In this document: piece after piece, positions 1 to 64,000 of the stretch
Position numbering within the stretch: position 1 is the stretch's first letter
Layout of the letters: the number at the start of each line of letters is the position of its first letter
From: Azomonas macrocytogenes
Lineage (GTDB): Bacteria; Pseudomonadota; Gammaproteobacteria; Pseudomonadales; Pseudomonadaceae
Length of the DNA stretch: 64,000 nt
Reading direction: 5' to 3'
Assembly (NCBI RefSeq): GCF_014191985.1
Contig: NZ_JACHXI010000011.1
Location: forward strand, 1 to 64,000
Notes under the pieces: model-generated
What the model saw: the letters and a program-made list of their open reading frames with translations, nothing else
Database searches by the model: none
What the model was told of the DNA's origin: nothing
Made by a program: the position numbers and the translations under genes

Positions 1-104
1 AAGGCTTCGCGCATGCTGAAGTGGTGCAGGCTTTGGCGGTGATCGTGCAGGGCTTTCCAGGAGGGCAGGCCGGTGACGTCGAGCGGATTCTGGTAGTAAC
101 TCAT
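1..104 (-). CDS. pgi: glucose-6-phosphate isomerase, N-terminal part (runs off the window)
   Basis: Only the first 34 or so codons are present. The ATG is at 104 on the minus strand with a GAAGG-like ribosome binding site just upstream. The translation begins MSYYQNPLDVTGLPSWKALH and continues into HFSMREA, which matches the start of Pseudomonas Pgi (the isomerase that interconverts glucose-6-phosphate and fructose-6-phosphate). It lies 69 bp downstream of pgl on the same strand, so the two are probably cotranscribed. The catalytic part is outside the window, so the call rests on the N-terminus alone. Confidence 0.85.
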   Translation of the reverse strand, partial: MSYYQNPLDVTGLPSWKALHDHRQSLHHFSMREA

Positions 105-173
105 GGAGAAGGGCTTCCTTTGTTCGTCTTGTTATCGGTGTTGCACGACTAACGCTTGGCAAGGGTGGCTACG

Positions 174-887
174 TCAAGGGCACCAGTAGATTTCCAGAGG
201 CTGATCCAGAAACGCACGAATGGGCATTTGCAGGGGATCGCTACGCAGGGCCTGACGCAAGGTTTCCAGCTTGGCGCTGCCCTGGATGGCCAGATAGCGG
301 CGACGTGCCGAAGCCAGAACAGGATAGCTCAGGCTAATGCGCTCATAGGGTGCAACTGGTGCTCGCATCGGTACGCAGGAATCCAGGCATTGGCTGTCGA
401 GTGCAGCGGCCAAGCCGGGATTGCCGGGAAACAGAGATGCGGTATGTCCATCTTCACCCATGCCTAGCACTACCACGTCGATAGGACGGCGTAGCTCGTT
501 TATCGACTGTCCGGACAGTCGGGCAGCTTCTTCATGAGTGGGCGCTTCACGATAGAGGCCGACGAAGGTTGCCGCTGCTGCTTGGTTGCGCAGCAGGTAT
601 TGACGCACCAATGCTTCGTTGCTGTCTGCTTGGTCGACTGGCACCCGGCGCTCGTCGACCAGACCGATCTGGACGTGGCTCCAATCCAGAGGGCGACTGG
701 ATAGAGCTTCGAAGAAGGCGATAGGACTGCGTCCACCGGAAACCAGCAGACTGGCAACACCACTTGCTTCGATAGCAGCGCTCAGGGTGCCGGCTACGTC
801 ATCGGCCAGCTGCGTCGCTAGCCGAGTGGCGTCGGTCAATTCGTGGGTGCATATTTCTTTGGGCAGATCGAGATCGGAAATCGTCAT
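174..887 (-). CDS. pgl: 6-phosphogluconolactonase
   Basis: This gene hydrolyses 6-phosphogluconolactone to 6-phosphogluconate in the Entner-Doudoroff/pentose phosphate entry. The 237-residue product is the usual length for DevB/SOL-type Pgl. It shows the family segments LLVSGGRSP near the N-terminus, a VDERRVP motif, and VVLGMGEDGHTASLFPG in the middle. I start it at 887 because AAGAGG precedes that ATG and because the upstream in-frame extension does not look like Pgl. zwf and eda, the usual Pseudomonas partners, are absent here; pgi follows instead. A perfect 20-bp palindrome sits about 70 bp upstream and probably controls it. Confidence 0.93.
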   Translation of the reverse strand: MTISDLDLPKEICTHELTDATRLATQLADDVAGTLSAAIEASGVASLLVSGGRSPIAFFEALSSRPLDWSHVQIGLVDERRVPVDQADSNEALVRQYLLRNQAAAATFVGLYREAPTHEEAARLSGQSINELRRPIDVVVLGMGEDGHTASLFPGNPGLAAALDSQCLDSCVPMRAPVAPYERISLSYPVLASARRRYLAIQGSAKLETLRQALRSDPLQMPIRAFLDQPLEIYWCP

Positions 888-954
888 GCCGAAGCCTCTT
901 GCAGTGGAAGCTGCCTGATTATTGTTAACGAGAGAACTGCTGCCTAATAAAACA

Positions 955-974
955 TTGATGAAACGTTTCATCAA
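955..974. promoter_or_regulatory. perfect 20-bp palindrome upstream of pgl, LacI-family-type operator
   Basis: TTGATGAAACGTTTCATCAA is a perfect inverted repeat with a central CG, the layout typical of LacI/GalR-family operators. Its core resembles the AAACGTTT centre of the Pseudomonas Cra (FruR) operator. It lies 68 bp upstream of the pgl start and about 200 bp from the divergent GST gene. The palindrome is seen directly; the regulator is inferred. Confidence 0.6.
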
Positions 975-1176
975 GTTTTTGTTATTTGTTTGGACTGAAA
1001 GCTTCATTACCGATGAGCCTATTGGCGATGCTGTGGGCAATAGGAAATGCTCATATTGATAGGGCGATAAATGGTCGGTTGTGCTCGATAGTGTGACTAT
1101 TCGAAGAAGGGATGTTCTACGCTTTTCAGGATCGAATCTGCGTATTACCCACCGACTGATCGAACAGGTGAATGCC

Positions 1177-1872
1177 ATGCTCAAGCTTTTCTACTGGACG
1201 ACACCCAATGGCCACAAGCCGGTCCTCTTTCTCGAAGAAACCGGACTTCCTTATGAAGTGGTTCCAGTCAATATTTCCAAAGGAGAACAGTTCAATCCTG
1301 ATTTTCTGAAGATAGCGCCCAATAATCGAATTCCCGCATTAGTCGATCTTGAGCCGATTGGAGGCAAAGAGCCGCTATCTTTGTTCGAATCTGGCGCAAT
1401 TCTATTGTATTTGGCCGAAAAGACCGGACAGTTCATTTCCGGCAATATTTACCAGCGTGCCGAAGTGCTGCAATGGCTCTTTTGGCAAATGGGTGGCCTC
1501 GGACCGATGGCGGGACAGAATCATCACTTTGTGCAATATGCGCCGGAGAAGATTCCTTACGCGATCAAGCGCTACGTAGATGAAACCAATCGGCTCTATG
1601 GCGTGCTGGATCGGCGCCTGGCGGATCGCGAATTCGTTGCCGGTGGTGACTACAGTATTGCCGACATGGCGATCTATCCTTGGATTGTGCCTTATCAAAG
1701 TCAGCAACAGGATCTCAACGATTTTCCTCACCTGAAGCGTTGGTTTGAAACCATCAAGGTGCGGCCAGCAACTGTCCGAGCTTATGACCTGGCTAACCGA
1801 GTCAACCAGAATTCTACGGTATCACCAGAGTCCAGATCGATCTTGTTCGGACAAACGTCTCGTCGGAAGTAA
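1177..1872 (+). CDS. glutathione S-transferase family protein, YfcG/nu-class-like
   Basis: The 231-residue product has an N-terminal thioredoxin-like half (MLKLFYWTTPNGHKPVLFLEE, then NNRIPALVD and LFESGAILLYLAEKTG) and an all-helical GST C-terminal half (FVAGGDYSIADMAIYPW). The TPNGHK segment near residues 7-12 is typical of YfcG-type proteins, which in E. coli act as glutathione-dependent disulfide-bond oxidoreductases. I chose the ATG at 1177 because homology begins there; the frame is open back to 1081. It is transcribed divergently from pgl. The substrate is unknown, and general GSH transferase activity is also possible. Confidence 0.85.
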   Translation: MLKLFYWTTPNGHKPVLFLEETGLPYEVVPVNISKGEQFNPDFLKIAPNNRIPALVDLEPIGGKEPLSLFESGAILLYLAEKTGQFISGNIYQRAEVLQWLFWQMGGLGPMAGQNHHFVQYAPEKIPYAIKRYVDETNRLYGVLDRRLADREFVAGGDYSIADMAIYPWIVPYQSQQQDLNDFPHLKRWFETIKVRPATVRAYDLANRVNQNSTVSPESRSILFGQTSRRK

Positions 1873-2010
1873 AGCGTCTCAATGGGTAAAATTTAGACGC
1901 AGTTGGCTTAATGCAGGCGAATACCTCAACCCAACAGCTCTAGCGCAGTAAAATGGATCATCGAAAACCGTTTGTAGAAATTATCCGTGATCCATCGTGG
2001 AGTTTGCTTG

Positions 2011-3003
2011 ATGAGTAGCCTTTCAGCAGGAGTTCAAGTGATATCGCCTCGTATCGCTGCACTTTCTTCCATCCTGCTACTAGTCGGAACATGTCTGGCC
2101 GGTCAGGTCGCTGCGCTGGAACTGCCGCTGCCGCCGCCGGGCGAGGATTTAGTCGGCACAGCCCAGGTCATCGATGCCAAGTATGAGGATACGTTCGCTT
2201 CGCTCGGCGAAGTCTACGATCTGGGCTATACGGAGATGCTGGCGGCCAACCCCAAGGTCGATCCCTGGCTGCCGGGCGTCGGCACCAAGATCCTGATACC
2301 GACGCGCTTCATTCTGCCTTCCGGGCCTCGTGAAGGCGTGGTAATCAATCTGGCCGAGTATCGCCTCTATTATTTTCCCAAGGACAAACCGGTGGTTTAC
2401 ACCTATCCGATCGGTATAGGTCGCGAAGGTTGGGAATCACCGGTTTCGACTACTAGGATTGCCGGTAAGGTCGCCAATCCGGCTTGGTATCCACCAGAAT
2501 CGATCCGTGCAGAGCATGCCGCCGATGGCGATCCTTTACCAAAGATCGTCCCGCCAGGGCCGGATAATCCGTTGGGGCCATTCAAGTTGCAGCTGGGGTT
2601 GGCTGGTTATCTGATCCATGGTTCCAATAAACGCTTTGGTATCGGTACGCAAACCAGTCATGGTTGCTTTCGTTTGTATAACTTTGATATCGAAGAATTG
2701 TTCGGCCTGATTCCCGTTGGTACGCCGGTGCGCATCGTCAACGAGCCTTACAAGTATGGACGTAGTCAAAATCTGCTTTATCTGGAAGCACATGCACCAC
2801 TGAACCGTGCCAACGATCCCTCTCAGACGGATCTGCAGAATCAGGCGGTCAATGCCTTGCTCAAACGCAGCGAGGCTGACCACAACCTATATGTGAATCT
2901 GGAGAAGGTTCGCGAAGCGGTGAATGCCGAAACAGGTGTTCCGGCGGAAGTCGCACAGCCGACGGAATACATCGATGTCCAGGCCAGTGAGTATCCGCAC
3001 TGA
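2011..3003 (+). CDS. L,D-transpeptidase (YkuD/ErfK family), paralogue 1
   Basis: A periplasmic enzyme that forms 3-3 peptidoglycan cross-links or attaches a lipoprotein to peptidoglycan. The product (330 residues from the 2011 ATG) has a hydrophobic export signal around residues 12-35 ending near VAA/LELPLPP, a LysM-like segment with the pattern LGYTEMLAANPKVDPWLPG, and the YkuD domain. The domain carries HGSNKRFGIG and the catalytic SHGCFRL, with Cys at about residue 219. A 1987 GTG start is also open. It is a close paralogue of the gene at 23932-24906, sharing most motifs word for word. It stands alone, 138 bp after the GST gene. Confidence 0.9.
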   Translation: MSSLSAGVQVISPRIAALSSILLLVGTCLAGQVAALELPLPPPGEDLVGTAQVIDAKYEDTFASLGEVYDLGYTEMLAANPKVDPWLPGVGTKILIPTRFILPSGPREGVVINLAEYRLYYFPKDKPVVYTYPIGIGREGWESPVSTTRIAGKVANPAWYPPESIRAEHAADGDPLPKIVPPGPDNPLGPFKLQLGLAGYLIHGSNKRFGIGTQTSHGCFRLYNFDIEELFGLIPVGTPVRIVNEPYKYGRSQNLLYLEAHAPLNRANDPSQTDLQNQAVNALLKRSEADHNLYVNLEKVREAVNAETGVPAEVAQPTEYIDVQASEYPH

Positions 3004-3270
3004 CGGATACCATTGAGAGTGTATGAAGCGGTTTTCTGTGCGCGACTATTACCGCTTCCGCCAGTGGTTTCGGTATTGTTGCCGAGACGAAGCGATTGAT
3101 CCTTGCTGGCGAAGCGGGCGTGGCGCTATGTGGCGGCACTAAAATGAGATGAGCTAACGCGACGTATTGGCCGAGTCCAATATTCATATCGGTTGCAGTA
3201 TTATTTCTGGCCACGCTTGTTCGTCTTCCGAGGCAATGCGTTTCGTTACCCCCTCACAAGGAAACTAGGT

Positions 3271-3801
3271 ATGTCAAATATTGGTATCTTCTACGGCAGT
3301 AGTTCTGGCGTAACAGGAAAAGTGGCCGAGAAGCTCGCTGAGTTGTTGGGTGAAGATCGTTGCGATCTTTACAATATGGAAGAAGATTTTGTCGATTTCG
3401 ACGACATGCTGAAATACGACCACCTGTTGTTCGGTTGTTCCACTTGGGGATCGGGCGAAGTGCAGAACGATTGGCGCGATCCGTTACTGGATCTGGATAA
3501 CGAAAAACCGGATTTTTCAGGCAAGACTATCGCTTTGTTTGGCGCAGGCGACTACAAGGCGCATGGTGAGCAGTTTGTCAGTGCACTTGGCGTGCTGTAC
3601 GACAAGTTTAAAGCTCGCGGAGCAACTCTGGTCGGAGCTTTTCCGACCGATGGTTATACTTACGAATACTCTTTTGCTGTACGTGATGAGAAATTCGTCG
3701 GGTTGCCTTTCGACAAAATAAATGAAGCGGGCAAAACCAAGGAACGCCTTGAGCGTTGGGTTGCCATCCTCAAGGAAGAGTTTCTGCCTGCAGGCGAATA
3801 G
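3271..3801 (+). CDS. long-chain flavodoxin
   Basis: A 176-residue FMN-binding electron carrier. The N-terminal phosphate loop IFYGSSSGVTGKVA (near residues 5-18) is the flavodoxin signature, followed by FGCSTWGSGEVQNDW and LFGAGDYKAHGEQF around the flavin. The length and the 20-residue insertion near GYTYEYSFAVRDEKFVGLP fit the long-chain class. The ATG at 3271 is preceded by AAGGAAACTAGGT; the frame is open upstream to 3193 but without similarity. It converges with cspD. Its electron partners cannot be told from the sequence. Confidence 0.93.
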   Translation: MSNIGIFYGSSSGVTGKVAEKLAELLGEDRCDLYNMEEDFVDFDDMLKYDHLLFGCSTWGSGEVQNDWRDPLLDLDNEKPDFSGKTIALFGAGDYKAHGEQFVSALGVLYDKFKARGATLVGAFPTDGYTYEYSFAVRDEKFVGLPFDKINEAGKTKERLERWVAILKEEFLPAGE

Positions 3802-3837
3802 GACGATATGAGCCTGGTGCCATCCTGATCACTTGAA

Positions 3838-3869
3838 CAATGGCAGCCGGCCAAGATCGGCTGCCATTG
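3838..3869. terminator. 12-bp-stem hairpin between flavodoxin and cspD
   Basis: CAATGGCAGCCG and CGGCTGCCATTG form a perfect 12-bp stem with an 8-nt loop between two convergent genes. There is no T-tract on either side, so it could end transcription in both directions or only stabilise 3' ends. Confidence 0.55.
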
Positions 3870-3894
3870 CCAAAGTGAATACCGTATGTTGTCT

Positions 3895-4149
3895 CTAGAC
3901 ATCCACCATGCTTCTTTGCGAAACGGCGGGAGTTTCTCTAGTACTCTCTGCCGAACATATATTCGTCGCATGCAGACCCTTGGGTCCCTGCAGAATATCG
4001 AACATGACCGCCTGCCCAGCTTTCAGAGTCCGGTAGCCGTCCATCTGAATAGCTGAATAATGGGCGAACAGGTCTTCATCCCCGCCATCTGCTACTATGA
4101 ACCCATAGCCCTTGGCGTTGTTGAACCACTTGACCTTACCGCTAAGCAT
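3895..4149 (-). CDS. cspD: cold-shock-domain protein CspD
   Basis: An 84-residue single OB-fold nucleic-acid-binding protein. It starts MLSGKVKWFNNAKGYGFI and contains the RNP1-like KGYGFI and RNP2-like DLFAHYS motifs. The C-terminal tail beyond residue 67 is typical of CspD rather than CspA. In E. coli, CspD binds single-stranded DNA and inhibits replication in stationary phase. The ATG at 4149 has AGAGGGA upstream. It lies divergently next to clpS-clpA, as in other gammaproteobacteria, with a shared intergenic promoter region of about 240 bp. Confidence 0.93.
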   Translation of the reverse strand: MLSGKVKWFNNAKGYGFIVADGGDEDLFAHYSAIQMDGYRTLKAGQAVMFDILQGPKGLHATNICSAESTRETPAVSQRSMVDV

Positions 4150-4391
4150 GCTGTTATCCCTCTGCAAAAGACCCCATTGCTGGGGTGGTATCCACTGAAT
4201 TATCAAGTTATGAAGCATGTCCGCCTGTTGGACATGACCTCCAGATTGAGGTGCCCTGGATGGTTACTATGTTTGTATCATCATGTTACTTTCAGTCAAG
4301 GCTTCTTGTCGGGTTTATCTAGCCCACCTTACATTACATTGAATATTTCATATTCGACCCCATAATTCCTGTGATGGAAAATACTGTAGCG

Positions 4392-4757
4392 ATGCGTGCG
4401 ATTTTGCCGATTCGACTAATATGCAACCAAGATCGCCCCGATGCAGACGAGGATAGCGACGGTTCTGGAGTGGCTTTGCAAGAGGCCAAGCCAGACCTTC
4501 AGGCACCTCCTCTGTATCGTGTTGTCATGTTTAATGATGATTACACGCCTATGGACTTCGTGATCGAAGTACTGGAAGGTATCTTCAACCACGACAAAGA
4601 AGTGGCTACAAAGATCATGTTGACTGTTCACACTCAAGGTAAGGCGGTCTGTGGCCTGTTCACCCGCGATGTTGCTGAAACCAAGGCAATGCAAGCGAAT
4701 CAGTATGCGAGGGAGTGCCAGCATCCGTTGTTATGCGAAATTGAGAAGGATGGTTGA
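4392..4757 (+). CDS. clpS: ATP-dependent Clp protease adaptor ClpS
   Basis: A 121-residue adaptor that delivers N-degron substrates to ClpA. The folded domain shows [22 protein letters not shown], then [20 protein letters not shown] and the ending [18 protein letters not shown]. The acidic flexible N-terminal arm (residues about 12-35) is also present. I use the ATG at 4392 because Pseudomonas ClpS starts with a matching MxAIxxIRL segment. An ATG at 4374 and a GTG at 4371 are also in frame. clpA follows after 29 bp, so the two form an operon. Confidence 0.93.
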
Positions 4758-4786
4758 CCCGACTGCTTGGGTAAGAGGTGAAGGTT

Positions 4787-7057
4787 ATGTTGAACCGTGA
4801 GCTCGAAGTCACTCTGAATTTGGCTTTCAAAGAGGCACGTACCAAGCGCCATGAATTCATGACGGTTGAACACCTCTTGTTGGCTCTACTCGACAATGAA
4901 GCAGCTGCAACAGTCTTGCGTGCCTGTGGTGCGAGCTTGGATAAGCTACGCCATGACCTGCAGGAATTTATTGAATCTACAACTCCATTGATTCCTCAAC
5001 ATGATGAGGAGCGGGAAACCCAGCCGACTCTTGGGTTCCAGCGCGTTCTACAGCGTGCGGTATTTCATGTTCAGAGTTCCGGCAAGCGGGAAGTTACCGG
5101 AGCCAATGTGCTGGTCGCGATCTTCAGTGAACAGGAAAGCCAGGCTGTCTTTCTGTTGAAACAGCAGAATGTTGCCCGGATTGATGTCGTCAACTATATC
5201 GCCCATGGAATTTCCAAGGTTCCTGGACAATCCAGCAACTCTGACAACGAGCCTGATGTGCAGGAAGAGGAAAACAATGAAGCCGCTTCCGCAAATCAAC
5301 CGCTCGATACCTATGCCAGTAATCTGAACGAGCAGGCCCGCCAGGGGCGTATCGACCCGTTGGTTGGTCGCGAGCGTGAAGTCGAACGCGTTACCCAGGT
5401 ACTTGCCCGTCGTCGCAAGAATAACCCGCTGTTGGTTGGCGAGGCTGGGGTAGGGAAAACAGCTATTGCCGAAGGGTTGGCCAAGCGAATAGTCGATAAG
5501 CAGGTCCCGGAGTTGCTTGCGGAAAGCGTAGTCTATTCTCTGGATATGGGGGCCTTGCTAGCAGGCACCAAATATCGTGGCGACTTCGAAAAACGTTTTA
5601 AAGCTCTCTTGAATGAGCTGCGCAAGCGTCCACACGCAATTCTTTTCATCGATGAAATACACACGATCATTGGTGCTGGAGCTGCTTCAGGTGGAGTTAT
5701 GGATGCATCCAACTTGCTCAAGCCGCTACTCTCTTCTGGTGAAATCCGCTGCATAGGTTCCACTACCTTTCAAGAATACAGAGGCATTTTCGAAAAAGAT
5801 CGTGCCTTGGCTCGTCGCTTCCAGAAAATCGACGTAGTCGAACCTTCGGTAGAAGATACTATTGGTATTTTGAGAGGGTTGAAGTCTCGTTTCGAGCAGC
5901 ATCATGGTATCGAATATAGTGATGAATCCTTGCAGGCTGCAGCAGAACTGGCTTCTCGGTATATCAATGACCGACACATGCCAGACAAGGCCATTGATGT
6001 AATCGACGAAGCTGGTGCTTTCCAGCGTCTGTTGCCAGCGGCGGATCGGGCCAAGTGTATCGATGTATCCCAAGTCGAGGATATCGTAGCGAAAATTGCG
6101 CGTATCCCACCAAAACACGTCAATAGTTCAGATAAGGAACTGCTGCGTAATCTGGAGCGTGATCTCAAACTCACAGTCTTTGGCCAGGACGAAGCAATCG
6201 ACTCTCTTGCAACTGCAATTAAATTGTCGAGAGCAGGGCTCAAGGCTCCGGATAAGCCAGTTGGGTCCTTTTTGTTTGCCGGTCCTACCGGCGTTGGCAA
6301 GACCGAGGCTGCACGCCAGCTTTCCAAGGCCCTTGGGGTGGAGCTGATTCGCTTCGATATGTCCGAGTATATGGAGCGTCATACAGTGTCGCGCCTGATT
6401 GGTGCTCCTCCTGGATACGTTGGTTTCGACCAAGGGGGATTGCTGACCGAAGCTGTTACCAAGACACCCCATTGTGTTCTTCTGCTCGATGAAATCGAAA
6501 AGGCACACCCGGAAGTCTTCAATTTGCTTTTACAGGTCATGGATCACGGCACTTTGACCGATAACAACGGACGTAAGGCTGATTTTCGTAACATCATCCT
6601 GATCATGACCACCAATGCGGGCGCTGAAATCGCATCACGTGCTTCAATAGGTTTTACTAAGCAGGATCACAGCACGGATGCGATGGAGGTAATCAAGAAG
6701 AGCTTTACGCCAGAGTTCCGCAATCGGTTGGATGCTGTCATCCAGTTTGGTCGTTTGAGTCATGAGGTGATCAAGAGCATTGTCGACAAGTTTCTTGTTG
6801 AGCTGCAGGCTCAGCTTGAAGACAAGCATGTAATGCTGGAGGTGACCAACGTGGCGCGAGGATGGCTGGCCGAGCGAGGTTATGATGCCCAGATGGGAGC
6901 TCGTCCAATGGCTCGATTGATTCAGGAAAAGATCAAGCGGCCTTTGGCTGAAGAAATACTGTTTGGCGATCTTTCAGAGCATGGTGGAGTGGTACACATC
7001 GATATTAAGGACGATGATCTGGTTTTCGATTTTGAAACAGCTACTGAAATGGCCTGA
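4787..7057 (+). CDS. clpA: ATP-dependent Clp protease ATP-binding subunit ClpA
   Basis: A 756-residue AAA+ unfoldase of the ClpAP protease. It has an N-terminal double-Clp repeat domain (residues 1-140) that docks ClpS, a first AAA module with [13 protein letters not shown] and [12 protein letters not shown], and a second with [13 protein letters not shown] and [14 protein letters not shown]. The D2 region holds the [14 protein letters not shown] pore-loop region. There is no ClpB-type middle coiled coil. The start [14 protein letters not shown] at 4787 has AAGAGGTGAAGG in front. It is the second gene of clpS-clpA and ends at a strong bidirectional terminator shared with infA. Confidence 0.97.
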
Positions 7058-7069
7058 TATGACAAGCCC

Positions 7070-7103
7070 AATAAAAAGCCCAGCATATGCTGGGCTTTTT
7101 ATT
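7070..7103. terminator. bidirectional intrinsic terminator between clpA and infA
   Basis: A continuous perfect palindrome with the stem AAAAAGCCCAGCA and a TTTTT run on one side and AAAAA on the other. It sits between two convergent genes and should terminate both. Confidence 0.9.
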
Positions 7104-7112
7104 ATCTGCAAA

Positions 7113-7331
7113 TCAGCGTGCACGATAGGTTATGCGCCCCTTGCTCAAATCGTAGGGGGTCAACTCCACCCGAACCTTATCACCAGTAAGAATTCGAATA
7201 TAGTTCTTGCGCATCTTTCCAGAAATATGTGCAGTAACGACGTGCCCATTTTCCAACTCCACACGAAACATGGTGTTGGGTAGGGTGTCGACGACAGTAC
7301 CTTCCATTTCGAAGCTGTCTTCTTTCGACAT
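7113..7331 (-). CDS. infA: translation initiation factor IF-1
   Basis: A 72-residue S1/OB-fold protein that binds the ribosomal A site during initiation. It begins [20 protein letters not shown] and ends KGRITYRAR, the standard IF-1 pattern at the standard length. It lies downstream of bpt on the same strand, as in Pseudomonas, with about 100 bp between them that probably holds its own promoter. Confidence 0.97.
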
Positions 7332-7430
7332 GCAGTAGGGTCCTCGGTATCGAATGATTATCCAAGCTTACTTTCAGGGCTTGAAAAACGCGCAGTATTT
7401 TGCCTGATTATAAAAGCCAAGGCCAATTTT

Positions 7431-8138
7431 TCAGGTCAGCTTGATCCAGCGCTGATTGATCAAAAGTTCAATAGGGCGATATTCGGTCTTGTAGTTCATC
7501 TTGCGGCAATTTTTGATCCAGTATCCTAGGTATACAGCTTTCAAGCGGAGGCGTGCGGCTTCGCGGACTTGCCAGAGAATAGCGTAGCGACCAAGGCTGC
7601 GACGCTCCTCGTCAGGATCGTAAAAGGTATAAACTGCTGAGAGCCCATTCGGCAGAACATCGGTTACCGAAACAGCAAGCAGTTTTCCTTCATGGCGAAA
7701 CTCATAAAAGAAGGAAAATGGCAGTTCTCTGACCAAAAAGGTATTGAATTGATCCTTGCTGGGGGGGTACATATCGCCATCAGCATGCCGCTTCTCGATA
7801 TAGTAGGCATAGAGCGAATAATATTCTTCAGTGAATACTGGGCGTACAGCTTTCACCTGAAGATCGGTGTTTCGCTTGAGAATGCGTTTTTGCTGACGAT
7901 TGAGAACAAGGCTGGCCGAGGGGATCCTGGCTGGAATACAAGCAGTGCAGCTTTGGCAATGAGGCCGATAAAGGTGATCGCCACTTCGCCGAAAACCTAT
8001 TTCGGAAAGATTTGCATAGACATTTGTATCCATGGGTTGGCTAGGATCCAGAAATAGGGTCGTAGCTTGCTCGTCCGGCAAGTAGCTGCAGACATGCGGC
8101 TGTGTCGCATAAAATTTGAGGCGAGCCAGTGAAGTCAT
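7431..8138 (-). CDS. bpt: aspartate/glutamate leucyltransferase (Bpt/Ate)
   Basis: A 235-residue aminoacyl-tRNA-protein transferase that adds leucine to N-terminal Asp or Glu, making N-degrons read by ClpS-ClpAP. The N-terminal Cys-rich signature is present (PHVCSYLP, then [14 protein letters not shown]), as are ADGDMYPPS and the C-terminal [20 protein letters not shown]. The ATG at 8138 is preceded by CGAGGG. Its companion aat lies just upstream, and clpS-clpA lies 0.4 kb away on the other strand, so the whole N-degron pathway is clustered here. Confidence 0.95.
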
Positions 8139-8263
8139 GGTCAACCCTCGAACCTTTTCCAAAGCAGTTTAAGCCAGCTGGCAGATGACGACTAGAGAAA
8201 GCCTGCCATGCCCGTATTGGCGTCGACATGATAAGTCGGATTCGATCGTAATAAGCATTTCAT

Positions 8264-8947
8264 TCAACGAAGCTTCCAGTTGCTTTCTCCGGGTTTTCCC
8301 AGATATTCATTCAGTACACACTTGAATTGACCGCGCGAAATCGAGCGAGCTCCGAAGCTAGTCAGATGCTGCGTATGCATCTGACAATCGACCAGCATAA
8401 AACCTCTCGCCTTTAGGTATTCAATCAGGGCTACGAATCCAACTTTTGACGCATCGTTAGCTCGGCTGAACATCGATTCGCCAAAAAAAAGCTGCCCCAT
8501 CGCCAAACCATACAAGCCTCCGACAAGGCGATCTTCTTGCCAAACTTCGACGGAATGCGCTATCCCCATTTCGTGTAGTTGCTGATAGGCGACTTGCATT
8601 GCGTCGGTTATCCAGGTTCCATTGGTATAGTTACGTGGTCCCGCGCATTCGCAAATGACTTCGCTGAATGACTGATCAAAACTGACTTGGTAGCTTCCGC
8701 TGCGAATACGCTTGCTCAGGCTGCGAGAGATATGCAATTCGTCAAGGCCCAAGACAGTTCGAGGGTCTGGAGACCACCACATCAACGGCTGTCCTTCCTG
8801 ATACCAAGGAAAGCAGCCGTGCCGGTAAGCAGCAATGAGTCGCTCTGGAGACAGATCACCGCCGGCTGCAAGCAGGCCATTGGGTTCGGCCAAGGCTGCT
8901 TCCAGCGGTGGAAAATGTAGGTCGTTGCATTTTAACCAAGTTAGCAT
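8264..8947 (-). CDS. aat: leucyl/phenylalanyl-tRNA-protein transferase
   Basis: A 227-residue enzyme that transfers Leu or Phe from tRNA to proteins with N-terminal Arg or Lys. It shows [26 protein letters not shown], the core [23 protein letters not shown], and [25 protein letters not shown] at 8947 matches the family start, although no clear ribosome binding site precedes it. It begins only 7 bp after the trxB stop, so it is probably translated from the trxB message. Confidence 0.95.
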
Positions 8948-8954
8948 AGGATTT

Positions 8955-9983
<1,029 letters not shown>

Positions 9984-10125
9984 TCAAACTTGCCGGGTAT
10001 GCTACACCGAAGCCTGGTAAACCCCTAATTGCAGGGAACCGACCTGACGTAAAATCGACAACCTCGTACAATACCTAGTCCCGGACAGTAGATCTGAAGC
10101 GTCGAAGACGCAGGAAGCACGTGTT

Positions 10126-12639
10126 TTGAAGAAGTCCTCTCCCAGTACATCCGTGTCGGCACTCGACTGGCAGCAGCAATTGCAGTATCGCCTGAAAGAA
10201 GGAGCGCTGATCATTCTGAGCGCTTTGTGCGCTTACCTCTGGATGGCTTTGCTATCCTACGACCCGGCTGATCCTGGCTGGACTCATACTGGCAAGGCCG
10301 ATCAGGTTCACAATGCTGCTGGGCGGACAGGGGCATGGTTCGCGGATATTCTTTTCATGGCTCTGGGATATTTCGCTTATCTCTTCCCTATATTGCTGAT
10401 GTTCAAAGCTTGGCAGATGTTTCGTATTCGCCATCAGTCATGGCAGTGGAATGGCTGGCTGTATTCCTGGCGGCTGGTCGGACTGATATTTCTGATTCTT
10501 TCCGGAACTGCGTTGGCCACCATTCATTTTGGCTCCACTAGTCCGCATATGTCTGCGTCGGCAGGTGGGGCTCTGGGAGAGAGCCTCGGTCGATTAGCGG
10601 AAAATGCTTTCAATATTCAAGGCAGCACTTTGCTGTTCATCACGTTGTTTCTGTTCGGGTTGACAGTCTTTTCCGATATTTCCTGGTTCAAAGTGATGGA
10701 TATGACCGGGAAATTTACGCTTGATCTTTGCGAGCTGGTTTTTGGGTTTTTCAGCCGCTGGCGTTTGGCCAGGAGCGAACGCAGGCAACTGCTTGCAAAA
10801 TTGAAAGCTGCCGATGTGGCGATAGACGACGAACCTCTTCCTGTCGTTTCCAGACAAGAACGTGGTCGAGCCAGGAAGCCTGTGGTCGAGACCTTTGATG
10901 AAGAGAATTTCGCTTTCTTCGAAGATGAAGAGCTGTTGCCATTGCCACCGGCCAAACCTGTACCAGAACGCGAACTACCGCGTCCTGCTCCAATCATTCA
11001 GCCGCCGGCGGCTACCGTTGTTGCTCCTGTCGTACCGAAGCCTGTCGAAGTGTCCATGCCGGTTGAGACATCCAGGCCGGTCGCGGCTATCAAGAATTTC
11101 TGGAATAAAAAGCCATCAGCGCCATCTATCGATATAGATATCGAAGGTGCTTTACCACCTCTTTCACTGCTTGATCCCGCTGAAAAACAGCAGAAGCAGT
11201 ATTCGCCTGAAGTATTGGAGAACATGTCCCGTCTGCTCGAAATCAAGCTCAAGGAGTTTGGTGTCGAGGTTATAGTGGAAAGCGTTCATCCAGGTCCGGT
11301 TATTACCCGTTTCGAGATCCAGCCGGCACCAGGCGTCAAGGTTAGCCGTATTTCCAACCTGGCCAAGGATCTGGCACGTTCTCTTGCAGTAATCAGTGTT
11401 CGGGTCGTGGAAGTTATTCCTGGTAAAACCACTGTAGGTATCGAAATCCCTAATGAGGATCGGCAGATTGTTCATTTCTCGGAGGTTCTATCTTCCGAAG
11501 CCTATGACGAAGCAAAGTCTTCTATCACGATAGCTCTGGGCCATGATATTGGTGGCCAGCCAATCATCACCGATCTGGCCAAGATGCCGCATCTGCTTGT
11601 TGCCGGCACGACCGGTTCGGGCAAGTCGGTAGGGGTCAACGCTATGATTCTTTCGATCCTGTTCAAGTCGACGCCGGAAGAGGCCAGGCTGATCATGATC
11701 GACCCCAAGATGCTGGAGTTATCCATTTACGAAGGTATCCCGCATTTGCTCTGTCCGGTGGTCACCGATATGAAAGAGGCGGCCAATGCCTTGCGTTGGA
11801 GCGTCGCCGAGATGGAACGGCGCTACAAACTGATGGCGGCAATGGGAGTGCGCAACCTTACCGGATTCAACCGCAAAGTGAGCGAGGCGGAAGAGGCAGG
11901 ACAGCCTTTGACCGACCCTCTGTACCGGCGCGAAAGTATGGATGACGAGGCGCCGTTGCTGAAGCAATTACCGACTATTGTGGTGATCGTCGATGAATTT
12001 GCCGACATGATGATGATTGTCGGGAAAAAAGTGGAAGAGCTTATCGCACGTATTGCCCAGAAAGCGCGGGCCGCTGGGATCCATCTGATTTTGGCCACCC
12101 AGCGACCTTCTGTGGATGTCATTACTGGTCTGATCAAGGCCAACATTCCTACTCGGATTGCCTTCCAGGTTTCAAGCAAGATCGACTCGCGGACGATTCT
12201 GGATCAAGGCGGGGCAGAACAATTGCTTGGGCATGGTGACATGTTGTATTTACCGCCAGGAACCGGTCTGCCGATTCGAGTTCATGGCGCCTTCGTTTCG
12301 GATGATGAAGTGCACCGAGTCGTCGAGGCCTGGAAAGCCCGCGGCGCACCGGACTATATCGAAGATATCCTGTCCAGCGCGGATGAATCCTCCGGCGGCT
12401 TCGATAGTGGTGGCAGCGATGGTGGAGAGGGTAGTGAAGAAGATCCTCTGTATGACGAAGCAGTACGTTTCGTTACCGAAAGTCGCCGTGCCTCCATCTC
12501 GGCGGTGCAACGCAAACTCAAGATCGGTTACAACCGGGCCGCGCGGATGATCGAGGCCATGGAAGTGGCTGGTGTGGTGACCTCGATGAATACCAACGGC
12601 TCGCGTGAAGTCATTGCGCCGGCTCCTATGCGAGACTGA
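10126..12639 (+). CDS. ftsK: DNA translocase FtsK
   Basis: An 837-residue membrane-anchored hexameric DNA pump that clears the septum and activates XerCD at dif. It has four or five transmembrane segments in residues 25-190, a Pro/Val-rich linker (about 280-330), the alpha-beta RecA-like motor with [12 protein letters not shown] (near 495) and [11 protein letters not shown], and a C-terminal gamma winged helix ([17 protein letters not shown] onward) that reads KOPS. The start is TTG; no ATG or GTG lies in frame nearby, and MKKSS matches the Pseudomonas FtsK start. lolA follows after 3 bp. Confidence 0.95.
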
Positions 12640-12642
12640 TTC

Positions 12643-13281
12643 GTGAAAAACCCTATGTTCCTGCTACGTTTGCTGCTGTTGCCAGTATTGTTGTCGATTG
12701 CTTCGCTGGGGCATGCCCAGCAGGCAGGATCCGTCGAGCGCCTTACTCAATTGTTGAGCCAGGCCGAAACCATGACTGGGCGCTTTTCCCAGCTATCGCT
12801 CGACGGTAGCGGTACTCGATTGCAGGAAACTTCCGGTGAGCTTGTTCTGAAGCGTCCTGGTCAGTTTCGCTGGCATACCGATAAACCAATGGAACAGTTG
12901 CTGGTTTCCAATGGCGAAAAAGTCTGGTTGTTCGATCCCGATCTCGAACAAGTTACTATCCGCAAGCTGGATCAGCGTCAGACCCATACGCCTGCCCTGT
13001 TGCTTTCGGGCGATGTATCCACGATCAGCCAGAATTTCAGCGTAAGTCACAAGCAGACAGGCGAAGTAATTGAATTCACCTTGAAGCCCAAGGCCAAGGA
13101 TACGTTGTTCGATAGCCTGCACCTGACATTCCGCAACGGCGTGGTCAACGATATGCAACTGATCGATGGCGTCGGCCAGCGAACCAATATCCTGTTTTCC
13201 GGCATAAAGATGAATCAGAAGCTCAAGGCCGATACCTTTACTTTCAATATTCCACCCGGTACCGATGTGATTTCCGAATAA
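12643..13281 (+). CDS. lolA: outer-membrane lipoprotein carrier protein LolA
   Basis: A 212-residue periplasmic chaperone that ferries lipoproteins from LolCDE to LolB. A signal peptide ends at LGHAQQA (about residue 26). Then come [30 protein letters not shown] and [18 protein letters not shown], which are typical LolA motifs. The GTG at 12643 gives [12 protein letters not shown]; an ATG at 12655 is possible. It is tightly coupled behind ftsK, and rarA follows, as in Pseudomonas. Confidence 0.94.
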
Positions 13282-13332
13282 TGGATTTCGATAATTCCTG
13301 ATTGGCTCATTTTGCGAAGCGTTTTGGCTCCC

Positions 13333-14658
13333 ATGGACCTCTTTCCTCAAGACCCTGTTACCCAACCGCTTGCCGCACGCTTACGCCCACTCAGTCTCGA
13401 TGAATATTTAGGCCAGGATCATCTGCTGGCGCCAGGCAGGCCGCTACGTGAAGCCTTGCAGCAGGGTGTGTTGCATTCCATGGTTTTCTGGGGACCACCA
13501 GGCGTTGGAAAAACAACCCTGGCTCGCTTGTTGGCTGGTATTTCGAATGCACACTTCGAGACGCTTTCTGCTGTATTGGCCGGTGTCAAAGAGATTCGTC
13601 AATCTGTAGATATCGCCAAGCAACAGGCGGCTCAGTTTGGTCGGCAGACCATTCTGTTTATCGACGAGGTCCATCGTTTCAACAAGTCACAGCAAGATGC
13701 CTTCTTGCCCTATGTCGAGGATGGCACTCTGATTTTTATCGGTGCTACCACCGAAAATCCTTCTTTCGAATTGAATAATGCCTTGCTCTCGCGGGTACGT
13801 GTATATGTCCTGAAGGACTTGGATGAAAATGCGTTGCGCAAGCTTACCCTCCGTGCTCTGACCGATCCAAAGGGCTTGGGCGAGCAGAACCTGAAATTGC
13901 CGGAAGAGGGTTTGCGCGTATTACTGGCTGCCGCCGATGGTGATGGCCGGCGATTGCTCAACCTCTTGGAAAACGCTGCCGATCTGACGGAAAAAAATAG
14001 TGAAATCAGTGTGGATCTGCTCAGGGATCTGCTTGGCAACACCCGCCGCCGCTTCGATAAGGGAGGCGAAGCTTTCTATGATCAGATTTCCGCTTTGCAC
14101 AAGTCTGTACGGGGCTCTGATCCGGACGCCTCGCTCTACTGGTATGCCCGGATGCTGGATGGTGGCTGTGACCCGCTTTATCTGGCCCGCCGCGTGGTAC
14201 GAATGGCCAGTGAGGATATCGGCAACGCTGATCCGCGGGCACTTGGTCTTTGTCTGAATGCCTGGGATGTACAGGAGCGCCTTGGAAGTCCTGAGGGTGA
14301 GCTGGCGGTTGCCCAGGCGATTGTCTACCTCGCTTGTGCGCCGAAAAGCAATGCGGTCTACAAAGCTTTCAAGGCTGCTCGGCAGGATGTTGCCAGCAGT
14401 GGTTCGCTGGATGTGCCTTTGCATTTGCGCAATGCACCGACCGTGCTGATGAAAGAGTTAGGTTACGGTGAGCAATACCGCTATGCCCACGATGAACCGG
14501 AAGCCTACGCTGCCGGCGAAGATTACTTTCCCGAAGCATTGATGCCGCGCAGGTATTATCTGCCGACGCCGCGGGGGCTCGAATTGAAAATTCGTGAAAA
14601 ACTGGAGCATCTGGCAGTACTTGATCAGGCCAGTCCCAGGCAGCGAAAGAAACCCTGA
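13333..14658 (+). CDS. rarA: replication-associated recombination protein A (AAA+)
   Basis: A 441-residue AAA+ ATPase (RarA/MgsA/WRNIP1 family) that acts at stalled forks with SSB and RecA. It has the [17 protein letters not shown] start, Walker [13 protein letters not shown], Walker [16 protein letters not shown], sensor 1 [10 protein letters not shown], and the C-terminal tetramerisation region with [17 protein letters not shown] start at 13333 (MDLFPQ); an in-frame ATG/GTG-less extension to 13312 lacks support. It lies between lolA and serS. Confidence 0.95.
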
Positions 14659-16172
<1,514 letters not shown>

Positions 16173-16266
16173 TAGCCGAAAAGGGCTGCTGAACACAGCA
16201 TCGACAATCCTGGCCGGACACAGCTGTCTTACAGCTTTTCTGGCCCCAGCCAGCCAGCGAACTTCC

Positions 16267-17673
16267 ATGAATTACCTTCCGCTTTTTCATAATCTGCAAG
16301 GACGTACCGTTTTGATCGTTGGCGGTGGCGAGATTGCTTTGCGCAAGGCGCGGCTCCTGGGCGATGCCGGTGCAGTACTGCGTGTAGTCGCACTCGAAAT
16401 CGATCGGGAACTGGTGGGACTTGTAGCCTTGCAGAAGGGAGAATGTCGGCAGCGAGAGTACGCTCCTCAGGATCTTACCGGATGTACCTTGGTTATTGCG
16501 GCTACCAATGATCATTCGTTGAATCGCCAGCTTTATGAAGATGCGACTGCTCTTTGTATTCCGATAAACGTAGTGGATGCACCAGCCTTGTGCACTGTAA
16601 TTTTCCCCGCCATCGTCGATCGTTCCCCATTGTTGATCGCCGTTTCCAGTGGCGGTGAAGCGCCGGTATTGGCTCGACTGATCCGGGCCAGAATTGAAAG
16701 CTGGATTCCAGCGGCCTATGGCCAGTTGGCTGTACTGGCGAGTAAATTCCGGGCTCAAGTAAAAGCTTCGCTGTCCAATGTTCAGCAACGGCGAATTTTC
16801 TGGGAAGAGGTTTTTCAAGGCAATATTGCCGAGCGTGTCCTAGCCGGACGGCAAGCTGAAGCTGAGCGTCTGTTGGTAGAGAAGCTTACTGGAGCTGGTG
16901 TGCAGCATGCCGGCGAGGTGTACTTGGTTGGTGCCGGGCCCGGTGATCCTGACCTGCTGACGTTCCGGGCCCTGCGACTTATGCAGCAAGCTGATGTAGT
17001 GCTCTATGATCGATTGGTGGCACCAGCCATCATCGAATTATGCCGTCGCGATGCGCAGCGAATCTATGTTGGCAAGCGTCGTGCCGATCACGCCTTGCCG
17101 CAGGAGCAGATCAATCAGCAATTGGTTTGCCTGGCTCTGGAAGGCAAGCGGGTTTTGCGCCTCAAGGGTGGCGACCCTTTCATTTTCGGAAGAGGTGGCG
17201 AGGAAATCGAAACGCTGGCTGCCCACGGCATCCCATTCCAGGTCGTGCCAGGCATCACAGCAGCCAGTGGTTGCGCTGCTTATGCTGGTATTCCACTGAC
17301 TCATCGGGATTATGCGCAGTCGGTGCGCTTCGTCGCCGGACATTTGAAGGATGGTAGCTGCGATCTGCCTTGGAACGATCTGAGTACGCCTGGGCAGACT
17401 CTGGTCTTCTATATGGGGCTGGTAGGACTGCCTTTGATCTGTCGTCAATTGATTGCCCATGGCCGTGCTGCCGCCACTCCCGCCGCTCTTGTGCAGCAAG
17501 GTACTACCACCAGTCAACGAGTCTTCAGCAGCACACTCGCGGATCTTCCCGAACTGATCGGCAAGCATGACGTACGTGCTCCGACGTTATTGATCATCGG
17601 TGAGGTCGTCAGCTTGCGCGATAAACTCGCCTGGTTCGAAGGAGTGCGCTCATCCGCTTCTTTGGGAGAATGA
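16267..17673 (+). CDS. cysG: siroheme synthase, trifunctional CysG
   Basis: A 468-residue fusion that makes siroheme from uroporphyrinogen III. The N-terminal CysGB half (residues 1-210) has the NAD site [14 protein letters not shown] and performs dehydrogenation and ferrochelation. The C-terminal CysGA half (about 215-460) has [20 protein letters not shown] and [16 protein letters not shown], the S-adenosylmethionine uroporphyrin methyltransferase signatures. The ATG at 16267 matches the family start MNYLPLF. It feeds siroheme to sulfite and nitrite reductases. Confidence 0.96.
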
Positions 17674-17901
17674 CCAAGCGCTTTTTGAGGTCACTTGAGC
17701 GCTTCGCCAGTTGTTGATATCGAATGCCCAGACGACAGAGCTTGATCAAAGCATCAACTAACTTAAAAGCACTGCTGTCCGATCTACTAAGGGCAAGGCC
17801 AAAATGGCAAGAAATACGAAGGTGAATTTAGCTTGGCCTACCCTGATATTGATCTGATTTTTCAGGTGCAGCGCACTTGATTTCGAGTTTATGGGAGGGC
17901 T

Positions 17902-18501
17902 ATGAGTGAGTTCGCCACGTTTTGGATGGCCAATTGGCTGGGTTTTTTCCTTTTTATTTTGATATTGGCGATAGCAGGGTATCTATACAAAGCATCTCGA
18001 GAAGCATCAACGAGGTCGATCAAGGATTATCACGCCTTTAAGGATACGTATCGGCGCGATTTCTCTGCGCTTGGCACGAAAGTCAAGAGTCTCGAAGAGA
18101 AAAGCGAGAGTTATCAAGACGACCAAAAACGTATAGAAAGACAAATTGCCGAGCTACAAACATCCATTGAGGATTTGGCTATACGCTTTGCAGCCGATGA
18201 AAAAGGTTATCGAAGCCTCAAGGTCGGCGTTAAAGAGCACGTTACCGAGCTGAAAACGCTCATTGAAGTCCTTGGCTCAGAAGTGGATAAATCATACGAG
18301 CGTTTCAACAAACTCAGCGATGCGCTTGAAGATGTTGAAGTGACTATTCGAAGCCCTGATTTTGCGCAGGTTGAAAGCTGGAAGTTGGTCAATAGCGCGC
18401 TTGATAGCCATGGCCTTCACCTACAGAATATCGACAAGCTTGTGCGGGATATATCTCGACGGGTACCTTTGATTATGTCGGAGCATGAGCATAACGAGTG
18501 A
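17902..18501 (+). CDS. single-span membrane protein with long coiled coil, unknown function
   Basis: I do not recognise this 199-residue protein. It has one N-terminal transmembrane segment (WLGFFLFILILAIAGYLY, about residues 12-29), then a charged, helical, heptad-rich stretch from about 45 to 150 (KVKSLEEKSESYQDDQKRIERQIAELQ is the start of it, cut here in description), and a short C-terminal tail. A good ribosome binding site, GGGAGG, precedes the ATG. It sits alone in an accessory stretch between cysG and a set of small stress-type genes. The layout resembles membrane-anchored RmuC- or DUF-type coiled-coil proteins, but no nuclease motif is visible. Confidence 0.75.
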   Translation: MSEFATFWMANWLGFFLFILILAIAGYLYKASREASTRSIKDYHAFKDTYRRDFSALGTKVKSLEEKSESYQDDQKRIERQIAELQTSIEDLAIRFAADEKGYRSLKVGVKEHVTELKTLIEVLGSEVDKSYERFNKLSDALEDVEVTIRSPDFAQVESWKLVNSALDSHGLHLQNIDKLVRDISRRVPLIMSEHEHNE

Positions 18502-18539
18502 ATACGGTATTAAAAGCTCGGTCGCTATGTTTTATTTTA

Positions 18540-18824
18540 TCAGTCATTTTTGTTTTGCGTTTGCGCTGCAGTATTTGGCGAGTGCCCATGTTTGGTTGCT
18601 GAGGCGCGCTGGACAGAATCCTTGCGATCAGCACTTTTAGCCGCATCACTCTTTTGAGTGCCAGAGCCGTTTTTTTCTCCACCCCCCGATTGTTTGTTAA
18701 CCGTAGCCCAAGCGCGTGCTTCAGCTTCATTTTTCGAAATGCCTTTGGCTTCATAACTTTCTTCAATGTGTTCGGCTTGGCGTTTCTGTTTATCGCTATA
18801 AGCTGATTTATCTCCACGTGGCAT
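18540..18824 (-). CDS. small KGG-like 'plasmid stabilization' family protein
   Basis: A 94-residue, very hydrophilic protein. The first 45 residues (MPRGDKSAYSDKQKRQAEHI, then EESYEAKGISKNEAEARAWATVNKQSGGG) match a common small family often annotated as plasmid stabilisation protein. The name is historical and the function is unknown. The Ser/Ala/Lys-rich tail looks disordered. The start at 18824 is preceded by AGAGAGGAAACCACC. It lies 98 bp downstream of another small charged gene on the same strand; stress-related expression of such genes is common but not shown here. Confidence 0.8.
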   Translation of the reverse strand: MPRGDKSAYSDKQKRQAEHIEESYEAKGISKNEAEARAWATVNKQSGGGEKNGSGTQKSDAAKSADRKDSVQRASATKHGHSPNTAAQTQNKND

Positions 18825-18922
18825 GGTGGTTTCCTCTCTCAATCATTTCTCTTACTTCTCTAACGATAACAGTGCCGTGCCTGCCACTGAAGGGCAGCGG
18901 CAGGTGCAGGCGTCACTGACCG

Positions 18923-19069
18923 CTACGGTGAAATAGGATCACTGGCTGGAAAAGTATCTTCCAAGGCTTTATCGAGCTGATCTTCCGTGTCCTTTTCTGG
19001 TTTTCGCTCAAGGTTTTTCTTTTCTTTTTCGCTTGGTTTATGCGTCTTCCGCTTGCTGCTGTCGTTCAT
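18923..19069 (-). CDS. 48-residue hydrophilic protein with C-terminal TFPASDP motif
   Basis: This short gene runs from the ATG at 19069 to a TAG at 18923, with GAGGGGGACAGC just upstream as ribosome binding site. The product starts MNDSSKRKTHKPSEKEKKNL and ends LEDTFPASDPISP. The ending DxxLEDTFPASDPxxP recurs in short proteins of Pseudomonas and other proteobacteria with no known function. It is Lys/Glu-rich and probably disordered. Same strand and similar style as the gene at 18540-18824, so they may be expressed together. Confidence 0.7.
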   Translation of the reverse strand: MNDSSKRKTHKPSEKEKKNLERKPEKDTEDQLDKALEDTFPASDPISP

Positions 19070-19245
19070 GCTGTCCCCCTCAATAGAATGAACCTGATCT
19101 TTAGGCCATTGATCATGGTTCAGAGTTCGAGGAAAAGTGCGATTAGCTCCGCCAAACCGTTCAGGCGGCTTGTAAACCCAATGACAAATGAAGCAATAGT
19201 GCCGATGGGATGAAGATTTTGTGGGAATGAAAAAAGAAGAACCTT

Positions 19246-19359
19246 TGGAACCGGTTCGAACGCTACGTGGAAGTCGGACACTTGTCGATCGACAACAACC
19301 GTGTCGAGAGTGCCATCAGACGCTTCGTCAACTGGCTACTCAGCGAATGGAGGTTATGA
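19246..19359 (+). pseudogene. IS66-family transposase (TnpC) C-terminal scrap
   Basis: The reading WNRFERYVEVGHLSIDNNRV followed by ESAIRRF matches the end of the IS66 DDE domain, where the pattern is YxxxGxLxIDNNxVExAIRPF and the E is catalytic. The rest of the transposase is missing on both sides and the frame ends 11 residues later. No terminal repeats are visible. It marks an old insertion next to the DUF2789 gene. Confidence 0.75.
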
Positions 19360-19418
19360 GCGCTGATTAGATATGGATGGTGTAACGATCCCTTCGTGAT
19401 AACGATGAAGGAATAATT

Positions 19419-19676
19419 ATGGAACTTCTAAATAAAAACCTCGGTACGCCGTTCGATCAACTTGGATTGGATTCCGACGCAGTTAGTATCGACACTTTTA
19501 TTAGTAGCCATGTGACATTACAGAACGATATGAAAATATCGGAAGCTCCATTCTGGGCTGAAGCGCAAGCAGCTTTGCTGGAGGGCGATCTGGATGAAGA
19601 CGCTGAATGGGCGCCTGTAGTGGATGATTTAAATGTACGCTTGCATGAGGTGCCTGCTTCTGTAAAGCATGTATAA
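19419..19676 (+). CDS. DUF2789 family protein
   Basis: An 85-residue acidic helical protein. The pattern MELxxxxLxTxFxQLGLxSD, then FISSH, then APFWAEAQAALLEGDLDEDAEWAPVVDDLNVRLHE matches the DUF2789 family of Pseudomonas and relatives. The function is unknown. AAGGAATAATT lies in front of the ATG. It stands between the IS66 scrap and ybaL. Confidence 0.8.
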   Translation: MELLNKNLGTPFDQLGLDSDAVSIDTFISSHVTLQNDMKISEAPFWAEAQAALLEGDLDEDAEWAPVVDDLNVRLHEVPASVKHV

Positions 19677-20030
19677 GCTAGAGCAATGGCAAGAGTTTAG
19701 TGCGATACGGTTACTGGATCGAAATGGCTATTTGTAGCAGTTCGGTTTTCGTGTGCCCTGTTAATGGGGGAGATAATCTGTGAAAAATAGCTCACAGATT
19801 AAGCGTAAGCGCAGAGCATCTGACAGCGATTTCAAGCCGTGCAGATGCTCAAGGGGTAAAACCTGAAAATCCCCTGGTTCTGCGGGGACAGACAGTAGTT
19901 CGATGTCGAATCCAGCGATCTTGCCTTTGCTTGTCGGCTTTTACAACTGCACCAAGCCAAGGGAGGTTTTGTAATATTCCCTTTGCTCGGCATATAGCCG
20001 CACTTGTAAGAGCTATTGCGACACTACGCT
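19677..20030. other. 354-bp region between the DUF2789 gene and ybaL
   Basis: No gene is visible. It holds a 9-bp perfect hairpin at 19775-19800 and, near 19870-19895, a short GC hairpin (TCCCC...GGGGA) that loosely resembles a single type I-E CRISPR repeat but occurs once. A TGCCCTGTTAATGGGGGA segment near 19754 resembles one near 27188. Confidence 0.5.
19775..19800. terminator. hairpin, candidate terminator between convergent genes
   Basis: AATCTGTGA and TCACAGATT form a perfect 9-bp stem with an 8-nt loop, between the convergent DUF2789 gene and ybaL. It has no T-tract, so its role as a terminator is inferred from position. Confidence 0.4.
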
Positions 20031-21722
20031 TCAGGAAGCAAAACGCTCCAGAATATAGCTTCGCATGCTGCGAGCCAGCTCGTCATCGTCGAAAAAGACC
20101 TTGCCGATCGCCGATTTCTTGAAGATCTGCGCTGCGTCCGCGCTGTCTGTGCGGATTACGATTTCGATCTGCGGATTTAGCGTTTTGGCCGCATCTATCA
20201 TGCGAGTTACATCGATCGGATCGGGAGTGGCGATTACCAGCATTGCGGCATCGGTGATATGGGCCTGAATCAATGTTGCCGGATCGGCAGCATTTCCGGT
20301 TACTGCGGCAATGTCCAGTTTTCGGATGGCCTCGACCAGTTCGCGGTTCTGTTCCGCAACCACAAATGGAATATTACGCGATTGCAAAGCTTCGGCGATG
20401 CGCTGTCCCACACGGCCATAGCCTACGATAACCACTTGACCACTCAAGTATTTCTGTTCGGTAGCCATTGGCAGGACGGCTAGGGGATCTTCACGATGTT
20501 CCATGCGTCGCGCTAGGGCCGAACGTCGCAGAACCATATCGTTCAGAGGTTCGATGGCTTTGAAGAGTAGAGGATTGAGTGCGATAGAGATCAGCGCACC
20601 GGCAAGAATCAGACTCAAGCCTTCCTGAGGCATCAGGCCGAGGGAAATGCCGAGGCCTGCCAGAATAAAGGAAAACTCGCCAATCTGCGCCAGGCTGGCG
20701 GATACGGTGAGTGCCGTATTCAGCGGATAACGGAACAGTATGACCAGGACAGCGGCAGCTATTGCTTTGCCTATTATGATGATGGCAATCACAGCCACTA
20801 CACTCAGCGGTTTTTCTAGCAGTATATGTGGGTCGAATAACATGCCGACGGATACGAAAAACAGCACTGCGAAAGCATCTCGCAGTGGTAGTGATTCTTC
20901 TGCGGCACGATGGCTCAGGTTCGATTCGCGCATTACCGTACCGGCAAAAAATGCGCCGAGGGCGAAGGATACGCTGAATAGAGCTGCGGCTCCGTAGGCA
21001 ATGCTGATGGCTGTGGCAATAACGGACAAGGTAAACAGTTCCCGCGAACCGGTACGGGCAATCTGCAGGAGCATCCAGGGTAGTACACGGCGTCCGACAA
21101 TAAGCATTAGTGCGATGAAGGCAGCAACCTGTAGGAGGGTTTGCCCGAGCGTCAACCAAAGTGGTTCGGTGGTTTCCTCTACTGCGACTCCACCCAGGAC
21201 GCTAGCCAGGGACGGAAGCAGCACAAGGACCAGAACTGTAGCCAGGTCTTCCACCACTAACCAGCCGACCGCAATTTTTCCATTTATCGAATCGAGCAGG
21301 TTGCGGGCTTCCAGAGCTTTGAGCAGCACCACTGTGCTGGCACAAGAAAGCGAAAGGCCGAAAACCAGCGCGGCACCCATATTCCAGTCCCACCAGGTCA
21401 TCGCCAGCCACATACCTAGAAGCGTGGCGAGCCCCATCTGCACCACCGCGCCAGGAAGGGCAATCTTCTTTACTGCCAGCAGGTCATCGAGAGAAAAATG
21501 CAAGCCCACACCGAACATCAACAGCATTACACCGATTTCCGCAAGCTGGGAGGCTAGGTGTACATCAGCAACGAAACCGGGGGTGAAAGGGCCAAGGGTA
21601 ATGCCGGCCAGCAAGTAACCGACTAATGCCGGAATATTCAATTTTTCTGCGGTAAAACCGAAAATCAAGGCCAGGCCAAAGCCTGTTGCCAAGGTGGTGA
21701 TGAGGGGTACGTTATGTTCCAT
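20031..21722 (-). CDS. ybaL: monovalent cation:proton antiporter-2 family protein, YbaL type
   Basis: A 563-residue KefB/KefC-like inner-membrane protein. Residues 1-385 form about 12 transmembrane segments of the Na+/H+ exchanger fold (GYLLAGITLGPFTPGF, FGLSLSCASTVVLLKALE). Residues from about 415 form a TrkA-N Rossmann domain (VVIVGYGRVGQRIAEAL, then AVTGNAADPATL). In E. coli, YbaL is a putative K+/H+ antiporter. The start at 21722 has ATTACTCAGAGGACGAAGGAGC upstream. It is a single gene divergent from the TetR-acuI pair. Confidence 0.9.
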   Translation of the reverse strand: MEHNVPLITTLATGFGLALIFGFTAEKLNIPALVGYLLAGITLGPFTPGFVADVHLASQLAEIGVMLLMFGVGLHFSLDDLLAVKKIALPGAVVQMGLATLLGMWLAMTWWDWNMGAALVFGLSLSCASTVVLLKALEARNLLDSINGKIAVGWLVVEDLATVLVLVLLPSLASVLGGVAVEETTEPLWLTLGQTLLQVAAFIALMLIVGRRVLPWMLLQIARTGSRELFTLSVIATAISIAYGAAALFSVSFALGAFFAGTVMRESNLSHRAAEESLPLRDAFAVLFFVSVGMLFDPHILLEKPLSVVAVIAIIIIGKAIAAAVLVILFRYPLNTALTVSASLAQIGEFSFILAGLGISLGLMPQEGLSLILAGALISIALNPLLFKAIEPLNDMVLRRSALARRMEHREDPLAVLPMATEQKYLSGQVVIVGYGRVGQRIAEALQSRNIPFVVAEQNRELVEAIRKLDIAAVTGNAADPATLIQAHITDAAMLVIATPDPIDVTRMIDAAKTLNPQIEIVIRTDSADAAQIFKKSAIGKVFFDDDELARSMRSYILERFAS

Positions 21723-21901
21723 TCATGCTCCTTCGTCCTCTGAGTAATTATTAAAGAGACCATAACAGACCCATTTCGAGGCGCAATCTGTCCGGAAAAA
21801 CTGGTAAAGATATTTCCACGCCGTTGCAAGGCACCTATTTGCTTGGCCCAACGGACAGGCAAGTCAAGAAAAGGGAGCCGATTTACTGCTATTGGTATTT
21901 T

Positions 21902-21916
21902 TAGGTGATCGGTCTA
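21902..21916. promoter_or_regulatory. NemR-box-like operator at the TetR gene start
   Basis: TAGGTGATCGGTCTA lies 13 bp before the TetR ATG. It matches TAGACGATCGGTCTA at 22579-22593 in 13 of 15 positions. The E. coli NemR box is TAGACC-N4-GGTCTA, a similar design. It probably mediates autoregulation. Confidence 0.65.
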
Positions 21917-21928
21917 TATTTATTCCCT

Positions 21929-22561
21929 ATGAATACTCATGGTTCTCTACCTCGACGCGGCCGTCCTCCCAAGGTTTCCAGGGAGTATTCCGACACTCGC
22001 GAAGCATTGATTCGGATCGGTACTGCAGTGTTGACCGAGCAGGGGTTCGTCGCTACCGGGCTCGATGGTCTGCTCAAGCAGGTTGATGTGCCTAAGGGGT
22101 CTTTTTACCACTATTTCAAAAGTAAGGATGCCTTCGGCAGGGCGGTACTGGAGAGCTATGCCGTTTACTTTGCCCGCAAACTGGATCGCCGCCTGCTGGA
22201 TGAATCCATGTCTCCATTGGAGCGAATCGGTACCTTTGTTGAAGATGCCAAGGCAGGCATGGTCAAGCACCAGTTTCGGCGTGGTTGTCTGGTCGGAAAT
22301 CTCGGTCAGGAAGTAACTGTTCTGCCAGAAGGCTATGGTGACTTGCTGGAAGCTATTTTCGCAAGCTGGCAAGGTAGGATAGCGGCTTGCTTGAGCTTGG
22401 CCCAACAGTCCGGTGATCTGTCTGAAAAAGCCGATTGTATGGAGTTGGCTCAGTTTTTCTGGATTGGTTGGGAAGGTGCCGTCATGCGCGCAAGGCTCGT
22501 ACAAAAAGTTGATCCACTGGATGTCTTTTTCAAGGTTTTCATGGCAGGCCTGCCACGCTGA
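21929..22561 (+). CDS. TetR/AcrR family regulator, AcuR/NemR-like
   Basis: A 210-residue repressor. The N-terminal winged helix region (residues about 15-70) contains RGRPPKVSREYSDTREALI, then GFVATGLDGLLKQVDVPKGSFYHYFKSKDAFG, the TetR recognition helix. The C-terminal half (RRGCLVGNLGQEVTVLPEGY) resembles the TetR_C_16/AcuR-NemR branch, which senses acrylate or reactive electrophiles. The conserved Cys in GCLVGN could be a redox or electrophile sensor. acuI follows after 48 bp, with a matching operator in each promoter region. Confidence 0.88.
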   Translation: MNTHGSLPRRGRPPKVSREYSDTREALIRIGTAVLTEQGFVATGLDGLLKQVDVPKGSFYHYFKSKDAFGRAVLESYAVYFARKLDRRLLDESMSPLERIGTFVEDAKAGMVKHQFRRGCLVGNLGQEVTVLPEGYGDLLEAIFASWQGRIAACLSLAQQSGDLSEKADCMELAQFFWIGWEGAVMRARLVQKVDPLDVFFKVFMAGLPR

Positions 22562-22578
22562 GTTTTGATATCTGTTAA

Positions 22579-22593
22579 TAGACGATCGGTCTA
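22579..22593. promoter_or_regulatory. NemR-box-like operator in front of acuI
   Basis: TAGACGATCGGTCTA is an inverted repeat (arms TAGAC and GTCTA, spacer GATCG) 16 bp before the acuI ATG. A near-identical copy precedes the TetR gene, so the TetR protein probably represses both. Confidence 0.7.
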
Positions 22594-22609
22594 AATTGAG
22601 AGGATTCTA

Positions 22610-23593
22610 ATGTTCAAAGCAGTCTTGATTGAAAAAGATGCCGAAGGCTATCGTCCTCATCTCGCCACGCTGGATGACACCCGCTTGCCGGCCGGCGATG
22701 TAACAGTGCGCGTGGAATACTCAACGCTCAACTATAAGGATGCCCTGGGGATTACCGGCAAGGGGCCTGTGGTGCGCGAGTTTCCAATGGTGCCGGGAAT
22801 CGATTTGGCCGGTACGGTGGAAGACAGCAGTCATCCTGAATTCAAGAAGGGCGATGCAGTACTACTCAATGGTTGGGGGGTAGGTGAAAAGCATTGGGGT
22901 GGTTTGTCACAGAAGGCACGTCTGAATGGTAGCTGGTTGATTCCGTTACCCGAGAAGTTTTCTGCACGTCAAGCAATGGCCATTGGTACTGCCGGCTATA
23001 CGGCTATGTTGTCGGTGCTGGCGCTGGAGCAGCATGGCGTTACTCCGGACAAAGGAGAAATCCTGGTGACCGGGGCCAATGGTGGGGTCGGCAGTTTCGC
23101 CATCGCATTGCTTGCCAGGCTGGGTTACAAGGTAGTGGCTTGCACCGGGCGCGTGAACGAAACGGAGTATCTGAAGAAGCTTGGTGCGGTAGAGATTCTG
23201 GATCGTGCAACCTTATCAGAGCCGGGGCGACCGCTTGGCAAAGAGCGCTGGGCCGGAGCTATCGATTCAGTTGGCAGTCACACCTTGGCCAATGTTTGTG
23301 CCTGCATCCGTTATGGCGGAGCTGTGGCTGCCTGCGGACTTGCGCAGGGCATGGATTTTCCTGCCAGTGTTGCGCCGTTTATCTTGCGTGGAGTGGCATT
23401 GCTAGGAATTGATAGTGTGATGCGCCCACGTGCTGATCGGATTGAGGCCTGGAAACGTTTGGGGGAAACGCTGGATCCTGCCCATTTGGAATATATTGGT
23501 CATGAAGTCGGGCTGGAGCAATCAATCCAATTGGCCGCAGATATGATTGCTGGCAAGGTACGTGGCCGAGTAGTTATCGATGTGAATCGTTAG
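22610..23593 (+). CDS. acuI: acrylyl-CoA reductase (NADPH), AcuI/YhdH family
   Basis: A 327-residue zinc-free medium-chain dehydrogenase/reductase. It reduces acryloyl-CoA to propionyl-CoA and so detoxifies acrylate. Family segments include [34 protein letters not shown], and the NADPH site [20 protein letters not shown]. The conserved [28 protein letters not shown] follows. The start at 22610 has GAGAGGATTCTA in front. With the upstream TetR and two operators, this looks like an inducible electrophile-detoxification unit; the natural inducer is not known from sequence. Confidence 0.93.
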
Positions 23594-23931
23594 TCTTTAT
23601 TTGCCATTGCGGGATTTAAAGCCACCACCCATTCTCGAGTAACTACTCAACTATTACCAAGACAATCGAGTATATGTGGGGCAGGAGCCTATTTGTGGCA
23701 AGAATAAAGACCCGATAACAGCGTTGGAGGTTTGAGGCTGGACGAAAATGCAGTAGCTGGGACTTTTCGTTCAGCCTTCAGGCACGCAAGCGATATGGCT
23801 TTGCGTGTTTTCAGGATTCGACGCACAGGACAATCATTGGCGCCATATGTCTGGTAATGTCCGAGCCTTTACTCGGTGGTCGACTTATTGCTTACAATCC
23901 TCCCATTGCTACCGTGCCAAAGGTTTTCCCA
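23594..23931. other. 338-bp leader region of the second L,D-transpeptidase
   Basis: No gene is visible. A 7-bp hairpin (CACGCAA...TTGCGTG) lies near 23786-23810, without a T-run. The promoter of the downstream gene is presumably here. Confidence 0.5.
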
Positions 23932-24906
23932 ATGCTGTTTCGTACTTCTTCAATCGCTTGCTGTCTATCGCTGGCTGCTTCGCTTCTGGCTGATCCTGCT
24001 ATGGCATTGGAATTACAGTTACCGCCACAGGGCGATGACGTTGTTGGTCAGATACAGGTTGTCCAAGCGCAGTACAAAGATACTTTTGCCGAACTGGGTG
24101 AGCTCTACAATCTGGGCTATACGGAAATGGTTGCTGCTAACCCTGGCGTCGATCCATGGCTACCAGGGGAGGGGACGGATATCGTATTGCCGACCCGCTT
24201 TATCTTGCCACCTGGCCCGCGTGACGGCATTGTCATAAATTTGGCGGAGTATCGACTCTATTATTTTCCAAAGGGGGAAAATGTCGTCCATACTTATCCA
24301 TTGGGAATCGGGCGGGAAGGTTGGTCGTCGCCTATAGCCATAACTAAAATTACCGCTAAAACACCTAATCCGGCATGGTATCCACCGCAATCGATTCGAG
24401 ACGAGCACGCAGCCGATGGAGATCCACTGCCTAAGATCGTTCCGCCCGGGCCGGATAATCCCCTGGGGCCTTTCAAGTTCAATCTAGGCCTGCCTGGCTA
24501 CCTTATCCATGGTTCCAATAAGCAATTCGGGATTGGCACGCGGGTAAGTCACGGATGCTTTCGAATGCTCAACTCTGACCTTCTTCACCTGGCAGGGATA
24601 GTCGGTGTAGGTACCAAGGTTCGTATCATCAACGAACCATACAAATTCGGGATGAGGGAGGGTAAGCTTTACTTGGAAGTGCATGCTCCTTTACAAGGGA
24701 AAGAGGGAAAAGAAGCCTCTTCTTTAATGGATAAGCATGCAAGCGTAGCCAATGAGCTACTTAAATATGATCAGGCGAAATCCAGCTTTCATCTGGATTG
24801 GGAAATAGTCCGCGATATTGTAGCAACTGAAGATGGATTGCCTGTTTCAATTGCCGAGCAGTCGCCTACCACCTTTGCTGGACAGGTCGCTACGCCCGGT
24901 ACTTAG
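23932..24906 (+). CDS. L,D-transpeptidase (YkuD/ErfK family), paralogue 2, next to oprI
   Basis: A 324-residue periplasmic enzyme with a signal peptide (CCLSLAASLLADPAMA, about residues 10-26), the same LysM-like segment as paralogue 1, and a YkuD domain with HGSNKQFGIG and SHGCFRML (catalytic Cys about residue 209). It faces oprI across a shared terminator, the same arrangement as PA2854/PA2853 in P. aeruginosa. Enzymes of this family anchor Braun-type lipoproteins to peptidoglycan, so OprI is its likely substrate. The 23932 ATG precedes the signal peptide directly; a frame is open upstream to 23857. Confidence 0.92.
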   Translation: MLFRTSSIACCLSLAASLLADPAMALELQLPPQGDDVVGQIQVVQAQYKDTFAELGELYNLGYTEMVAANPGVDPWLPGEGTDIVLPTRFILPPGPRDGIVINLAEYRLYYFPKGENVVHTYPLGIGREGWSSPIAITKITAKTPNPAWYPPQSIRDEHAADGDPLPKIVPPGPDNPLGPFKFNLGLPGYLIHGSNKQFGIGTRVSHGCFRMLNSDLLHLAGIVGVGTKVRIINEPYKFGMREGKLYLEVHAPLQGKEGKEASSLMDKHASVANELLKYDQAKSSFHLDWEIVRDIVATEDGLPVSIAEQSPTTFAGQVATPGT

Positions 24907-24939
24907 GCTTTTTACCGCTGTTTATCGGGTTACCGAAAG

Positions 24940-24968
24940 AAAAGCCGATCTTGCAGATCGGCTTTTTT
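24940..24968. terminator. bidirectional terminator between L,D-transpeptidase and oprI
   Basis: AAAAGCCGATCT and AGATCGGCTTTT form a perfect 12-bp stem with a TGC loop, followed by further T residues. It serves the convergent pair. Confidence 0.9.
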
Positions 24969-24986
24969 ATAAGCAGATAGCCTGGC

Positions 24987-25247
24987 TTATTTGCGGCTAG
25001 CACGATCCAGCATACGTAGAGCGCGCTCGTTGGCTTCGTCGGCAGTTTGTTGTGCTCTTTGGGCTGCAGACAAGGCTTCATCAGCTCTGCTGTAGGCTTC
25101 GTCGGCGCGAGCTTGGGCGCGGGCAGCGGCATCCTCGGTAGCAGTCAGACGAGATTCGGCTTCTTGTTTTGTTATGGTGTCGCTGCTGCAACCAGCAGCT
25201 AGAGCAGCAGCCAGAGCCAAGGCAGAAAGTTTAAAAACGTTATTCAT
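24987..25247 (-). CDS. oprI: major outer-membrane murein lipoprotein OprI
   Basis: An 86-residue Lpp homologue that tethers the outer membrane to peptidoglycan. It has a lipoprotein signal with lipobox LAAGC (Cys about residue 20), then a trimeric coiled coil ([20 protein letters not shown] and following heptads), and the C-terminal RASRK, whose last Lys is the peptidoglycan attachment site in this family. The start at 25247 has AAAGGGGAATGCA in front. Its probable attaching enzyme is the convergent neighbour. Confidence 0.96.
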
Positions 25248-25292
25248 TGCATTCCCCTTTTTCGTGGAGTTCCTAAAGCAACTTCTCATCAA

Positions 25293-25682
25293 GGAAGTTG
25301 GCGAGCCAATACTACCTATAAGTTTTAGTAAGTAAACTGAGGTAGTGCTCTGACAGGCTATTTTTCCTCTCCAAATCTTGACTTGATTAAAAAGTATTCA
25401 GATAACAACAAAAATACCAAAAATTTTCAAGAATATCTTGTCTTGGATTGCGATCCATATCAACGAATAAAGTTCATTTTTTATATAGTGCTTCGCTAGG
25501 TTTTAATATGTTCACATCTGGTTTTCGTCTATTTATTTCATTTTTGATTAAAAAATATACTTTTTGATCGATGTCTACCTGGCACGTCGAGTCGTAACAT
25601 TTGTCCAAGCCTAGAGTGAGAATGGCGCTATTAATTATGCTAAACGAGGCTTTGTGCGGGCTGGTCTGCCAAAGGAGCGATG
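25293..25682. other. AT-rich oprI upstream region with a nested hairpin
   Basis: About 390 bp with clearly lower GC than its surroundings and no convincing gene. At 25311-25346 a two-part hairpin (ACTACCT...AGGTAGT enclosing AGTTT...AAACT) lies 64-99 bp upstream of the oprI start. It probably holds the oprI promoter and leader. Confidence 0.5.
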
Positions 25683-25955
25683 ATGCAAAATTCAATAAGT
25701 CACAACCGCATAACCCATCAATTCGAGACGGTTATCGATGGGCACCGTGCTTATCTGGCGTATATGGATTTAGGAAAACAGACTCTGGACTTCTACCGAA
25801 CATTTGTCCCGGATGAGCTGCGTGGCCGTGGCATCGCAGCTGCGCTGACAAGGGCGGCGCTGGAGTTTGCCGAGCAGGAAGGATATATCGTCATTCCCTC
25901 ATGCTCGTATGTGGAACGCTACCTTGAGCGGGTGGAAAAGCGACTTAGTAAATAA
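25683..25955 (+). CDS. small GNAT-like N-acetyltransferase, YjdJ family
   Basis: A 90-residue minimal acetyltransferase fold. It contains the acetyl-CoA-binding ELRGRGIAAALTRAALEFAE and the late conserved PSCSYVERYL. Proteins of this YjdJ type are half the size of normal GNAT enzymes, and their substrate is unknown. I take the second of two adjacent ATGs because AAAGGAG then sits at the correct distance (5 bp). It converges with the DAHP synthase gene. Confidence 0.85.
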   Translation: MQNSISHNRITHQFETVIDGHRAYLAYMDLGKQTLDFYRTFVPDELRGRGIAAALTRAALEFAEQEGYIVIPSCSYVERYLERVEKRLSK

Positions 25956-26005
25956 GTCGATTGCGAAGATGCCAGGCAAGCTGGCACATTCCGATTTGAA
26001 GGTAT

Positions 26006-27082
26006 TCAGTTACGCTTGCGTTTGACTAGCACGTCCTTGAGCTTGGCATGCATATCAAGCACGGCTTTTTCGGTCGTTTCCCAGCCGATACAGGCATCAG
26101 TAATCGATACCCCATACTTGAGTTGTGAGAGATCTTTTGGAATCGACTGGCTTCCCTGGCCTATATGGCTTTCTATCATGAGCCCGACAATCGAATCGTT
26201 GCCTTCGCAGATCTGGTTGGTGATATTGGTCATGACTAATGGCTGTAAAGCCGGGTCTTTGTTGGAGTTTGCATGGCTGCAGTCGATCATGATGTTCGGC
26301 TTGATTCCTGCTTTGGTCAGTTGTTGTTCGCAAAGCGTCACACTGACCGAGTCATAATTCGGTTTGCCATTACCTCCCCGAAGAACGACATGGCCGTAGG
26401 GGTTCCCCTTGGTTGTGACAATCGAGACGCTACCTGACTGGTTTATGCCAAGGAAGCGATGAGGGCGTGAGACTGACTGCAAAGCATTGATCGCTACCGT
26501 CAGGCTGCCGTCCGTACCATTTTTAAAGCCTACCGCCGAGGATAATCCCGAGGCCATCTCCCGATGAGTCTGGGATTCGGTCGTGCGTGCTCCGATAGCC
26601 GCCCAGGTAATCAGGTCTTGTAGATACTGCGGTGAAATAGGGTCTAATGCTTCAGTTGCAGTGGGTAAGCCCATTTCTGCGAGCTCGAGCAGTAAGCGGC
26701 GAGCAATGCGCAAACCGTCCTGAATCTTGAATGAATCATCCATATAAGGATCGTTGATAAGCCCTTTCCAGCCAACGGTGGTACGAGGTTTTTCGAAGTA
26801 GACGCGCATGATGAGAAACAGGCTGTCGGAAACCTGTTCCGCTAATGCTTTGAGTCGTTTGGCATAGTCATGGGCCGCTTCGATATCATGAATGGAGCAT
26901 GGGCCGATCACGACGAAAAGCCGGTGGTCTGTGCCATCCAGAATGTTACGAACCACTTGGCGAGCCTGAGACACGTTTGCCTCGGCTGGTTCGCTTAAGG
27001 GAAGCTCCGCTTTCAGTTCTTCCGGCGTGATCAGTGTTATGTTGGAGTCGATGTTCAAGTCATTGATTGGTAAGTCAGCCAT
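26006..27082 (-). CDS. 3-deoxy-7-phosphoheptulonate synthase, class I
   Basis: A 358-residue AroF/G/H-type enzyme, the first step of aromatic amino acid synthesis (PEP plus erythrose-4-phosphate to DAHP). Landmarks are FVVIGPCSIHD (near residue 60), RVYFEKPRTTVGWKGLINDP, TESQTHREMASGLSSAVGFKNGTDG and VMIDCSHANSNKDP. The family start MADLPINDLN fits 27082; an ATG at 27094 is also in frame. The gene neighbours cysB in Pseudomonas as well. Which amino acid inhibits it cannot be read from the sequence, so I give no symbol. Confidence 0.93.
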   Translation of the reverse strand: MADLPINDLNIDSNITLITPEELKAELPLSEPAEANVSQARQVVRNILDGTDHRLFVVIGPCSIHDIEAAHDYAKRLKALAEQVSDSLFLIMRVYFEKPRTTVGWKGLINDPYMDDSFKIQDGLRIARRLLLELAEMGLPTATEALDPISPQYLQDLITWAAIGARTTESQTHREMASGLSSAVGFKNGTDGSLTVAINALQSVSRPHRFLGINQSGSVSIVTTKGNPYGHVVLRGGNGKPNYDSVSVTLCEQQLTKAGIKPNIMIDCSHANSNKDPALQPLVMTNITNQICEGNDSIVGLMIESHIGQGSQSIPKDLSQLKYGVSITDACIGWETTEKAVLDMHAKLKDVLVKRKRN

Positions 27083-28432
<1,350 letters not shown>

Positions 28433-28462
28433 CGATATCCAGGCCTCAATACTTAATAATTG

Positions 28463-28480
28463 CTGATTTCGTAAAATCAG
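28463..28480. terminator. small hairpin between cysB and zipA
   Basis: CTGATTT and AAATCAG form a 7-bp stem with a CGTA loop between the convergent genes. It is short and lacks a T-run, so termination is tentative. Confidence 0.35.
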
Positions 28481-28523
28481 GTTTCCGCGTTGAATAAAGG
28501 GTGATCTAGATGACGATTACTCA

Positions 28524-29363
28524 TTAACGTTTCAGCGTCATCTGGCGGCGTTCGAATTCGGCGATACGTTGGCGATAGTGTTCGATGGTCTGGGCCGTCA
28601 GAACACTGCGCTGATCGTCCTTCAGTTCGCCGCTGAGCTCCTGGGATAGCTTGCGAGCTGCAGCGATCATGAGATCGAACGCTTGCTTGGGATGGCGCGG
28701 GCCTGGCAATCCAAGGAAGAAACTGACGGCTCGTGTCGTGAAGTGATCGATATCATCCAGATCGAACGTACCTGGTTTGACTGCATTGGCCATAGAGAAC
28801 AGGATTTCGCCATTGCCGGTCATGCTTTCATGGCGATGAAAGATATCCATTTCACCGAAACGCAAGCCACTTTCCAGAATATTCTGCAGTAGGGCAGGGC
28901 CTCTGAAGCCAGTCGGCTCGCGAGAAATTACATTGATGACAAGTACTTCCTCTATTGGTGAGGGGCCACTCTTGTCGTGTTCTTCCTTTTCTTCGTAATC
29001 GTGAAAATGGTCGTTCTGAATCGGTTCAATTCGCATGGACGAGGTTTCATTATGCGTGCCGATACGATATTCATCATGCTTGCTGGATTCGCTGCTGTGA
29101 GATCTTTGATGACCATGGGTGCTCAAGGAGGGCATGTCATGAATGTCGAGAGTGGGGTCTTGCTGGCGGACTATCCGAGCCGGCCCCAGCAATTCGTCTG
29201 TATTCTCGCCACTATCTTCCTCTTGCTGGTCGGCAACGTTGCGCTCAAGCTGGAATTTCAATTTTCCCTTTCCGCCTCTCATGCGACGCCAGCCATCGAA
29301 AAGAATGACTACGATGACCACTATACCGACAACGATCAGCCATTCGCGCAGACCGATTTCCAT
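28524..29363 (-). CDS. zipA: cell division protein ZipA
   Basis: A 279-residue membrane anchor of FtsZ. It has an N-out transmembrane segment at residues 5-25 ([20 protein letters not shown]), a charged, His- and Ser-rich flexible linker (about 35-140), and the C-terminal FtsZ-binding beta-sandwich beginning near [16 protein letters not shown]. It follows smc on the same strand, as in Pseudomonas. The usual third gene, ligA, is missing here; cysB converges instead. Confidence 0.93.
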
Positions 29364-29544
29364 TAATAACCTCTGAATCCAATGATGATTGCGCCACAAC
29401 GACCTCATCCAAGAGGGGCCTGCGCAGGAAATTATTTCTAAACTAGCATGGCAAACGGCTCTTTTGTACCGTTTGGATGGCCTCTGAAGATTGCTCCAAC
29501 AAGAAAATATTAACTTGGTGAACCATCTATGATCGACGTTGCCT

Positions 29545-32500
29545 TCATTGGTTCGATGCCAGAGAGGCTGCTTCTTCGATATCGACCGTTACCAGGCGAG
29601 AGCAGCCCGGTTCATGCATGGTTACCCCCATCAGCTGATCTGCCATCTCCATGGCGATCTTGTTATGAGTGATGTAAATAAATTGCACAGTCTGCGACAT
29701 CTCTTTCACCAATTTTGCATAGCGACCAACGTTTGTGTCATCTAGCGGCGCGTCTACCTCATCCAGCATGCAGAAGGGAGCTGGATTCAGCTGGAAGATA
29801 GCGAACACCAGCGCTAAGGCCGTCAGGGCTTTTTCTCCTCCTGAAAGCAGGTGAATGGTGCTGTTTTTCTTGCCGGGAGGCCGTGCCATGATCGCAACTC
29901 CGGTATCGAGCAAGTCTTCGCCGGTAAATTCCAGGTAGGCCGTTCCTCCACCGAATACCTTGGGGAAAAGCGCTTGTAGCCCACCGTTGATTTTGTCGAA
30001 GGTATCCTTGAAGCGGTTGCGAGTTTCCTGATCGATCTTGCGGATTACATTTTCCAGGGTCTGCAAGGCCTCGACCAAATCGTCGTTCTGCATATCCAGA
30101 TACTGCTTGCGTTCGGACTGTTGCTGGTATTCGTCGATAGCTGCCAGGTTGATGGGGCCGAGGCGCTGGATACGCATGGCCAGGTTTTCCAGCTCGGTTT
30201 TCAGGTTGCTTTCTGTGCTATCTGGCGCGAGGTTGACGAGTACGGTGTGTAGGTCGTAGCCCTCTTGGCGCAATTGTTCTTGTAGTGTCTTGCCTTGGAT
30301 ATCCAGAGCTTGCCATTCCAAGCGCTGTTTCTCCAATTGGCTGCGCAATAACTGGGCCTGCTGTTCGGCATTGGTTCTTCGCTTTTCGTCATCGCGCAGC
30401 TTGAAATCGATATTTTCCAGCGTTTGGCGGGCCTGTTGCACCTCTTCCTCGGCAACCATGCGGTGTTCGAGAAGTTCCTCCAGCTTGATCCGCAGCTCTT
30501 CCAGTGGTGCATTGCCTTCATCAAGGCTCAGGCAGAGCTGTTCATGCCATTCATTGGCTCGTTCGAACTGTTGCTGCAAACGTTCCAGCGATTGCCTGAG
30601 CGAGCCGTACTGCGCCTGCAGTGAGCCGAGGCGAACCGCAAGCTGATGAGCATGATCTTTGTGCTGTCGTGCTTCCTGGCGGATGCGATCCAGATGCTCA
30701 CGCAGTCGCTCCCGCTCGGTTTGCAGTTTTTCGCGTTGTTCGCAGGCTTGCTCCATTGCATCCAGGGCCGCTTGCAATTGCAGGCGAGAGTCGCCTAAAT
30801 GTTCGGTTTCCGTAATGCGTTGTGTCGCTATTTCCTGTAGTTCTTCATCCAGACGCTGCTGGCGCAGGGTCAGTTGTTCGTAGCGGGCCTGATGGGCGGA
30901 TAGCTGCGCTTTGATTTCAGCCTGGCGTCGCGATTCCTGTTGGATGCGCTGGCGCAATTGTTCGCGCATTTCCTGATGGTGCTGTTGTATTTCGCGTAAC
31001 TCGGCCAGATTCTGTTCGAGGTCTTCCTGCCTGAGGCTGCGCGTACTGCGTTCTTCGTGCAGATGCTCAAGCTCTTGTCCTCGTGCCAGTAAACCGGATT
31101 CTGCTCGATTCGCACGTCGTATGCACAGCGAATACCGACCGATCCAGTGACCATCGCGAGTGATCAACGTCTCGCCGTCACGTAGTGAAGCGCGTTCGGC
31201 GATGGCCTGTTCCAGCGATTCCACCGGTCGTATCTGGGCCAACCATGGCGACAGGTCATGCTGCGAGTCGACTTGACCCAGCAAGCCATTCACTGGTCGC
31301 AGAATTCGTTCGGCGGGGCTGAGCAGCCGCAGTTCGCCTTCTTCGAAAGTGGACAGATCGAATGCCGTGAAGTCGTCCAACAGAACGGCCTGAAGATCGT
31401 TGCCCAGCACGGTTTCAACAGCCAGTTCCCAACCAGGCTCCACTCGTAGCTCTTCGGCCAGGCGCGGATGTTTGGCCAAACCGTTGTCCTGTAGCCATTC
31501 AGCAACTCCCTTGCCGGGATTCAATGCCGCTTGCTGCAAGGCTTCCAATGAAGCAATACGACCCTCCAAGCGTTGCAGTTCTCCCAGGTTGTCCTGTTGG
31601 GTCTGCGCTGTTTCACGCAAGTTGTTGTGCAATTGCGCAAGATGTTCTTCCTGATCAGCTTCGGTAGCAGTCAGTTCCTCAAGATGCAATTCGCTGATTG
31701 CCAATTGTTCGCGCGATTCGGTGATAGCCGCATCTTCAGGATCGGCGCCCAGCAAGCCGCGCTCGTTCTCCAGGCGATGTTGCCGATTGGCCAGTTGCTC
31801 AAGGTTTTGCTCCAGTTGGCGGATCAATGACTGCTGGACTTCGGCGGTTCGTTGCGGTTCGGCACTGTGCTGGCTGAAGCTATCCCAGCGTTCCTGCCAG
31901 CTGTGCATGGCTATTTCTGCCTCATCGAGGCTGGCTGAGGCTTCCTCTGCCGTCGCCTTGGCCAACTCGTGTTCGGGTTCGAGGGAATGTATTTCCTCTT
32001 CGAGCGCTGCCAGTTGGAGGTGATCCTGTTCCAGATGAGCGGTGGTTTCCTGGCGTGCTCGTTCCGCTTCGCGCAAATCTTCCGCCAGTTGGCGCAAGCG
32101 CTGCTGCCCATGCTGGATATTCTGTTCGACCCGGGCGATATCCCCGCCAACTGAATAAAAGCGGCTTTGGGCTTGATTGAAGCGTTCAGATAGTTCGTGA
32201 TGACTATCGCGTATATGCTCGATGCTGGCATCGGCATTACGCTGTTCGGCAATCAGGGCTTCGAGCGCTGTTTCCTGCCCGATGATGACTTGCTGATACT
32301 GGTGGCTTTGCTCGTCGAGAGTGCGCCAACGCAAGGCGATCAATTGGGCGGTGGCCTGGCGTTCGTCTGCCTTGTACTGCTTGTATTTCTCGGCCGCTTG
32401 GGCCTGGCGGTGCAGGCGTTCGAGCTGTCGTTCCAGTTCTTCGCGCAAATCGCCCAGGCGCGCCAGGTTTTCCAGGGTTCGCCGAATGCGATTCTCGGTT

Positions 32501-33036
32501 TCCCGGCGGCGTTCCTTATATTTGGAAATGCCGGCGGCTTCCTCGATGAAGTTGCGTAGATCCTCTGGTTTGGCTTCGATCAGTTTGGAGATCATGCCCT
32601 GTTCGATGATCGAGTAACTACGCGGACCGAGGCCGGTACCCAGGAAGATATCGGTGATATCGCGACGCCGGCATTTGATGCCATTGAGAAAGTAGGTGTT
32701 CTGCGCATCGCGGGTGACCCGTCGGCGAATGGAAATTTCCGCAAACGCTGCATATTCGCCGACCAGTGTGCCGTCCGAGTTGTCGAAAACCAGCTCGATA
32801 CTGGCCTGGGTAACCGGTTTGCGGGTATTGGAGCCATTGAAAATGACATCAGTCATCGACTCGCCCCGCAGGTTCTTGGCCGAGCTTTCGCCCATGACCC
32901 AGCGCACCGCATCGATGATGTTGGATTTTCCGCAGCCATTGGGACCGACCACTGCGGCCATGTTGCTGGGGAAGTTGGCCGTAGTGGGATCGACGAAGGA
33001 TTTGAAGCCTGCGAGTTTGATACTTTTCAGGCGCAT
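29545..33036 (-). CDS. smc: chromosome segregation protein SMC
   Basis: A 1163-residue condensin ATPase. The N-terminal Walker [21 protein letters not shown] is near residue 32. Two long coiled coils flank a hinge around residues 520-640. The C-terminal half-ATPase carries the signature [16 protein letters not shown] and Walker [14 protein letters not shown]. The ATG at 33036 ([14 protein letters not shown]) matches the family start; the longer open frame has no similarity. A separate MksBEFG condensin is encoded at the window end, so this genome has at least two condensin types. Confidence 0.97.
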
Positions 33037-33219
33037 GGGGTCGTTTCGGTAACAATCAGCATGCGGTGGAAAACCGGGTAGTCGTCGCCATACGGGTCGT
33101 GGGATCTTGTGCAAGATGATGCGTGGGGGCGCAGTCTAGCATGGTGGTTTTTGCTTGAAGAATTTGTATGGAAAACCTGGGCCAGGGCCGGTTTTGGCAC
33201 GGTTGACAGGTCTTTCCCA

Positions 33220-33747
33220 TTAATCCAGAAGATGCAAGTGGCTGATATCTGGAAGCGGCATGCTTGATGCCAGAGGCAGCTGGCCCAGGTCGCTGCCGAC
33301 AGGCGCCAGGGTGAACCCGGAAAGATCCAGTTGCGGGCTTGCCACAAGCGGTTGTTGCCGCTGTAGATCGCTATCGGCTGGGGCAAGGCCGAAGTCGGGA
33401 GCGATGACGTTCCGAAAGGCAGCCATATACTCATCCCGGGGTATAACTTCGAGGTGGCCATCGTTCGATGAGGTCGATCTCGAGGTTTCAACCGGTGGCG
33501 CAGTGAGTTCGATAGGCGTAGGCATGACGCAGACATCGACGTGTGCGCCGGCGCGTTGCAAGGCAGCGTGGTATTTTTCGGCGGATTCTTGATCCAGGTT
33601 ATGTTTGATCACGACCCTGTGCCCGGAAAATAGCGCTTCGATTCGCTGTGCATCGCATTGGAACAAGCGCATCAGGTTAGCTTTGACTTGTTCTGGCTGT
33701 ACTTTGGGTAGCAATTGGCCGGAAAAAGCAATCTCATAGCGAGTCAT
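33220..33747 (-). CDS. conserved hypothetical protein upstream of smc
   Basis: A 175-residue cytoplasmic protein without export signal. The N-terminal 80 residues (MTRYEIAFSGQLLPKVQPEQ, then LMRLFQCDAQRIEALFSGHRVVIKHNLDQESAEKYHAALQRAGA) form a compact alpha/beta domain seen in other Pseudomonas proteins of unknown function. The remainder is low-complexity, Pro- and Ser-rich. The start at 33747 has AAGGAACAAGGATATG-like purine-rich sequence upstream. Same strand as smc, 183 bp away, with no coupling. Confidence 0.75.
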   Translation of the reverse strand: MTRYEIAFSGQLLPKVQPEQVKANLMRLFQCDAQRIEALFSGHRVVIKHNLDQESAEKYHAALQRAGAHVDVCVMPTPIELTAPPVETSRSTSSNDGHLEVIPRDEYMAAFRNVIAPDFGLAPADSDLQRQQPLVASPQLDLSGFTLAPVGSDLGQLPLASSMPLPDISHLHLLD

Positions 33748-33873
33748 ATCCTTGTTCCTTCGATACTTTGGTGGCGGCAACTTGTCTCAGGGCTGACGCA
33801 TGCGCAAACTATTTTTTTCCTGTAAGCCGATTGTAGCCTCTTGATAAACTGCAGCACTGCTCGGAGTAGGTAA

Positions 33874-34368
33874 ATGCTGGCCATGCTACAAAAACGACTA
33901 TTGAAAACATGGCTCCTGCTTGGTTTGCTGTTATGCCTTCCGGGGTGTTCCGGTTGGCTTTCCGGGCGCTTTGAGAACCCGAATGTCGAGTTGACGGATG
34001 TCGACGTGATCAAGGCTCGCCTGCTGGATCAGGAGTTTCTACTGCGCTTTCGCATTGATAACCCCAATGATCGTAGTCTGCCGATACGTGGGCTTAATTA
34101 TGTGGTAAGGCTTGGTGAAGTGAAGCTTGCCAGTGGTGAAACTGATTCCTGGGCCTATATTCCTGCCAATGGCCACGCCTTTTATGAGGTGCCGGTGCAT
34201 ACTTCGCTCTGGAAAGACCTGAAGCATCTGGTACGGCAACTGGAAAAACCCAAACAGCCGATTCGCTACACACTGGATGGCGAGCTGAAAACCGGTTTGA
34301 TGTTTCGTCGCCAGGTACCCATCAGCCGGAGTGGGGAAATAACTCCCGGCAAATTCATCCCGAAGTGA
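33874..34368 (+). CDS. LEA type 2 family lipoprotein
   Basis: A 164-residue protein with a lipoprotein signal (LLLGLLLCLPGC, Cys about residue 26) and a late-embryogenesis-abundant type 2 (WHy-like) beta domain (NPNVELTDVDVIKARLLDQEFLLRFRIDNPNDRSLPIRGL). Such proteins in Pseudomonas are linked to desiccation or envelope stress, but the role is not defined. GGAGTAGGTAA precedes the ATG. The next gene starts with a GTG that overlaps this stop codon, so the two are translationally coupled. Confidence 0.85.
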   Translation: MLAMLQKRLLKTWLLLGLLLCLPGCSGWLSGRFENPNVELTDVDVIKARLLDQEFLLRFRIDNPNDRSLPIRGLNYVVRLGEVKLASGETDSWAYIPANGHAFYEVPVHTSLWKDLKHLVRQLEKPKQPIRYTLDGELKTGLMFRRQVPISRSGEITPGKFIPK

Positions 34369-34574
34369 TCTGCATAAACCAGAAACACCCTGTACATGGT
34401 CAGGGTTGCGACCATGAACAGGATCATCACCATGCCCATGGTCCACATTGCAAGCATGACCAGGAACCAGTGCGCAATCCGTTGAGAGATATCGGGCGTA
34501 GCGATCTCTGTCCATGTGGCAGCCAGAAGACATTCAACCTTCAAGAAATATCACGGTACCTGATTCGTTCATGA
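34365..34574 (+). CDS. His-rich SEC-C motif protein with altered C-terminus
   Basis: A 69-residue protein. The middle is a His/Asp/Cys-rich metal-binding-like tract (GCDHEQDHHHAHGPHCKHDQ) and the end has GRSDLCPCGSQKTFN, the start of a SEC-C zinc motif (normally CPCGSGKKFKKCC or CH). Here the last two metal ligands are missing: the frame continues LQEISRYLIRS. A small deletion or frameshift near 34540 may have removed them. The start is GTG overlapping the previous TGA. Orthologues next to LEA2 lipoproteins occur in Pseudomonas. Confidence 0.75.
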   Translation: MICINQKHPVHGQGCDHEQDHHHAHGPHCKHDQEPVRNPLRDIGRSDLCPCGSQKTFNLQEISRYLIRS

Positions 34575-34576
34575 GC

Positions 34577-34696
34577 TTATGCGTCGATTCTCGCTCGGCG
34601 ATTACCTGGACTCGGCAGCCGGGTGCGGTATGAATTCCCGGTCCGCTTGAAGCGCTGATATTTACCCATCGCCCGAAAACTGCCTCTGTATTTCAC
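34577..34696 (-). CDS. possible 39-residue basic protein
   Basis: A short frame with a GTG start at 34696 and a strong ribosome binding site (CAGGAGAAATCAT) 7 bp upstream. It encodes MKYRGSFRAMGKYQRFKRTG and ends PSPGNRRARIDA, with about one third Arg or Lys. I know no family for it. The strong start signal is the only positive evidence; it could be chance. Confidence 0.35.
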   Translation of the reverse strand: MKYRGSFRAMGKYQRFKRTGNSYRTRLPSPGNRRARIDA

Positions 34697-34817
34697 ATGA
34701 TTTCTCCTGCACGGGTCCGTCCTGGCCGGGTGAGATTGTGAACTGTGACCAAGTCTCGCGACGGTTCGTCGTTTTCCCGCTTTCCTTACCTGCCAACCCG
34801 CACAGGAATTACTCCCG

Positions 34818-37367
34818 ATGCTCTTGCGTGTGTCTTCTGCCCTGAACCGCCTTACCTTGGCGACTGCATTCAGTGTGTTTGGTCTGTCCGGTTGCGAAAA
34901 CTATCTGGACAAGCGTTACGAGAGCACTCTGCCTCCCGACCAGGGTTCCTTGGCGCTGGTCGGCCTTGAAGATGCAGTGAGCGTTCGGCGCAACACTTTT
35001 GGCATGCCGCTGATCGAAGGCAAGAGTTTTCACGACGCGATATTTGCTTTGGGCTATGTGCATGCCAGTGATCGTCTGAGCCAGATGATTACCTTGCGCT
35101 TGACCGCTGAAGGCCGCCTGGCCGAGATGGTTGGTCCGGGTGTGCTGGATCTCGACCGCTTTATGCGTGCGCTGAATCTGAAACAGAGCGCAAAGATCCT
35201 TTATCGCAATGCTTCGCCACGCTTGCGCCTGTTGTTCGAGGTGTATTCGCGGGGGGTCAATGCCTACATCTACCGCCACCAGGATAAGTTACCAATGGAT
35301 TTGGCTGCTTCTGGCTACCATCCGGACTATTGGCAGCCTGAGGACTCGGCACTGGTGTTCTGTCTGCTGAATGTCGGTCTCTCGGTGAATCTGCAGGAAG
35401 AAATTGCTGCGTTGATTCTGGTGCAGAGGGTTGATGCGAAGCGGCTCGCCTGGTTGTTGCCGACTTATCCCGACGAACCGCTACCCTTCGCTGAAGCGGA
35501 GAAGCTTGAAGGGCTCACGCTGTCCGGGCAAGTTCCCGGCCTTGCTGCGCTTGAGCGAACAACTGGGTTAATGGCGCAATTGAATCCTCTGGGGGTTGCC
35601 GCTTCCAATGCCTGGGCGATTGCCGGGCGCAACAGCACCAGCGGCAAACCGATTCTGGCCAACGATACTCATTTGCTGCTATCCATGCCGTCGTACTGGA
35701 ATTTCGTGCAGATCCGCTCGCCCATTTTTCAGGGAGCAGGTATCACTATTGCCGGTATTCCAGCCATCATTGCCGGTTTCAACGGCAAGGTCGCCTGGGG
35801 CATGACCATGGTCATGGGTGACAATCAGGATCTGTTTCTCGAACAAGTCCGCCGGGAGGGTGGTCGCCTCCTGTATTTGGCTGATGGTGAATGGCAAGCG
35901 GCGCCCGAGCGTCAGGAAACTTTTTTCATCAAGGGGCAGCAGCCGATTCGCGAAACGCTTTATGAAACCCGCAATGGCCCGTTGCTCAATGACGTTCTGG
36001 GGGCACGCCAGCACGCCATCCAACCGCTGCCACTGGCCAGCAGCTACGGTCTGGCGCTCAAGAGCGTTCCACTCGATGATGACCAATCGCTGGATGCTTT
36101 CTTCGATCTGTCACGCACAAAATCTCTCGAACAGGCTTTTGCCGCCGCTCGCAGGATTCGCACGCCAGCGCTGAACATGCTGCTGGCCGATGAAAACAGC
36201 ATCGGCTGGCAGATCACCGGGCGTTTTCCCAATCGCCGCCAGGGGCTGGGATTGGTTCCTTCGCCCGGTTGGGACGATCGTTACGGCTGGGATGGTTTTG
36301 CCGACCCCATGCTGCATCCCTACGATCAGGATCCGCCGCAGGGCTGGCTCGGCAACGCCAACCAGCGCAGCGTCGCTCGTGGCTATGGTATGCAGTTGTC
36401 CGCCTCCTGGTATTACCCGGAGCGCTACGAGCGTCTGGCCGAACTGGCTGCAGCGGGCAAGCAGGACATGCGCAGTACGATTGCCATGCAATATGACCAG
36501 GTCACGAGCTTTGCCGGCAAACTCAAGACGATGCTGCAAGCACCGGGCATGGCGAAGCCGCTCGCCCAGGCCATTGCCGCGCTGCGCGAGGATGAAAGGC
36601 ACAAAGCTGGCGAAGCGTTGGATAGGCTGTTGTCTTTCGATGGCAGGTTAGCGGTGGCCTCGGCGGACGCTGCGTTGTACGAAGCCTTCCTTCACCAGAG
36701 TGCGCGCGAGATCTTTCTCGATGAGCTTGGTCCGGAAGATTCGCCAGCCTGGCGGGCGCTGGTACAGGCCTCCAGCTTTTCCTACTCGGCGCAGGCCGAT
36801 CATTTATTGGGGCAGGAAGACAGCCCGTTCTGGGATGATCGGAAAACCTCGCAACAAGAAGACAAGCCGGCCATCCTGGCTCGCAGTCTCGTTGCCGCAG
36901 TCACCTTCCTGGAGACACGCTTGGGCAGCGATCGCAAAAGCTGGCAGTGGGGCAAGCTGCATACCTATACCTGGGCCAGCGGCCCGACCCAGCTTGCACC
37001 TCACATGAGTGCGACCCAGCGCGCCGGCATTCAGGCGATTCAGGGCTATCTCGACCGCGGTCCGTACCCGGCTGGAGGCGATCATGACACGTTGAATGCA
37101 TCGGCCTATCGCTGGGGTGAAAGCTTCGATACCTGGTTGATCCCGGCGATGCGGATCATCGTCGATTTCGGTCGCGACGAGCCATTGGTGGGTTTGAATA
37201 GCTCCGGCCAATCCGGTAACCCGGCGAGTCCGCACTATGCCGACGGTATCGACGCCTGGATGAAAGGGCAGTACATGAGCTTTCCATTCAAGCCTGGCAA
37301 TCAGGAGCGGATCTATGGCAGCAAGCGTCTGTTGCTGATGCCGGAACAACAGCCCGCACGGCGCTGA
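34818..37367 (+). CDS. penicillin acylase family protein (Ntn hydrolase), lipoprotein
   Basis: An 849-residue amidase precursor that is expected to cleave itself into alpha and beta chains. A lipoprotein signal ends at GLSGC (Cys about 26). The alpha part has [33 protein letters not shown]. The autocleavage site is [12 protein letters not shown], which makes Ser263 the nucleophile; [14 protein letters not shown] follows. Relatives include penicillin G acylase and quorum-signal acylases such as PvdQ/QuiP. The substrate is not predictable from sequence. It is a single gene, convergent with trmO (10 bp between stops). Confidence 0.9.
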
Positions 37368-37377
37368 TTTTGGAGCG

Positions 37378-38082
37378 TCACCGCTGCGGTGCAGCGTCGA
37401 TCACTTCCAGTACCTTGATTCGCTCCGGCGACGGATAATGCCAGCGCACGTCCACATCCCAGAAGCGGGTACCGTAGCGCCGCTGCGGTTCGGGAGTCTG
37501 ATAGGCGGGGCGCGGGTCCTGGCTCAGGCATTGTTCGATCAGTTCCACCAGCGGCTCGCCCAGGCGCTGAGCTACGGCATAAGCCTGGAATCGGGCGTTT
37601 TCGTCCCACTCGACGCTGATTCGCTCAGGCTCGCGTTCCGCCATGCCGTTATGCGCATTGGGTAAAGCATCGGCATACGGCACGTAGGGCTTGATATCTA
37701 GTACAGGTGTGCCGTCCAGCAGATCTATGCCAGATAGCCAGAGCCTGCCGGGTTCGATTCGTTCCAGTTTGACGACGGACTGGCCGATACCGTTGGGGCG
37801 ATGCGTCGAACGTGTGGCGAATACCCCGACCATACGATTGCCGCCCAGGCGCGGAGGGCGTACCCGCAAGCGCGGCTGGCTTTCCAGCGTCTGGTGAAAG
37901 AGAAACAACAGCCAGACATGGCTGACCTGTTCAAGCCCTTCCAGCGCCTGTGCCTGGTCGAAAGGAGCGATCAATTCCAGTACGCCACGGGCAGCCGGAG
38001 CCAAGTGTGGCTGCCGGGGAATCGCGAATTTCTCCTGAAAGCAGGAACGCACATAGCCGATGGGGGAAACGCTATGGATCAT
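37378..38082 (-). CDS. trmO: tRNA (N6-threonylcarbamoyladenosine-37-N6)-methyltransferase TrmO
   Basis: A 234-residue TsaA/YaeB-type beta-barrel methyltransferase that methylates t6A37 in tRNA-Thr. Family motifs: SPIGYVRSCFQEKFAIPRQP, HVWLLFLFHQ, GVFATRSTHRPNGIGQSVVKL and LDIKPYVPYADA. The C-terminal DPRPAYQ plus YGTRFWDVDVRWHYP is the second conserved block. It lies downstream of rimO on the same strand but oriented with its start 80 bp from the rimO stop, so it may share that message. Confidence 0.94.
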   Translation of the reverse strand: MIHSVSPIGYVRSCFQEKFAIPRQPHLAPAARGVLELIAPFDQAQALEGLEQVSHVWLLFLFHQTLESQPRLRVRPPRLGGNRMVGVFATRSTHRPNGIGQSVVKLERIEPGRLWLSGIDLLDGTPVLDIKPYVPYADALPNAHNGMAEREPERISVEWDENARFQAYAVAQRLGEPLVELIEQCLSQDPRPAYQTPEPQRRYGTRFWDVDVRWHYPSPERIKVLEVIDAAPQR

Positions 38083-38125
38083 GGCTGTGGTTTCGTGGAA
38101 TTTGCCGGGCTTGCGTAACGGCGGG

Positions 38126-38149
38126 AAAGCCCAGGAATAGTTGGGCTTT
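38126..38149. terminator. hairpin between rimO and trmO
   Basis: AAAGCCCA and TGGGCTTT form an 8-bp stem with an 8-nt loop right after the rimO stop. There is only a short T-run, so it may attenuate rather than stop transcription into trmO. Confidence 0.5.
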
Positions 38150-38161
38150 GATTGTGGAGTT

Positions 38162-39511
38162 TCAGATCATGTCGGCCCAAAGATCGTACTCGTCGGCATC
38201 GAAGACCCGGGCCCAGACCATGTCGCCAGGTTTCAGATTCAGGTTGTCGATATAGACGTTGCCATCGATGTCCGGTGCATCGCCCCAGGAACGGCCAATG
38301 GCGCCTTCGTCGTCGACTTCGTCGATCAGCACCTGGATTTCCTTGCCGATCTTGCGCTGCAGGCGTGCAGCGCTGATGGTTTGCTGATGCGCCATGAAGC
38401 GTTCCCAGCGCTCCTGCTTGACCTCTTCCGGCACTGCACCTTCGAGCTCGTTGGCTGGCGCACCGTCCACGGCGGAGTACTGAAAGCAACCAACCCGATC
38501 CAACTGCGCTTCGCTCAGCCAGTTCAGCAGATACTGGAAGTCTTCCTCGGTTTCACCGGGAAAGCCGACGATAAAGGTGGAGCGGATGGTCAGATCCGGG
38601 CAGATCTCTCGCCATTTTTTGATGCGCGCCAGCGTCTCGTCCTCGAACGCCGGGCGTTTCATCGCCTTGAGGATTCTTGGGCTGGAATGCTGGAAGGGAA
38701 TATCCAGATAAGGCAGGAGCTTGCCGGCCGCCATCAGCGGAATCACGTCATCCACGTTGGGGTAGGGATAGACGTAGTGCAGGCGCACCCAGACGCCCAT
38801 GCGCGCCAGCGATTCGCATAGCTCCAGCATGCGTGTTCGGGTCGGCTGGCCGGCCCAGAAATCAGTCTTGTACTTGAGGTCTACGCCGTAGGCACTGGTG
38901 TCCTGCGAAATCACCAGCAGCTCCTTGACGCCTGACTCGACCAGGCGTTCGGCTTCGACCAGCACCTCGCCGGCCGGTCGGCTGACCAGCTTGCCACGGA
39001 TCGATGGGATGATGCAGAAGCTGCAGCTATGGTTGCAACCTTCGGAAATCTTCAGGTACGAGTAGTGCCGTGGAGTCAGCTTGATACCTTGCGGCGGAAC
39101 CAGATCGACGAAGGGATCGTGATCGGCTTTCGGCGGTATCACTTCATGCACGGCATTCACTACTTGCTCGTACTGCTGTGGCCCGGTAACGGTCAATACG
39201 CGAGGATGGACATCGCGAATGGCGCTTTCGGATACCCCCATGCAGCCGGTGACGATCACCTTGCCGTTTTCTGCCAGCGCCTCGCCGATGGCATCCAGCG
39301 ATTCCGCCTTGGCGCTGTCGATAAAACCGCAGGTATTGACCACTACTACATCGGCATCCTGATAACTCGGGACGATCTGGTAGCCCTCGACGCGCAGCTG
39401 CGTCAGGATGCGCTCGGAGTCGACCGTCGCCTTGGGACACCCGAGCGATATCATACCTATACTGCCCACATATCCGTTTTTTGGCTTTTGGGAGTCGGTG
39501 GGTTTGGTCAT
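38162..39511 (-). CDS. rimO: ribosomal protein uS12 methylthiotransferase RimO
   Basis: A 449-residue radical-SAM enzyme that methylthiolates Asp89 of ribosomal protein S12. The N-terminal domain binds a cluster ([30 protein letters not shown]). The radical-SAM motif is [11 protein letters not shown], and a C-terminal TRAM domain follows ([28 protein letters not shown]). The ATG at 39511 fits [11 protein letters not shown]; the longer open frame is not conserved. A broken serine recombinase starts 26 bp away on the other strand. Confidence 0.96.
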
Positions 39512-39537
39512 GATAGGTACTGTCTCGAGTGTGATGT

Positions 39538-39909
39538 ATGAATGAAATTGGCGCGAGAGTATATAGCTATTTACGGTTTTCAGATCCGCGTCAGGCGACG
39601 GGTCACAGCGCCGATCGTCAGATGCAATATGTGCTGAGAGGGGCTCAGGATAAGGGTTTGGCGCTTGATGAATCACTTTTGCTGTGCGATGAGAGGCTAT
39701 CGGCCTATTACCATCGGCACCTAAAGTAAGGTGCACAGGGAACTTTTTTACAAGCTATTGATCAAGGACGGATTGCGCCGGGATCGATTCTGGTGCTTGA
39801 GAGGTTGGTCCGACTGAGCCGAGCAGAGCCGAGATACAAGCCTATTTTATTTTTTATGAATCTGAACGGTGCGTCTGTCTGGATGCGACAAACCAAAATA
39901 GTGCGCTAA
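39538..39909 (+). pseudogene. serine recombinase N-terminal relic with in-frame stop
   Basis: The reading [20 protein letters not shown] contains the YxRxS motif (Ser15, the catalytic nucleophile) and SADRQMQY, typical of resolvase-type large recombinases. After 63 residues there is a TAA at 39727-39729. The homology continues in the same frame ([20 protein letters not shown], then LVLERLVRLSRAEP), where relatives have a Gln at the stop position. The rest of the protein is gone. One nonsense mutation plus a 3' deletion makes this inactive. Confidence 0.8.
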
Positions 39910-40027
39910 TCCGTCTTCAGTTCGCGGGATCGTGAGTTGTGTTTTCGATTTGAAATACCCAAAGCGGGTTTAGTTAACAAATCTATCCAGGCCTCGCCAT
40001 CGTGCGGGGCTAATGAGAGGGTCCCCC

Positions 40028-40068
40028 ACACCCTGCGAGGGTTACGCTTTCGCAGGGTGTTTTATTTA
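40028..40068 (+). terminator. strong rho-independent terminator
   Basis: ACACCCTGCGA and TCGCAGGGTGT form a perfect 11-bp stem with an 11-nt loop, followed by TTTATTT. It lies between the recombinase relic and the phage genes; the transcript it ends is unclear. Confidence 0.75.
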
Positions 40069-40139
40069 TCAATCTTGGCAAGCACAGCTTCCATCTGCAT
40101 GGGCAAGCCAAACACCCACAGCCGGAATGTTCGGCGCAG

Positions 40140-40271
40140 GTGTTGCCGGTTTTAGCCGGGATCGAACCAATTGATCTCTCAGGTCTATCAGCATTTATTG
40201 CATCTGCCTTGGTCGTAACTGTAACGCTCGCGCGGGCAGTTCCGGAGGAAAAGGAGGAGACCAATGGCTAG
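40140..40271 (+). pseudogene. 3' end of a small phage protein before the holin
   Basis: An open frame with no start ends VVTVTLARAVPEEKEETNG and stops at 40269-40271, overlapping the start of the holin gene. The overlap and the hydrophobic segment LSAFIASALVVTVTLA suggest the tail end of another small phage lysis-region gene whose 5' part was lost. I cannot name a family. Confidence 0.4.
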
Positions 40272-40530
40272 CCTGCTGACCTGGATCACTGTCGTACTGG
40301 GCATCGTTACGTTTATCCGACTGCTCGCCTACCAGAGACGTGGAGCCAGATTCCGCTGCGACGTGAATATCATGGCGATCATGGCCTGCATAACTGCAGC
40401 GGTGGAGATCCGGATCGGGACGTTCGTGGTTCTGGTCACAGCATGGCTGATGATTGTCATGCATACAGTGTTGGCTATCGGGTTATTTAAGATTAGGGGA
40501 AACCCGGCTCCGGTGTTTGGTGGCTCGTGA
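40264..40530 (+). CDS. phage holin family protein (three-span)
   Basis: An 88-residue protein with three hydrophobic segments: LLTWITVVLGIVTFIRLLAY, the middle NIMAIMACITAAVEI, and FVVLVTAWLMIVMHTVLAIG. The pattern TFIRLLAYQRRGARFR between spans 1 and 2 and the ending RGNPAPVF are typical of putative 3TM holins in Pseudomonas prophages, which form the lysis pore. GGAAAAGGAGGAGACC gives a strong ribosome binding site. No endolysin is nearby, so it is probably an orphan remnant. Confidence 0.75.
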   Translation: MASLLTWITVVLGIVTFIRLLAYQRRGARFRCDVNIMAIMACITAAVEIRIGTFVVLVTAWLMIVMHTVLAIGLFKIRGNPAPVFGGS

Positions 40531-40691
40531 TGGCTCAGTCTAATTTTGCAGTTCGCCTAAAAGTGGCCTGGTGGGTAAAGCCTTACGTACGCTTGATCAC
40601 GCTTATGCATCGGCTGACTGGACGCGAAGTGGATTTGAACCGCATGGCGGAGCAATGCAGGCGTGGAATAAAGGTCGAGATAGAGGCCTGA
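40530..40691 (+). CDS. 53-residue phage-derived protein after the holin
   Basis: The ATG overlaps the holin stop (TGATG). The product runs MAQSNFAVRLKVAWWVKPYV and then LMHRLTGREVDLNRMAEQCRRGIKVEIEA. The layout VAWWVxPYL...LTGxExDxxR...GIKVE is what I recall from small proteins near phage lysis or tail genes in Pseudomonas; the function is unknown. Translational coupling with the holin supports that it is a real gene of the same remnant. Confidence 0.6.
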   Translation: MAQSNFAVRLKVAWWVKPYVRLITLMHRLTGREVDLNRMAEQCRRGIKVEIEA

Positions 40692-40963
40692 TGGATGATC
40701 GAGATTGCATCAAGCGACGGACGGAGCAGTGCGCTTTCGCGTTGAGGCCAAGGAATTCCGAGGGCAGTTGGCGAAGCTAAAGAGCTGGAGCGTAACCAAT
40801 TGCCGTTTGCCATGGCGCTGGAATTACCTTTACGCCGGATTCGAATATCGCGATGACAATTTTGCTGCCACGGCAAAGCTGTGGCTTCGAACAGCGTTTC
40901 GCCTTGGGTGGTCCACTGTTCTAATAGCGAACTTCCGTCGTTGGGCAACCGTCCGATTCAAGG
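40692..40963 (+). pseudogene. frameshifted phage structural gene relic
   Basis: One frame reads GAVRFRVEAKEFRGQLAKLK and another, starting at the same place, reads AKELERNQLPFAMALEL. Joined, they resemble the start of phage tail-completion/minor tail proteins, which have VxVxAKxFxxxLxxLExxQLPFAxAxAL. A 1-nt shift near 40780 separates them and no longer frame continues. This is a decayed end of the prophage remnant. Confidence 0.4.
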
Positions 40964-40993
40964 TTGGAACAAAAATCAGATAGAGAAGATGAA

Positions 40994-41869
40994 ATGGCTT
41001 TCCTGGATACGCGCAACCTTGGTATGCAGAAGCTGATCAAGCGGACATTCAAAGGTTTCAGTGAAGATGACATGTCGACTTATGCTGCTGCATTGGCATT
41101 TTCGATCCTGTTTTCGATGTTTCCTTTTTTTCTGTTCTTGATTGCTCTGCTGGGCTTTCTGCATTTGCCGCAATTCTTTAGCTGGTTGCGAGAACAGGGT
41201 GAACTGTTTTTTCCACCAGTGGCGATGGAGCAGATCAATCCGGTCATCGACCAGTTGCAGCGGCAGGAAAGCGGGCTGCTTTCTTTTGGCATCCTGCTCG
41301 CCCTGATATCAGCTTCCCGGGGCGTACGTTCGCTGATGCAGGCTATGAATGTTGTGTATGCGGTCAAGGAGGCACGCCCGATCTGGAAACTTTATCTCCT
41401 TTCGCTGGTGTATACCGTGGGGCTTGCCATGATGATGCTCACGGCTGCCGGACTGATGATCGTGGGCCCGCAAGTCTTGGAGTGGTTAGCTGCGCGAGTA
41501 GGGCTGCAGGAAGTCGTGATAACGCTCTGGACCTGGTTGCGCTGGCCGGCAGTGATCCTGCTGCTGACCTTTTCAGTTGCGGTGATGTACTACGTCATGC
41601 CTGATGTCGAACAGTGCTTTCGCTTCATCACGCCTGGATCGATCCTGGCAGTTACGATCTGGCTGATCGCCTCGCTTGGTTTCGGTATATATGTACAGAA
41701 CTTTGCCAACTATAACGCGACTTACGGCAGTATCGGCGCGATCATCGTGCTCCTGCTTTATCTCTATATCTCGGCGTCGGTGCTATTGTTCGGTGCCGAA
41801 ATGAACGCAGTGATCGAACATGCCTCCGTAGACGGTAAAGACGAAGGTGAAAAAATCATCGAAGAGTGA
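40994..41869 (+). CDS. YihY/virulence factor BrkB family membrane protein
   Basis: A 291-residue inner-membrane protein with six predicted transmembrane segments. Family features are YAAALAFSILFSMFPFFLFLIALLG near residue 30, SASRGVRSLMQAMNVVY, and the late segment FANYNATYGSIGAIIVLLLYLYISASVLLFGAEMNAV. The family was once called RNase BN by mistake; the function is unsettled. I start at 40994 (MAFLDTRN) with GAGAAG upstream; the frame is open to 40964. The phage remnant lies directly before it. Confidence 0.88.
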   Translation: MAFLDTRNLGMQKLIKRTFKGFSEDDMSTYAAALAFSILFSMFPFFLFLIALLGFLHLPQFFSWLREQGELFFPPVAMEQINPVIDQLQRQESGLLSFGILLALISASRGVRSLMQAMNVVYAVKEARPIWKLYLLSLVYTVGLAMMMLTAAGLMIVGPQVLEWLAARVGLQEVVITLWTWLRWPAVILLLTFSVAVMYYVMPDVEQCFRFITPGSILAVTIWLIASLGFGIYVQNFANYNATYGSIGAIIVLLLYLYISASVLLFGAEMNAVIEHASVDGKDEGEKIIEE

Positions 41870-42016
41870 AGGGCGTAGATCTTCGTCAAACAGGCTGACA
41901 ATATCATTGTCTGTTTACTTATCTAGCACGAACATCTGCGCTGCGTTACGGTCCATTGGTTTCTCGGTGCTGGCTCCGTCCTGAGCTGCATACGAATCGA
42001 GCGGAGAATCCCTGTC

Positions 42017-43132
42017 TTGCATATCGCCGATATGACCATGTTCTATGCCCCTGCCAGTGGCGGTGTGCGTACCTACCTGGAAGCCAAGCATCGCCGCTTG
42101 CGCTTGTATCCCGGCGTCCGGCACAGCATGTTGGTACCGGGTAGTGCTTACCATCACCGTGAAGGGCTTTATGAAGTGCCGGCTTTCGCCTTACCTTTTG
42201 GCAAAGGGCAGCGTTTTCCGTTACGGCGAGCACCGTGGAGCAATCTGCTTGGTAGCCTGCGGCCGGATTTGATCGAAGTCGGTGATCCCTATGTGACAGC
42301 CTGGGCAGCTTTGGATGCCGGTCGGCAATTGAATATCCCGGTGATCGGTTTCTATCATTCGGATCTGCCGCTGTTGGTCAGCAATCGTTTCGGCTCCTGG
42401 GTTGGTGGTAACTTCAATCCCTATATTCTCAAGCTCTACAGCAGTTTCGACCGGGTTCTTGCGCCCAGCCAGGTAATGGCGGATAAGCTGGCCGGGCTTG
42501 GCGTGCGTAATATCTTCGTCCAGCCGCTGGGTGTGGACCTCGAGATTTTCCATCCCGATCGATGCAATCCCGACCTTCGCCGGGAACTGGGGCTGGAGGA
42601 TAAAACCCGTCTGCTGATCTACGCGGGGCGGGGCTCACGAGAAAAGAATCTGGATATTCTTCTGCAAACCATCCAAATGCTGGGCAAACCCTATCATCTA
42701 TTGTTGGTTGGCTCGGGGATGCCTAGGCGTGTGCCGGATAATGTGACGGTTATCAAGCGTTTCTGCCCGGCAATAGAGGTCGCGCGGTTGATGGCCAGTT
42801 GCGATGCGCTGTTGCACGCTGGTACCCAGGAAACGTTTGGTTTGGTAGCACTGGAGGCCATGGCCAGCGGTATTCCGGTCGTTGCGGCGCGTTCTGGAGC
42901 CTTGCCCGAGCTGGTGCCGTTCCATTGTGGCCGGCTTTGCCGCCCGTTGGATGCGCTGGATATGGCCGGTAAGATCCGTGAGTTGTTCGAAAGTGATACG
43001 CGCTTGATGGGCATACAGGCCCGCCAGTATGTAGAGGCACAGCATGCCTGGGATGCGGTCGTTGCGGGGCTGCTGGCGCATTATCAGGCAGTACTTGGTC
43101 AGTCCGAAATGGCAGTTGCCGTCCATGGTTGA
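42017..43132 (+). CDS. glycosyltransferase family 4 (GT-B fold)
   Basis: A 371-residue cytoplasmic glycosyltransferase. The N-terminal acceptor half contains MTMFYAPASGGVRTYL and HSDLP. The nucleotide-sugar half carries YAGRGSREKNLDILL, HAGTQETFGLVALEAMASGIPVVAARSGALPEL, with the E-x7-E motif near residue 275. The start is TTG, because homology begins LHIADxTMFYAPASGG and no ATG or GTG is in frame close by; GCGGAG lies upstream. The next gene overlaps its end, which points to a three-gene operon. Confidence 0.88.
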   Translation: MHIADMTMFYAPASGGVRTYLEAKHRRLRLYPGVRHSMLVPGSAYHHREGLYEVPAFALPFGKGQRFPLRRAPWSNLLGSLRPDLIEVGDPYVTAWAALDAGRQLNIPVIGFYHSDLPLLVSNRFGSWVGGNFNPYILKLYSSFDRVLAPSQVMADKLAGLGVRNIFVQPLGVDLEIFHPDRCNPDLRRELGLEDKTRLLIYAGRGSREKNLDILLQTIQMLGKPYHLLLVGSGMPRRVPDNVTVIKRFCPAIEVARLMASCDALLHAGTQETFGLVALEAMASGIPVVAARSGALPELVPFHCGRLCRPLDALDMAGKIRELFESDTRLMGIQARQYVEAQHAWDAVVAGLLAHYQAVLGQSEMAVAVHG

Positions 43133-43889
43133 GCGGACCTTGATGCTGGTGCTGCATGATGTGGCGCCGGAAACCTGGAGGGATTACCAGCCTCTGGTCG
43201 AGGCAGTGGATGCGCTTGGACATATTCCCATGAGCTGGCTGGTCGTTCCGGATTTTCATCATCGCAATCCATTGGACAAGTTTCCCGGTTTTTGCCGAAT
43301 GCTCGACCAGCGCATCGCCTGCGGCGACGAACTGGTGTTGCATGGCTATTTTCATTGTGATGACGGACCGGGGCCGCGAACGCTTCCGGATTGGTTCATG
43401 CGGCGCATCTATACGCATGAAGGTGAGTTCTATGTCCTGAACGAGACGGCTGCCTTGGAACGCCTGGAACTGGGCAAGGCACTGTTTCAGCGGCATGACT
43501 GGCCGTTGCAAGGATTCGTGGCACCAGCCTGGTTATTGAATGAAGGCGCGCGACAGGCGCTGATAAAATCCGGGCTGAGCTATACCAGCGATCCACATCA
43601 TCTCCATTTACTACCGAAGTTCACTGCCATCAAGGCGCCTTCGTTTGTCTGGAGTGCCCGCAGCAACTGGCGTCGTGGATTATCCTGGCTGCTTAGCGAA
43701 AACCTGGCATGGCGGTGCCGGCAGATGCCACTGGTACGTTTAGGCTTGCATCCAGTGGATATGCGTCATGATTTCTCACGTACTTACTGGTTAGAGCTGT
43801 TACAGCGACTGTTGGCGGATGGCCGTCGGCCCATGACCAAATCTGCCTGGCTGCGCCAGTACCTGGAGCAGCCAAGGTCGGCCGCATGA
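43125..43889 (+). CDS. DUF2334 polysaccharide-deacetylase-like protein
   Basis: A 254-residue protein of the carbohydrate esterase 4-like DUF2334 family. It has the metal-binding LVLHDVAPETW near residue 8, ELVLHGYFHCDD (HxxxH type) near 75, and GFVAPAWLLNEGA. No signal peptide is seen, so it probably acts in the cytoplasm. Its ATG lies inside the glycosyltransferase end and its own end overlaps the next gene. It likely deacetylates a sugar or lipid-linked sugar made by the neighbour. Confidence 0.85.
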   Translation: MVERTLMLVLHDVAPETWRDYQPLVEAVDALGHIPMSWLVVPDFHHRNPLDKFPGFCRMLDQRIACGDELVLHGYFHCDDGPGPRTLPDWFMRRIYTHEGEFYVLNETAALERLELGKALFQRHDWPLQGFVAPAWLLNEGARQALIKSGLSYTSDPHHLHLLPKFTAIKAPSFVWSARSNWRRGLSWLLSENLAWRCRQMPLVRLGLHPVDMRHDFSRTYWLELLQRLLADGRRPMTKSAWLRQYLEQPRSAA

Positions 43890-44878
43890 AGCATGGCGTA
43901 TGGTTGCTGCCGGGCGCTTTGCTTGCTGCCGCACTGATCCCTTTGCTGCTGGGTGGTAACGGTCTGTTTGAGCGCCTGCTATCGTTTCCGGTCGATCTGT
44001 TATGCGGCATGCTTGGTATGGTAGTTCTCTGCTGGTTCTGTAATGCGCTGCGCTTGCGCTTGCTGCTGGGGTATCGCCATTTGGGGCAGAGACAGGCGCT
44101 AGGTATCGTGGTGGCTACCGAATTCGCCATGTGCGCGACTCCCGGCGGGGCCGGTGGACCTCTGACGATGATGGCTTTGCTGATGCGCCAGGGAATCGCA
44201 CCGGCCAAAGGGACCGCAATATTCGCCGTGGAGCATTTTTGCGATCTGCTGTTCTTCATGTGTGCCTTGATTGGTGTGCTGATCTATGCGCTGACTCACA
44301 CGCTCAATCCGCATCTGGCCGGATTGCTGAGCCTGAGTACCGCTTTACTGTGCGCGGTCCTGATTCTGCTGGGGATGCTTGGGCGCTTTCACCGTCAGGT
44401 ATTCAGGCTTAACGGCTGGTTGATGGCTCGGTTTGGTATGCAGGCTCGGCGCAAGATTCGCTGGGCGCGCCGGTTGCTGGGCTTTCGCAATGCATTGCTG
44501 GAGACCTTCCGTCTACCGCAAGCGATCCTGCTCTGGGCCTTTTTATTGACCGTCATGCATTGGCTGCTGCGTTTTAGCATTCTCTACTTGGTTCTGCATG
44601 GGCTCGGCCACGAATTGGCTTGGGCCTGGACCCTGCTGGTGCAGATGCTGGCGTTGACTGCAGGGCAGCTCAGCCTGTTGCCTGGCGGCGCAGGCAGTGC
44701 CGAGTTGGCTGCGGCAGCGCTATTGGCGCCGCTCGTAGGAAAGTCCAGCGCAGCGGCGGCTATCCTGATCTGGCGGTTCGTCACCTATTATTTCTATCTG
44801 ATTGCGGGAGCGCCGGTATTTCTGCAGTTGGCCGGACGGCCCTTGCTGAAGCGACTGATCCGCTACCGGCAGACCTGA
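43886..44878 (+). CDS. lysylphosphatidylglycerol synthase TM-region/UPF0104 family protein
   Basis: A 330-residue membrane protein with about eight transmembrane segments. It carries the LPG_synthase_TM pattern CATPGGAGGPLTMMALLMRQG near residue 85 and LSLLPGGAGSAELAAAALL near 265. The family includes AglD-like and flippase-like proteins that act on lipid-linked sugars. The ATG overlaps the previous TGA by 4 bp. With the glycosyltransferase and deacetylase upstream, it may move or modify their lipid-linked product; this is inference. Confidence 0.85.
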   Translation: MKHGVWLLPGALLAAALIPLLLGGNGLFERLLSFPVDLLCGMLGMVVLCWFCNALRLRLLLGYRHLGQRQALGIVVATEFAMCATPGGAGGPLTMMALLMRQGIAPAKGTAIFAVEHFCDLLFFMCALIGVLIYALTHTLNPHLAGLLSLSTALLCAVLILLGMLGRFHRQVFRLNGWLMARFGMQARRKIRWARRLLGFRNALLETFRLPQAILLWAFLLTVMHWLLRFSILYLVLHGLGHELAWAWTLLVQMLALTAGQLSLLPGGAGSAELAAAALLAPLVGKSSAAAAILIWRFVTYYFYLIAGAPVFLQLAGRPLLKRLIRYRQT

Positions 44879-44967
44879 GCCATTTGTCCAATACTTGCAA
44901 CTACTGTTTTTTTCACAGGTCGATTGAGGGGTAACGTTCAGCTTCTTGACGATAAGGGGAAACTCAA

Positions 44968-45159
44968 ATGGGTAGCACTACGGACAAGATCAAGGGTAAT
45001 GCAAACGAAGCAGCGGGTAAGGTCAAGCAAGGCGTTGGTGAGGCTACAGACAACGAACGTTTGAAAAACGAAGGCCGTGGCCAGGAAGCCAAAGGTAAGG
45101 TTCAGCAAGTAAAAGGCGATGCCAAGGATGCGGTCAAGAATCACGTGGACCGGGCCTGA
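44968..45159 (+). CDS. CsbD family stress-response protein
   Basis: A 63-residue highly charged protein: [20 protein letters not shown], then a second [22 protein letters not shown] repeat. These are the paired motifs of the CsbD family (sigma-B dependent in Bacillus; general stress in other bacteria). AAGGGGAAACTCAA precedes the ATG. It stands alone between the glycosyltransferase cluster and fdxA. Confidence 0.9.
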
Positions 45160-45204
45160 TTCCTTCGAGCATTCGATTTGCCAGCGAAAGACAGGTAGCC
45201 TGAA

Positions 45205-45238
45205 CATAACGATGCCAGCGTGTGCAGGCATCGTTGTG
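45205..45238. terminator. hairpin between csbD-like gene and fdxA
   Basis: AACGATGCC and GGCATCGTT form a 9-bp stem, extendable to 12 bp with one wobble, and a 10-nt loop. It lies between convergent genes. Confidence 0.55.
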
Positions 45239-45261
45239 TTGAGCCGAGATATAAAAGCATC

Positions 45262-45585
45262 TCAGCGTTCCAGATGCTTGAGCTTGTTATCCACTCCATC
45301 CCAGTCTTCTGCATCCGGTAGCGCATCTTTCTTTTCCGTAATGTTGGGCCAAATACCCGACAGTTCGGCATTCAATGCCACAAATTCCTGCATATCTTCA
45401 GGTACTTCGTCTTCCGAGAAGATCGCCTGAGCTGGACATTCCGGCTCGCAAAGTGCGCAATCGATACATTCGTCAGGATGAATCACCAGGAAGTTCGGAC
45501 CTTCGTAGAAGCAGTCCACTGGACAGACTTCCACGCAATCGGTGTATTTGCATTTGATGCAATTGTCGGTAACGACGAAAGGCAT
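45262..45585 (-). CDS. fdxA: 7Fe ferredoxin FdxA
   Basis: A 107-residue ferredoxin with [3Fe-4S] and [4Fe-4S] sites. The first cluster motif is [21 protein letters not shown] and the second is [15 protein letters not shown]. The C-terminal extension to residue 107 is standard for the Pseudomonas/Azotobacter FdI type. It follows mutS on the same strand as in Pseudomonas; rpoS, the usual next gene there, is not adjacent here. Confidence 0.96.
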
Positions 45586-45704
45586 TTCTAGTTATCTCCT
45601 CATTTTTAAAAGCCTTGCCGACAAGGCTTCCTGGGCGGCTATGGCAGGCTAATTACCACAGATCCATGCTATGAAATTCTAGCAGATTTTGTTTTACCAG
45701 CGCC

Positions 45705-48290
45705 TCATAGTCGGGCTTTCAGGTTATATAGCAATTCCAGCGCCGCACGTGGTGTCAACTCATCGGGATTGATCTGCGCCAGGTCTTCCAGTATCGGATG
45801 CGGCACGTTGGCAAATAGGTCGGTTTGCATGGGCATCATTGCTGTCCGCGGGCCGGGCTGTTGCTTTGGTAGGTCATGGGACAGGCTGGTTGCTTCCAGA
45901 CGCATCAAGTGGTTTCGCGCTCGCTGGATCACCTCGTCTGGCACGCCGGCCAGTTGTGCAACGGCCAGGCCGTAACTCCGGCTGGCAGGCCCTGGCAGTA
46001 CATGGTGCAGAAAAACGATCCGCTCGTTATGCTCGGTAGCGCTGAGATGCACGTTGGCTACCACTGGCTCATTTTCCGGCAAGACGGTCAGCTCGAAGTA
46101 GTGCGTAGCGAACAAGGTATAGGCGCGCAATTTTGCCAAGTGTTCGGCGGCCGACCAGGCTAGGGATAGGCCATCGAAAGTACTGGTCCCGCGTCCGACT
46201 TCATCCATCAATACCAAGCTACGATCGCTGGCATTGTGCAGGATATTGGCGGTCTCGCTCATTTCCACCATGAACGTGGAGCGGCCGCCGGCCAAATCGT
46301 CGCTCGAACCGATGCGAGTGAAGATTCTGTCCACCAGCGATAGCTCACAAGTGGTTGCCGGCACGAAACTGCCGATTTGTGCCAGAAGCACGATCAAGGC
46401 CGTTTGCCGCATATAAGTGGACTTGCCGCCCATGTTCGGCCCGGTAATGATCAGCATGCGCGTCTCGTTATCCAAAGCCAGGTCGTTGGCCACGAAGGGG
46501 GTTTCCAATACCTGTTCGACTACTGGATGCCGACCTTGCTCGATTCGCAGGCAGGGTTCTTCAGTAAAGCGCGGTCGATTCAGATCGAGATTCAGTGCCC
46601 GTTCGGCCAGATTACTCAACACGTCCAATTCGGCGAGGGCACCGGCAGTTTCCTGCAGCGGCGCCAGCTGTTCAATGAGCATGTCCAATAATTGCTCGTA
46701 AAGCGCCTTTTCCCTGGTCAGTGCCCGGCTCTTGGCAGACAGGGCCTTGTCTTCGAAGGCTTTCAACTCGGGTGTGATAAAGCGTTCGGCACCTTTGAGC
46801 GTCTGGCGGCGGATATAGTCGGCCGGTGCCTGTGCGGCCTGCACACGCGGTAGCTCGATGAAGTAACCATGGATACGGTTGTAGCCGACCTTGAGATTAG
46901 CAAGGCCGGTACGGACTTTTTCCCGCGCTTCGAGATCCATCAGGAATTGCCCGGCGTTCTCGCTCAAAGACTGCAGTTCATCCAGCTCAGGATCATAGCC
47001 GCGTTTCAGCACGCCGCCATCGCGGATCACCGCCGGTGGATTGTCGATGATCGCGCGCGCCAGCAAGTCGGCCATTTCCGGATAGGTGCGAATACTGCTT
47101 GCCAGATCGTTCAGATGTGTGGCGACCAACCCCTGCATCGTAACCTGCAGACCCGGGAGCGCTGCCAGCGCATCGCGCAGGCGTGCAAGGTCGCGCGGCC
47201 GAGCGTTGCGCAGCCCGATCCGGGCAAGGATGCGTTCGATATCGCCGATATCTTTCAACAGCGGCTGAATGTTCTCGAAACGATAATGTTCCAACAGACA
47301 GGTAATGGAATCCTGGCGCGCTTCCAGCACCGCACGGTCGCGCAACGGGCGGTTCAGCCAGCGCGTGAGCAGACGGCTACCCATCGCCGTCTGGCAGCGG
47401 TCCATCACCGATTGCAGTGTATTATCGCGCCCACCGGAAAGGTTAGTGTCCAGCTCCAGGTTGCGTCGGCTGGCACCGTCCAGAATAACGGTGTCGTCGA
47501 GTCGTTCGTGGCGCAGGTTGCGCAGATGGGGCAGGGCGGTGCGCTGAGTATCTTTCGCATAGGTCAGCAGGCAGCCGGCTGCGCCGATGGCAAGGGTCAG
47601 TCTCTCGCAACCAAAACCCTTGAGATCTTGCGTACCGAATTGCTGGCAGAGACCTTTGAATGCGGTATCTCGATCGAACTCCCAGGGTGCCCGACGTCGC
47701 ACGCCACGGCGTTTTTCCAGTGGCAGGTTCTGAGGCCAATCATCGGGAATCATCAGCTCGGCAGGATTGAGTCGCTCCAGCTCGGCCAGCAAGGCTTCCC
47801 AGCCTTTTATTTCCTGCACACTGAAACGCCCGCTGGTGATATCCAGCACCGCCAGGCCAAATAGCTTTTCATCACCGAGCACCGCTGTCAGCAAGTTGTC
47901 CCGACGTTCGTCCAGCAAGGCCTCGTCGCTCACCGTGCCGGGGGTGATAATGCGTACTACCTGACGTTCCACCGGCCCCTTGCTGGTTGCCGGATCGCCA
48001 ATCTGTTCACAAATGACCACTGATTCGCCGAGCTTTACCAGTCGAGCCAGATAGCCTTCCGCTGAATGAAACGGAATGCCAGCCATGGGAATCGATTTGC
48101 CGGCCGACTGACCGCGGGCAGTCAAGGTTATATCCAGCAGACTGGCGGCGCGTTTGGCATCCTCATAGAACAATTCGTAGAAGTCACCCATACGGTAGAA
48201 CATCAGCTGGTCCAGGTGCTGGTTCTTCAGCCGCCAATACTGTTGCATCATCGGGGTGTGTTGCGATAAATCTGATTTTTGATTATTCAT
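45705..48290 (-). CDS. mutS: DNA mismatch repair protein MutS
   Basis: An 861-residue mismatch sensor. The N-terminal mismatch-binding domain has [35 protein letters not shown], including the Phe-x-Glu-like FYELF. The C-terminal ATPase has [33 protein letters not shown] and [17 protein letters not shown] start at 48290 ([12 protein letters not shown]); the frame is open to 48338, inside the integrase scrap. Its upstream neighbour is that integrase relic, not the usual cinA-like gene. Confidence 0.97.
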
Positions 48291-48297
48291 CAACTGC

Positions 48298-48490
48298 TTA
48301 GAAAGTTTTCTGGAATTTTTGGGACAGATCTGGAGCATTTCGCTTTTGATTTTCGGGGCTGTTCCAGATGAGCAGGAGCTCGTTCGGCGGCTCGTTGTCC
48401 ACCCATTTTGCGTAGACTTCGACCAGCATCGTGAAGTCTTTAATGGCCTAATCGCATGGCAATGAAAGCAAGATTACCACGGGCGCTCAG
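48298..48490 (-). pseudogene. tyrosine recombinase C-terminal relic upstream of mutS
   Basis: Reading the minus strand gives [16 protein letters not shown], a 1-nt insertion, then [17 protein letters not shown] and a tail ending [13 protein letters not shown]. Phage integrases end with xGNPxFIAxxLGHxDxxMxxxVYxKW, where the Tyr of VYAKW is the catalytic nucleophile. The frameshift and the missing N-terminal part make it inactive. It ends 8 bp before the mutS start, so mutS now uses a promoter inside or upstream of this insertion. Confidence 0.75.
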
Positions 48491-48790
48491 ACACCTGCAG
48501 GCATAGGTGTGGCGAGGCTGATAGCTACACGGACGCCAAGTGATTTTACCTTGACCCGTGCCCTGAGCGTCTGATTTTCTATTAACTGCCGTTTATCAAA
48601 CCCATGGCTCTACAGCTTGCTTCAGGCATGTGGGCTACAGAGGTTTTTGTTAGAATTTACTACTTGGATCCAGGCGTCATTAAAGGTAGTGACTGTACTT
48701 GAGCTCAAGATTGCTCTGGTTTATCCAGTGGAGCGAGGTTATGTAACTTGGAGTTCCGCGCTGGTCTTCTTGTGTAACGAGGTATCCGAT
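48491..48790. other. 300-bp region between the integrase relic and gacA
   Basis: No gene is visible. Frames upstream of gacA are open back to 48617 but show no similarity. The promoters of gacA and mutS are presumably within it. Confidence 0.5.
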
Positions 48791-49435
48791 TTGATTAGGG
48801 TGCTGGTGGTCGATGATCACGATTTAGTACGTACTGGCATTGCTCGAATGTTGGCCGATATCGACGGTTTGCTTGTGATTGGACAGGCTGATTCGGGCGA
48901 GGAGGCTATCAGGGCGGCAAAAGAATTAAAGCCAGATGTAATCTTGATGGATGTTAGAATGCCTGGCATTGGTGGGCTGGAAGCTACTCGAAAGCTCTTG
49001 CGAAGCCATCCGCATATGCGAGTCATTGCTGTTACGGCATGTGAGGAAGATCCTTTTCCTACCCGATTGCTGCAGGCTGGTGCGGCTGGCTATCTGACCA
49101 AAGGAGCAGCATTGGGGGAAATGATTCAGGCTATCAGGCTGGTTTTCGCTGGCCAGCGCTATATAAGTCCCCAGATTGCGCAACAGCTGGCGTTGAAGTC
49201 TTTTCAACCCCAGTCCAGCAATTCACCTTTCGATCTGTTATCCGAGCGGGAAATCCAGATTGCCTTGATGATTGCGAATTGCCAGAAGGTGCAAGCCATT
49301 TCCGACAAGCTCTGCTTGTCACCCAAGACGGTCAATACTTACCGATACAGGATTTTTGAAAAACTCTCGATCAACAGCGATGTTGAATTAGTGCTGTTGG
49401 CTGTGCGCCATGGCATGATCGACAACTTGAGCTGA
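48791..49435 (+). CDS. gacA: response regulator GacA
   Basis: A 214-residue NarL/FixJ-type regulator paired with the sensor GacS; it drives the small RNAs that sequester RsmA. The receiver domain has VVDDHDLVRTG, phospho-acceptor Asp54 in LMDVRMPG, and the conserved TKGA. The C-terminal HTH has LSEREIQIALMIANCQKVQAIS and LSPKTVNTYRYRIFEKL. The start is TTG at 48791 with CGAGG upstream, the start also known for Pseudomonas gacA. uvrC begins 3 bp after its stop. Confidence 0.96.
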   Translation: MIRVLVVDDHDLVRTGIARMLADIDGLLVIGQADSGEEAIRAAKELKPDVILMDVRMPGIGGLEATRKLLRSHPHMRVIAVTACEEDPFPTRLLQAGAAGYLTKGAALGEMIQAIRLVFAGQRYISPQIAQQLALKSFQPQSSNSPFDLLSEREIQIALMIANCQKVQAISDKLCLSPKTVNTYRYRIFEKLSINSDVELVLLAVRHGMIDNLS

Positions 49436-49438
49436 TCG

Positions 49439-51262
49439 ATGGCCGTTGTCTTCGATTCGTCTGCTTTTCTTGCATCATGCAGTGCGAGACCAGGCGTTTA
49501 TCGCATGCTGGATGAAAAAGGCAAGCTGCTCTATGTTGGTAAGGCCCGCAATCTCAAAAAACGGCTGAGCAGCTATTTTCGAAAATCTGGCTTGGCGCCC
49601 AAGACTGCAGCTCTGGTTGCAAAGGTTGCCCAGGCTGAGGTGACTATCACTTCGAATGAGACGGAAGCTCTCTTGCTTGAGCAGACGCTGATAAAGCAAT
49701 GGAGACCGCCTTATAACATCCTGCTGCGTGATGACAAATCATATCCCTACGTCTTTTTGTCTGCGGGTGACTACCCTCGCTTGAGTCTTCATCGTGGCGC
49801 TAAAAAAGAAGCTGGCAGATATTTTGGTCCCTATCCCAGTGCTGGAGCGATTCGAGAAAGCTTGGGATTGCTGCAAAAAGCTTTTCTTGTTCGCCAGTGT
49901 GAAGACAGCTATTTCAAAAACCGCACACGCCCTTGTCTGCAGTATCAGATCAAGCGTTGCAAGGCCCCTTGTGTAAAATTGGTCGATTCAGTCGAATACG
50001 CTCAGGATGTTCGTCATTCCGTCATGTTTCTTGAAGGACGTAGCGATGTTCTGACTCAAGAGCTTTCTGTCGATATGGAGCGCGCTGCAGCCAGCCTGGA
50101 CTTCGAGCAGGCCGCATCGATACGCGATCAGATAGTTTTTCTTCGGCGAGTACAGAACCAGCAAAGCATGGAAGCAGGCTCTGGCGATGTAGATATCGTT
50201 GCTGCTGTAGCCAGCCCGGGCGGCGCTTGTATCAATCTGATCAGCGTAAGAGGTGGACGGGTACTGGGGAGCAAGAATTTTTTTCCTCGCGTGGGTATTG
50301 AGGAAAAAACTAGCGAGATTCTTCTTGCCTTTCTCGAACAATATTATCTTGGCCTATTCGAGCGCGATTTGCCTGAAGAACTGATCGTCAATGTTGTACA
50401 CGAAGATTTTTCTACCCTGGTAAATGCCATCCTCGAATCGCAAGGCCGCGAAATCAGTATCAGCCATCGAGTGCGGGGTACGCGATCGCGCTGGTTGCAA
50501 TTGGCCCTGACTAATGCAGAACAGGCCCTGACTGCACGGTTAAGCAGTAAACAACAGTTATTGGCGCGTTTCGAAGCATTGCGTCTAGCTCTGCAATTAA
50601 ATGAGGTTCCCACACGCCTTGAATGCTTTGATATAAGCCACTCGAGTGGTGAGGCTACCGTTGCTTCCTGCGTGGTATTTGGAAGAGAAGGGCCGATTAA
50701 GACCGATTACCGTCGCTATAACATCGACGGAATTACCGCAGGCGATGATTATGCGGCGATGCGCCAAGCATTAACCAGGCGCTTTAGCAAAGCGAGGGAG
50801 GGTTCAGGAAAATTACCTGACATTCTGCTTGTTGATGGCGGCAAGGGACAGCTTGGTATGGCGCGCGAAGTGATAGATAAATTGGCTATTTCTGGTTTTA
50901 CTCTTTTGGGGGTTGCCAAAGGGGTTACGCGCAAGCCGGGATTCGAAACCTTGTACCTGAATGATGCTACAAATGAGTTGTCTTTGCCGGCGGACTCACC
51001 GGCTTTGCATTTAATTCAGCAAATTCGTGATGAGGCGCATCGCTTTGCTATTACAGGCCATCGGGCACGTCGAGCCAAGGTGCGACGGACATCGAGCTTG
51101 GAGGATGTGCCCGGAATTGGACCCAGACGAAGAAGGGAGTTACTCAAGCATTTTGGTGGCCTTCAAGAGTTGAACAGAGCCAGTGTAGACGAGATAGCAA
51201 GAGCTCCAGGCATCAGTAAAAAACTGGCGGAATCGATTTATGCGATTTTGCACAGTGAGTAA
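49439..51262 (+). CDS. uvrC: excinuclease ABC subunit C
   Basis: A 607-residue dual-incision nuclease of nucleotide excision repair. It has the N-terminal GIY-YIG-type domain ([25 protein letters not shown]), the UvrB-binding UVR segment ([17 protein letters not shown], near 225), the RNase H-like domain ([34 protein letters not shown]) and C-terminal helix-hairpin-helix repeats ([21 protein letters not shown]). It is coupled to gacA and followed by pgsA, the standard Pseudomonas order. Confidence 0.97.
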
Positions 51263-51292
51263 AATGCTTGCAAACCAGCGGATTAGGCTCAA

Positions 51293-51844
51293 ATGAACAT
51301 ACCGAATTTTCTTACTGTATTACGTGTTCTGCTTATTCCGTTATTTGTTTTGTTGTTTTCTATACATGCACATTGGAGTTATTTGGCGGCTAGTACGGTT
51401 TTCACTATCGCTTCATTGACAGATTGGCTGGATGGCTATCTTGCAAGGCGCTTGCAGCAAACGACATCCTTAGGAGCTTTTCTTGATCCAGTAGCGGATA
51501 AGCTAATGGTTACTACCGCCTTGGTCTTGCTGGTTGAAGAACACGCTAATCTTTGGTTGACAATGCCGGCAATAATCATTATTGGGCGTGAAATCGTTGT
51601 TTCGGCGTTGCGTGAGTGGATGGCTGAGATAGGAGCCCGAGCAAAAGTAGCTGTCTCCCGCCAGGGAAAATGGAAAACAGCTGCCCAAATGGTTGCCTTG
51701 ATCATTCTTCTTGCTAATACCCCAGTTTTAACTTTTTGGGTTGGCCTCGGATATATGCTACTGACAGTAGCCGCCGTTTTGACTTTATGGTCGATGCTTT
51801 TGTATCTGACAGTTGCCTGGCCATATCTGAAAAACGGTAAATAA
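51293..51844 (+). CDS. pgsA: CDP-diacylglycerol-glycerol-3-phosphate 3-phosphatidyltransferase
   Basis: A 183-residue inner-membrane enzyme that makes phosphatidylglycerol phosphate. It has the CDP-alcohol phosphotransferase motif in TDWLDGYLARRLQQTTSLGAFLDPVADKL (D-x2-D-G-x2-A-R-x8-G-x3-D-x3-D) and about six transmembrane segments. MNIPNFLTVLRV is the family start. It is the third gene of gacA-uvrC-pgsA and is followed by tRNA-Gly. Confidence 0.96.
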   Translation: MNIPNFLTVLRVLLIPLFVLLFSIHAHWSYLAASTVFTIASLTDWLDGYLARRLQQTTSLGAFLDPVADKLMVTTALVLLVEEHANLWLTMPAIIIIGREIVVSALREWMAEIGARAKVAVSRQGKWKTAAQMVALIILLANTPVLTFWVGLGYMLLTVAAVLTLWSMLLYLTVAWPYLKNGK

Positions 51845-51908
51845 ACTTTTTTAATCAAGGGCTTGACGTAAGCTATTAAAGTTATAGAATGTCGCCCGTC
51901 AAGACGAC

Positions 51909-51984
<76 letters not shown>

Positions 51985-51990
51985 ATTTAT

Positions 51991-52022
51991 GATTTACAGA
52001 CGTCCACTGACGTCTGTAAATC
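51991..52022. repeat. perfect 14-bp inverted repeat just after tRNA-Gly
   Basis: GATTTACAGACGTC and GACGTCTGTAAATC are separated by CACT, 7 bp after the tRNA end. It contains GACGTCCACTGACGTC-like sequence, a pattern I associate with arm or core regions of P4-type integrated elements, but it could also fold as part of the tRNA transcript's 3' trailer. Confidence 0.6.
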
Positions 52023-52030
52023 CTTGAAAT

Positions 52031-52052
52031 AAGGACCGAAAGGTCCTTTTTT
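52031..52052 (+). terminator. rho-independent terminator after tRNA-Gly
   Basis: AAGGACC, loop GAAA, GGTCCTT, followed by TTTT. It is a compact 7-bp stem with a T-run on the plus strand, placed to end the gacA-uvrC-pgsA-tRNA-Gly transcript. Confidence 0.85.
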
Positions 52053-52210
52053 CGTTCCAACGCAGTTTACGGAAATCCATCTGTATTCAGGACTTTTTAG
52101 TCCATTTTTTATTTCATCAAGCCGAGTGCGCAGGGTTCCGCATTATTGCTGGGATAGTGCGGTAGGCGAGATGAAGATCTGGCTCTAACACGATGTTAGG
52201 AGCTGGAACG

Positions 52211-52384
52211 ATGGCACTCTCGGACGCGGCCGTTCGCCAGGCAAAGGCGACGGGCAAGGCATACACTCTCGGCGAGATCGACGGCCTCTCCCTCGACGTC
52301 TCAGAACAAGGCAGCCGGTCCTGGCACTTCCGCTACTGCTGGGCGGGCAAGCAAAAGCGCATGTTCCTGGGCACCTACCCGTAG
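52211..52384 (+). pseudogene. P4-type integrase (DUF4102) N-terminal relic
   Basis: The reading MALSDAAVRQAKATGKAYTL, then GLSLDVSEQGSRSWHFRYCWAGKQKRMFLGTYP, is the N-terminal arm-binding domain of P4-like tyrosine integrases. The next codon is TAG at 52382-52384, where relatives continue with Glu (GTYPEV). What follows shows no integrase similarity and the catalytic domain is absent. It lies 227 bp from tRNA-Gly, the expected place for such an integrase. Confidence 0.8.
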
Positions 52385-52435
52385 GTGGATCGTAAGCACA
52401 AGCGTCAGGCGGTGCGCCTGGCCAATTCGACGCGC

Positions 52436-52804
52436 TTAGGCGGAGTTGAAGCCGCGATCAGCGAGTGACAAAGGCGGCAAGAATGAGTATGCAAAAAATG
52501 CCGACGTTGAGCTTTGGCTCCCGTCAAGGCTGCCCTGCGAATGTCGCAGCCGCTCGGCGAATGCCGCGATGGAATCGAGGCTGGCGAGATCCAGCGCCTC
52601 GAAACTCACATTCGCGCTAGGAATGCTTTGGCGAATCCGATTGACGGCTGCCGCCCCTTTTGACTGGCTTCGACCTGCAATGATGACGTTTGCGCCCGCA
52701 CGGGCCAGCGCCAAGGCGTCTTGGAACCCAAGGCCGCCGGTTCCAGTGACGACCGCCGTGCGGCCATGTTGGGAGGGGATGTCGGAAGCTGTCCAGTTGG
52801 TCAT
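52436..52804 (-). pseudogene. short-chain dehydrogenase, 3'-truncated (SDR copy 1)
   Basis: The start MTNWTASDIPSQHGRTAVVTG leads into an SDR Rossmann fold (TGTGGLGFQDALALARAGANVIIAGRS) and VSFEALDLASLDSIAAFAERL. After SQGSLDG the similarity stops and 28 unrelated residues follow, so the gene lost its catalytic YxxxK half. The cofactor motif is also changed (TGTGGLG rather than TGxxxGIG). Its promoter carries the same operator pair as the SDR at 56669-57868. It is GC-rich compared with the core genes. Confidence 0.7.
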
Positions 52805-52854
52805 GATCATTGCCTGGCGGGGGATAGGGAGGTACGCTTGACGCGAAAAATTCA

Positions 52855-52887
52855 GCACTTGGCGCATGATTTGGTGCACTAAGTGCA
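52855..52887. promoter_or_regulatory. operator pair upstream of SDR copy 1
   Basis: TGCACTAAGTGCA (52875-52887) is a perfect palindrome; GCACTTGGCGC (52855-52865) is a weaker match. Their centres are 21 bp apart and lie 56 and 77 bp from the SDR start, exactly as at the second copy. Confidence 0.65.
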
Positions 52888-52971
52888 GATTAACAATAGC
52901 CATTCGAACCCCGGGAACCCGCCCCAGCCGGTGTTGTGCTCCCCCGGCTCAACTCCTGTCCCGAGTGTGCA

Positions 52972-53110
52972 TCAGGTCACCGTGCACGCTTTTCTCCTCT
53001 TGGATTGCGGTGATTCCTCATGCGCTTGGAACCCGGGCGGCCTCGCTGCGCCTCTGCGTTGGTCGCGAACTGCATCTCGAAGCTGTCGGGCGGCCATGAC
53101 GGCTGATCGG
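52972..53110 (-). pseudogene. short SDR fragment
   Basis: One minus-strand frame reads PPDSFEMQFATNAEAQR, which resembles the GFEMQFAVNYLGHFAL segment of SDR copy 2. Nothing before or after matches. It looks like a third, very short piece of a related dehydrogenase. Confidence 0.4.
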
Positions 53111-53111
53111 C

Positions 53112-53475
53112 CTAGAACGATGCTTCCAGGAGGCCGCTGGCCATCCTTCTTCCCCAAGCGCCGTTGGTGAAGCTCCATGTCACGACCATGACGAAGGCGC
53201 TCGCAGCCAACAGCAGCGCAGCCGATCCCAGGTTGACGAGCGCGCCGCGTTCCTTCCGGCGCGAACGGATGAACTGTTCGGCGATAACGAGATTGGGGAT
53301 GTAGAAGAAGAACGCCATGATCATGTCGAACCAGCCCGTGAAGCCCCTGCCTACACCGAGACCGCCGGACAGCAGGAACCACGTGCCGTATTCCATCCGA
53401 TAGAGCCAGGAACCGACGGTCAGCGCGAAGAGCCGGATCGCCCTGGCACGGTGTTGTTCATAGCGTCCGGCCCGG
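53112..53475 (-). pseudogene. DUF2306-like membrane protein, 5'-truncated
   Basis: The frame reads YEQHRARAIRLFALTVGSWL then YRMEYGTWFLLSGG, GWFDMIMAFFFYIPNLVIAEQFI and a C-terminal membrane segment LGSAALLLAASAFVMVVTWSF. The HRxxxIRxFALT pattern near the beginning is that of DUF2306 proteins, which normally have two or three more helices before it. The 5' end is cut at the stop codon of the methyltransferase gene. A start at 53396 (MEYGTWF) could still give a 94-residue protein. Confidence 0.55.
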
Positions 53476-53481
53476 GCCGCG

Positions 53482-55020
53482 TCAGATCACCTGCAGCGCC
53501 TTGAGCATGGGTAGCATCGAGGTCAGGAAACGCTCGGCCAACGGTTCGATCGCGGCGAGGTTGTCCTCGTGGAATTCAATTTTCTTATCGTCCTTTCTCA
53601 TGCGCTCGCCGATAGCTTCAAGAAATTTCCAGACGTACAGCGACAGTTCTTTCACCGTGCTGCGACCTTGGCCGATGGCATTGAGGAACAGCATGCAGGT
53701 GTGGGATACGTTGATGGCTCCACCGGTAATCGGGGAAGCCAGGTACTCGACCTCTCGGACGACCAGTGCGCGGTCACACACGTAGCGATTGAGATTCTTG
53801 CAACGGGCAACGATCTCGGCCGTGGGTACCTGGGCGGTGCTGGCATGGCCTGCGCCTACCAGAAGGATCATCGTTTTGATGACCTCCTCGATTCTGGCGT
53901 AGGCCAGTTTCGGGTGTTCGCTGATCTGTGCGATGGTCTTCGGCGCATAGTCGTTTTCGGCCAGAGCATCGATGACGTCCGCCGGAACCTTCTTGTAGAG
54001 AAGGATTGTCCCGAGCGGAAGAACGACTTCCTGTGGGATTTCGTTCTTGTGCGTGGTCAGCACGAACAACTGTTCCTTCCAACGCTGGATGAATTCGCCG
54101 TGTGGAATGCGGCGCGTGCCTTTTACGTACACGTCGCGTCGGAAAATCTGGTTGGTCAGAAAGTCCTTGGTGGTTTCCTTAAGCAGAGGATCGCCGATCT
54201 GGCCCAGGATCTTCTGTCCATCTGGCGTGAAACGGAACAGTTCGATGTTGTCCAGGAGGTGGGTTGAGCCCGCATAGGTGAGTTTGGCTTCGCCAAGTTG
54301 GGCGGACACTTCGGCGAACGTCGATATCTTCCAGTCAGCGTTCAAGTATTCATGGGCGATGTAGGCACTGTTGCGGACGTTCAGGGTTTCAAGATGCCGG
54401 GCCATCGCCGGAACGTTCCTGTAATAGTCGGCGCCCGCGGCGAACACGTCCTTGGCGAACTGCAGCACCCCGGAGATGGTGCCTTCCGCTCCCGAGCTGG
54501 CCCCGGCCTGGTCCTTGAAGAGCGACATCAGTTGGCGAATGGGGACATGGGGCGCCCAACCGGGGTAGACGTTGTAACTGACATAGGCGATGCCCCCGAT
54601 TTTGAGCTTGCGGCGGATCAGATCGACGATGACGTCCCGGTTCTCGTCCGAGATCCAGCTCCAGATGCCGTGAAGCACGATGTAGTCGAAATCTGGCAAA
54701 TCGGTTCGGAGCGCGAATTCCTTGAACGAATCATCGGATAGATGGGTGCGTGCACCGGAGGCAGCCGCCAGTTCGATCGCATTCGCCGCGTGAGCGGGAT
54801 TGAAATTCGTTCCCCAGTACGTCCCGCTGGTTGCCGCGGCGTGGAAGCTGACCGAGACCCCCTGGCCGAAGCCCAGCTCTAGGTAATTGTAGTCGTCGTT
54901 GCACCTGGGGGGGTCATAGCCACTCGCGAGGACTGCTAAGCGGAGCATGGAGGGGGTGAGTTGCTCGTAGTACCCGTACGTGTAGTTGAGGCCGGTGAAA
55001 TAACCTTCGGACCAGTTCAT
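53482..55020 (-). CDS. class I methyltransferase with methyltransferase regulatory domain
   Basis: A 512-residue protein. The N-terminal methyltransferase domain has the AdoMet motif YLELGFGQGVSVSF (near residue 46-59) and DFDYIVLHGIWSWI. The middle (about 215-300) matches the methyltransferase regulatory domain, and the C-terminal third is helical, the layout of PKMT-type protein lysine methyltransferases. The target is unknown. Its ATG overlaps the stop of the 65-residue gene by 4 bp, so translation is coupled. It is the last intact gene of the island operon. Confidence 0.8.
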   Translation of the reverse strand: MNWSEGYFTGLNYTYGYYEQLTPSMLRLAVLASGYDPPRCNDDYNYLELGFGQGVSVSFHAAATSGTYWGTNFNPAHAANAIELAAASGARTHLSDDSFKEFALRTDLPDFDYIVLHGIWSWISDENRDVIVDLIRRKLKIGGIAYVSYNVYPGWAPHVPIRQLMSLFKDQAGASSGAEGTISGVLQFAKDVFAAGADYYRNVPAMARHLETLNVRNSAYIAHEYLNADWKISTFAEVSAQLGEAKLTYAGSTHLLDNIELFRFTPDGQKILGQIGDPLLKETTKDFLTNQIFRRDVYVKGTRRIPHGEFIQRWKEQLFVLTTHKNEIPQEVVLPLGTILLYKKVPADVIDALAENDYAPKTIAQISEHPKLAYARIEEVIKTMILLVGAGHASTAQVPTAEIVARCKNLNRYVCDRALVVREVEYLASPITGGAINVSHTCMLFLNAIGQGRSTVKELSLYVWKFLEAIGERMRKDDKKIEFHEDNLAAIEPLAERFLTSMLPMLKALQVI

Positions 55021-55214
55021 TGTTTCTTTCCAGTGAGATCGATTGGGTCAGACAAGAAAGAGCAGAGGTAGGTGAATGACACGAGGCGATAGTCGCTGCG
55101 GAATCTGAAGAGTGGCAGCCATCCGTCCGCGTTTGACAACCCCGACTCGTTGGCGGTGTCGTCGTGCGGGTATCGGGTGATCCAGTGTTCAATCTTGATG
55201 TCTTCGTTGTTCAT
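55017..55214 (-). CDS. 65-residue protein coupled to the methyltransferase
   Basis: I do not recognise this protein. It begins MNNEDIKIEHWITRYPHDDT and is acidic with aromatic residues near the C-terminus (FRFRSDYRLVSFTYLCSFLS). It has no transmembrane segment and no leader-peptide motif such as GG. The start ATG at 55214 has AATGAACAACGAAG-type weak signals. Its stop overlaps the methyltransferase start. It could be a substrate or a partner of the methyltransferase, which is inference from coupling only. Confidence 0.6.
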   Translation of the reverse strand: MNNEDIKIEHWITRYPHDDTANESGLSNADGWLPLFRFRSDYRLVSFTYLCSFLSDPIDLTGKKQ

Positions 55215-55238
55215 TGGAAGAGGCCGGGTAATTGGACG

Positions 55239-56672
55239 TCATCGCCGCGGAAGCCGGCAGCTCACTGCCTGCGCAGGGGAGGCTGTGGCGTGCACCACGG
55301 ATTGGCCAGGATCGTCATGCGCACCCTTGGAGGCCGCAGGCGCGGCGCTTGCCGGCGGCGGCTTCACGCGCTGTGCCTGCGCGCGCCCCAGCCACAGGCC
55401 CAGCGCGACCCAGGCCAGCGCCAGCGGCATGACCACGCTGGCCAGTCCGTCTATAGCCAGGCCCAGCCGCCCGAGCGCACCTTCGGTCTGCGCACCGATG
55501 ACATCGCCGGCGCGGTACATGAAGGTGTCGACGAAAGCCTTGGCCTTGTACTTCTCCTCGCGGCTGACCACGGTGAACAGCGCCTCGCGCGCCGGCCGGG
55601 TGATGCCGCGCTGCACGGCGCGGTTGGCGGCCTCCAGCAGGATCAGCACCACGAACGAGCCGTAGATCGCCAGCCCGATGAAGCCGAGCGCGGTGGCCAC
55701 CGGCAGGATCGCCAGCGCCACGCCGAGGCCGAAGCGCGTGATGATCTTCCCGGTCAGGGTGAGCTGCAGGACCAGCACCGCGACCTGCGTCCACATGTCG
55801 ATATTGCCCAGGAGCGCCGTGCGCGCGTCCATGCTGTCGGCCATCGCTGTAATCATCTGCAGGCGGGTGAAGTAGACGAAGGTCACGAGTACGGTCATCA
55901 GCAGGATGTAGCCGGCGATGCCGGTCAGGTAGCGCGAGCGGAACACCGCGCGCAGGCCCGCCCAGGTGCTGCCGCCGATGCGCTCGGCCTCGCCGGCGAA
56001 TCCGGCCGTGGCGTCGGACGTATCGGTGTCGGCCCGGTCCGGCGCCACGCGAACCAGAAGCCAGGCCATGGCCAGGGCCAGCAGCAGGAATCCGCCGGCG
56101 ACCAGCAGCAGGTTGGGCGTGCCCAGCGGCTCGGCCAGTTGCGAGGTCAGCCAGGGCCCGAAGATCGCGCCAAGTGTGCCGCCCATCGAGATCAGGGCGA
56201 ACAGGCGCTTGCCCTGATCGCTGGTGAAGCGGTCGGTCAGCAGCGCCCAGAACACCATGGTGACGAACAGGTTGAACACGCTGAACCAGACGTAGAACAA
56301 CTGGCCGCTGCGCTGGCCGACCGCGCCGGGCGCGAACATCAGCAGTACCCAGAAGCTTACGAGGCTCAGTACGAAGAAGCCGTAGGTCGCGCCGATGAAC
56401 TGCAGCCGCCGCAGGTGGCTGACCAGCCAGCCGTACAGCGGGTTCACCGCCAGCGTGACCAGCGCGGTGCCGATGAACAGCCAGCGGATGCTCTCGATCC
56501 CGCGCTCCATGCCCAGCGCATCGCGCACCGGCCGCAGCAGCATCAGCGCAGTCAGCACGCAGAAGAAGAATAACCCCGCGATCAGTACCGGCCCGACCTC
56601 CTCGCGGCGAAGGTTGAACAGGATCTGCAGCAGGCGTGGGCGACGCGGCGCCGGTGGCGTGATTCGGCTCAT
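55239..56672 (-). CDS. MFS-type transporter related to ATP/ADP (Npt) translocases
   Basis: A 477-residue membrane protein with about 12 transmembrane segments. The pattern RREEVGPVLIAGLFFFCVLTALMLLRPVRDALG at the N-terminus, DRFTSDQGKRLFALISMGGTLGAIFGPWL in loop 4 and the later ANRAVQRGITRPAREALFTVVSREEKYKAKAFVDTFMYRAGDVIG are typical of the Npt1/NTT-like MFS branch common in free-living proteobacteria. True nucleotide exchange is not implied. The ATG overlaps the SDR stop (ATGA). It is GC-rich (near 65% by eye) and probably transferred from a high-GC donor. Confidence 0.8.
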   Translation of the reverse strand: MSRITPPAPRRPRLLQILFNLRREEVGPVLIAGLFFFCVLTALMLLRPVRDALGMERGIESIRWLFIGTALVTLAVNPLYGWLVSHLRRLQFIGATYGFFVLSLVSFWVLLMFAPGAVGQRSGQLFYVWFSVFNLFVTMVFWALLTDRFTSDQGKRLFALISMGGTLGAIFGPWLTSQLAEPLGTPNLLLVAGGFLLLALAMAWLLVRVAPDRADTDTSDATAGFAGEAERIGGSTWAGLRAVFRSRYLTGIAGYILLMTVLVTFVYFTRLQMITAMADSMDARTALLGNIDMWTQVAVLVLQLTLTGKIITRFGLGVALAILPVATALGFIGLAIYGSFVVLILLEAANRAVQRGITRPAREALFTVVSREEKYKAKAFVDTFMYRAGDVIGAQTEGALGRLGLAIDGLASVVMPLALAWVALGLWLGRAQAQRVKPPPASAAPAASKGAHDDPGQSVVHATASPAQAVSCRLPRR

Positions 56673-57868
56673 GGGGAGAGGGGCCTGGCTTGGAGTACGC
56701 CGGTGTCCGAGACGAGAATGGAGATCAGGTCGATCGCAGGTCGCGGCAGCGCCACGGTGGCCGCGGCACTCGACGGGAACCGCGTGCCACTGAGCGCTTC
56801 GCTGACCGTCCAAAGGCGGGCGGCTGCCTCGGCATCCGTCGCGGCGGCGGGCACCTTGGCCAGGCCGAGCGGGCCACGCGTTTCCATCATGCCGGTCGGC
56901 TCGTAGTAGCTTCCGCCTTGCACCTCATGCGCGGTGGCGGCATACAGCGTCGGCAACGCGCCCTGTGCAGCCGGCTGGAACAGGAACGACAGGTTGCGGC
57001 GGACGAATCCCGTGACGCCGCCGTGATGAACCAGCAGATCGGTACGCGAAACCCCCGGATGGGATGCGATGCTCTGGAGGCTCCAGCCTGCCGCATCACT
57101 GCGGCGCTGCAGCTCAAGGGCGAACATCAGACAGGCTAGCTTAGATTGGCTGTAGGCGGCAGCCGGATCGTAGGCTTGCTCGAACTGCAGGTCCGAGAAG
57201 TGGATGGCGCCGCCGCGGTCGGCGGCGATGCTGGACAAGGTGACAACGCGGGGAGCATCGGCCTTCTGCAACAGTGGCAGCAGCTCCGCGGTCAGGGCGA
57301 AATGGCCCAGGTAGTTGACGGCGAACTGCATCTCGAACCCGTCCGCCGAGGTGCCGCGCTCGGGCGGCTCCATGATCCCTGCGTTGTTGATCAGGCCGTC
57401 GAGACGGGGCAGCGTCGCATCGAGGCGTTCGCTCAGCGCGCGGACCGAAGCGAGATCGGCCAGGTCGAGCACTTCGAAGCTCACATGCGCCTGGGGCGTT
57501 TCTTGGCGGATGCTCGTGATCGCCTCCTGGCCCCGCTCCGGATTGCGCGCCGCGATCACGACCTCGGCACCGGCAGCCGCCAGGGCTTTGGCGCTTTCGT
57601 AGCCGATGCCACTCGTCCCGCCCGTGACCAGGAAGATGCGCCCACGCTGAGAAGGCATATCGGCCAGGCTCCAATCGGGTTTGGGCGCGCTCTGCGCAAT
57701 CGAACTGTCCGTGGCACACGCGGAGCTCAGCAGCAAACCGAAGGTGGCGAGGTAGTTTCGCCACCGGGAATATGTCGGGCGTACTTTGGAATCCGGAGTC
57801 GCAGTTCCAGTGACGACCGCCGTGCGGCCACACCGAGAGGAGGTGTCTGAAGCTATCCAGTGGGTCAT
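56669..57868 (-). CDS. chimeric short-chain dehydrogenase/reductase (SDR copy 2)
   Basis: A 399-residue protein. Residues 1-22 (MTHWIASDTSSRCGRTAVVTG) copy the N-terminus of SDR copy 1. They are joined to a different, complete SDR that has its own export-like start (NYLATFGLLLSSACATDSS) and the cofactor motif VTGGTSGIGYESAKALAAAG, NNAGIM, and the catalytic YSQSKLACLMFALE (Tyr-x3-Lys). A deletion between two SDR genes explains this. The new hybrid N-terminus would disturb export of the second part. It is followed by the MFS gene with 4-bp overlap. Dehydrogenase activity is likely, the substrate unknown. Confidence 0.75.
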   Translation of the reverse strand: MTHWIASDTSSRCGRTAVVTGTATPDSKVRPTYSRWRNYLATFGLLLSSACATDSSIAQSAPKPDWSLADMPSQRGRIFLVTGGTSGIGYESAKALAAAGAEVVIAARNPERGQEAITSIRQETPQAHVSFEVLDLADLASVRALSERLDATLPRLDGLINNAGIMEPPERGTSADGFEMQFAVNYLGHFALTAELLPLLQKADAPRVVTLSSIAADRGGAIHFSDLQFEQAYDPAAAYSQSKLACLMFALELQRRSDAAGWSLQSIASHPGVSRTDLLVHHGGVTGFVRRNLSFLFQPAAQGALPTLYAATAHEVQGGSYYEPTGMMETRGPLGLAKVPAAATDAEAAARLWTVSEALSGTRFPSSAAATVALPRPAIDLISILVSDTGVLQARPLSP

Positions 57869-57915
57869 GGTCTTTGCCTTGCATGAGAAAGGAAGGTAAG
57901 ATAGGTGCATAAATA

Positions 57916-57950
57916 TTTGCACTAAGTGCAAAACTTATAGCACTGAGTGC
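57916..57950. promoter_or_regulatory. operator pair between SDR copy 2 and TetR
   Basis: TTTGCACTAAGTGCAAA (57916-57932) is a perfect palindrome and GCACTGAGTGC (57940-57950) a second one, centres 21 bp apart. They lie 56 and 77 bp upstream of the SDR start and abut the TetR ATG. The spacing of two DNA turns suits two TetR dimers. Confidence 0.75.
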
Positions 57951-58586
57951 ATGCGCGCAATAGGCTATCCAGAAATGTCGGAAACCCTCCCCCCCGTGGG
58001 CATTGCGCCCGCAGAAGGCTTGCGGGAACGCAAGCGCCGTGAAACACGTCAGCGCATTGCCGAAGTCGGGCAGCGCCTGTTCCTCGCCAACGGTTACGAA
58101 AGCACGACGCTGGACGCCATCGCGGCAGAAGCCGGCATCTCACGCCGCACCTTCTTCTCGTACTTCAAGTCGAAGGACGACATCATCTTTTTCTGGCTGG
58201 ACACCGACCGGGCCAGTCTGATTGTCAGTCTGCTGAAGACATCACCCGACGTGCCGCCGCTCGATGCGGTTCGCGATGTGATGGTCAAGCACATTGCGCG
58301 CTACACGACCGAGCAGATGATCGCCATCGACAATCTCATGCTGTCGAGCGAATCGCTGCTTGCACGCAAACAAGCGCACTACGCGGAACAGGAACAGGCG
58401 CTCTTCAAAGCACTGTGCGAGGTCTGGCGGCAGCCTGAGCGCCGTCCGGCGCTGCGGATGGTGGCCATGGTATCCATCGGTGCGATGAGAGTCGCGCTTC
58501 AGGCATGGAGGGACCAGACTGGCCAGCGGAAGCCGGCATCCAAGTTCCTGCGGGACGCCTTCGACAGCCTGAGGTCCGAACTTTGA
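57951..58586 (+). CDS. TetR/AcrR family transcriptional regulator
   Basis: A 211-residue repressor. The DNA-binding part reads RKRRETRQRIAEVGQRLFLANGYESTTLDAIAAEAGISRRTFFSYFKSKDDI at residues 24-75, with the recognition helix near ISRRTFFSYF. The C-terminal half is helical and not specific. An internal ATG at 57975 is an alternative start and would leave the second operator in the leader. It is divergent from the SDR-MFS-methyltransferase operon, whose promoter carries matching palindromes, so it most probably represses that operon and itself. Confidence 0.9.
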   Translation: MRAIGYPEMSETLPPVGIAPAEGLRERKRRETRQRIAEVGQRLFLANGYESTTLDAIAAEAGISRRTFFSYFKSKDDIIFFWLDTDRASLIVSLLKTSPDVPPLDAVRDVMVKHIARYTTEQMIAIDNLMLSSESLLARKQAHYAEQEQALFKALCEVWRQPERRPALRMVAMVSIGAMRVALQAWRDQTGQRKPASKFLRDAFDSLRSEL

Positions 58587-58867
58587 CCGTGCGTCGCAGC
58601 TTGAACGGCCGAGCGCTGGCGCGGTATGAGCGGTTGGCAGGGACCAAACACCCGACGAGAAAAAGCCCTGCCTGACCTGACAGCTAGTGCTTATGCGCCG
58701 AAAGTCAGAATTATTTTTTATGTACTTGTAGTCGTTCTATCGGGCACCCATCCAGACTCTGAACTTTCCTTGATGAGCGCGAGCCTACTGAACAGGCGGC
58801 AAAGTTAACGAGGCAGACAAGATGCCTCTTGCCAACCGGATAGGAAGCTATCCAATGGGAGGTCCTT

Positions 58868-59281
58868 ATGAAAATAAATGAAATCATGACTCGGGAAGTC
58901 TGGACTATTCAGCCGGAAACGACCTTGCAGGAAGCGGCAGAACTGATGCGGCAGGCTGATACAGGTTCGTTGATTGTCAATGAGAATGACCGAATGGCAG
59001 GCCTTGTTACTGATCGGGACATTGTCATTCGGGCGGTAGCGGACGGACTTGATTTGCAAACGCCGGTGAGCGAAATCATGAGCGCTGACGTCTGTTACTG
59101 TTTTGAAGACGAAGAGGTGGATCATGTAGCCGAGAACATGGGGCAAATCGAAAAACGGCGATTACCCGTGGTGGACAGAGACAAACGGCTGGTCGGAGTC
59201 ATCTCGTTGGCCAACATCGCCAGTTGCAACAGCGATAAGGTCATATCTCACTTCGCCAACAGCGTAGCTCGACCTCATTGA
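58868..59281 (+). CDS. two-CBS-domain protein
   Basis: A 137-residue protein composed of two CBS repeats (MTREVWTIQPETTLQEAAEL and, after GLVTDRDIVIRAVADG, a second repeat ending RRLPVVDRDKRLVGVISLANIA). Stand-alone CBS pairs bind adenine nucleotides and are often induced by stress or low oxygen. GGAGGTCCTT gives a strong ribosome binding site. GC content returns to the core level here, so it lies beyond the island. Confidence 0.9.
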   Translation: MKINEIMTREVWTIQPETTLQEAAELMRQADTGSLIVNENDRMAGLVTDRDIVIRAVADGLDLQTPVSEIMSADVCYCFEDEEVDHVAENMGQIEKRRLPVVDRDKRLVGVISLANIASCNSDKVISHFANSVARPH

Positions 59282-59490
59282 TTTTTTCTCAAGCCGGGCC
59301 GGATAAAAGCGACCCGGCTCCGAAGCTCCGATGATAGCGGGCTGCTCCGGCAGTCAGGCTCGTTGGTCAGCCCAGGCGCGAAGGCCGTGCTTTCCCAGCG
59401 TCTTGTGTGAACCAGGATCCTGCCGCTTTATCCCGTCACATACTCTACTTCTTGGTCGAGCTTTCTATTGGCGCATGACCGACCCGGTTC

Positions 59491-60315
59491 TCAGCGCCAA
59501 ATCAGTTGCAGCTCGCTGGCGAGTGCCAGCATGTGCTGTTGCTTGATGCTGATCTGTTTTTCCTTCATGTCGAGCCAGATCTTGTTCCAGCCATCCAGTT
59601 TTGCGGTATCCAGATATCGAGCTGCCCTGTGTTGGCGGATAAAGTGTCCGCGATGGCCTTTTTCCAATAGTTTTTTGCTCAGACGAGGAACAAGGAGTGC
59701 GTCGGCACGTGGCAGGGTATGGGCGATTTGCAGGCCCGCGAGATCCCAGTCGGGAAAGACCGTGATGCGGCAAGCCTGGGGCAGGTTTACCAGCAAAGTG
59801 CGCAGGCCTTTGGCCAGTCCGTTATGGCCTCGGTAGAGAACCAGACTTTGGGCTATCTCTGGCGGCAGAGAAAATTCCTGCCAGTCATCGAAGCTGTCCA
59901 GATTTTCGATTATCAATACCTGCCTTATCTGGGCTAGGTCCAGGCTGGATAGCGGTACGCGCAGGCTCAACTGCGCAGATAAGACGGGAAGTGGCGCGGG
60001 TAGTCGCCCTTTGACCAGCACATGGTTTTCGTCGGGACGTGTGGGGGCGATTTTTTCGTCGATGGCCGTGGCAGCAGCCTGTACACGGTTACCAGTGGGC
60101 AGGGGTTCCAGTGGATCTATTCCCCATGCCTGGTGCGCCAGTTCAGCCAGGATTCGTTGCTGCTCTGGCGGTAAATACAGCTGGTTACCGCGTATCTCGC
60201 CGATATCGAAGACTGTGTGGATTTCCCGCCAGGCGGGAGTCAGTTTTACTTGATGGGCATATTTGCGTAATTGGTTATGAACCAGTCGCATATGCCGTTT
60301 GCTCAAGCCAGCCAC
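59491..60315 (-). CDS. MksG/JetD-like TOPRIM nuclease subunit
   Basis: A 274-residue protein that fits the DUF7281/MksG family. The C-terminal half has a TOPRIM pattern: LIIENLDSFDDW with Glu137 and VFPDWDLAGLQIA with Asp189 and Asp191, the acidic triad that binds metal. The N-terminal half is helical and likely binds DNA or the condensin. It overlaps the mksF end by 13 bp and is the last gene of the operon. In Wadjet systems this subunit cuts plasmid DNA after the condensin has extruded it. Confidence 0.75.
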   Translation of the reverse strand: MAGLSKRHMRLVHNQLRKYAHQVKLTPAWREIHTVFDIGEIRGNQLYLPPEQQRILAELAHQAWGIDPLEPLPTGNRVQAAATAIDEKIAPTRPDENHVLVKGRLPAPLPVLSAQLSLRVPLSSLDLAQIRQVLIIENLDSFDDWQEFSLPPEIAQSLVLYRGHNGLAKGLRTLLVNLPQACRITVFPDWDLAGLQIAHTLPRADALLVPRLSKKLLEKGHRGHFIRQHRAARYLDTAKLDGWNKIWLDMKEKQISIKQQHMLALASELQLIWR

Positions 60316-61523
60316 AGGCAGATATCCCTGATAATGAAATTGCCGGAATAGTCTGGGTGCGGCTCACCGATCGGGTCCAGGACGAAGTGGCGTTTCTGTT
60401 CTGCAGGCAGCCCTTCGAAACCACCAATGACTTGATACAGCCAGCTTTCGGCATCCCAGGGCAACGCTTGGTGCTGACGATATTCCAGCGCGGAAAGACG
60501 CAGACCGCTGTCGATTACGCTGCAGAAATAGGCCGATACGGCTTCCCGGATCGGATTGCTCTGTACTTCGAAGGTTTCCGGTTCATGCAGAAGCAATTCC
60601 GCTGCCTCGACAGGTACTTGCAGGGAACGCTCCTGGGGCTGCAACGCCTTGATCTGGGCGATCAATTCCAGTAGCTCGTTTTCGTGTTGCTGATTGTGAA
60701 TATCCACCGCGGCAGGAGCCAGGATGGGCGTGGCCTGATTGAACAGTTGCGGGATTTCCTTGGCGCCAGTGTGATTGCCAATCCGATAGTCCGGGTGCTG
60801 CTCCAGATGCAACAGCCAGCCCTTGAGCAGGCGAGTGCGACCACGAATCTGGCGAAAGCGGCCGAGCAATTCCAGTAACCGGCCTTGTACGATGCTCAGC
60901 TCCTGGGCGCACTCGCTGACGGTGCGTTGCAAACGGGTAACCAGTAGCCGGCGCAAATCGCGCAGATCGCCAGCCGTTTCGGCCAGCTCTTCGAAGCTGA
61001 TCATCTCCAGTCCGTTGAGCAACTCGCTTACTTGGGATTGCGCCAGTTCGTTTTCGCGGATCTTGGCGTTGAGCGTGCCGACATAACCGAATTCGTTGTT
61101 CAGGCGGCTCCAGAGCACACGGGTGCCGTGGCGCAGGGTTTCGCCGAAGGCATAGACATGCTCTTTCAGATCCGCCAGATACACATCCGCGGCGGCATAG
61201 TCGCCCTGATGGCGCGCTTCCTTGTAATGCGCTGCCAGGGTTTTGAAGGTGACCAGCGCCGAACCGGTGTTTGCATCGATCTGGCGGTTGCGATCATCGC
61301 GCAAGGCTTCTTCCAGCAGCGACCGGACGGTCCGGCGCAGATGCAGATCGGCTTCCGGTTCGGGGCGATAGAGAATCCCGTCTTTTATCAACCGATCCTG
61401 GACTGCGGGTTCCAACGCCTGGTCGGGCAGTGAACCGGAAAGGTAGGCGTCCATGATGGGGTCTGCATGGCGGGCCAGTTGCTTGAGAAAGCGCACCCCG
61501 GTCTGATGGAGATCGCCACTCAT
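60303..61523 (-). CDS. mksF: MksF-like kleisin subunit
   Basis: A 406-residue, mostly helical protein with an N-terminal winged-helix-like part and long helices around residues 70-220 (LRRTVRSLLEEALRDDRNRQ is the start of one). It has no transmembrane segment or enzyme motif. Position between mksE and mksG, size and helical content fit the MukF/MksF kleisin that bridges the SMC heads. Its ATG overlaps the mksE stop (ATGA). The assignment relies on order and fold impression more than on motifs. Confidence 0.7.
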   Translation of the reverse strand: MSGDLHQTGVRFLKQLARHADPIMDAYLSGSLPDQALEPAVQDRLIKDGILYRPEPEADLHLRRTVRSLLEEALRDDRNRQIDANTGSALVTFKTLAAHYKEARHQGDYAAADVYLADLKEHVYAFGETLRHGTRVLWSRLNNEFGYVGTLNAKIRENELAQSQVSELLNGLEMISFEELAETAGDLRDLRRLLVTRLQRTVSECAQELSIVQGRLLELLGRFRQIRGRTRLLKGWLLHLEQHPDYRIGNHTGAKEIPQLFNQATPILAPAAVDIHNQQHENELLELIAQIKALQPQERSLQVPVEAAELLLHEPETFEVQSNPIREAVSAYFCSVIDSGLRLSALEYRQHQALPWDAESWLYQVIGGFEGLPAEQKRHFVLDPIGEPHPDYSGNFIIRDICLWLA

Positions 61524-62161
61524 AGCAGATTGCTCTGGCTGGCAGTTTCCGCGCGGGCTTCCAGATCCAGGCTTTCGGTCTCGTCGATGAAGCGGATCAC
61601 TTCGTAGAGATGATCAAGTTTGCCGGTCGCCAGATAGATCTGCTTGTCGGGGTTGGGGCGCGTGAGGTAGCCCAGGTCGCACAGGCGCTTGAAGACCTGC
61701 TTGAGCTGGCCATCGACGCCGTTACTGTTGGAATTGAACAACCGGTAATGGCTGATCCTGGCCAACTGCTCGCGAAACGCGGGAGTATCTTCGATGATGG
61801 TTTGCAGCTCGTTGAGGCGTACCGGGGTGCCTTCGGTCAGCGGTGCATCCTGGGCGCCGGCTTCCTGGACCAGTACCAGCCATTCGGCCAGCGGTGCCAG
61901 TGCATTGCAGGTATCGCGAAACTGTTGGGCGATGACCTTGCGTTCCTCGTCGTCCAGTTGGCGGTAGCCACAAAAGAACACATCGCTGTCCGTACTGCCG
62001 CCGACCATGGCCACTGTGCGGTTGAGCTGGCTCAGGTAGTCGTCCACCTGCTCGCGGTTGGCAGGATTTTTCAAAAATCGCCAGCCTTCCTCGTCGGTGG
62101 TGCGACAAATGAATTCGCCCTTGAGCAGGCGTTCGAGAACCTGACCTTTGGTCGATAGCAT
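61520..62161 (-). CDS. mksE: MksE-like KITE subunit
   Basis: A 213-residue protein with the features of a winged-helix KITE subunit: MLSTKGQVLERLLKGEFICR at the start, LNELQTIIEDTPAFREQLARISHYRLF in the middle and KRLCDLGYLTRPNPDKQIYLATGKLDHLYEVI near the end. MukE/MksE proteins bind the kleisin and DNA. The gene starts immediately after the mksB stop (TAA then ATG). Confidence 0.7.
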   Translation of the reverse strand: MLSTKGQVLERLLKGEFICRTTDEEGWRFLKNPANREQVDDYLSQLNRTVAMVGGSTDSDVFFCGYRQLDDEERKVIAQQFRDTCNALAPLAEWLVLVQEAGAQDAPLTEGTPVRLNELQTIIEDTPAFREQLARISHYRLFNSNSNGVDGQLKQVFKRLCDLGYLTRPNPDKQIYLATGKLDHLYEVIRFIDETESLDLEARAETASQSNLL

Positions 62162-64000
62162 TTATATCGTCTCCTGGGCCTGACGCTGTTGCAGTTTCTC
62201 CGCGATGGCATCCATCTTCGGCTTGACTATCTGTAGCTGTTTCGTCTGCTTGTTGACGATATAGCGGTTGGCGAACAGCGAGAGAACGTCTGAATCCGGG
62301 TTGGGGAATGCGCCAAGAACACGGATATTGTTACTGCTGCAGGCATCGAAAATCTTCTTTACGTTGGTGTGGTGCAGCGTACCGATTTCGTCGATCGGCC
62401 AGTGAATGGTGGCGGGAGAGGCGCCACGTAGTAGGCGGGTGAAGGCCAACAGGAATTTGCACAGGATCAGGTAAGCCATGCCATGGCTGGAGGATTCGTT
62501 GAGCTGGCGGTCGGTGCGGATCACCAGATCGCTGTTGCCTTCGCGCAGGCGCAGTTCGATTTCCAGCAGCCCGGCGATTCCGCCGCTGAGAGCCGAGCGA
62601 CCGATGATATCCAAGGCCCGGCGCATGCTGCTGGTGTAGTCCTCGCCGGGCAGGTCGTTGAAGCCGTCTGTGCGCCATTGCTGGAAAGCCTTGATGAAGG
62701 CCTTGAGTTCAGGCCAGAACTCCAGTTCGCTGATTCGCGAGCGAATGCGCACTGCCGAATCGGATACGCCATCGAGAAAGAGTTCTTCGCTGACTTCGCG
62801 GGTAATGCGGATACTTTGCGTAACGATGCTGCGATCGATGTCGACCAGGACATCATAGTAATTATTGAGCTCCAGGCCGAAGATCCGGCCCTGTTCGCGC
62901 AGCGCCATGATGCTTTGCGGCACCATGACGTTGAGCAATTGCTCCAGGTGCGGCACCAGCTTGCGATGATCCAGAAGCGGAATGCCGCGCTCGCCGACCA
63001 GAGTGCATTCTTCGCGGCTGCGCTCCCAGGTTTCTGCCAGGCTGGAGCCGGATTGGCCGGCGATCAAGGTATCGAAGTGTTCGACATGGGCCTTGATGGC
63101 CGCCAGCAGTTGCTCGCGACTTTGCAGCAAATTCTCCCCGAGACGCAGCCGTTCGTGCAGCTCACCATCGGGAATGCTGCCTTCGGGCGGCAGTTTCAGT
63201 TCCTTCAGGCGGTGGAGCAGGGTTCTCAAGCGGGTCAGGAGCTCGTCCGCTACGGTTTTTGCCGCAGCGGCTTGCATGCGTAGCTCTTCCAGCCGACTGC
63301 GCTCGGCCTTGAAAGCAGCCGTAGCCTTTGCCAGTTGCTGCTCCAGGGTAGTTGCGCGGAGCTGACTTTCGCTCGATTCGGTTTGCAGCAGCGGTTTGCG
63401 TTGCAGCCAGTGGTGCTGGTACCAATCAGCGTAGCTGTGTACGTCGGAACGGCGTTGCTCGGCAGTGGCGATTTTTTTATTCAGCGCGTCCAGTTCCCGT
63501 TTCAGCGAGACGATGACGTTCTCGTCCACGCCGCGAGAATGCAGTTCGGCCTTGTACCAGTTTTCGCATTCCTTGAGTTCTTGCTGGGCTTTGCTCTGGC
63601 GTTGTTCGATATTTTTCTTGAGCTGCTGGATTTGTGCATAGAGGCTGCCGAGCACCTGTTGCCAGTACGCGGTTTTTTCCAGACGATCCGCGCCATGCTG
63701 GTTTTTCAAGTCGGCCAGCCATTGTTCGTGCTGGCTGGCGAGCTGCTTGAGTGCGCCAGTCAGTTCGGTGAGCTGCTTGCGCGCCTTGAGCTTGCGCTCC
63801 TGCAAGGCGGCATTGATTTGCTCCTGCTGGTTGCGCTTTTCCTCCTTGATGCGCCGGATATCTTCGCGCCGGTTGCGTTGTTCGGTGTGGCTCAGGAGCA
63901 GGCGTTGCTGTACGTCCTCCACGGCTTCGTTGGCTTCGATAAGCTGTTTTTCGGCGAATTGCTGCTGGTTTTTTGCTTCCTGCACTTCGTCTTCGAGGCA
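62162..64000 (-). CDS. mksB: MksB-like SMC ATPase, C-terminal part (runs off the window)
   Basis: At least 612 residues are present; the N-terminal head and start lie beyond 64000. The visible part is coiled coil for about 290 residues, then the C-terminal ATPase half with ESSSHGMAYLILCKFLLAF (signature region) and the Walker B IHWPIDEIGTLHHTN. The SMC hinge is short, as in MksB/MukB relatives rather than Smc. The four-gene order SMC-KITE-kleisin-TOPRIM on one strand identifies an MksBEFG/Wadjet-like condensin. Confidence 0.8.
   Translation of the reverse strand, partial: CLEDEVQEAKNQQQFAEKQLIEANEAVEDVQQRLLLSHTEQRNRREDIRRIKEEKRNQQEQINAALQERKLKARKQLTELTGALKQLASQHEQWLADLKNQHGADRLEKTAYWQQVLGSLYAQIQQLKKNIEQRQSKAQQELKECENWYKAELHSRGVDENVIVSLKRELDALNKKIATAEQRRSDVHSYADWYQHHWLQRKPLLQTESSESQLRATTLEQQLAKATAAFKAERSRLEELRMQAAAAKTVADELLTRLRTLLHRLKELKLPPEGSIPDGELHERLRLGENLLQSREQLLAAIKAHVEHFDTLIAGQSGSSLAETWERSREECTLVGERGIPLLDHRKLVPHLEQLLNVMVPQSIMALREQGRIFGLELNNYYDVLVDIDRSIVTQSIRITREVSEELFLDGVSDSAVRIRSRISELEFWPELKAFIKAFQQWRTDGFNDLPGEDYTSSMRRALDIIGRSALSGGIAGLLEIELRLREGNSDLVIRTDRQLNESSSHGMAYLILCKFLLAFTRLLRGASPATIHWPIDEIGTLHHTNVKKIFDACSSNNIRVLGAFPNPDSDVLSLFANRYIVNKQTKQLQIVKPKMDAIAEKLQQRQAQETI

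What the first reader, a model, noticed from the sequence alone, without database searches (positions are those of the whole stretch)
59491..64000. MksBEFG (Wadjet-like) anti-plasmid condensin at the window edge, gene order SMC-KITE-kleisin-nuclease
Four overlapping or abutting minus-strand genes encode an SMC ATPase, a KITE-like subunit, a kleisin-like subunit and a TOPRIM protein with an intact acidic triad (Glu137, Asp189, Asp191). MksBEFG and JetABCD systems restrict plasmids by loop extrusion and cleavage. The order here places the SMC first; in the classic jetABCD order the kleisin is first. The chromosome also carries a normal Smc, so the two condensins must divide labour.
Basis: partly seen in the sequence, partly recalled or inferred. 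Interest (0 to 1): 0.72.

Follow-up and report, generated by a model that had tools for sequence, protein, structure and literature searches.

The report
Wadjet-like condensin-nuclease operon, new variant
A bacterium related to Pseudomonas carries a four-gene DNA-looping machine with its own DNA cutter that most likely destroys invading plasmids; it is a variant the PADLOC defence models do not recognise, and close relatives have repeatedly lost the cutter while keeping the looping machine.

Summary
Four packed minus-strand genes encode a DUF3584 SMC ATPase (cut by the window edge; the full 1224-aa gene was recovered from the contig), an MksE-family KITE, a kleisin that matches no family by sequence but folds like MukF, and a DUF7281 Toprim protein whose closest solved structures are MksG, topoisomerase VI-A, Spo11 and JetD. 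E137, D189 and D191 are invariant. The order SMC-KITE-kleisin-Toprim holds in 28 intact loci, on chromosomes and plasmids, several beside BREX, Druantia, Lamassu or CBASS genes. The best reading is a Wadjet/MksBEFG-like plasmid-restriction machine. It is not Wadjet type I, II or III by PADLOC models and has a different gene order, so I call it a new, Wadjet-like variant. The main addition: 17 related loci, some at the same chromosomal site, keep SMC-KITE-kleisin without any Toprim gene. Their ATPase motifs are intact and the pairs that could be measured are under purifying selection; the SMC tree needs at least six changes of nuclease state. That parallels the proposal that P. aeruginosa MksBEF arose from JetABCD by losing JetD, and leaves a real rival: an auxiliary chromosome condensin. 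Function is untested.

The parts
59491..60315 (-). Toprim nuclease subunit (MksG/JetD-like, DUF7281), 274 aa, GTG start
   Evidence: PF23947 196.8 bits, PF09983 JetD_C 20 bits; profile of the family finds one PDB sequence, MksG 8b7f, E 0.042; fold matches MksG Z 9.5, TopoVI-A 9.4, Spo11 8.0, JetD 7.3
59743..59907 (-). Toprim acidic triad: codons of E137 (59905-59907), D189 (59749-59751), D191 (59743-59745)
   Evidence: invariant in 20 homologues; the profile alignment to 8b7f puts E137 on the glutamate of MksG 'VENLDSF' and D189 on the first Asp of 'DLD', which I infer to be E236 and D279, the residues whose alanine mutants lose nuclease activity
60303..61523 (-). kleisin subunit (MukF-like), 406 aa
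   Evidence: no significant Pfam, NCBIfam, PADLOC or PDB sequence match; AlphaFold model mean pLDDT 75 with helical N-terminal part, linker and C-terminal alpha/beta domain; best Foldseek and VIA rows are all MukF
61520..62161 (-). KITE subunit (MksE family), 213 aa
   Evidence: PF21980 MksE 25.7 bits, cut-off 27; 18 of 20 family members hit it, best 1e-12
62162..64000 (-). SMC ATPase, C-terminal 612 of 1224 aa; gene continues to contig position 65836. Signature SSSHG near 62480-62491, Walker B DE at 62387-62392; Walker A GTNASGKTT lies outside the window
   Evidence: PF12128 DUF3584 1262.7 bits over the whole protein; motifs aligned in 42 homologues

Best explanation
The operon encodes a Wadjet/MksBEFG-like SMC complex. 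Two SMC ATPases bridged by a MukF-like kleisin and KITE dimers load on DNA and extrude a loop with ATP. When extrusion on a small closed circle runs to completion, the Toprim subunit, a metal-dependent relative of MksG, JetD and topoisomerase VI-A, is switched on and makes a double-strand break, so the plasmid is lost. Shown here by sequence and predicted fold: the four subunits, their catalytic motifs, fixed operon order, and linkage to defence genes and mobile elements. Inferred from the type I literature: loop extrusion, circle sensing, cleavage, plasmid restriction. In many sister lineages the nuclease gene is gone and the three-subunit remainder persists, most likely as an auxiliary chromosome condensin.
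For: Subunit identity. Conserved four-gene order in 28 intact bacterial loci. Patchy distribution: SMC in 14 of 57 relatives and 22 of 398 in a phylum sample; DUF7281 in 12 of 57 and 13 of 398. Defence and mobile context: IncC plasmid locus beside Tn7-like genes with a CBASS cyclase (388 bits), Marinobacter plasmid with Druantia DruE3 (1487 bits), Halomonadaceae-group chromosome with LmuA/LmuB downstream, Acinetobacter plasmid with BREX. Module moved between chromosomal sites at 96% identity. Active-site residues match those tested in MksG.
Against: No function was tested. The window copy sits next to pabB, and loci of other genera in the family lie by the same gene (pabB itself beside L030; a related ORF, probably antisense to pabB, beside L033 and L097), so it looks vertically inherited rather than freshly acquired. 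17 related loci have no Toprim gene. Sequence similarity to Jet/Mks is weak for every subunit and absent for the kleisin. The Toprim model has mean pLDDT 62.6 from only four sequences; its first 90 residues are poorly modelled. An intact copy sits on a 40-kb plasmid, a size type I Wadjet would be expected to restrict.
Confidence: 0.7

Rival explanations
1. Auxiliary chromosome condensin: the SMC-KITE-kleisin core mainly shapes or segregates the chromosome, as P. aeruginosa MksBEF does, and the Toprim subunit is a topoisomerase-like or repair accessory rather than an anti-plasmid effector.
For: 17 loci keep the three-gene core without any Toprim gene, with intact ATPase motifs and low dN/dS where measurable (0.14-0.20 in one Shewanella pair without nuclease, 0.10-0.17 between a copy with and one without it). 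In eight Alteromonadaceae-like loci none has it. The same site carries both forms in Shewanella and probably in the window's family.
Against: No conserved tyrosine outside the Toprim domain, so a TopoVI-like strand-passage role is unlikely. The most divergent and all intact plasmid-borne members keep the nuclease. Linkage to BREX, Druantia, Lamassu, CBASS and Tn7-like genes. 31 of 33 genomes also carry a canonical Smc.
Confidence: 0.2
2. Anti-phage or abortive system: the SMC core senses phage DNA or DNA ends (as Lamassu or Rad50-like systems do) and the Toprim nuclease kills the cell or cuts phage DNA.
For: Defence-island neighbours, and weak LmuB profile matches in 3 of 20 SMCs.
Against: KITE and MukF-like kleisin subunits are present, which Lamassu lacks; the LmuB hit to the window SMC is weak and lies in the coiled coil. 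Closest Toprim relative by profile and fold is the plasmid nuclease MksG.
Confidence: 0.07
3. On the history only (compatible with either function): the nuclease is an add-on and not ancestral; three-gene condensins acquired DUF7281 several times.
For: Nuclease presence and absence alternate on the SMC tree, at least six changes on well-supported branches.
Against: All divergent outgroup members have it in the same position, and the Toprim tree keeps the same main groups as the SMC tree, which fits one origin and several losses.
Confidence: 0.15

Closest known systems
Wadjet type I (JetABCD / MksBEFG; C. glutamicum, P. aeruginosa PA14, E. coli GF4-3)
   Same: SMC, KITE, kleisin and Toprim nuclease in one operon; MksE-type KITE; Toprim with Glu and DxD; MksG is the best PDB match of the Toprim subunit
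   Different: Gene order SMC-KITE-kleisin-nuclease instead of kleisin-KITE-SMC-nuclease; DUF3584 SMC with SSSHG signature; kleisin without sequence similarity; nuclease of 274 aa with about 100 residues before the Toprim domain, against about 215 in MksG (from the aligned ranges); only marginal PADLOC scores
Wadjet types II and III
   Same: SMC complex plus Toprim effector; a few family members reach PADLOC JetD2 and JetD3 models weakly
   Different: No JetA match at all and only a marginal JetB1 match for the window proteins; scores to JetD1, JetD2 and JetD3 all weak
P. aeruginosa MksBEF (three-gene condensin without nuclease)
   Same: Sister loci of this family have exactly this three-gene composition beside a canonical Smc
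   Different: The window locus has the nuclease; PAO1 MksB was not compared directly here
MukBEF
   Same: Predicted kleisin fold is MukF-like over its length
   Different: PF04310 MukB absent from the window genome; MukBEF has no nuclease

Membership tests
Wadjet / MksBEFG (in general) | SMC, KITE, kleisin and Toprim subunit encoded together | tested here: met
   28 intact bacterial loci in the same order
Wadjet / MksBEFG (in general) | SMC with intact Walker A, signature and Walker B | tested here: met
   GTNASGKTT, SSSHG, IDE in the core-clade members; signature departs from LSGG
Wadjet / MksBEFG (in general) | KITE of the MksE/JetB family | tested here: met
   window protein 25.7 bits, just under the cut-off of 27; 18 of 20 family members match, best 1e-12
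Wadjet / MksBEFG (in general) | kleisin related to MksF/JetA/MukF | tested here: inconclusive
   no sequence match; predicted fold is MukF-like, eight best VIA rows, Z 12.0-12.9, with large rmsd and helical background near 11-12
Wadjet / MksBEFG (in general) | Toprim nuclease with conserved Glu and DxD, no 5Y-CAP tyrosine | tested here: met
Wadjet / MksBEFG (in general) | restricts plasmids by ATP-dependent cleavage of circular DNA | not testable with these tools
   needs an experiment
Wadjet types I-III as modelled in PADLOC | subunits match the JetA-D profiles of one type | tested here: not met
   best scores: JetD1 21.2 bits, JetB1 15, JetC3 19.4 (coiled coil), JetA none; PADLOC gives no cut-offs here
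Wadjet type I / mksFEBG operon | gene order kleisin-KITE-SMC-nuclease | tested here: not met
   order is SMC-KITE-kleisin-nuclease in every locus
MukBEF | MukB N-terminal domain PF04310 | tested here: not met
   no match in the window genome; only G301 of 33 is over the cut-off
Lamassu | LmuB SMC-like protein with LmuA effector, no KITE or kleisin | tested here: not met
   LmuB 23 bits, in the coiled-coil part; KITE present, kleisin likely

The most novel reading that the evidence does not exclude
This is a fourth branch of Wadjet, missed by the PADLOC models, in which the nuclease has been lost many times in closely related chromosomal loci while the SMC-KITE-kleisin motor stayed under selection. 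It would catch the conversion of an anti-plasmid weapon into a chromosome condensin repeatedly and recently, including in Shewanella at one shared site.
Probability: 0.45. Interest if true: 0.77.

Novelty: new variant of a known kind. Interest (0 to 1): 0.6.

Why it matters
The SMC and Toprim families bear no functional name in Pfam (DUF3584, DUF7281), and plasmid records call the subunits 'ATP-binding protein' or mostly 'hypothetical protein', so defence screens built on PADLOC-like models would miss the system. It widens the known diversity of SMC-nuclease machines. Above all, pairs of close relatives with and without the nuclease make an open question testable: did MukBEF/MksBEF condensins come from defence systems by losing the nuclease (proposed in PMC10586767)? 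The Shewanella pairs and the sister copies L029/L097, 96% identical in DNA, are natural experiments for that.

Tried and rejected
KITE C-terminal tail Q..LL as a docking motif for the nuclease: rejected, it is kept in loci without the nuclease. Co-occurrence with classic Wadjet: all six genomes of the window's family with a classic JetD_C gene also carry this SMC (12 of 36 genomes; hypergeometric p 0.0005, genus level 0.002), but in the phylum sample only 1 of 37 JetD_C genomes does, no more than expected by chance, so I do not claim a general link. Replacement effector in three-gene loci: downstream genes are lineage-specific (dicarboxylate symporter, RND pump and others), no common new effector. 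Replacement of canonical Smc by the three-gene form: rejected, canonical Smc is present in all 13 genomes with the three-gene form that were searched. Single-sequence PDB searches with the SMC and Toprim found nothing; profile searches with SMC and KITE found only coiled-coil, ABC Walker A or chance hits. Petrushenko 2011 and a review of ABC ATPases were not held.
Full report
WHAT IS THERE. The window end holds four minus-strand genes read in the order SMC, KITE, kleisin, Toprim. The SMC is cut by the window edge. The same contig (C11 of the window's genome) supplies the rest: 62162-65836, 1224 aa, 125 bp downstream of pabB. It matches PF12128 (DUF3584) from end to end with 1262.7 bits. The Toprim protein matches PF23947 (DUF7281) with 197 bits and PF09983 (JetD_C) with 20 bits against a cut-off of 22. 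The KITE matches PF21980 (MksE) with 25.7 bits against 27. The kleisin candidate matches nothing credible in Pfam, NCBIfam or PADLOC. A canonical Smc lies in the same window at 29578-33033.

SUBUNIT IDENTITY. Alignments of 20 homologues were made for each subunit. In the Toprim family K88, E137, N138, R162, G163, D189, D191, G194, P210 and Q259 are invariant. All 20 members hit DUF7281, six hit JetD_C, two the TopoVI-A/Spo11 Toprim model and two DUF2399. The family profile finds one sequence in the whole PDB at E below 10: MksG, 8b7f, E 0.042. In that alignment E137 falls on the glutamate of 'VENLDSF' and D189 on the first aspartate of 'DLD'. From the spacing (43 residues apart) I infer these are E236 and D279 of MksG, the metal-binding residues whose alanine mutants have drastically impaired nuclease activity (PMC10123090). 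The predicted fold (mean pLDDT 62.6; mostly 58-88 over the Toprim part) matches MksG Z 9.5, TopoVI-A 9.4, Spo11 8.0 and JetD 7.3; other Toprim proteins follow at 6.6 and below. Y161 is present in 19 of 20 members inside a YRG motif. MksG has Y258-R259 in the same stretch, but the profile alignment does not put the two tyrosines in one column, so this is a lead only. No tyrosine is conserved before the Toprim domain.

For the KITE, 18 of 20 members hit MksE, best 1e-12. The kleisin was modelled from eight sequences (mean pLDDT 75). Foldseek's eight best rows and VIA's eight best rows are all MukF chains, Z 12.0-12.9, aligned over most of the chain in some of them. Caution: helical proteins such as syntaxin and STAT reach Z 11-12, and the MukF rmsd values are large because the linkers differ. 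Gene position, domain layout and the specific list of MukF chains together make a MukF-like kleisin likely.

NOT A NAMED WADJET TYPE. PADLOC models for types I to III give about 21 bits or less to the window's Toprim, KITE and SMC proteins and none to the kleisin. Over the family the Toprim members hit JetD1, JetD2 and JetD3 models, all weakly. The SMC members hit JetC1 and JetC3 weakly and partly in the coiled coil. The published operon order is mksFEBG, that is kleisin, KITE, SMC, nuclease (PMC10123090); here it is SMC, KITE, kleisin, nuclease in all loci. I therefore file it as Wadjet-like and not as a member of types I to III. The literature searched gave no paper that names this operon; papers outside the held library could.

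DISTRIBUTION. In 57 relatives the SMC occurs in 14 genomes and DUF7281 in 12. In a phylum sample of 398 genomes they occur in 22 and 13. One relative is Denitrificimonas caeni (same locus as G035), which suggests that the window's family is Pseudomonadaceae (my inference). Plasmid records with intact four-gene operons include Marinobacter pMAQU02, Acinetobacter, Vibrio and Rhodoferax plasmids, annotated there as 'ATP-binding protein' and mostly 'hypothetical protein'. Neighbours include BREX, a Druantia DruE3, a CBASS cyclase near Tn7-like genes, and LmuA/LmuB on a Halomonadaceae-group chromosome.

NUCLEASE-FREE SISTERS. In L055, L056, L058 and L059 (Shewanella, Salinimonas, Idiomarina) the three core genes are followed directly by unrelated genes; no Toprim gene is there. 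In the phylum sample 11 of 22 SMC genomes lack it. In Shewanella, loci with (L043, L045) and without it (L055, L058, L099, L100) share the same downstream dicarboxylate symporter gene: one site, two states. On an SMC tree of 42 rows the label needs seven changes, six forced by well-supported branches; the core clade holds 17 rows with and 17 without (quick method, long branches among outgroups). The divergent and intact plasmid-borne members all have it, and the Toprim tree keeps the main groups of the SMC tree, so repeated loss is likelier than repeated gain. Copies without nuclease keep Walker A, signature and Walker B. In the one pair of nuclease-free copies with dS below saturation for all three genes (L055/L100) dN/dS is 0.14-0.20; between L029 and L097 (without) it is 0.10-0.17; for most other pairs dS is saturated. 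The Toprim gene has the highest dN of the four in each pair where it could be measured.

A MOVED MODULE. L029 (with nuclease) and L097 (without) are 96% identical in DNA from near the SMC start to the kleisin stop and unrelated outside. L097 appears to lie at the pabB-side site, L029 between msrPQ-like and eamA-like genes. So the core can move as a unit even in the chromosomal clade.

MECHANISM. By homology to type I Wadjet (PMC10586767): ATP-driven loop extrusion by a dimer of SMC motors, self-collision on small circles, then activation of the Toprim nuclease. Shown here: subunits, motifs, linkage. Inferred: extrusion, circle sensing, cleavage. In nuclease-free sisters the motor most likely works on the chromosome, as P. 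aeruginosa MksBEF does; the review calls that complex a likely product of JetD loss. All 13 three-gene genomes searched also have canonical Smc, so it is an addition and not a replacement.

LIMITS. The association with classic Wadjet in the window's family (6 of 6) did not hold in the phylum sample.

Noticed in passing
L119:14974-21329 (PP438435.1, 86907-93262): A 209-kb record named Dolichospermum phage Dfl-JY45 carries the complete four-gene operon (30% SMC, 36% Toprim identity; Toprim motifs and Walker motifs intact). GC is 62-70%, and no structural phage gene is named in the parts read, so whether the record is a phage of that host is unverified.
   Followed up: partly
L113:1073-7547 (Acinetobacter plasmid pACI-b25a, 40,249 bp): An intact four-gene operon on a 40-kb circular plasmid, below the 50-100 kb that type I Wadjet spares. 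Either the plasmid is exempt or this variant has another size limit.
   Followed up: partly
L052:5977-10949 and L054:7992-8657: On an IncC plasmid the SMC gene is split by ISSod4; in L054 only a piece of about 220 residues from the N-terminus remains, next to ISAhy2, and further enterobacterial plasmid records match over the same 220 residues. Acinetobacter johnsonii plasmids also keep only fragments.
   Followed up: partly
L112:3505-7349 and L048:7995-8876 (G187): Two divergent DUF7281-like proteins in one genome, one beside a 998-aa SMC-like ORF that barely matches this family (35 bits): possibly another SMC-Toprim pair.
   Followed up: no
window 61520-61560 (KITE C-terminus): A short tail Q..LL ends almost every KITE, in loci with and without the nuclease; its binding partner is unknown.
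   Followed up: partly
window 52436-52903 and 56669-57931: Two short-chain dehydrogenase-like ORFs with similar N-termini; the first is short and looks like a broken copy.
   Followed up: no
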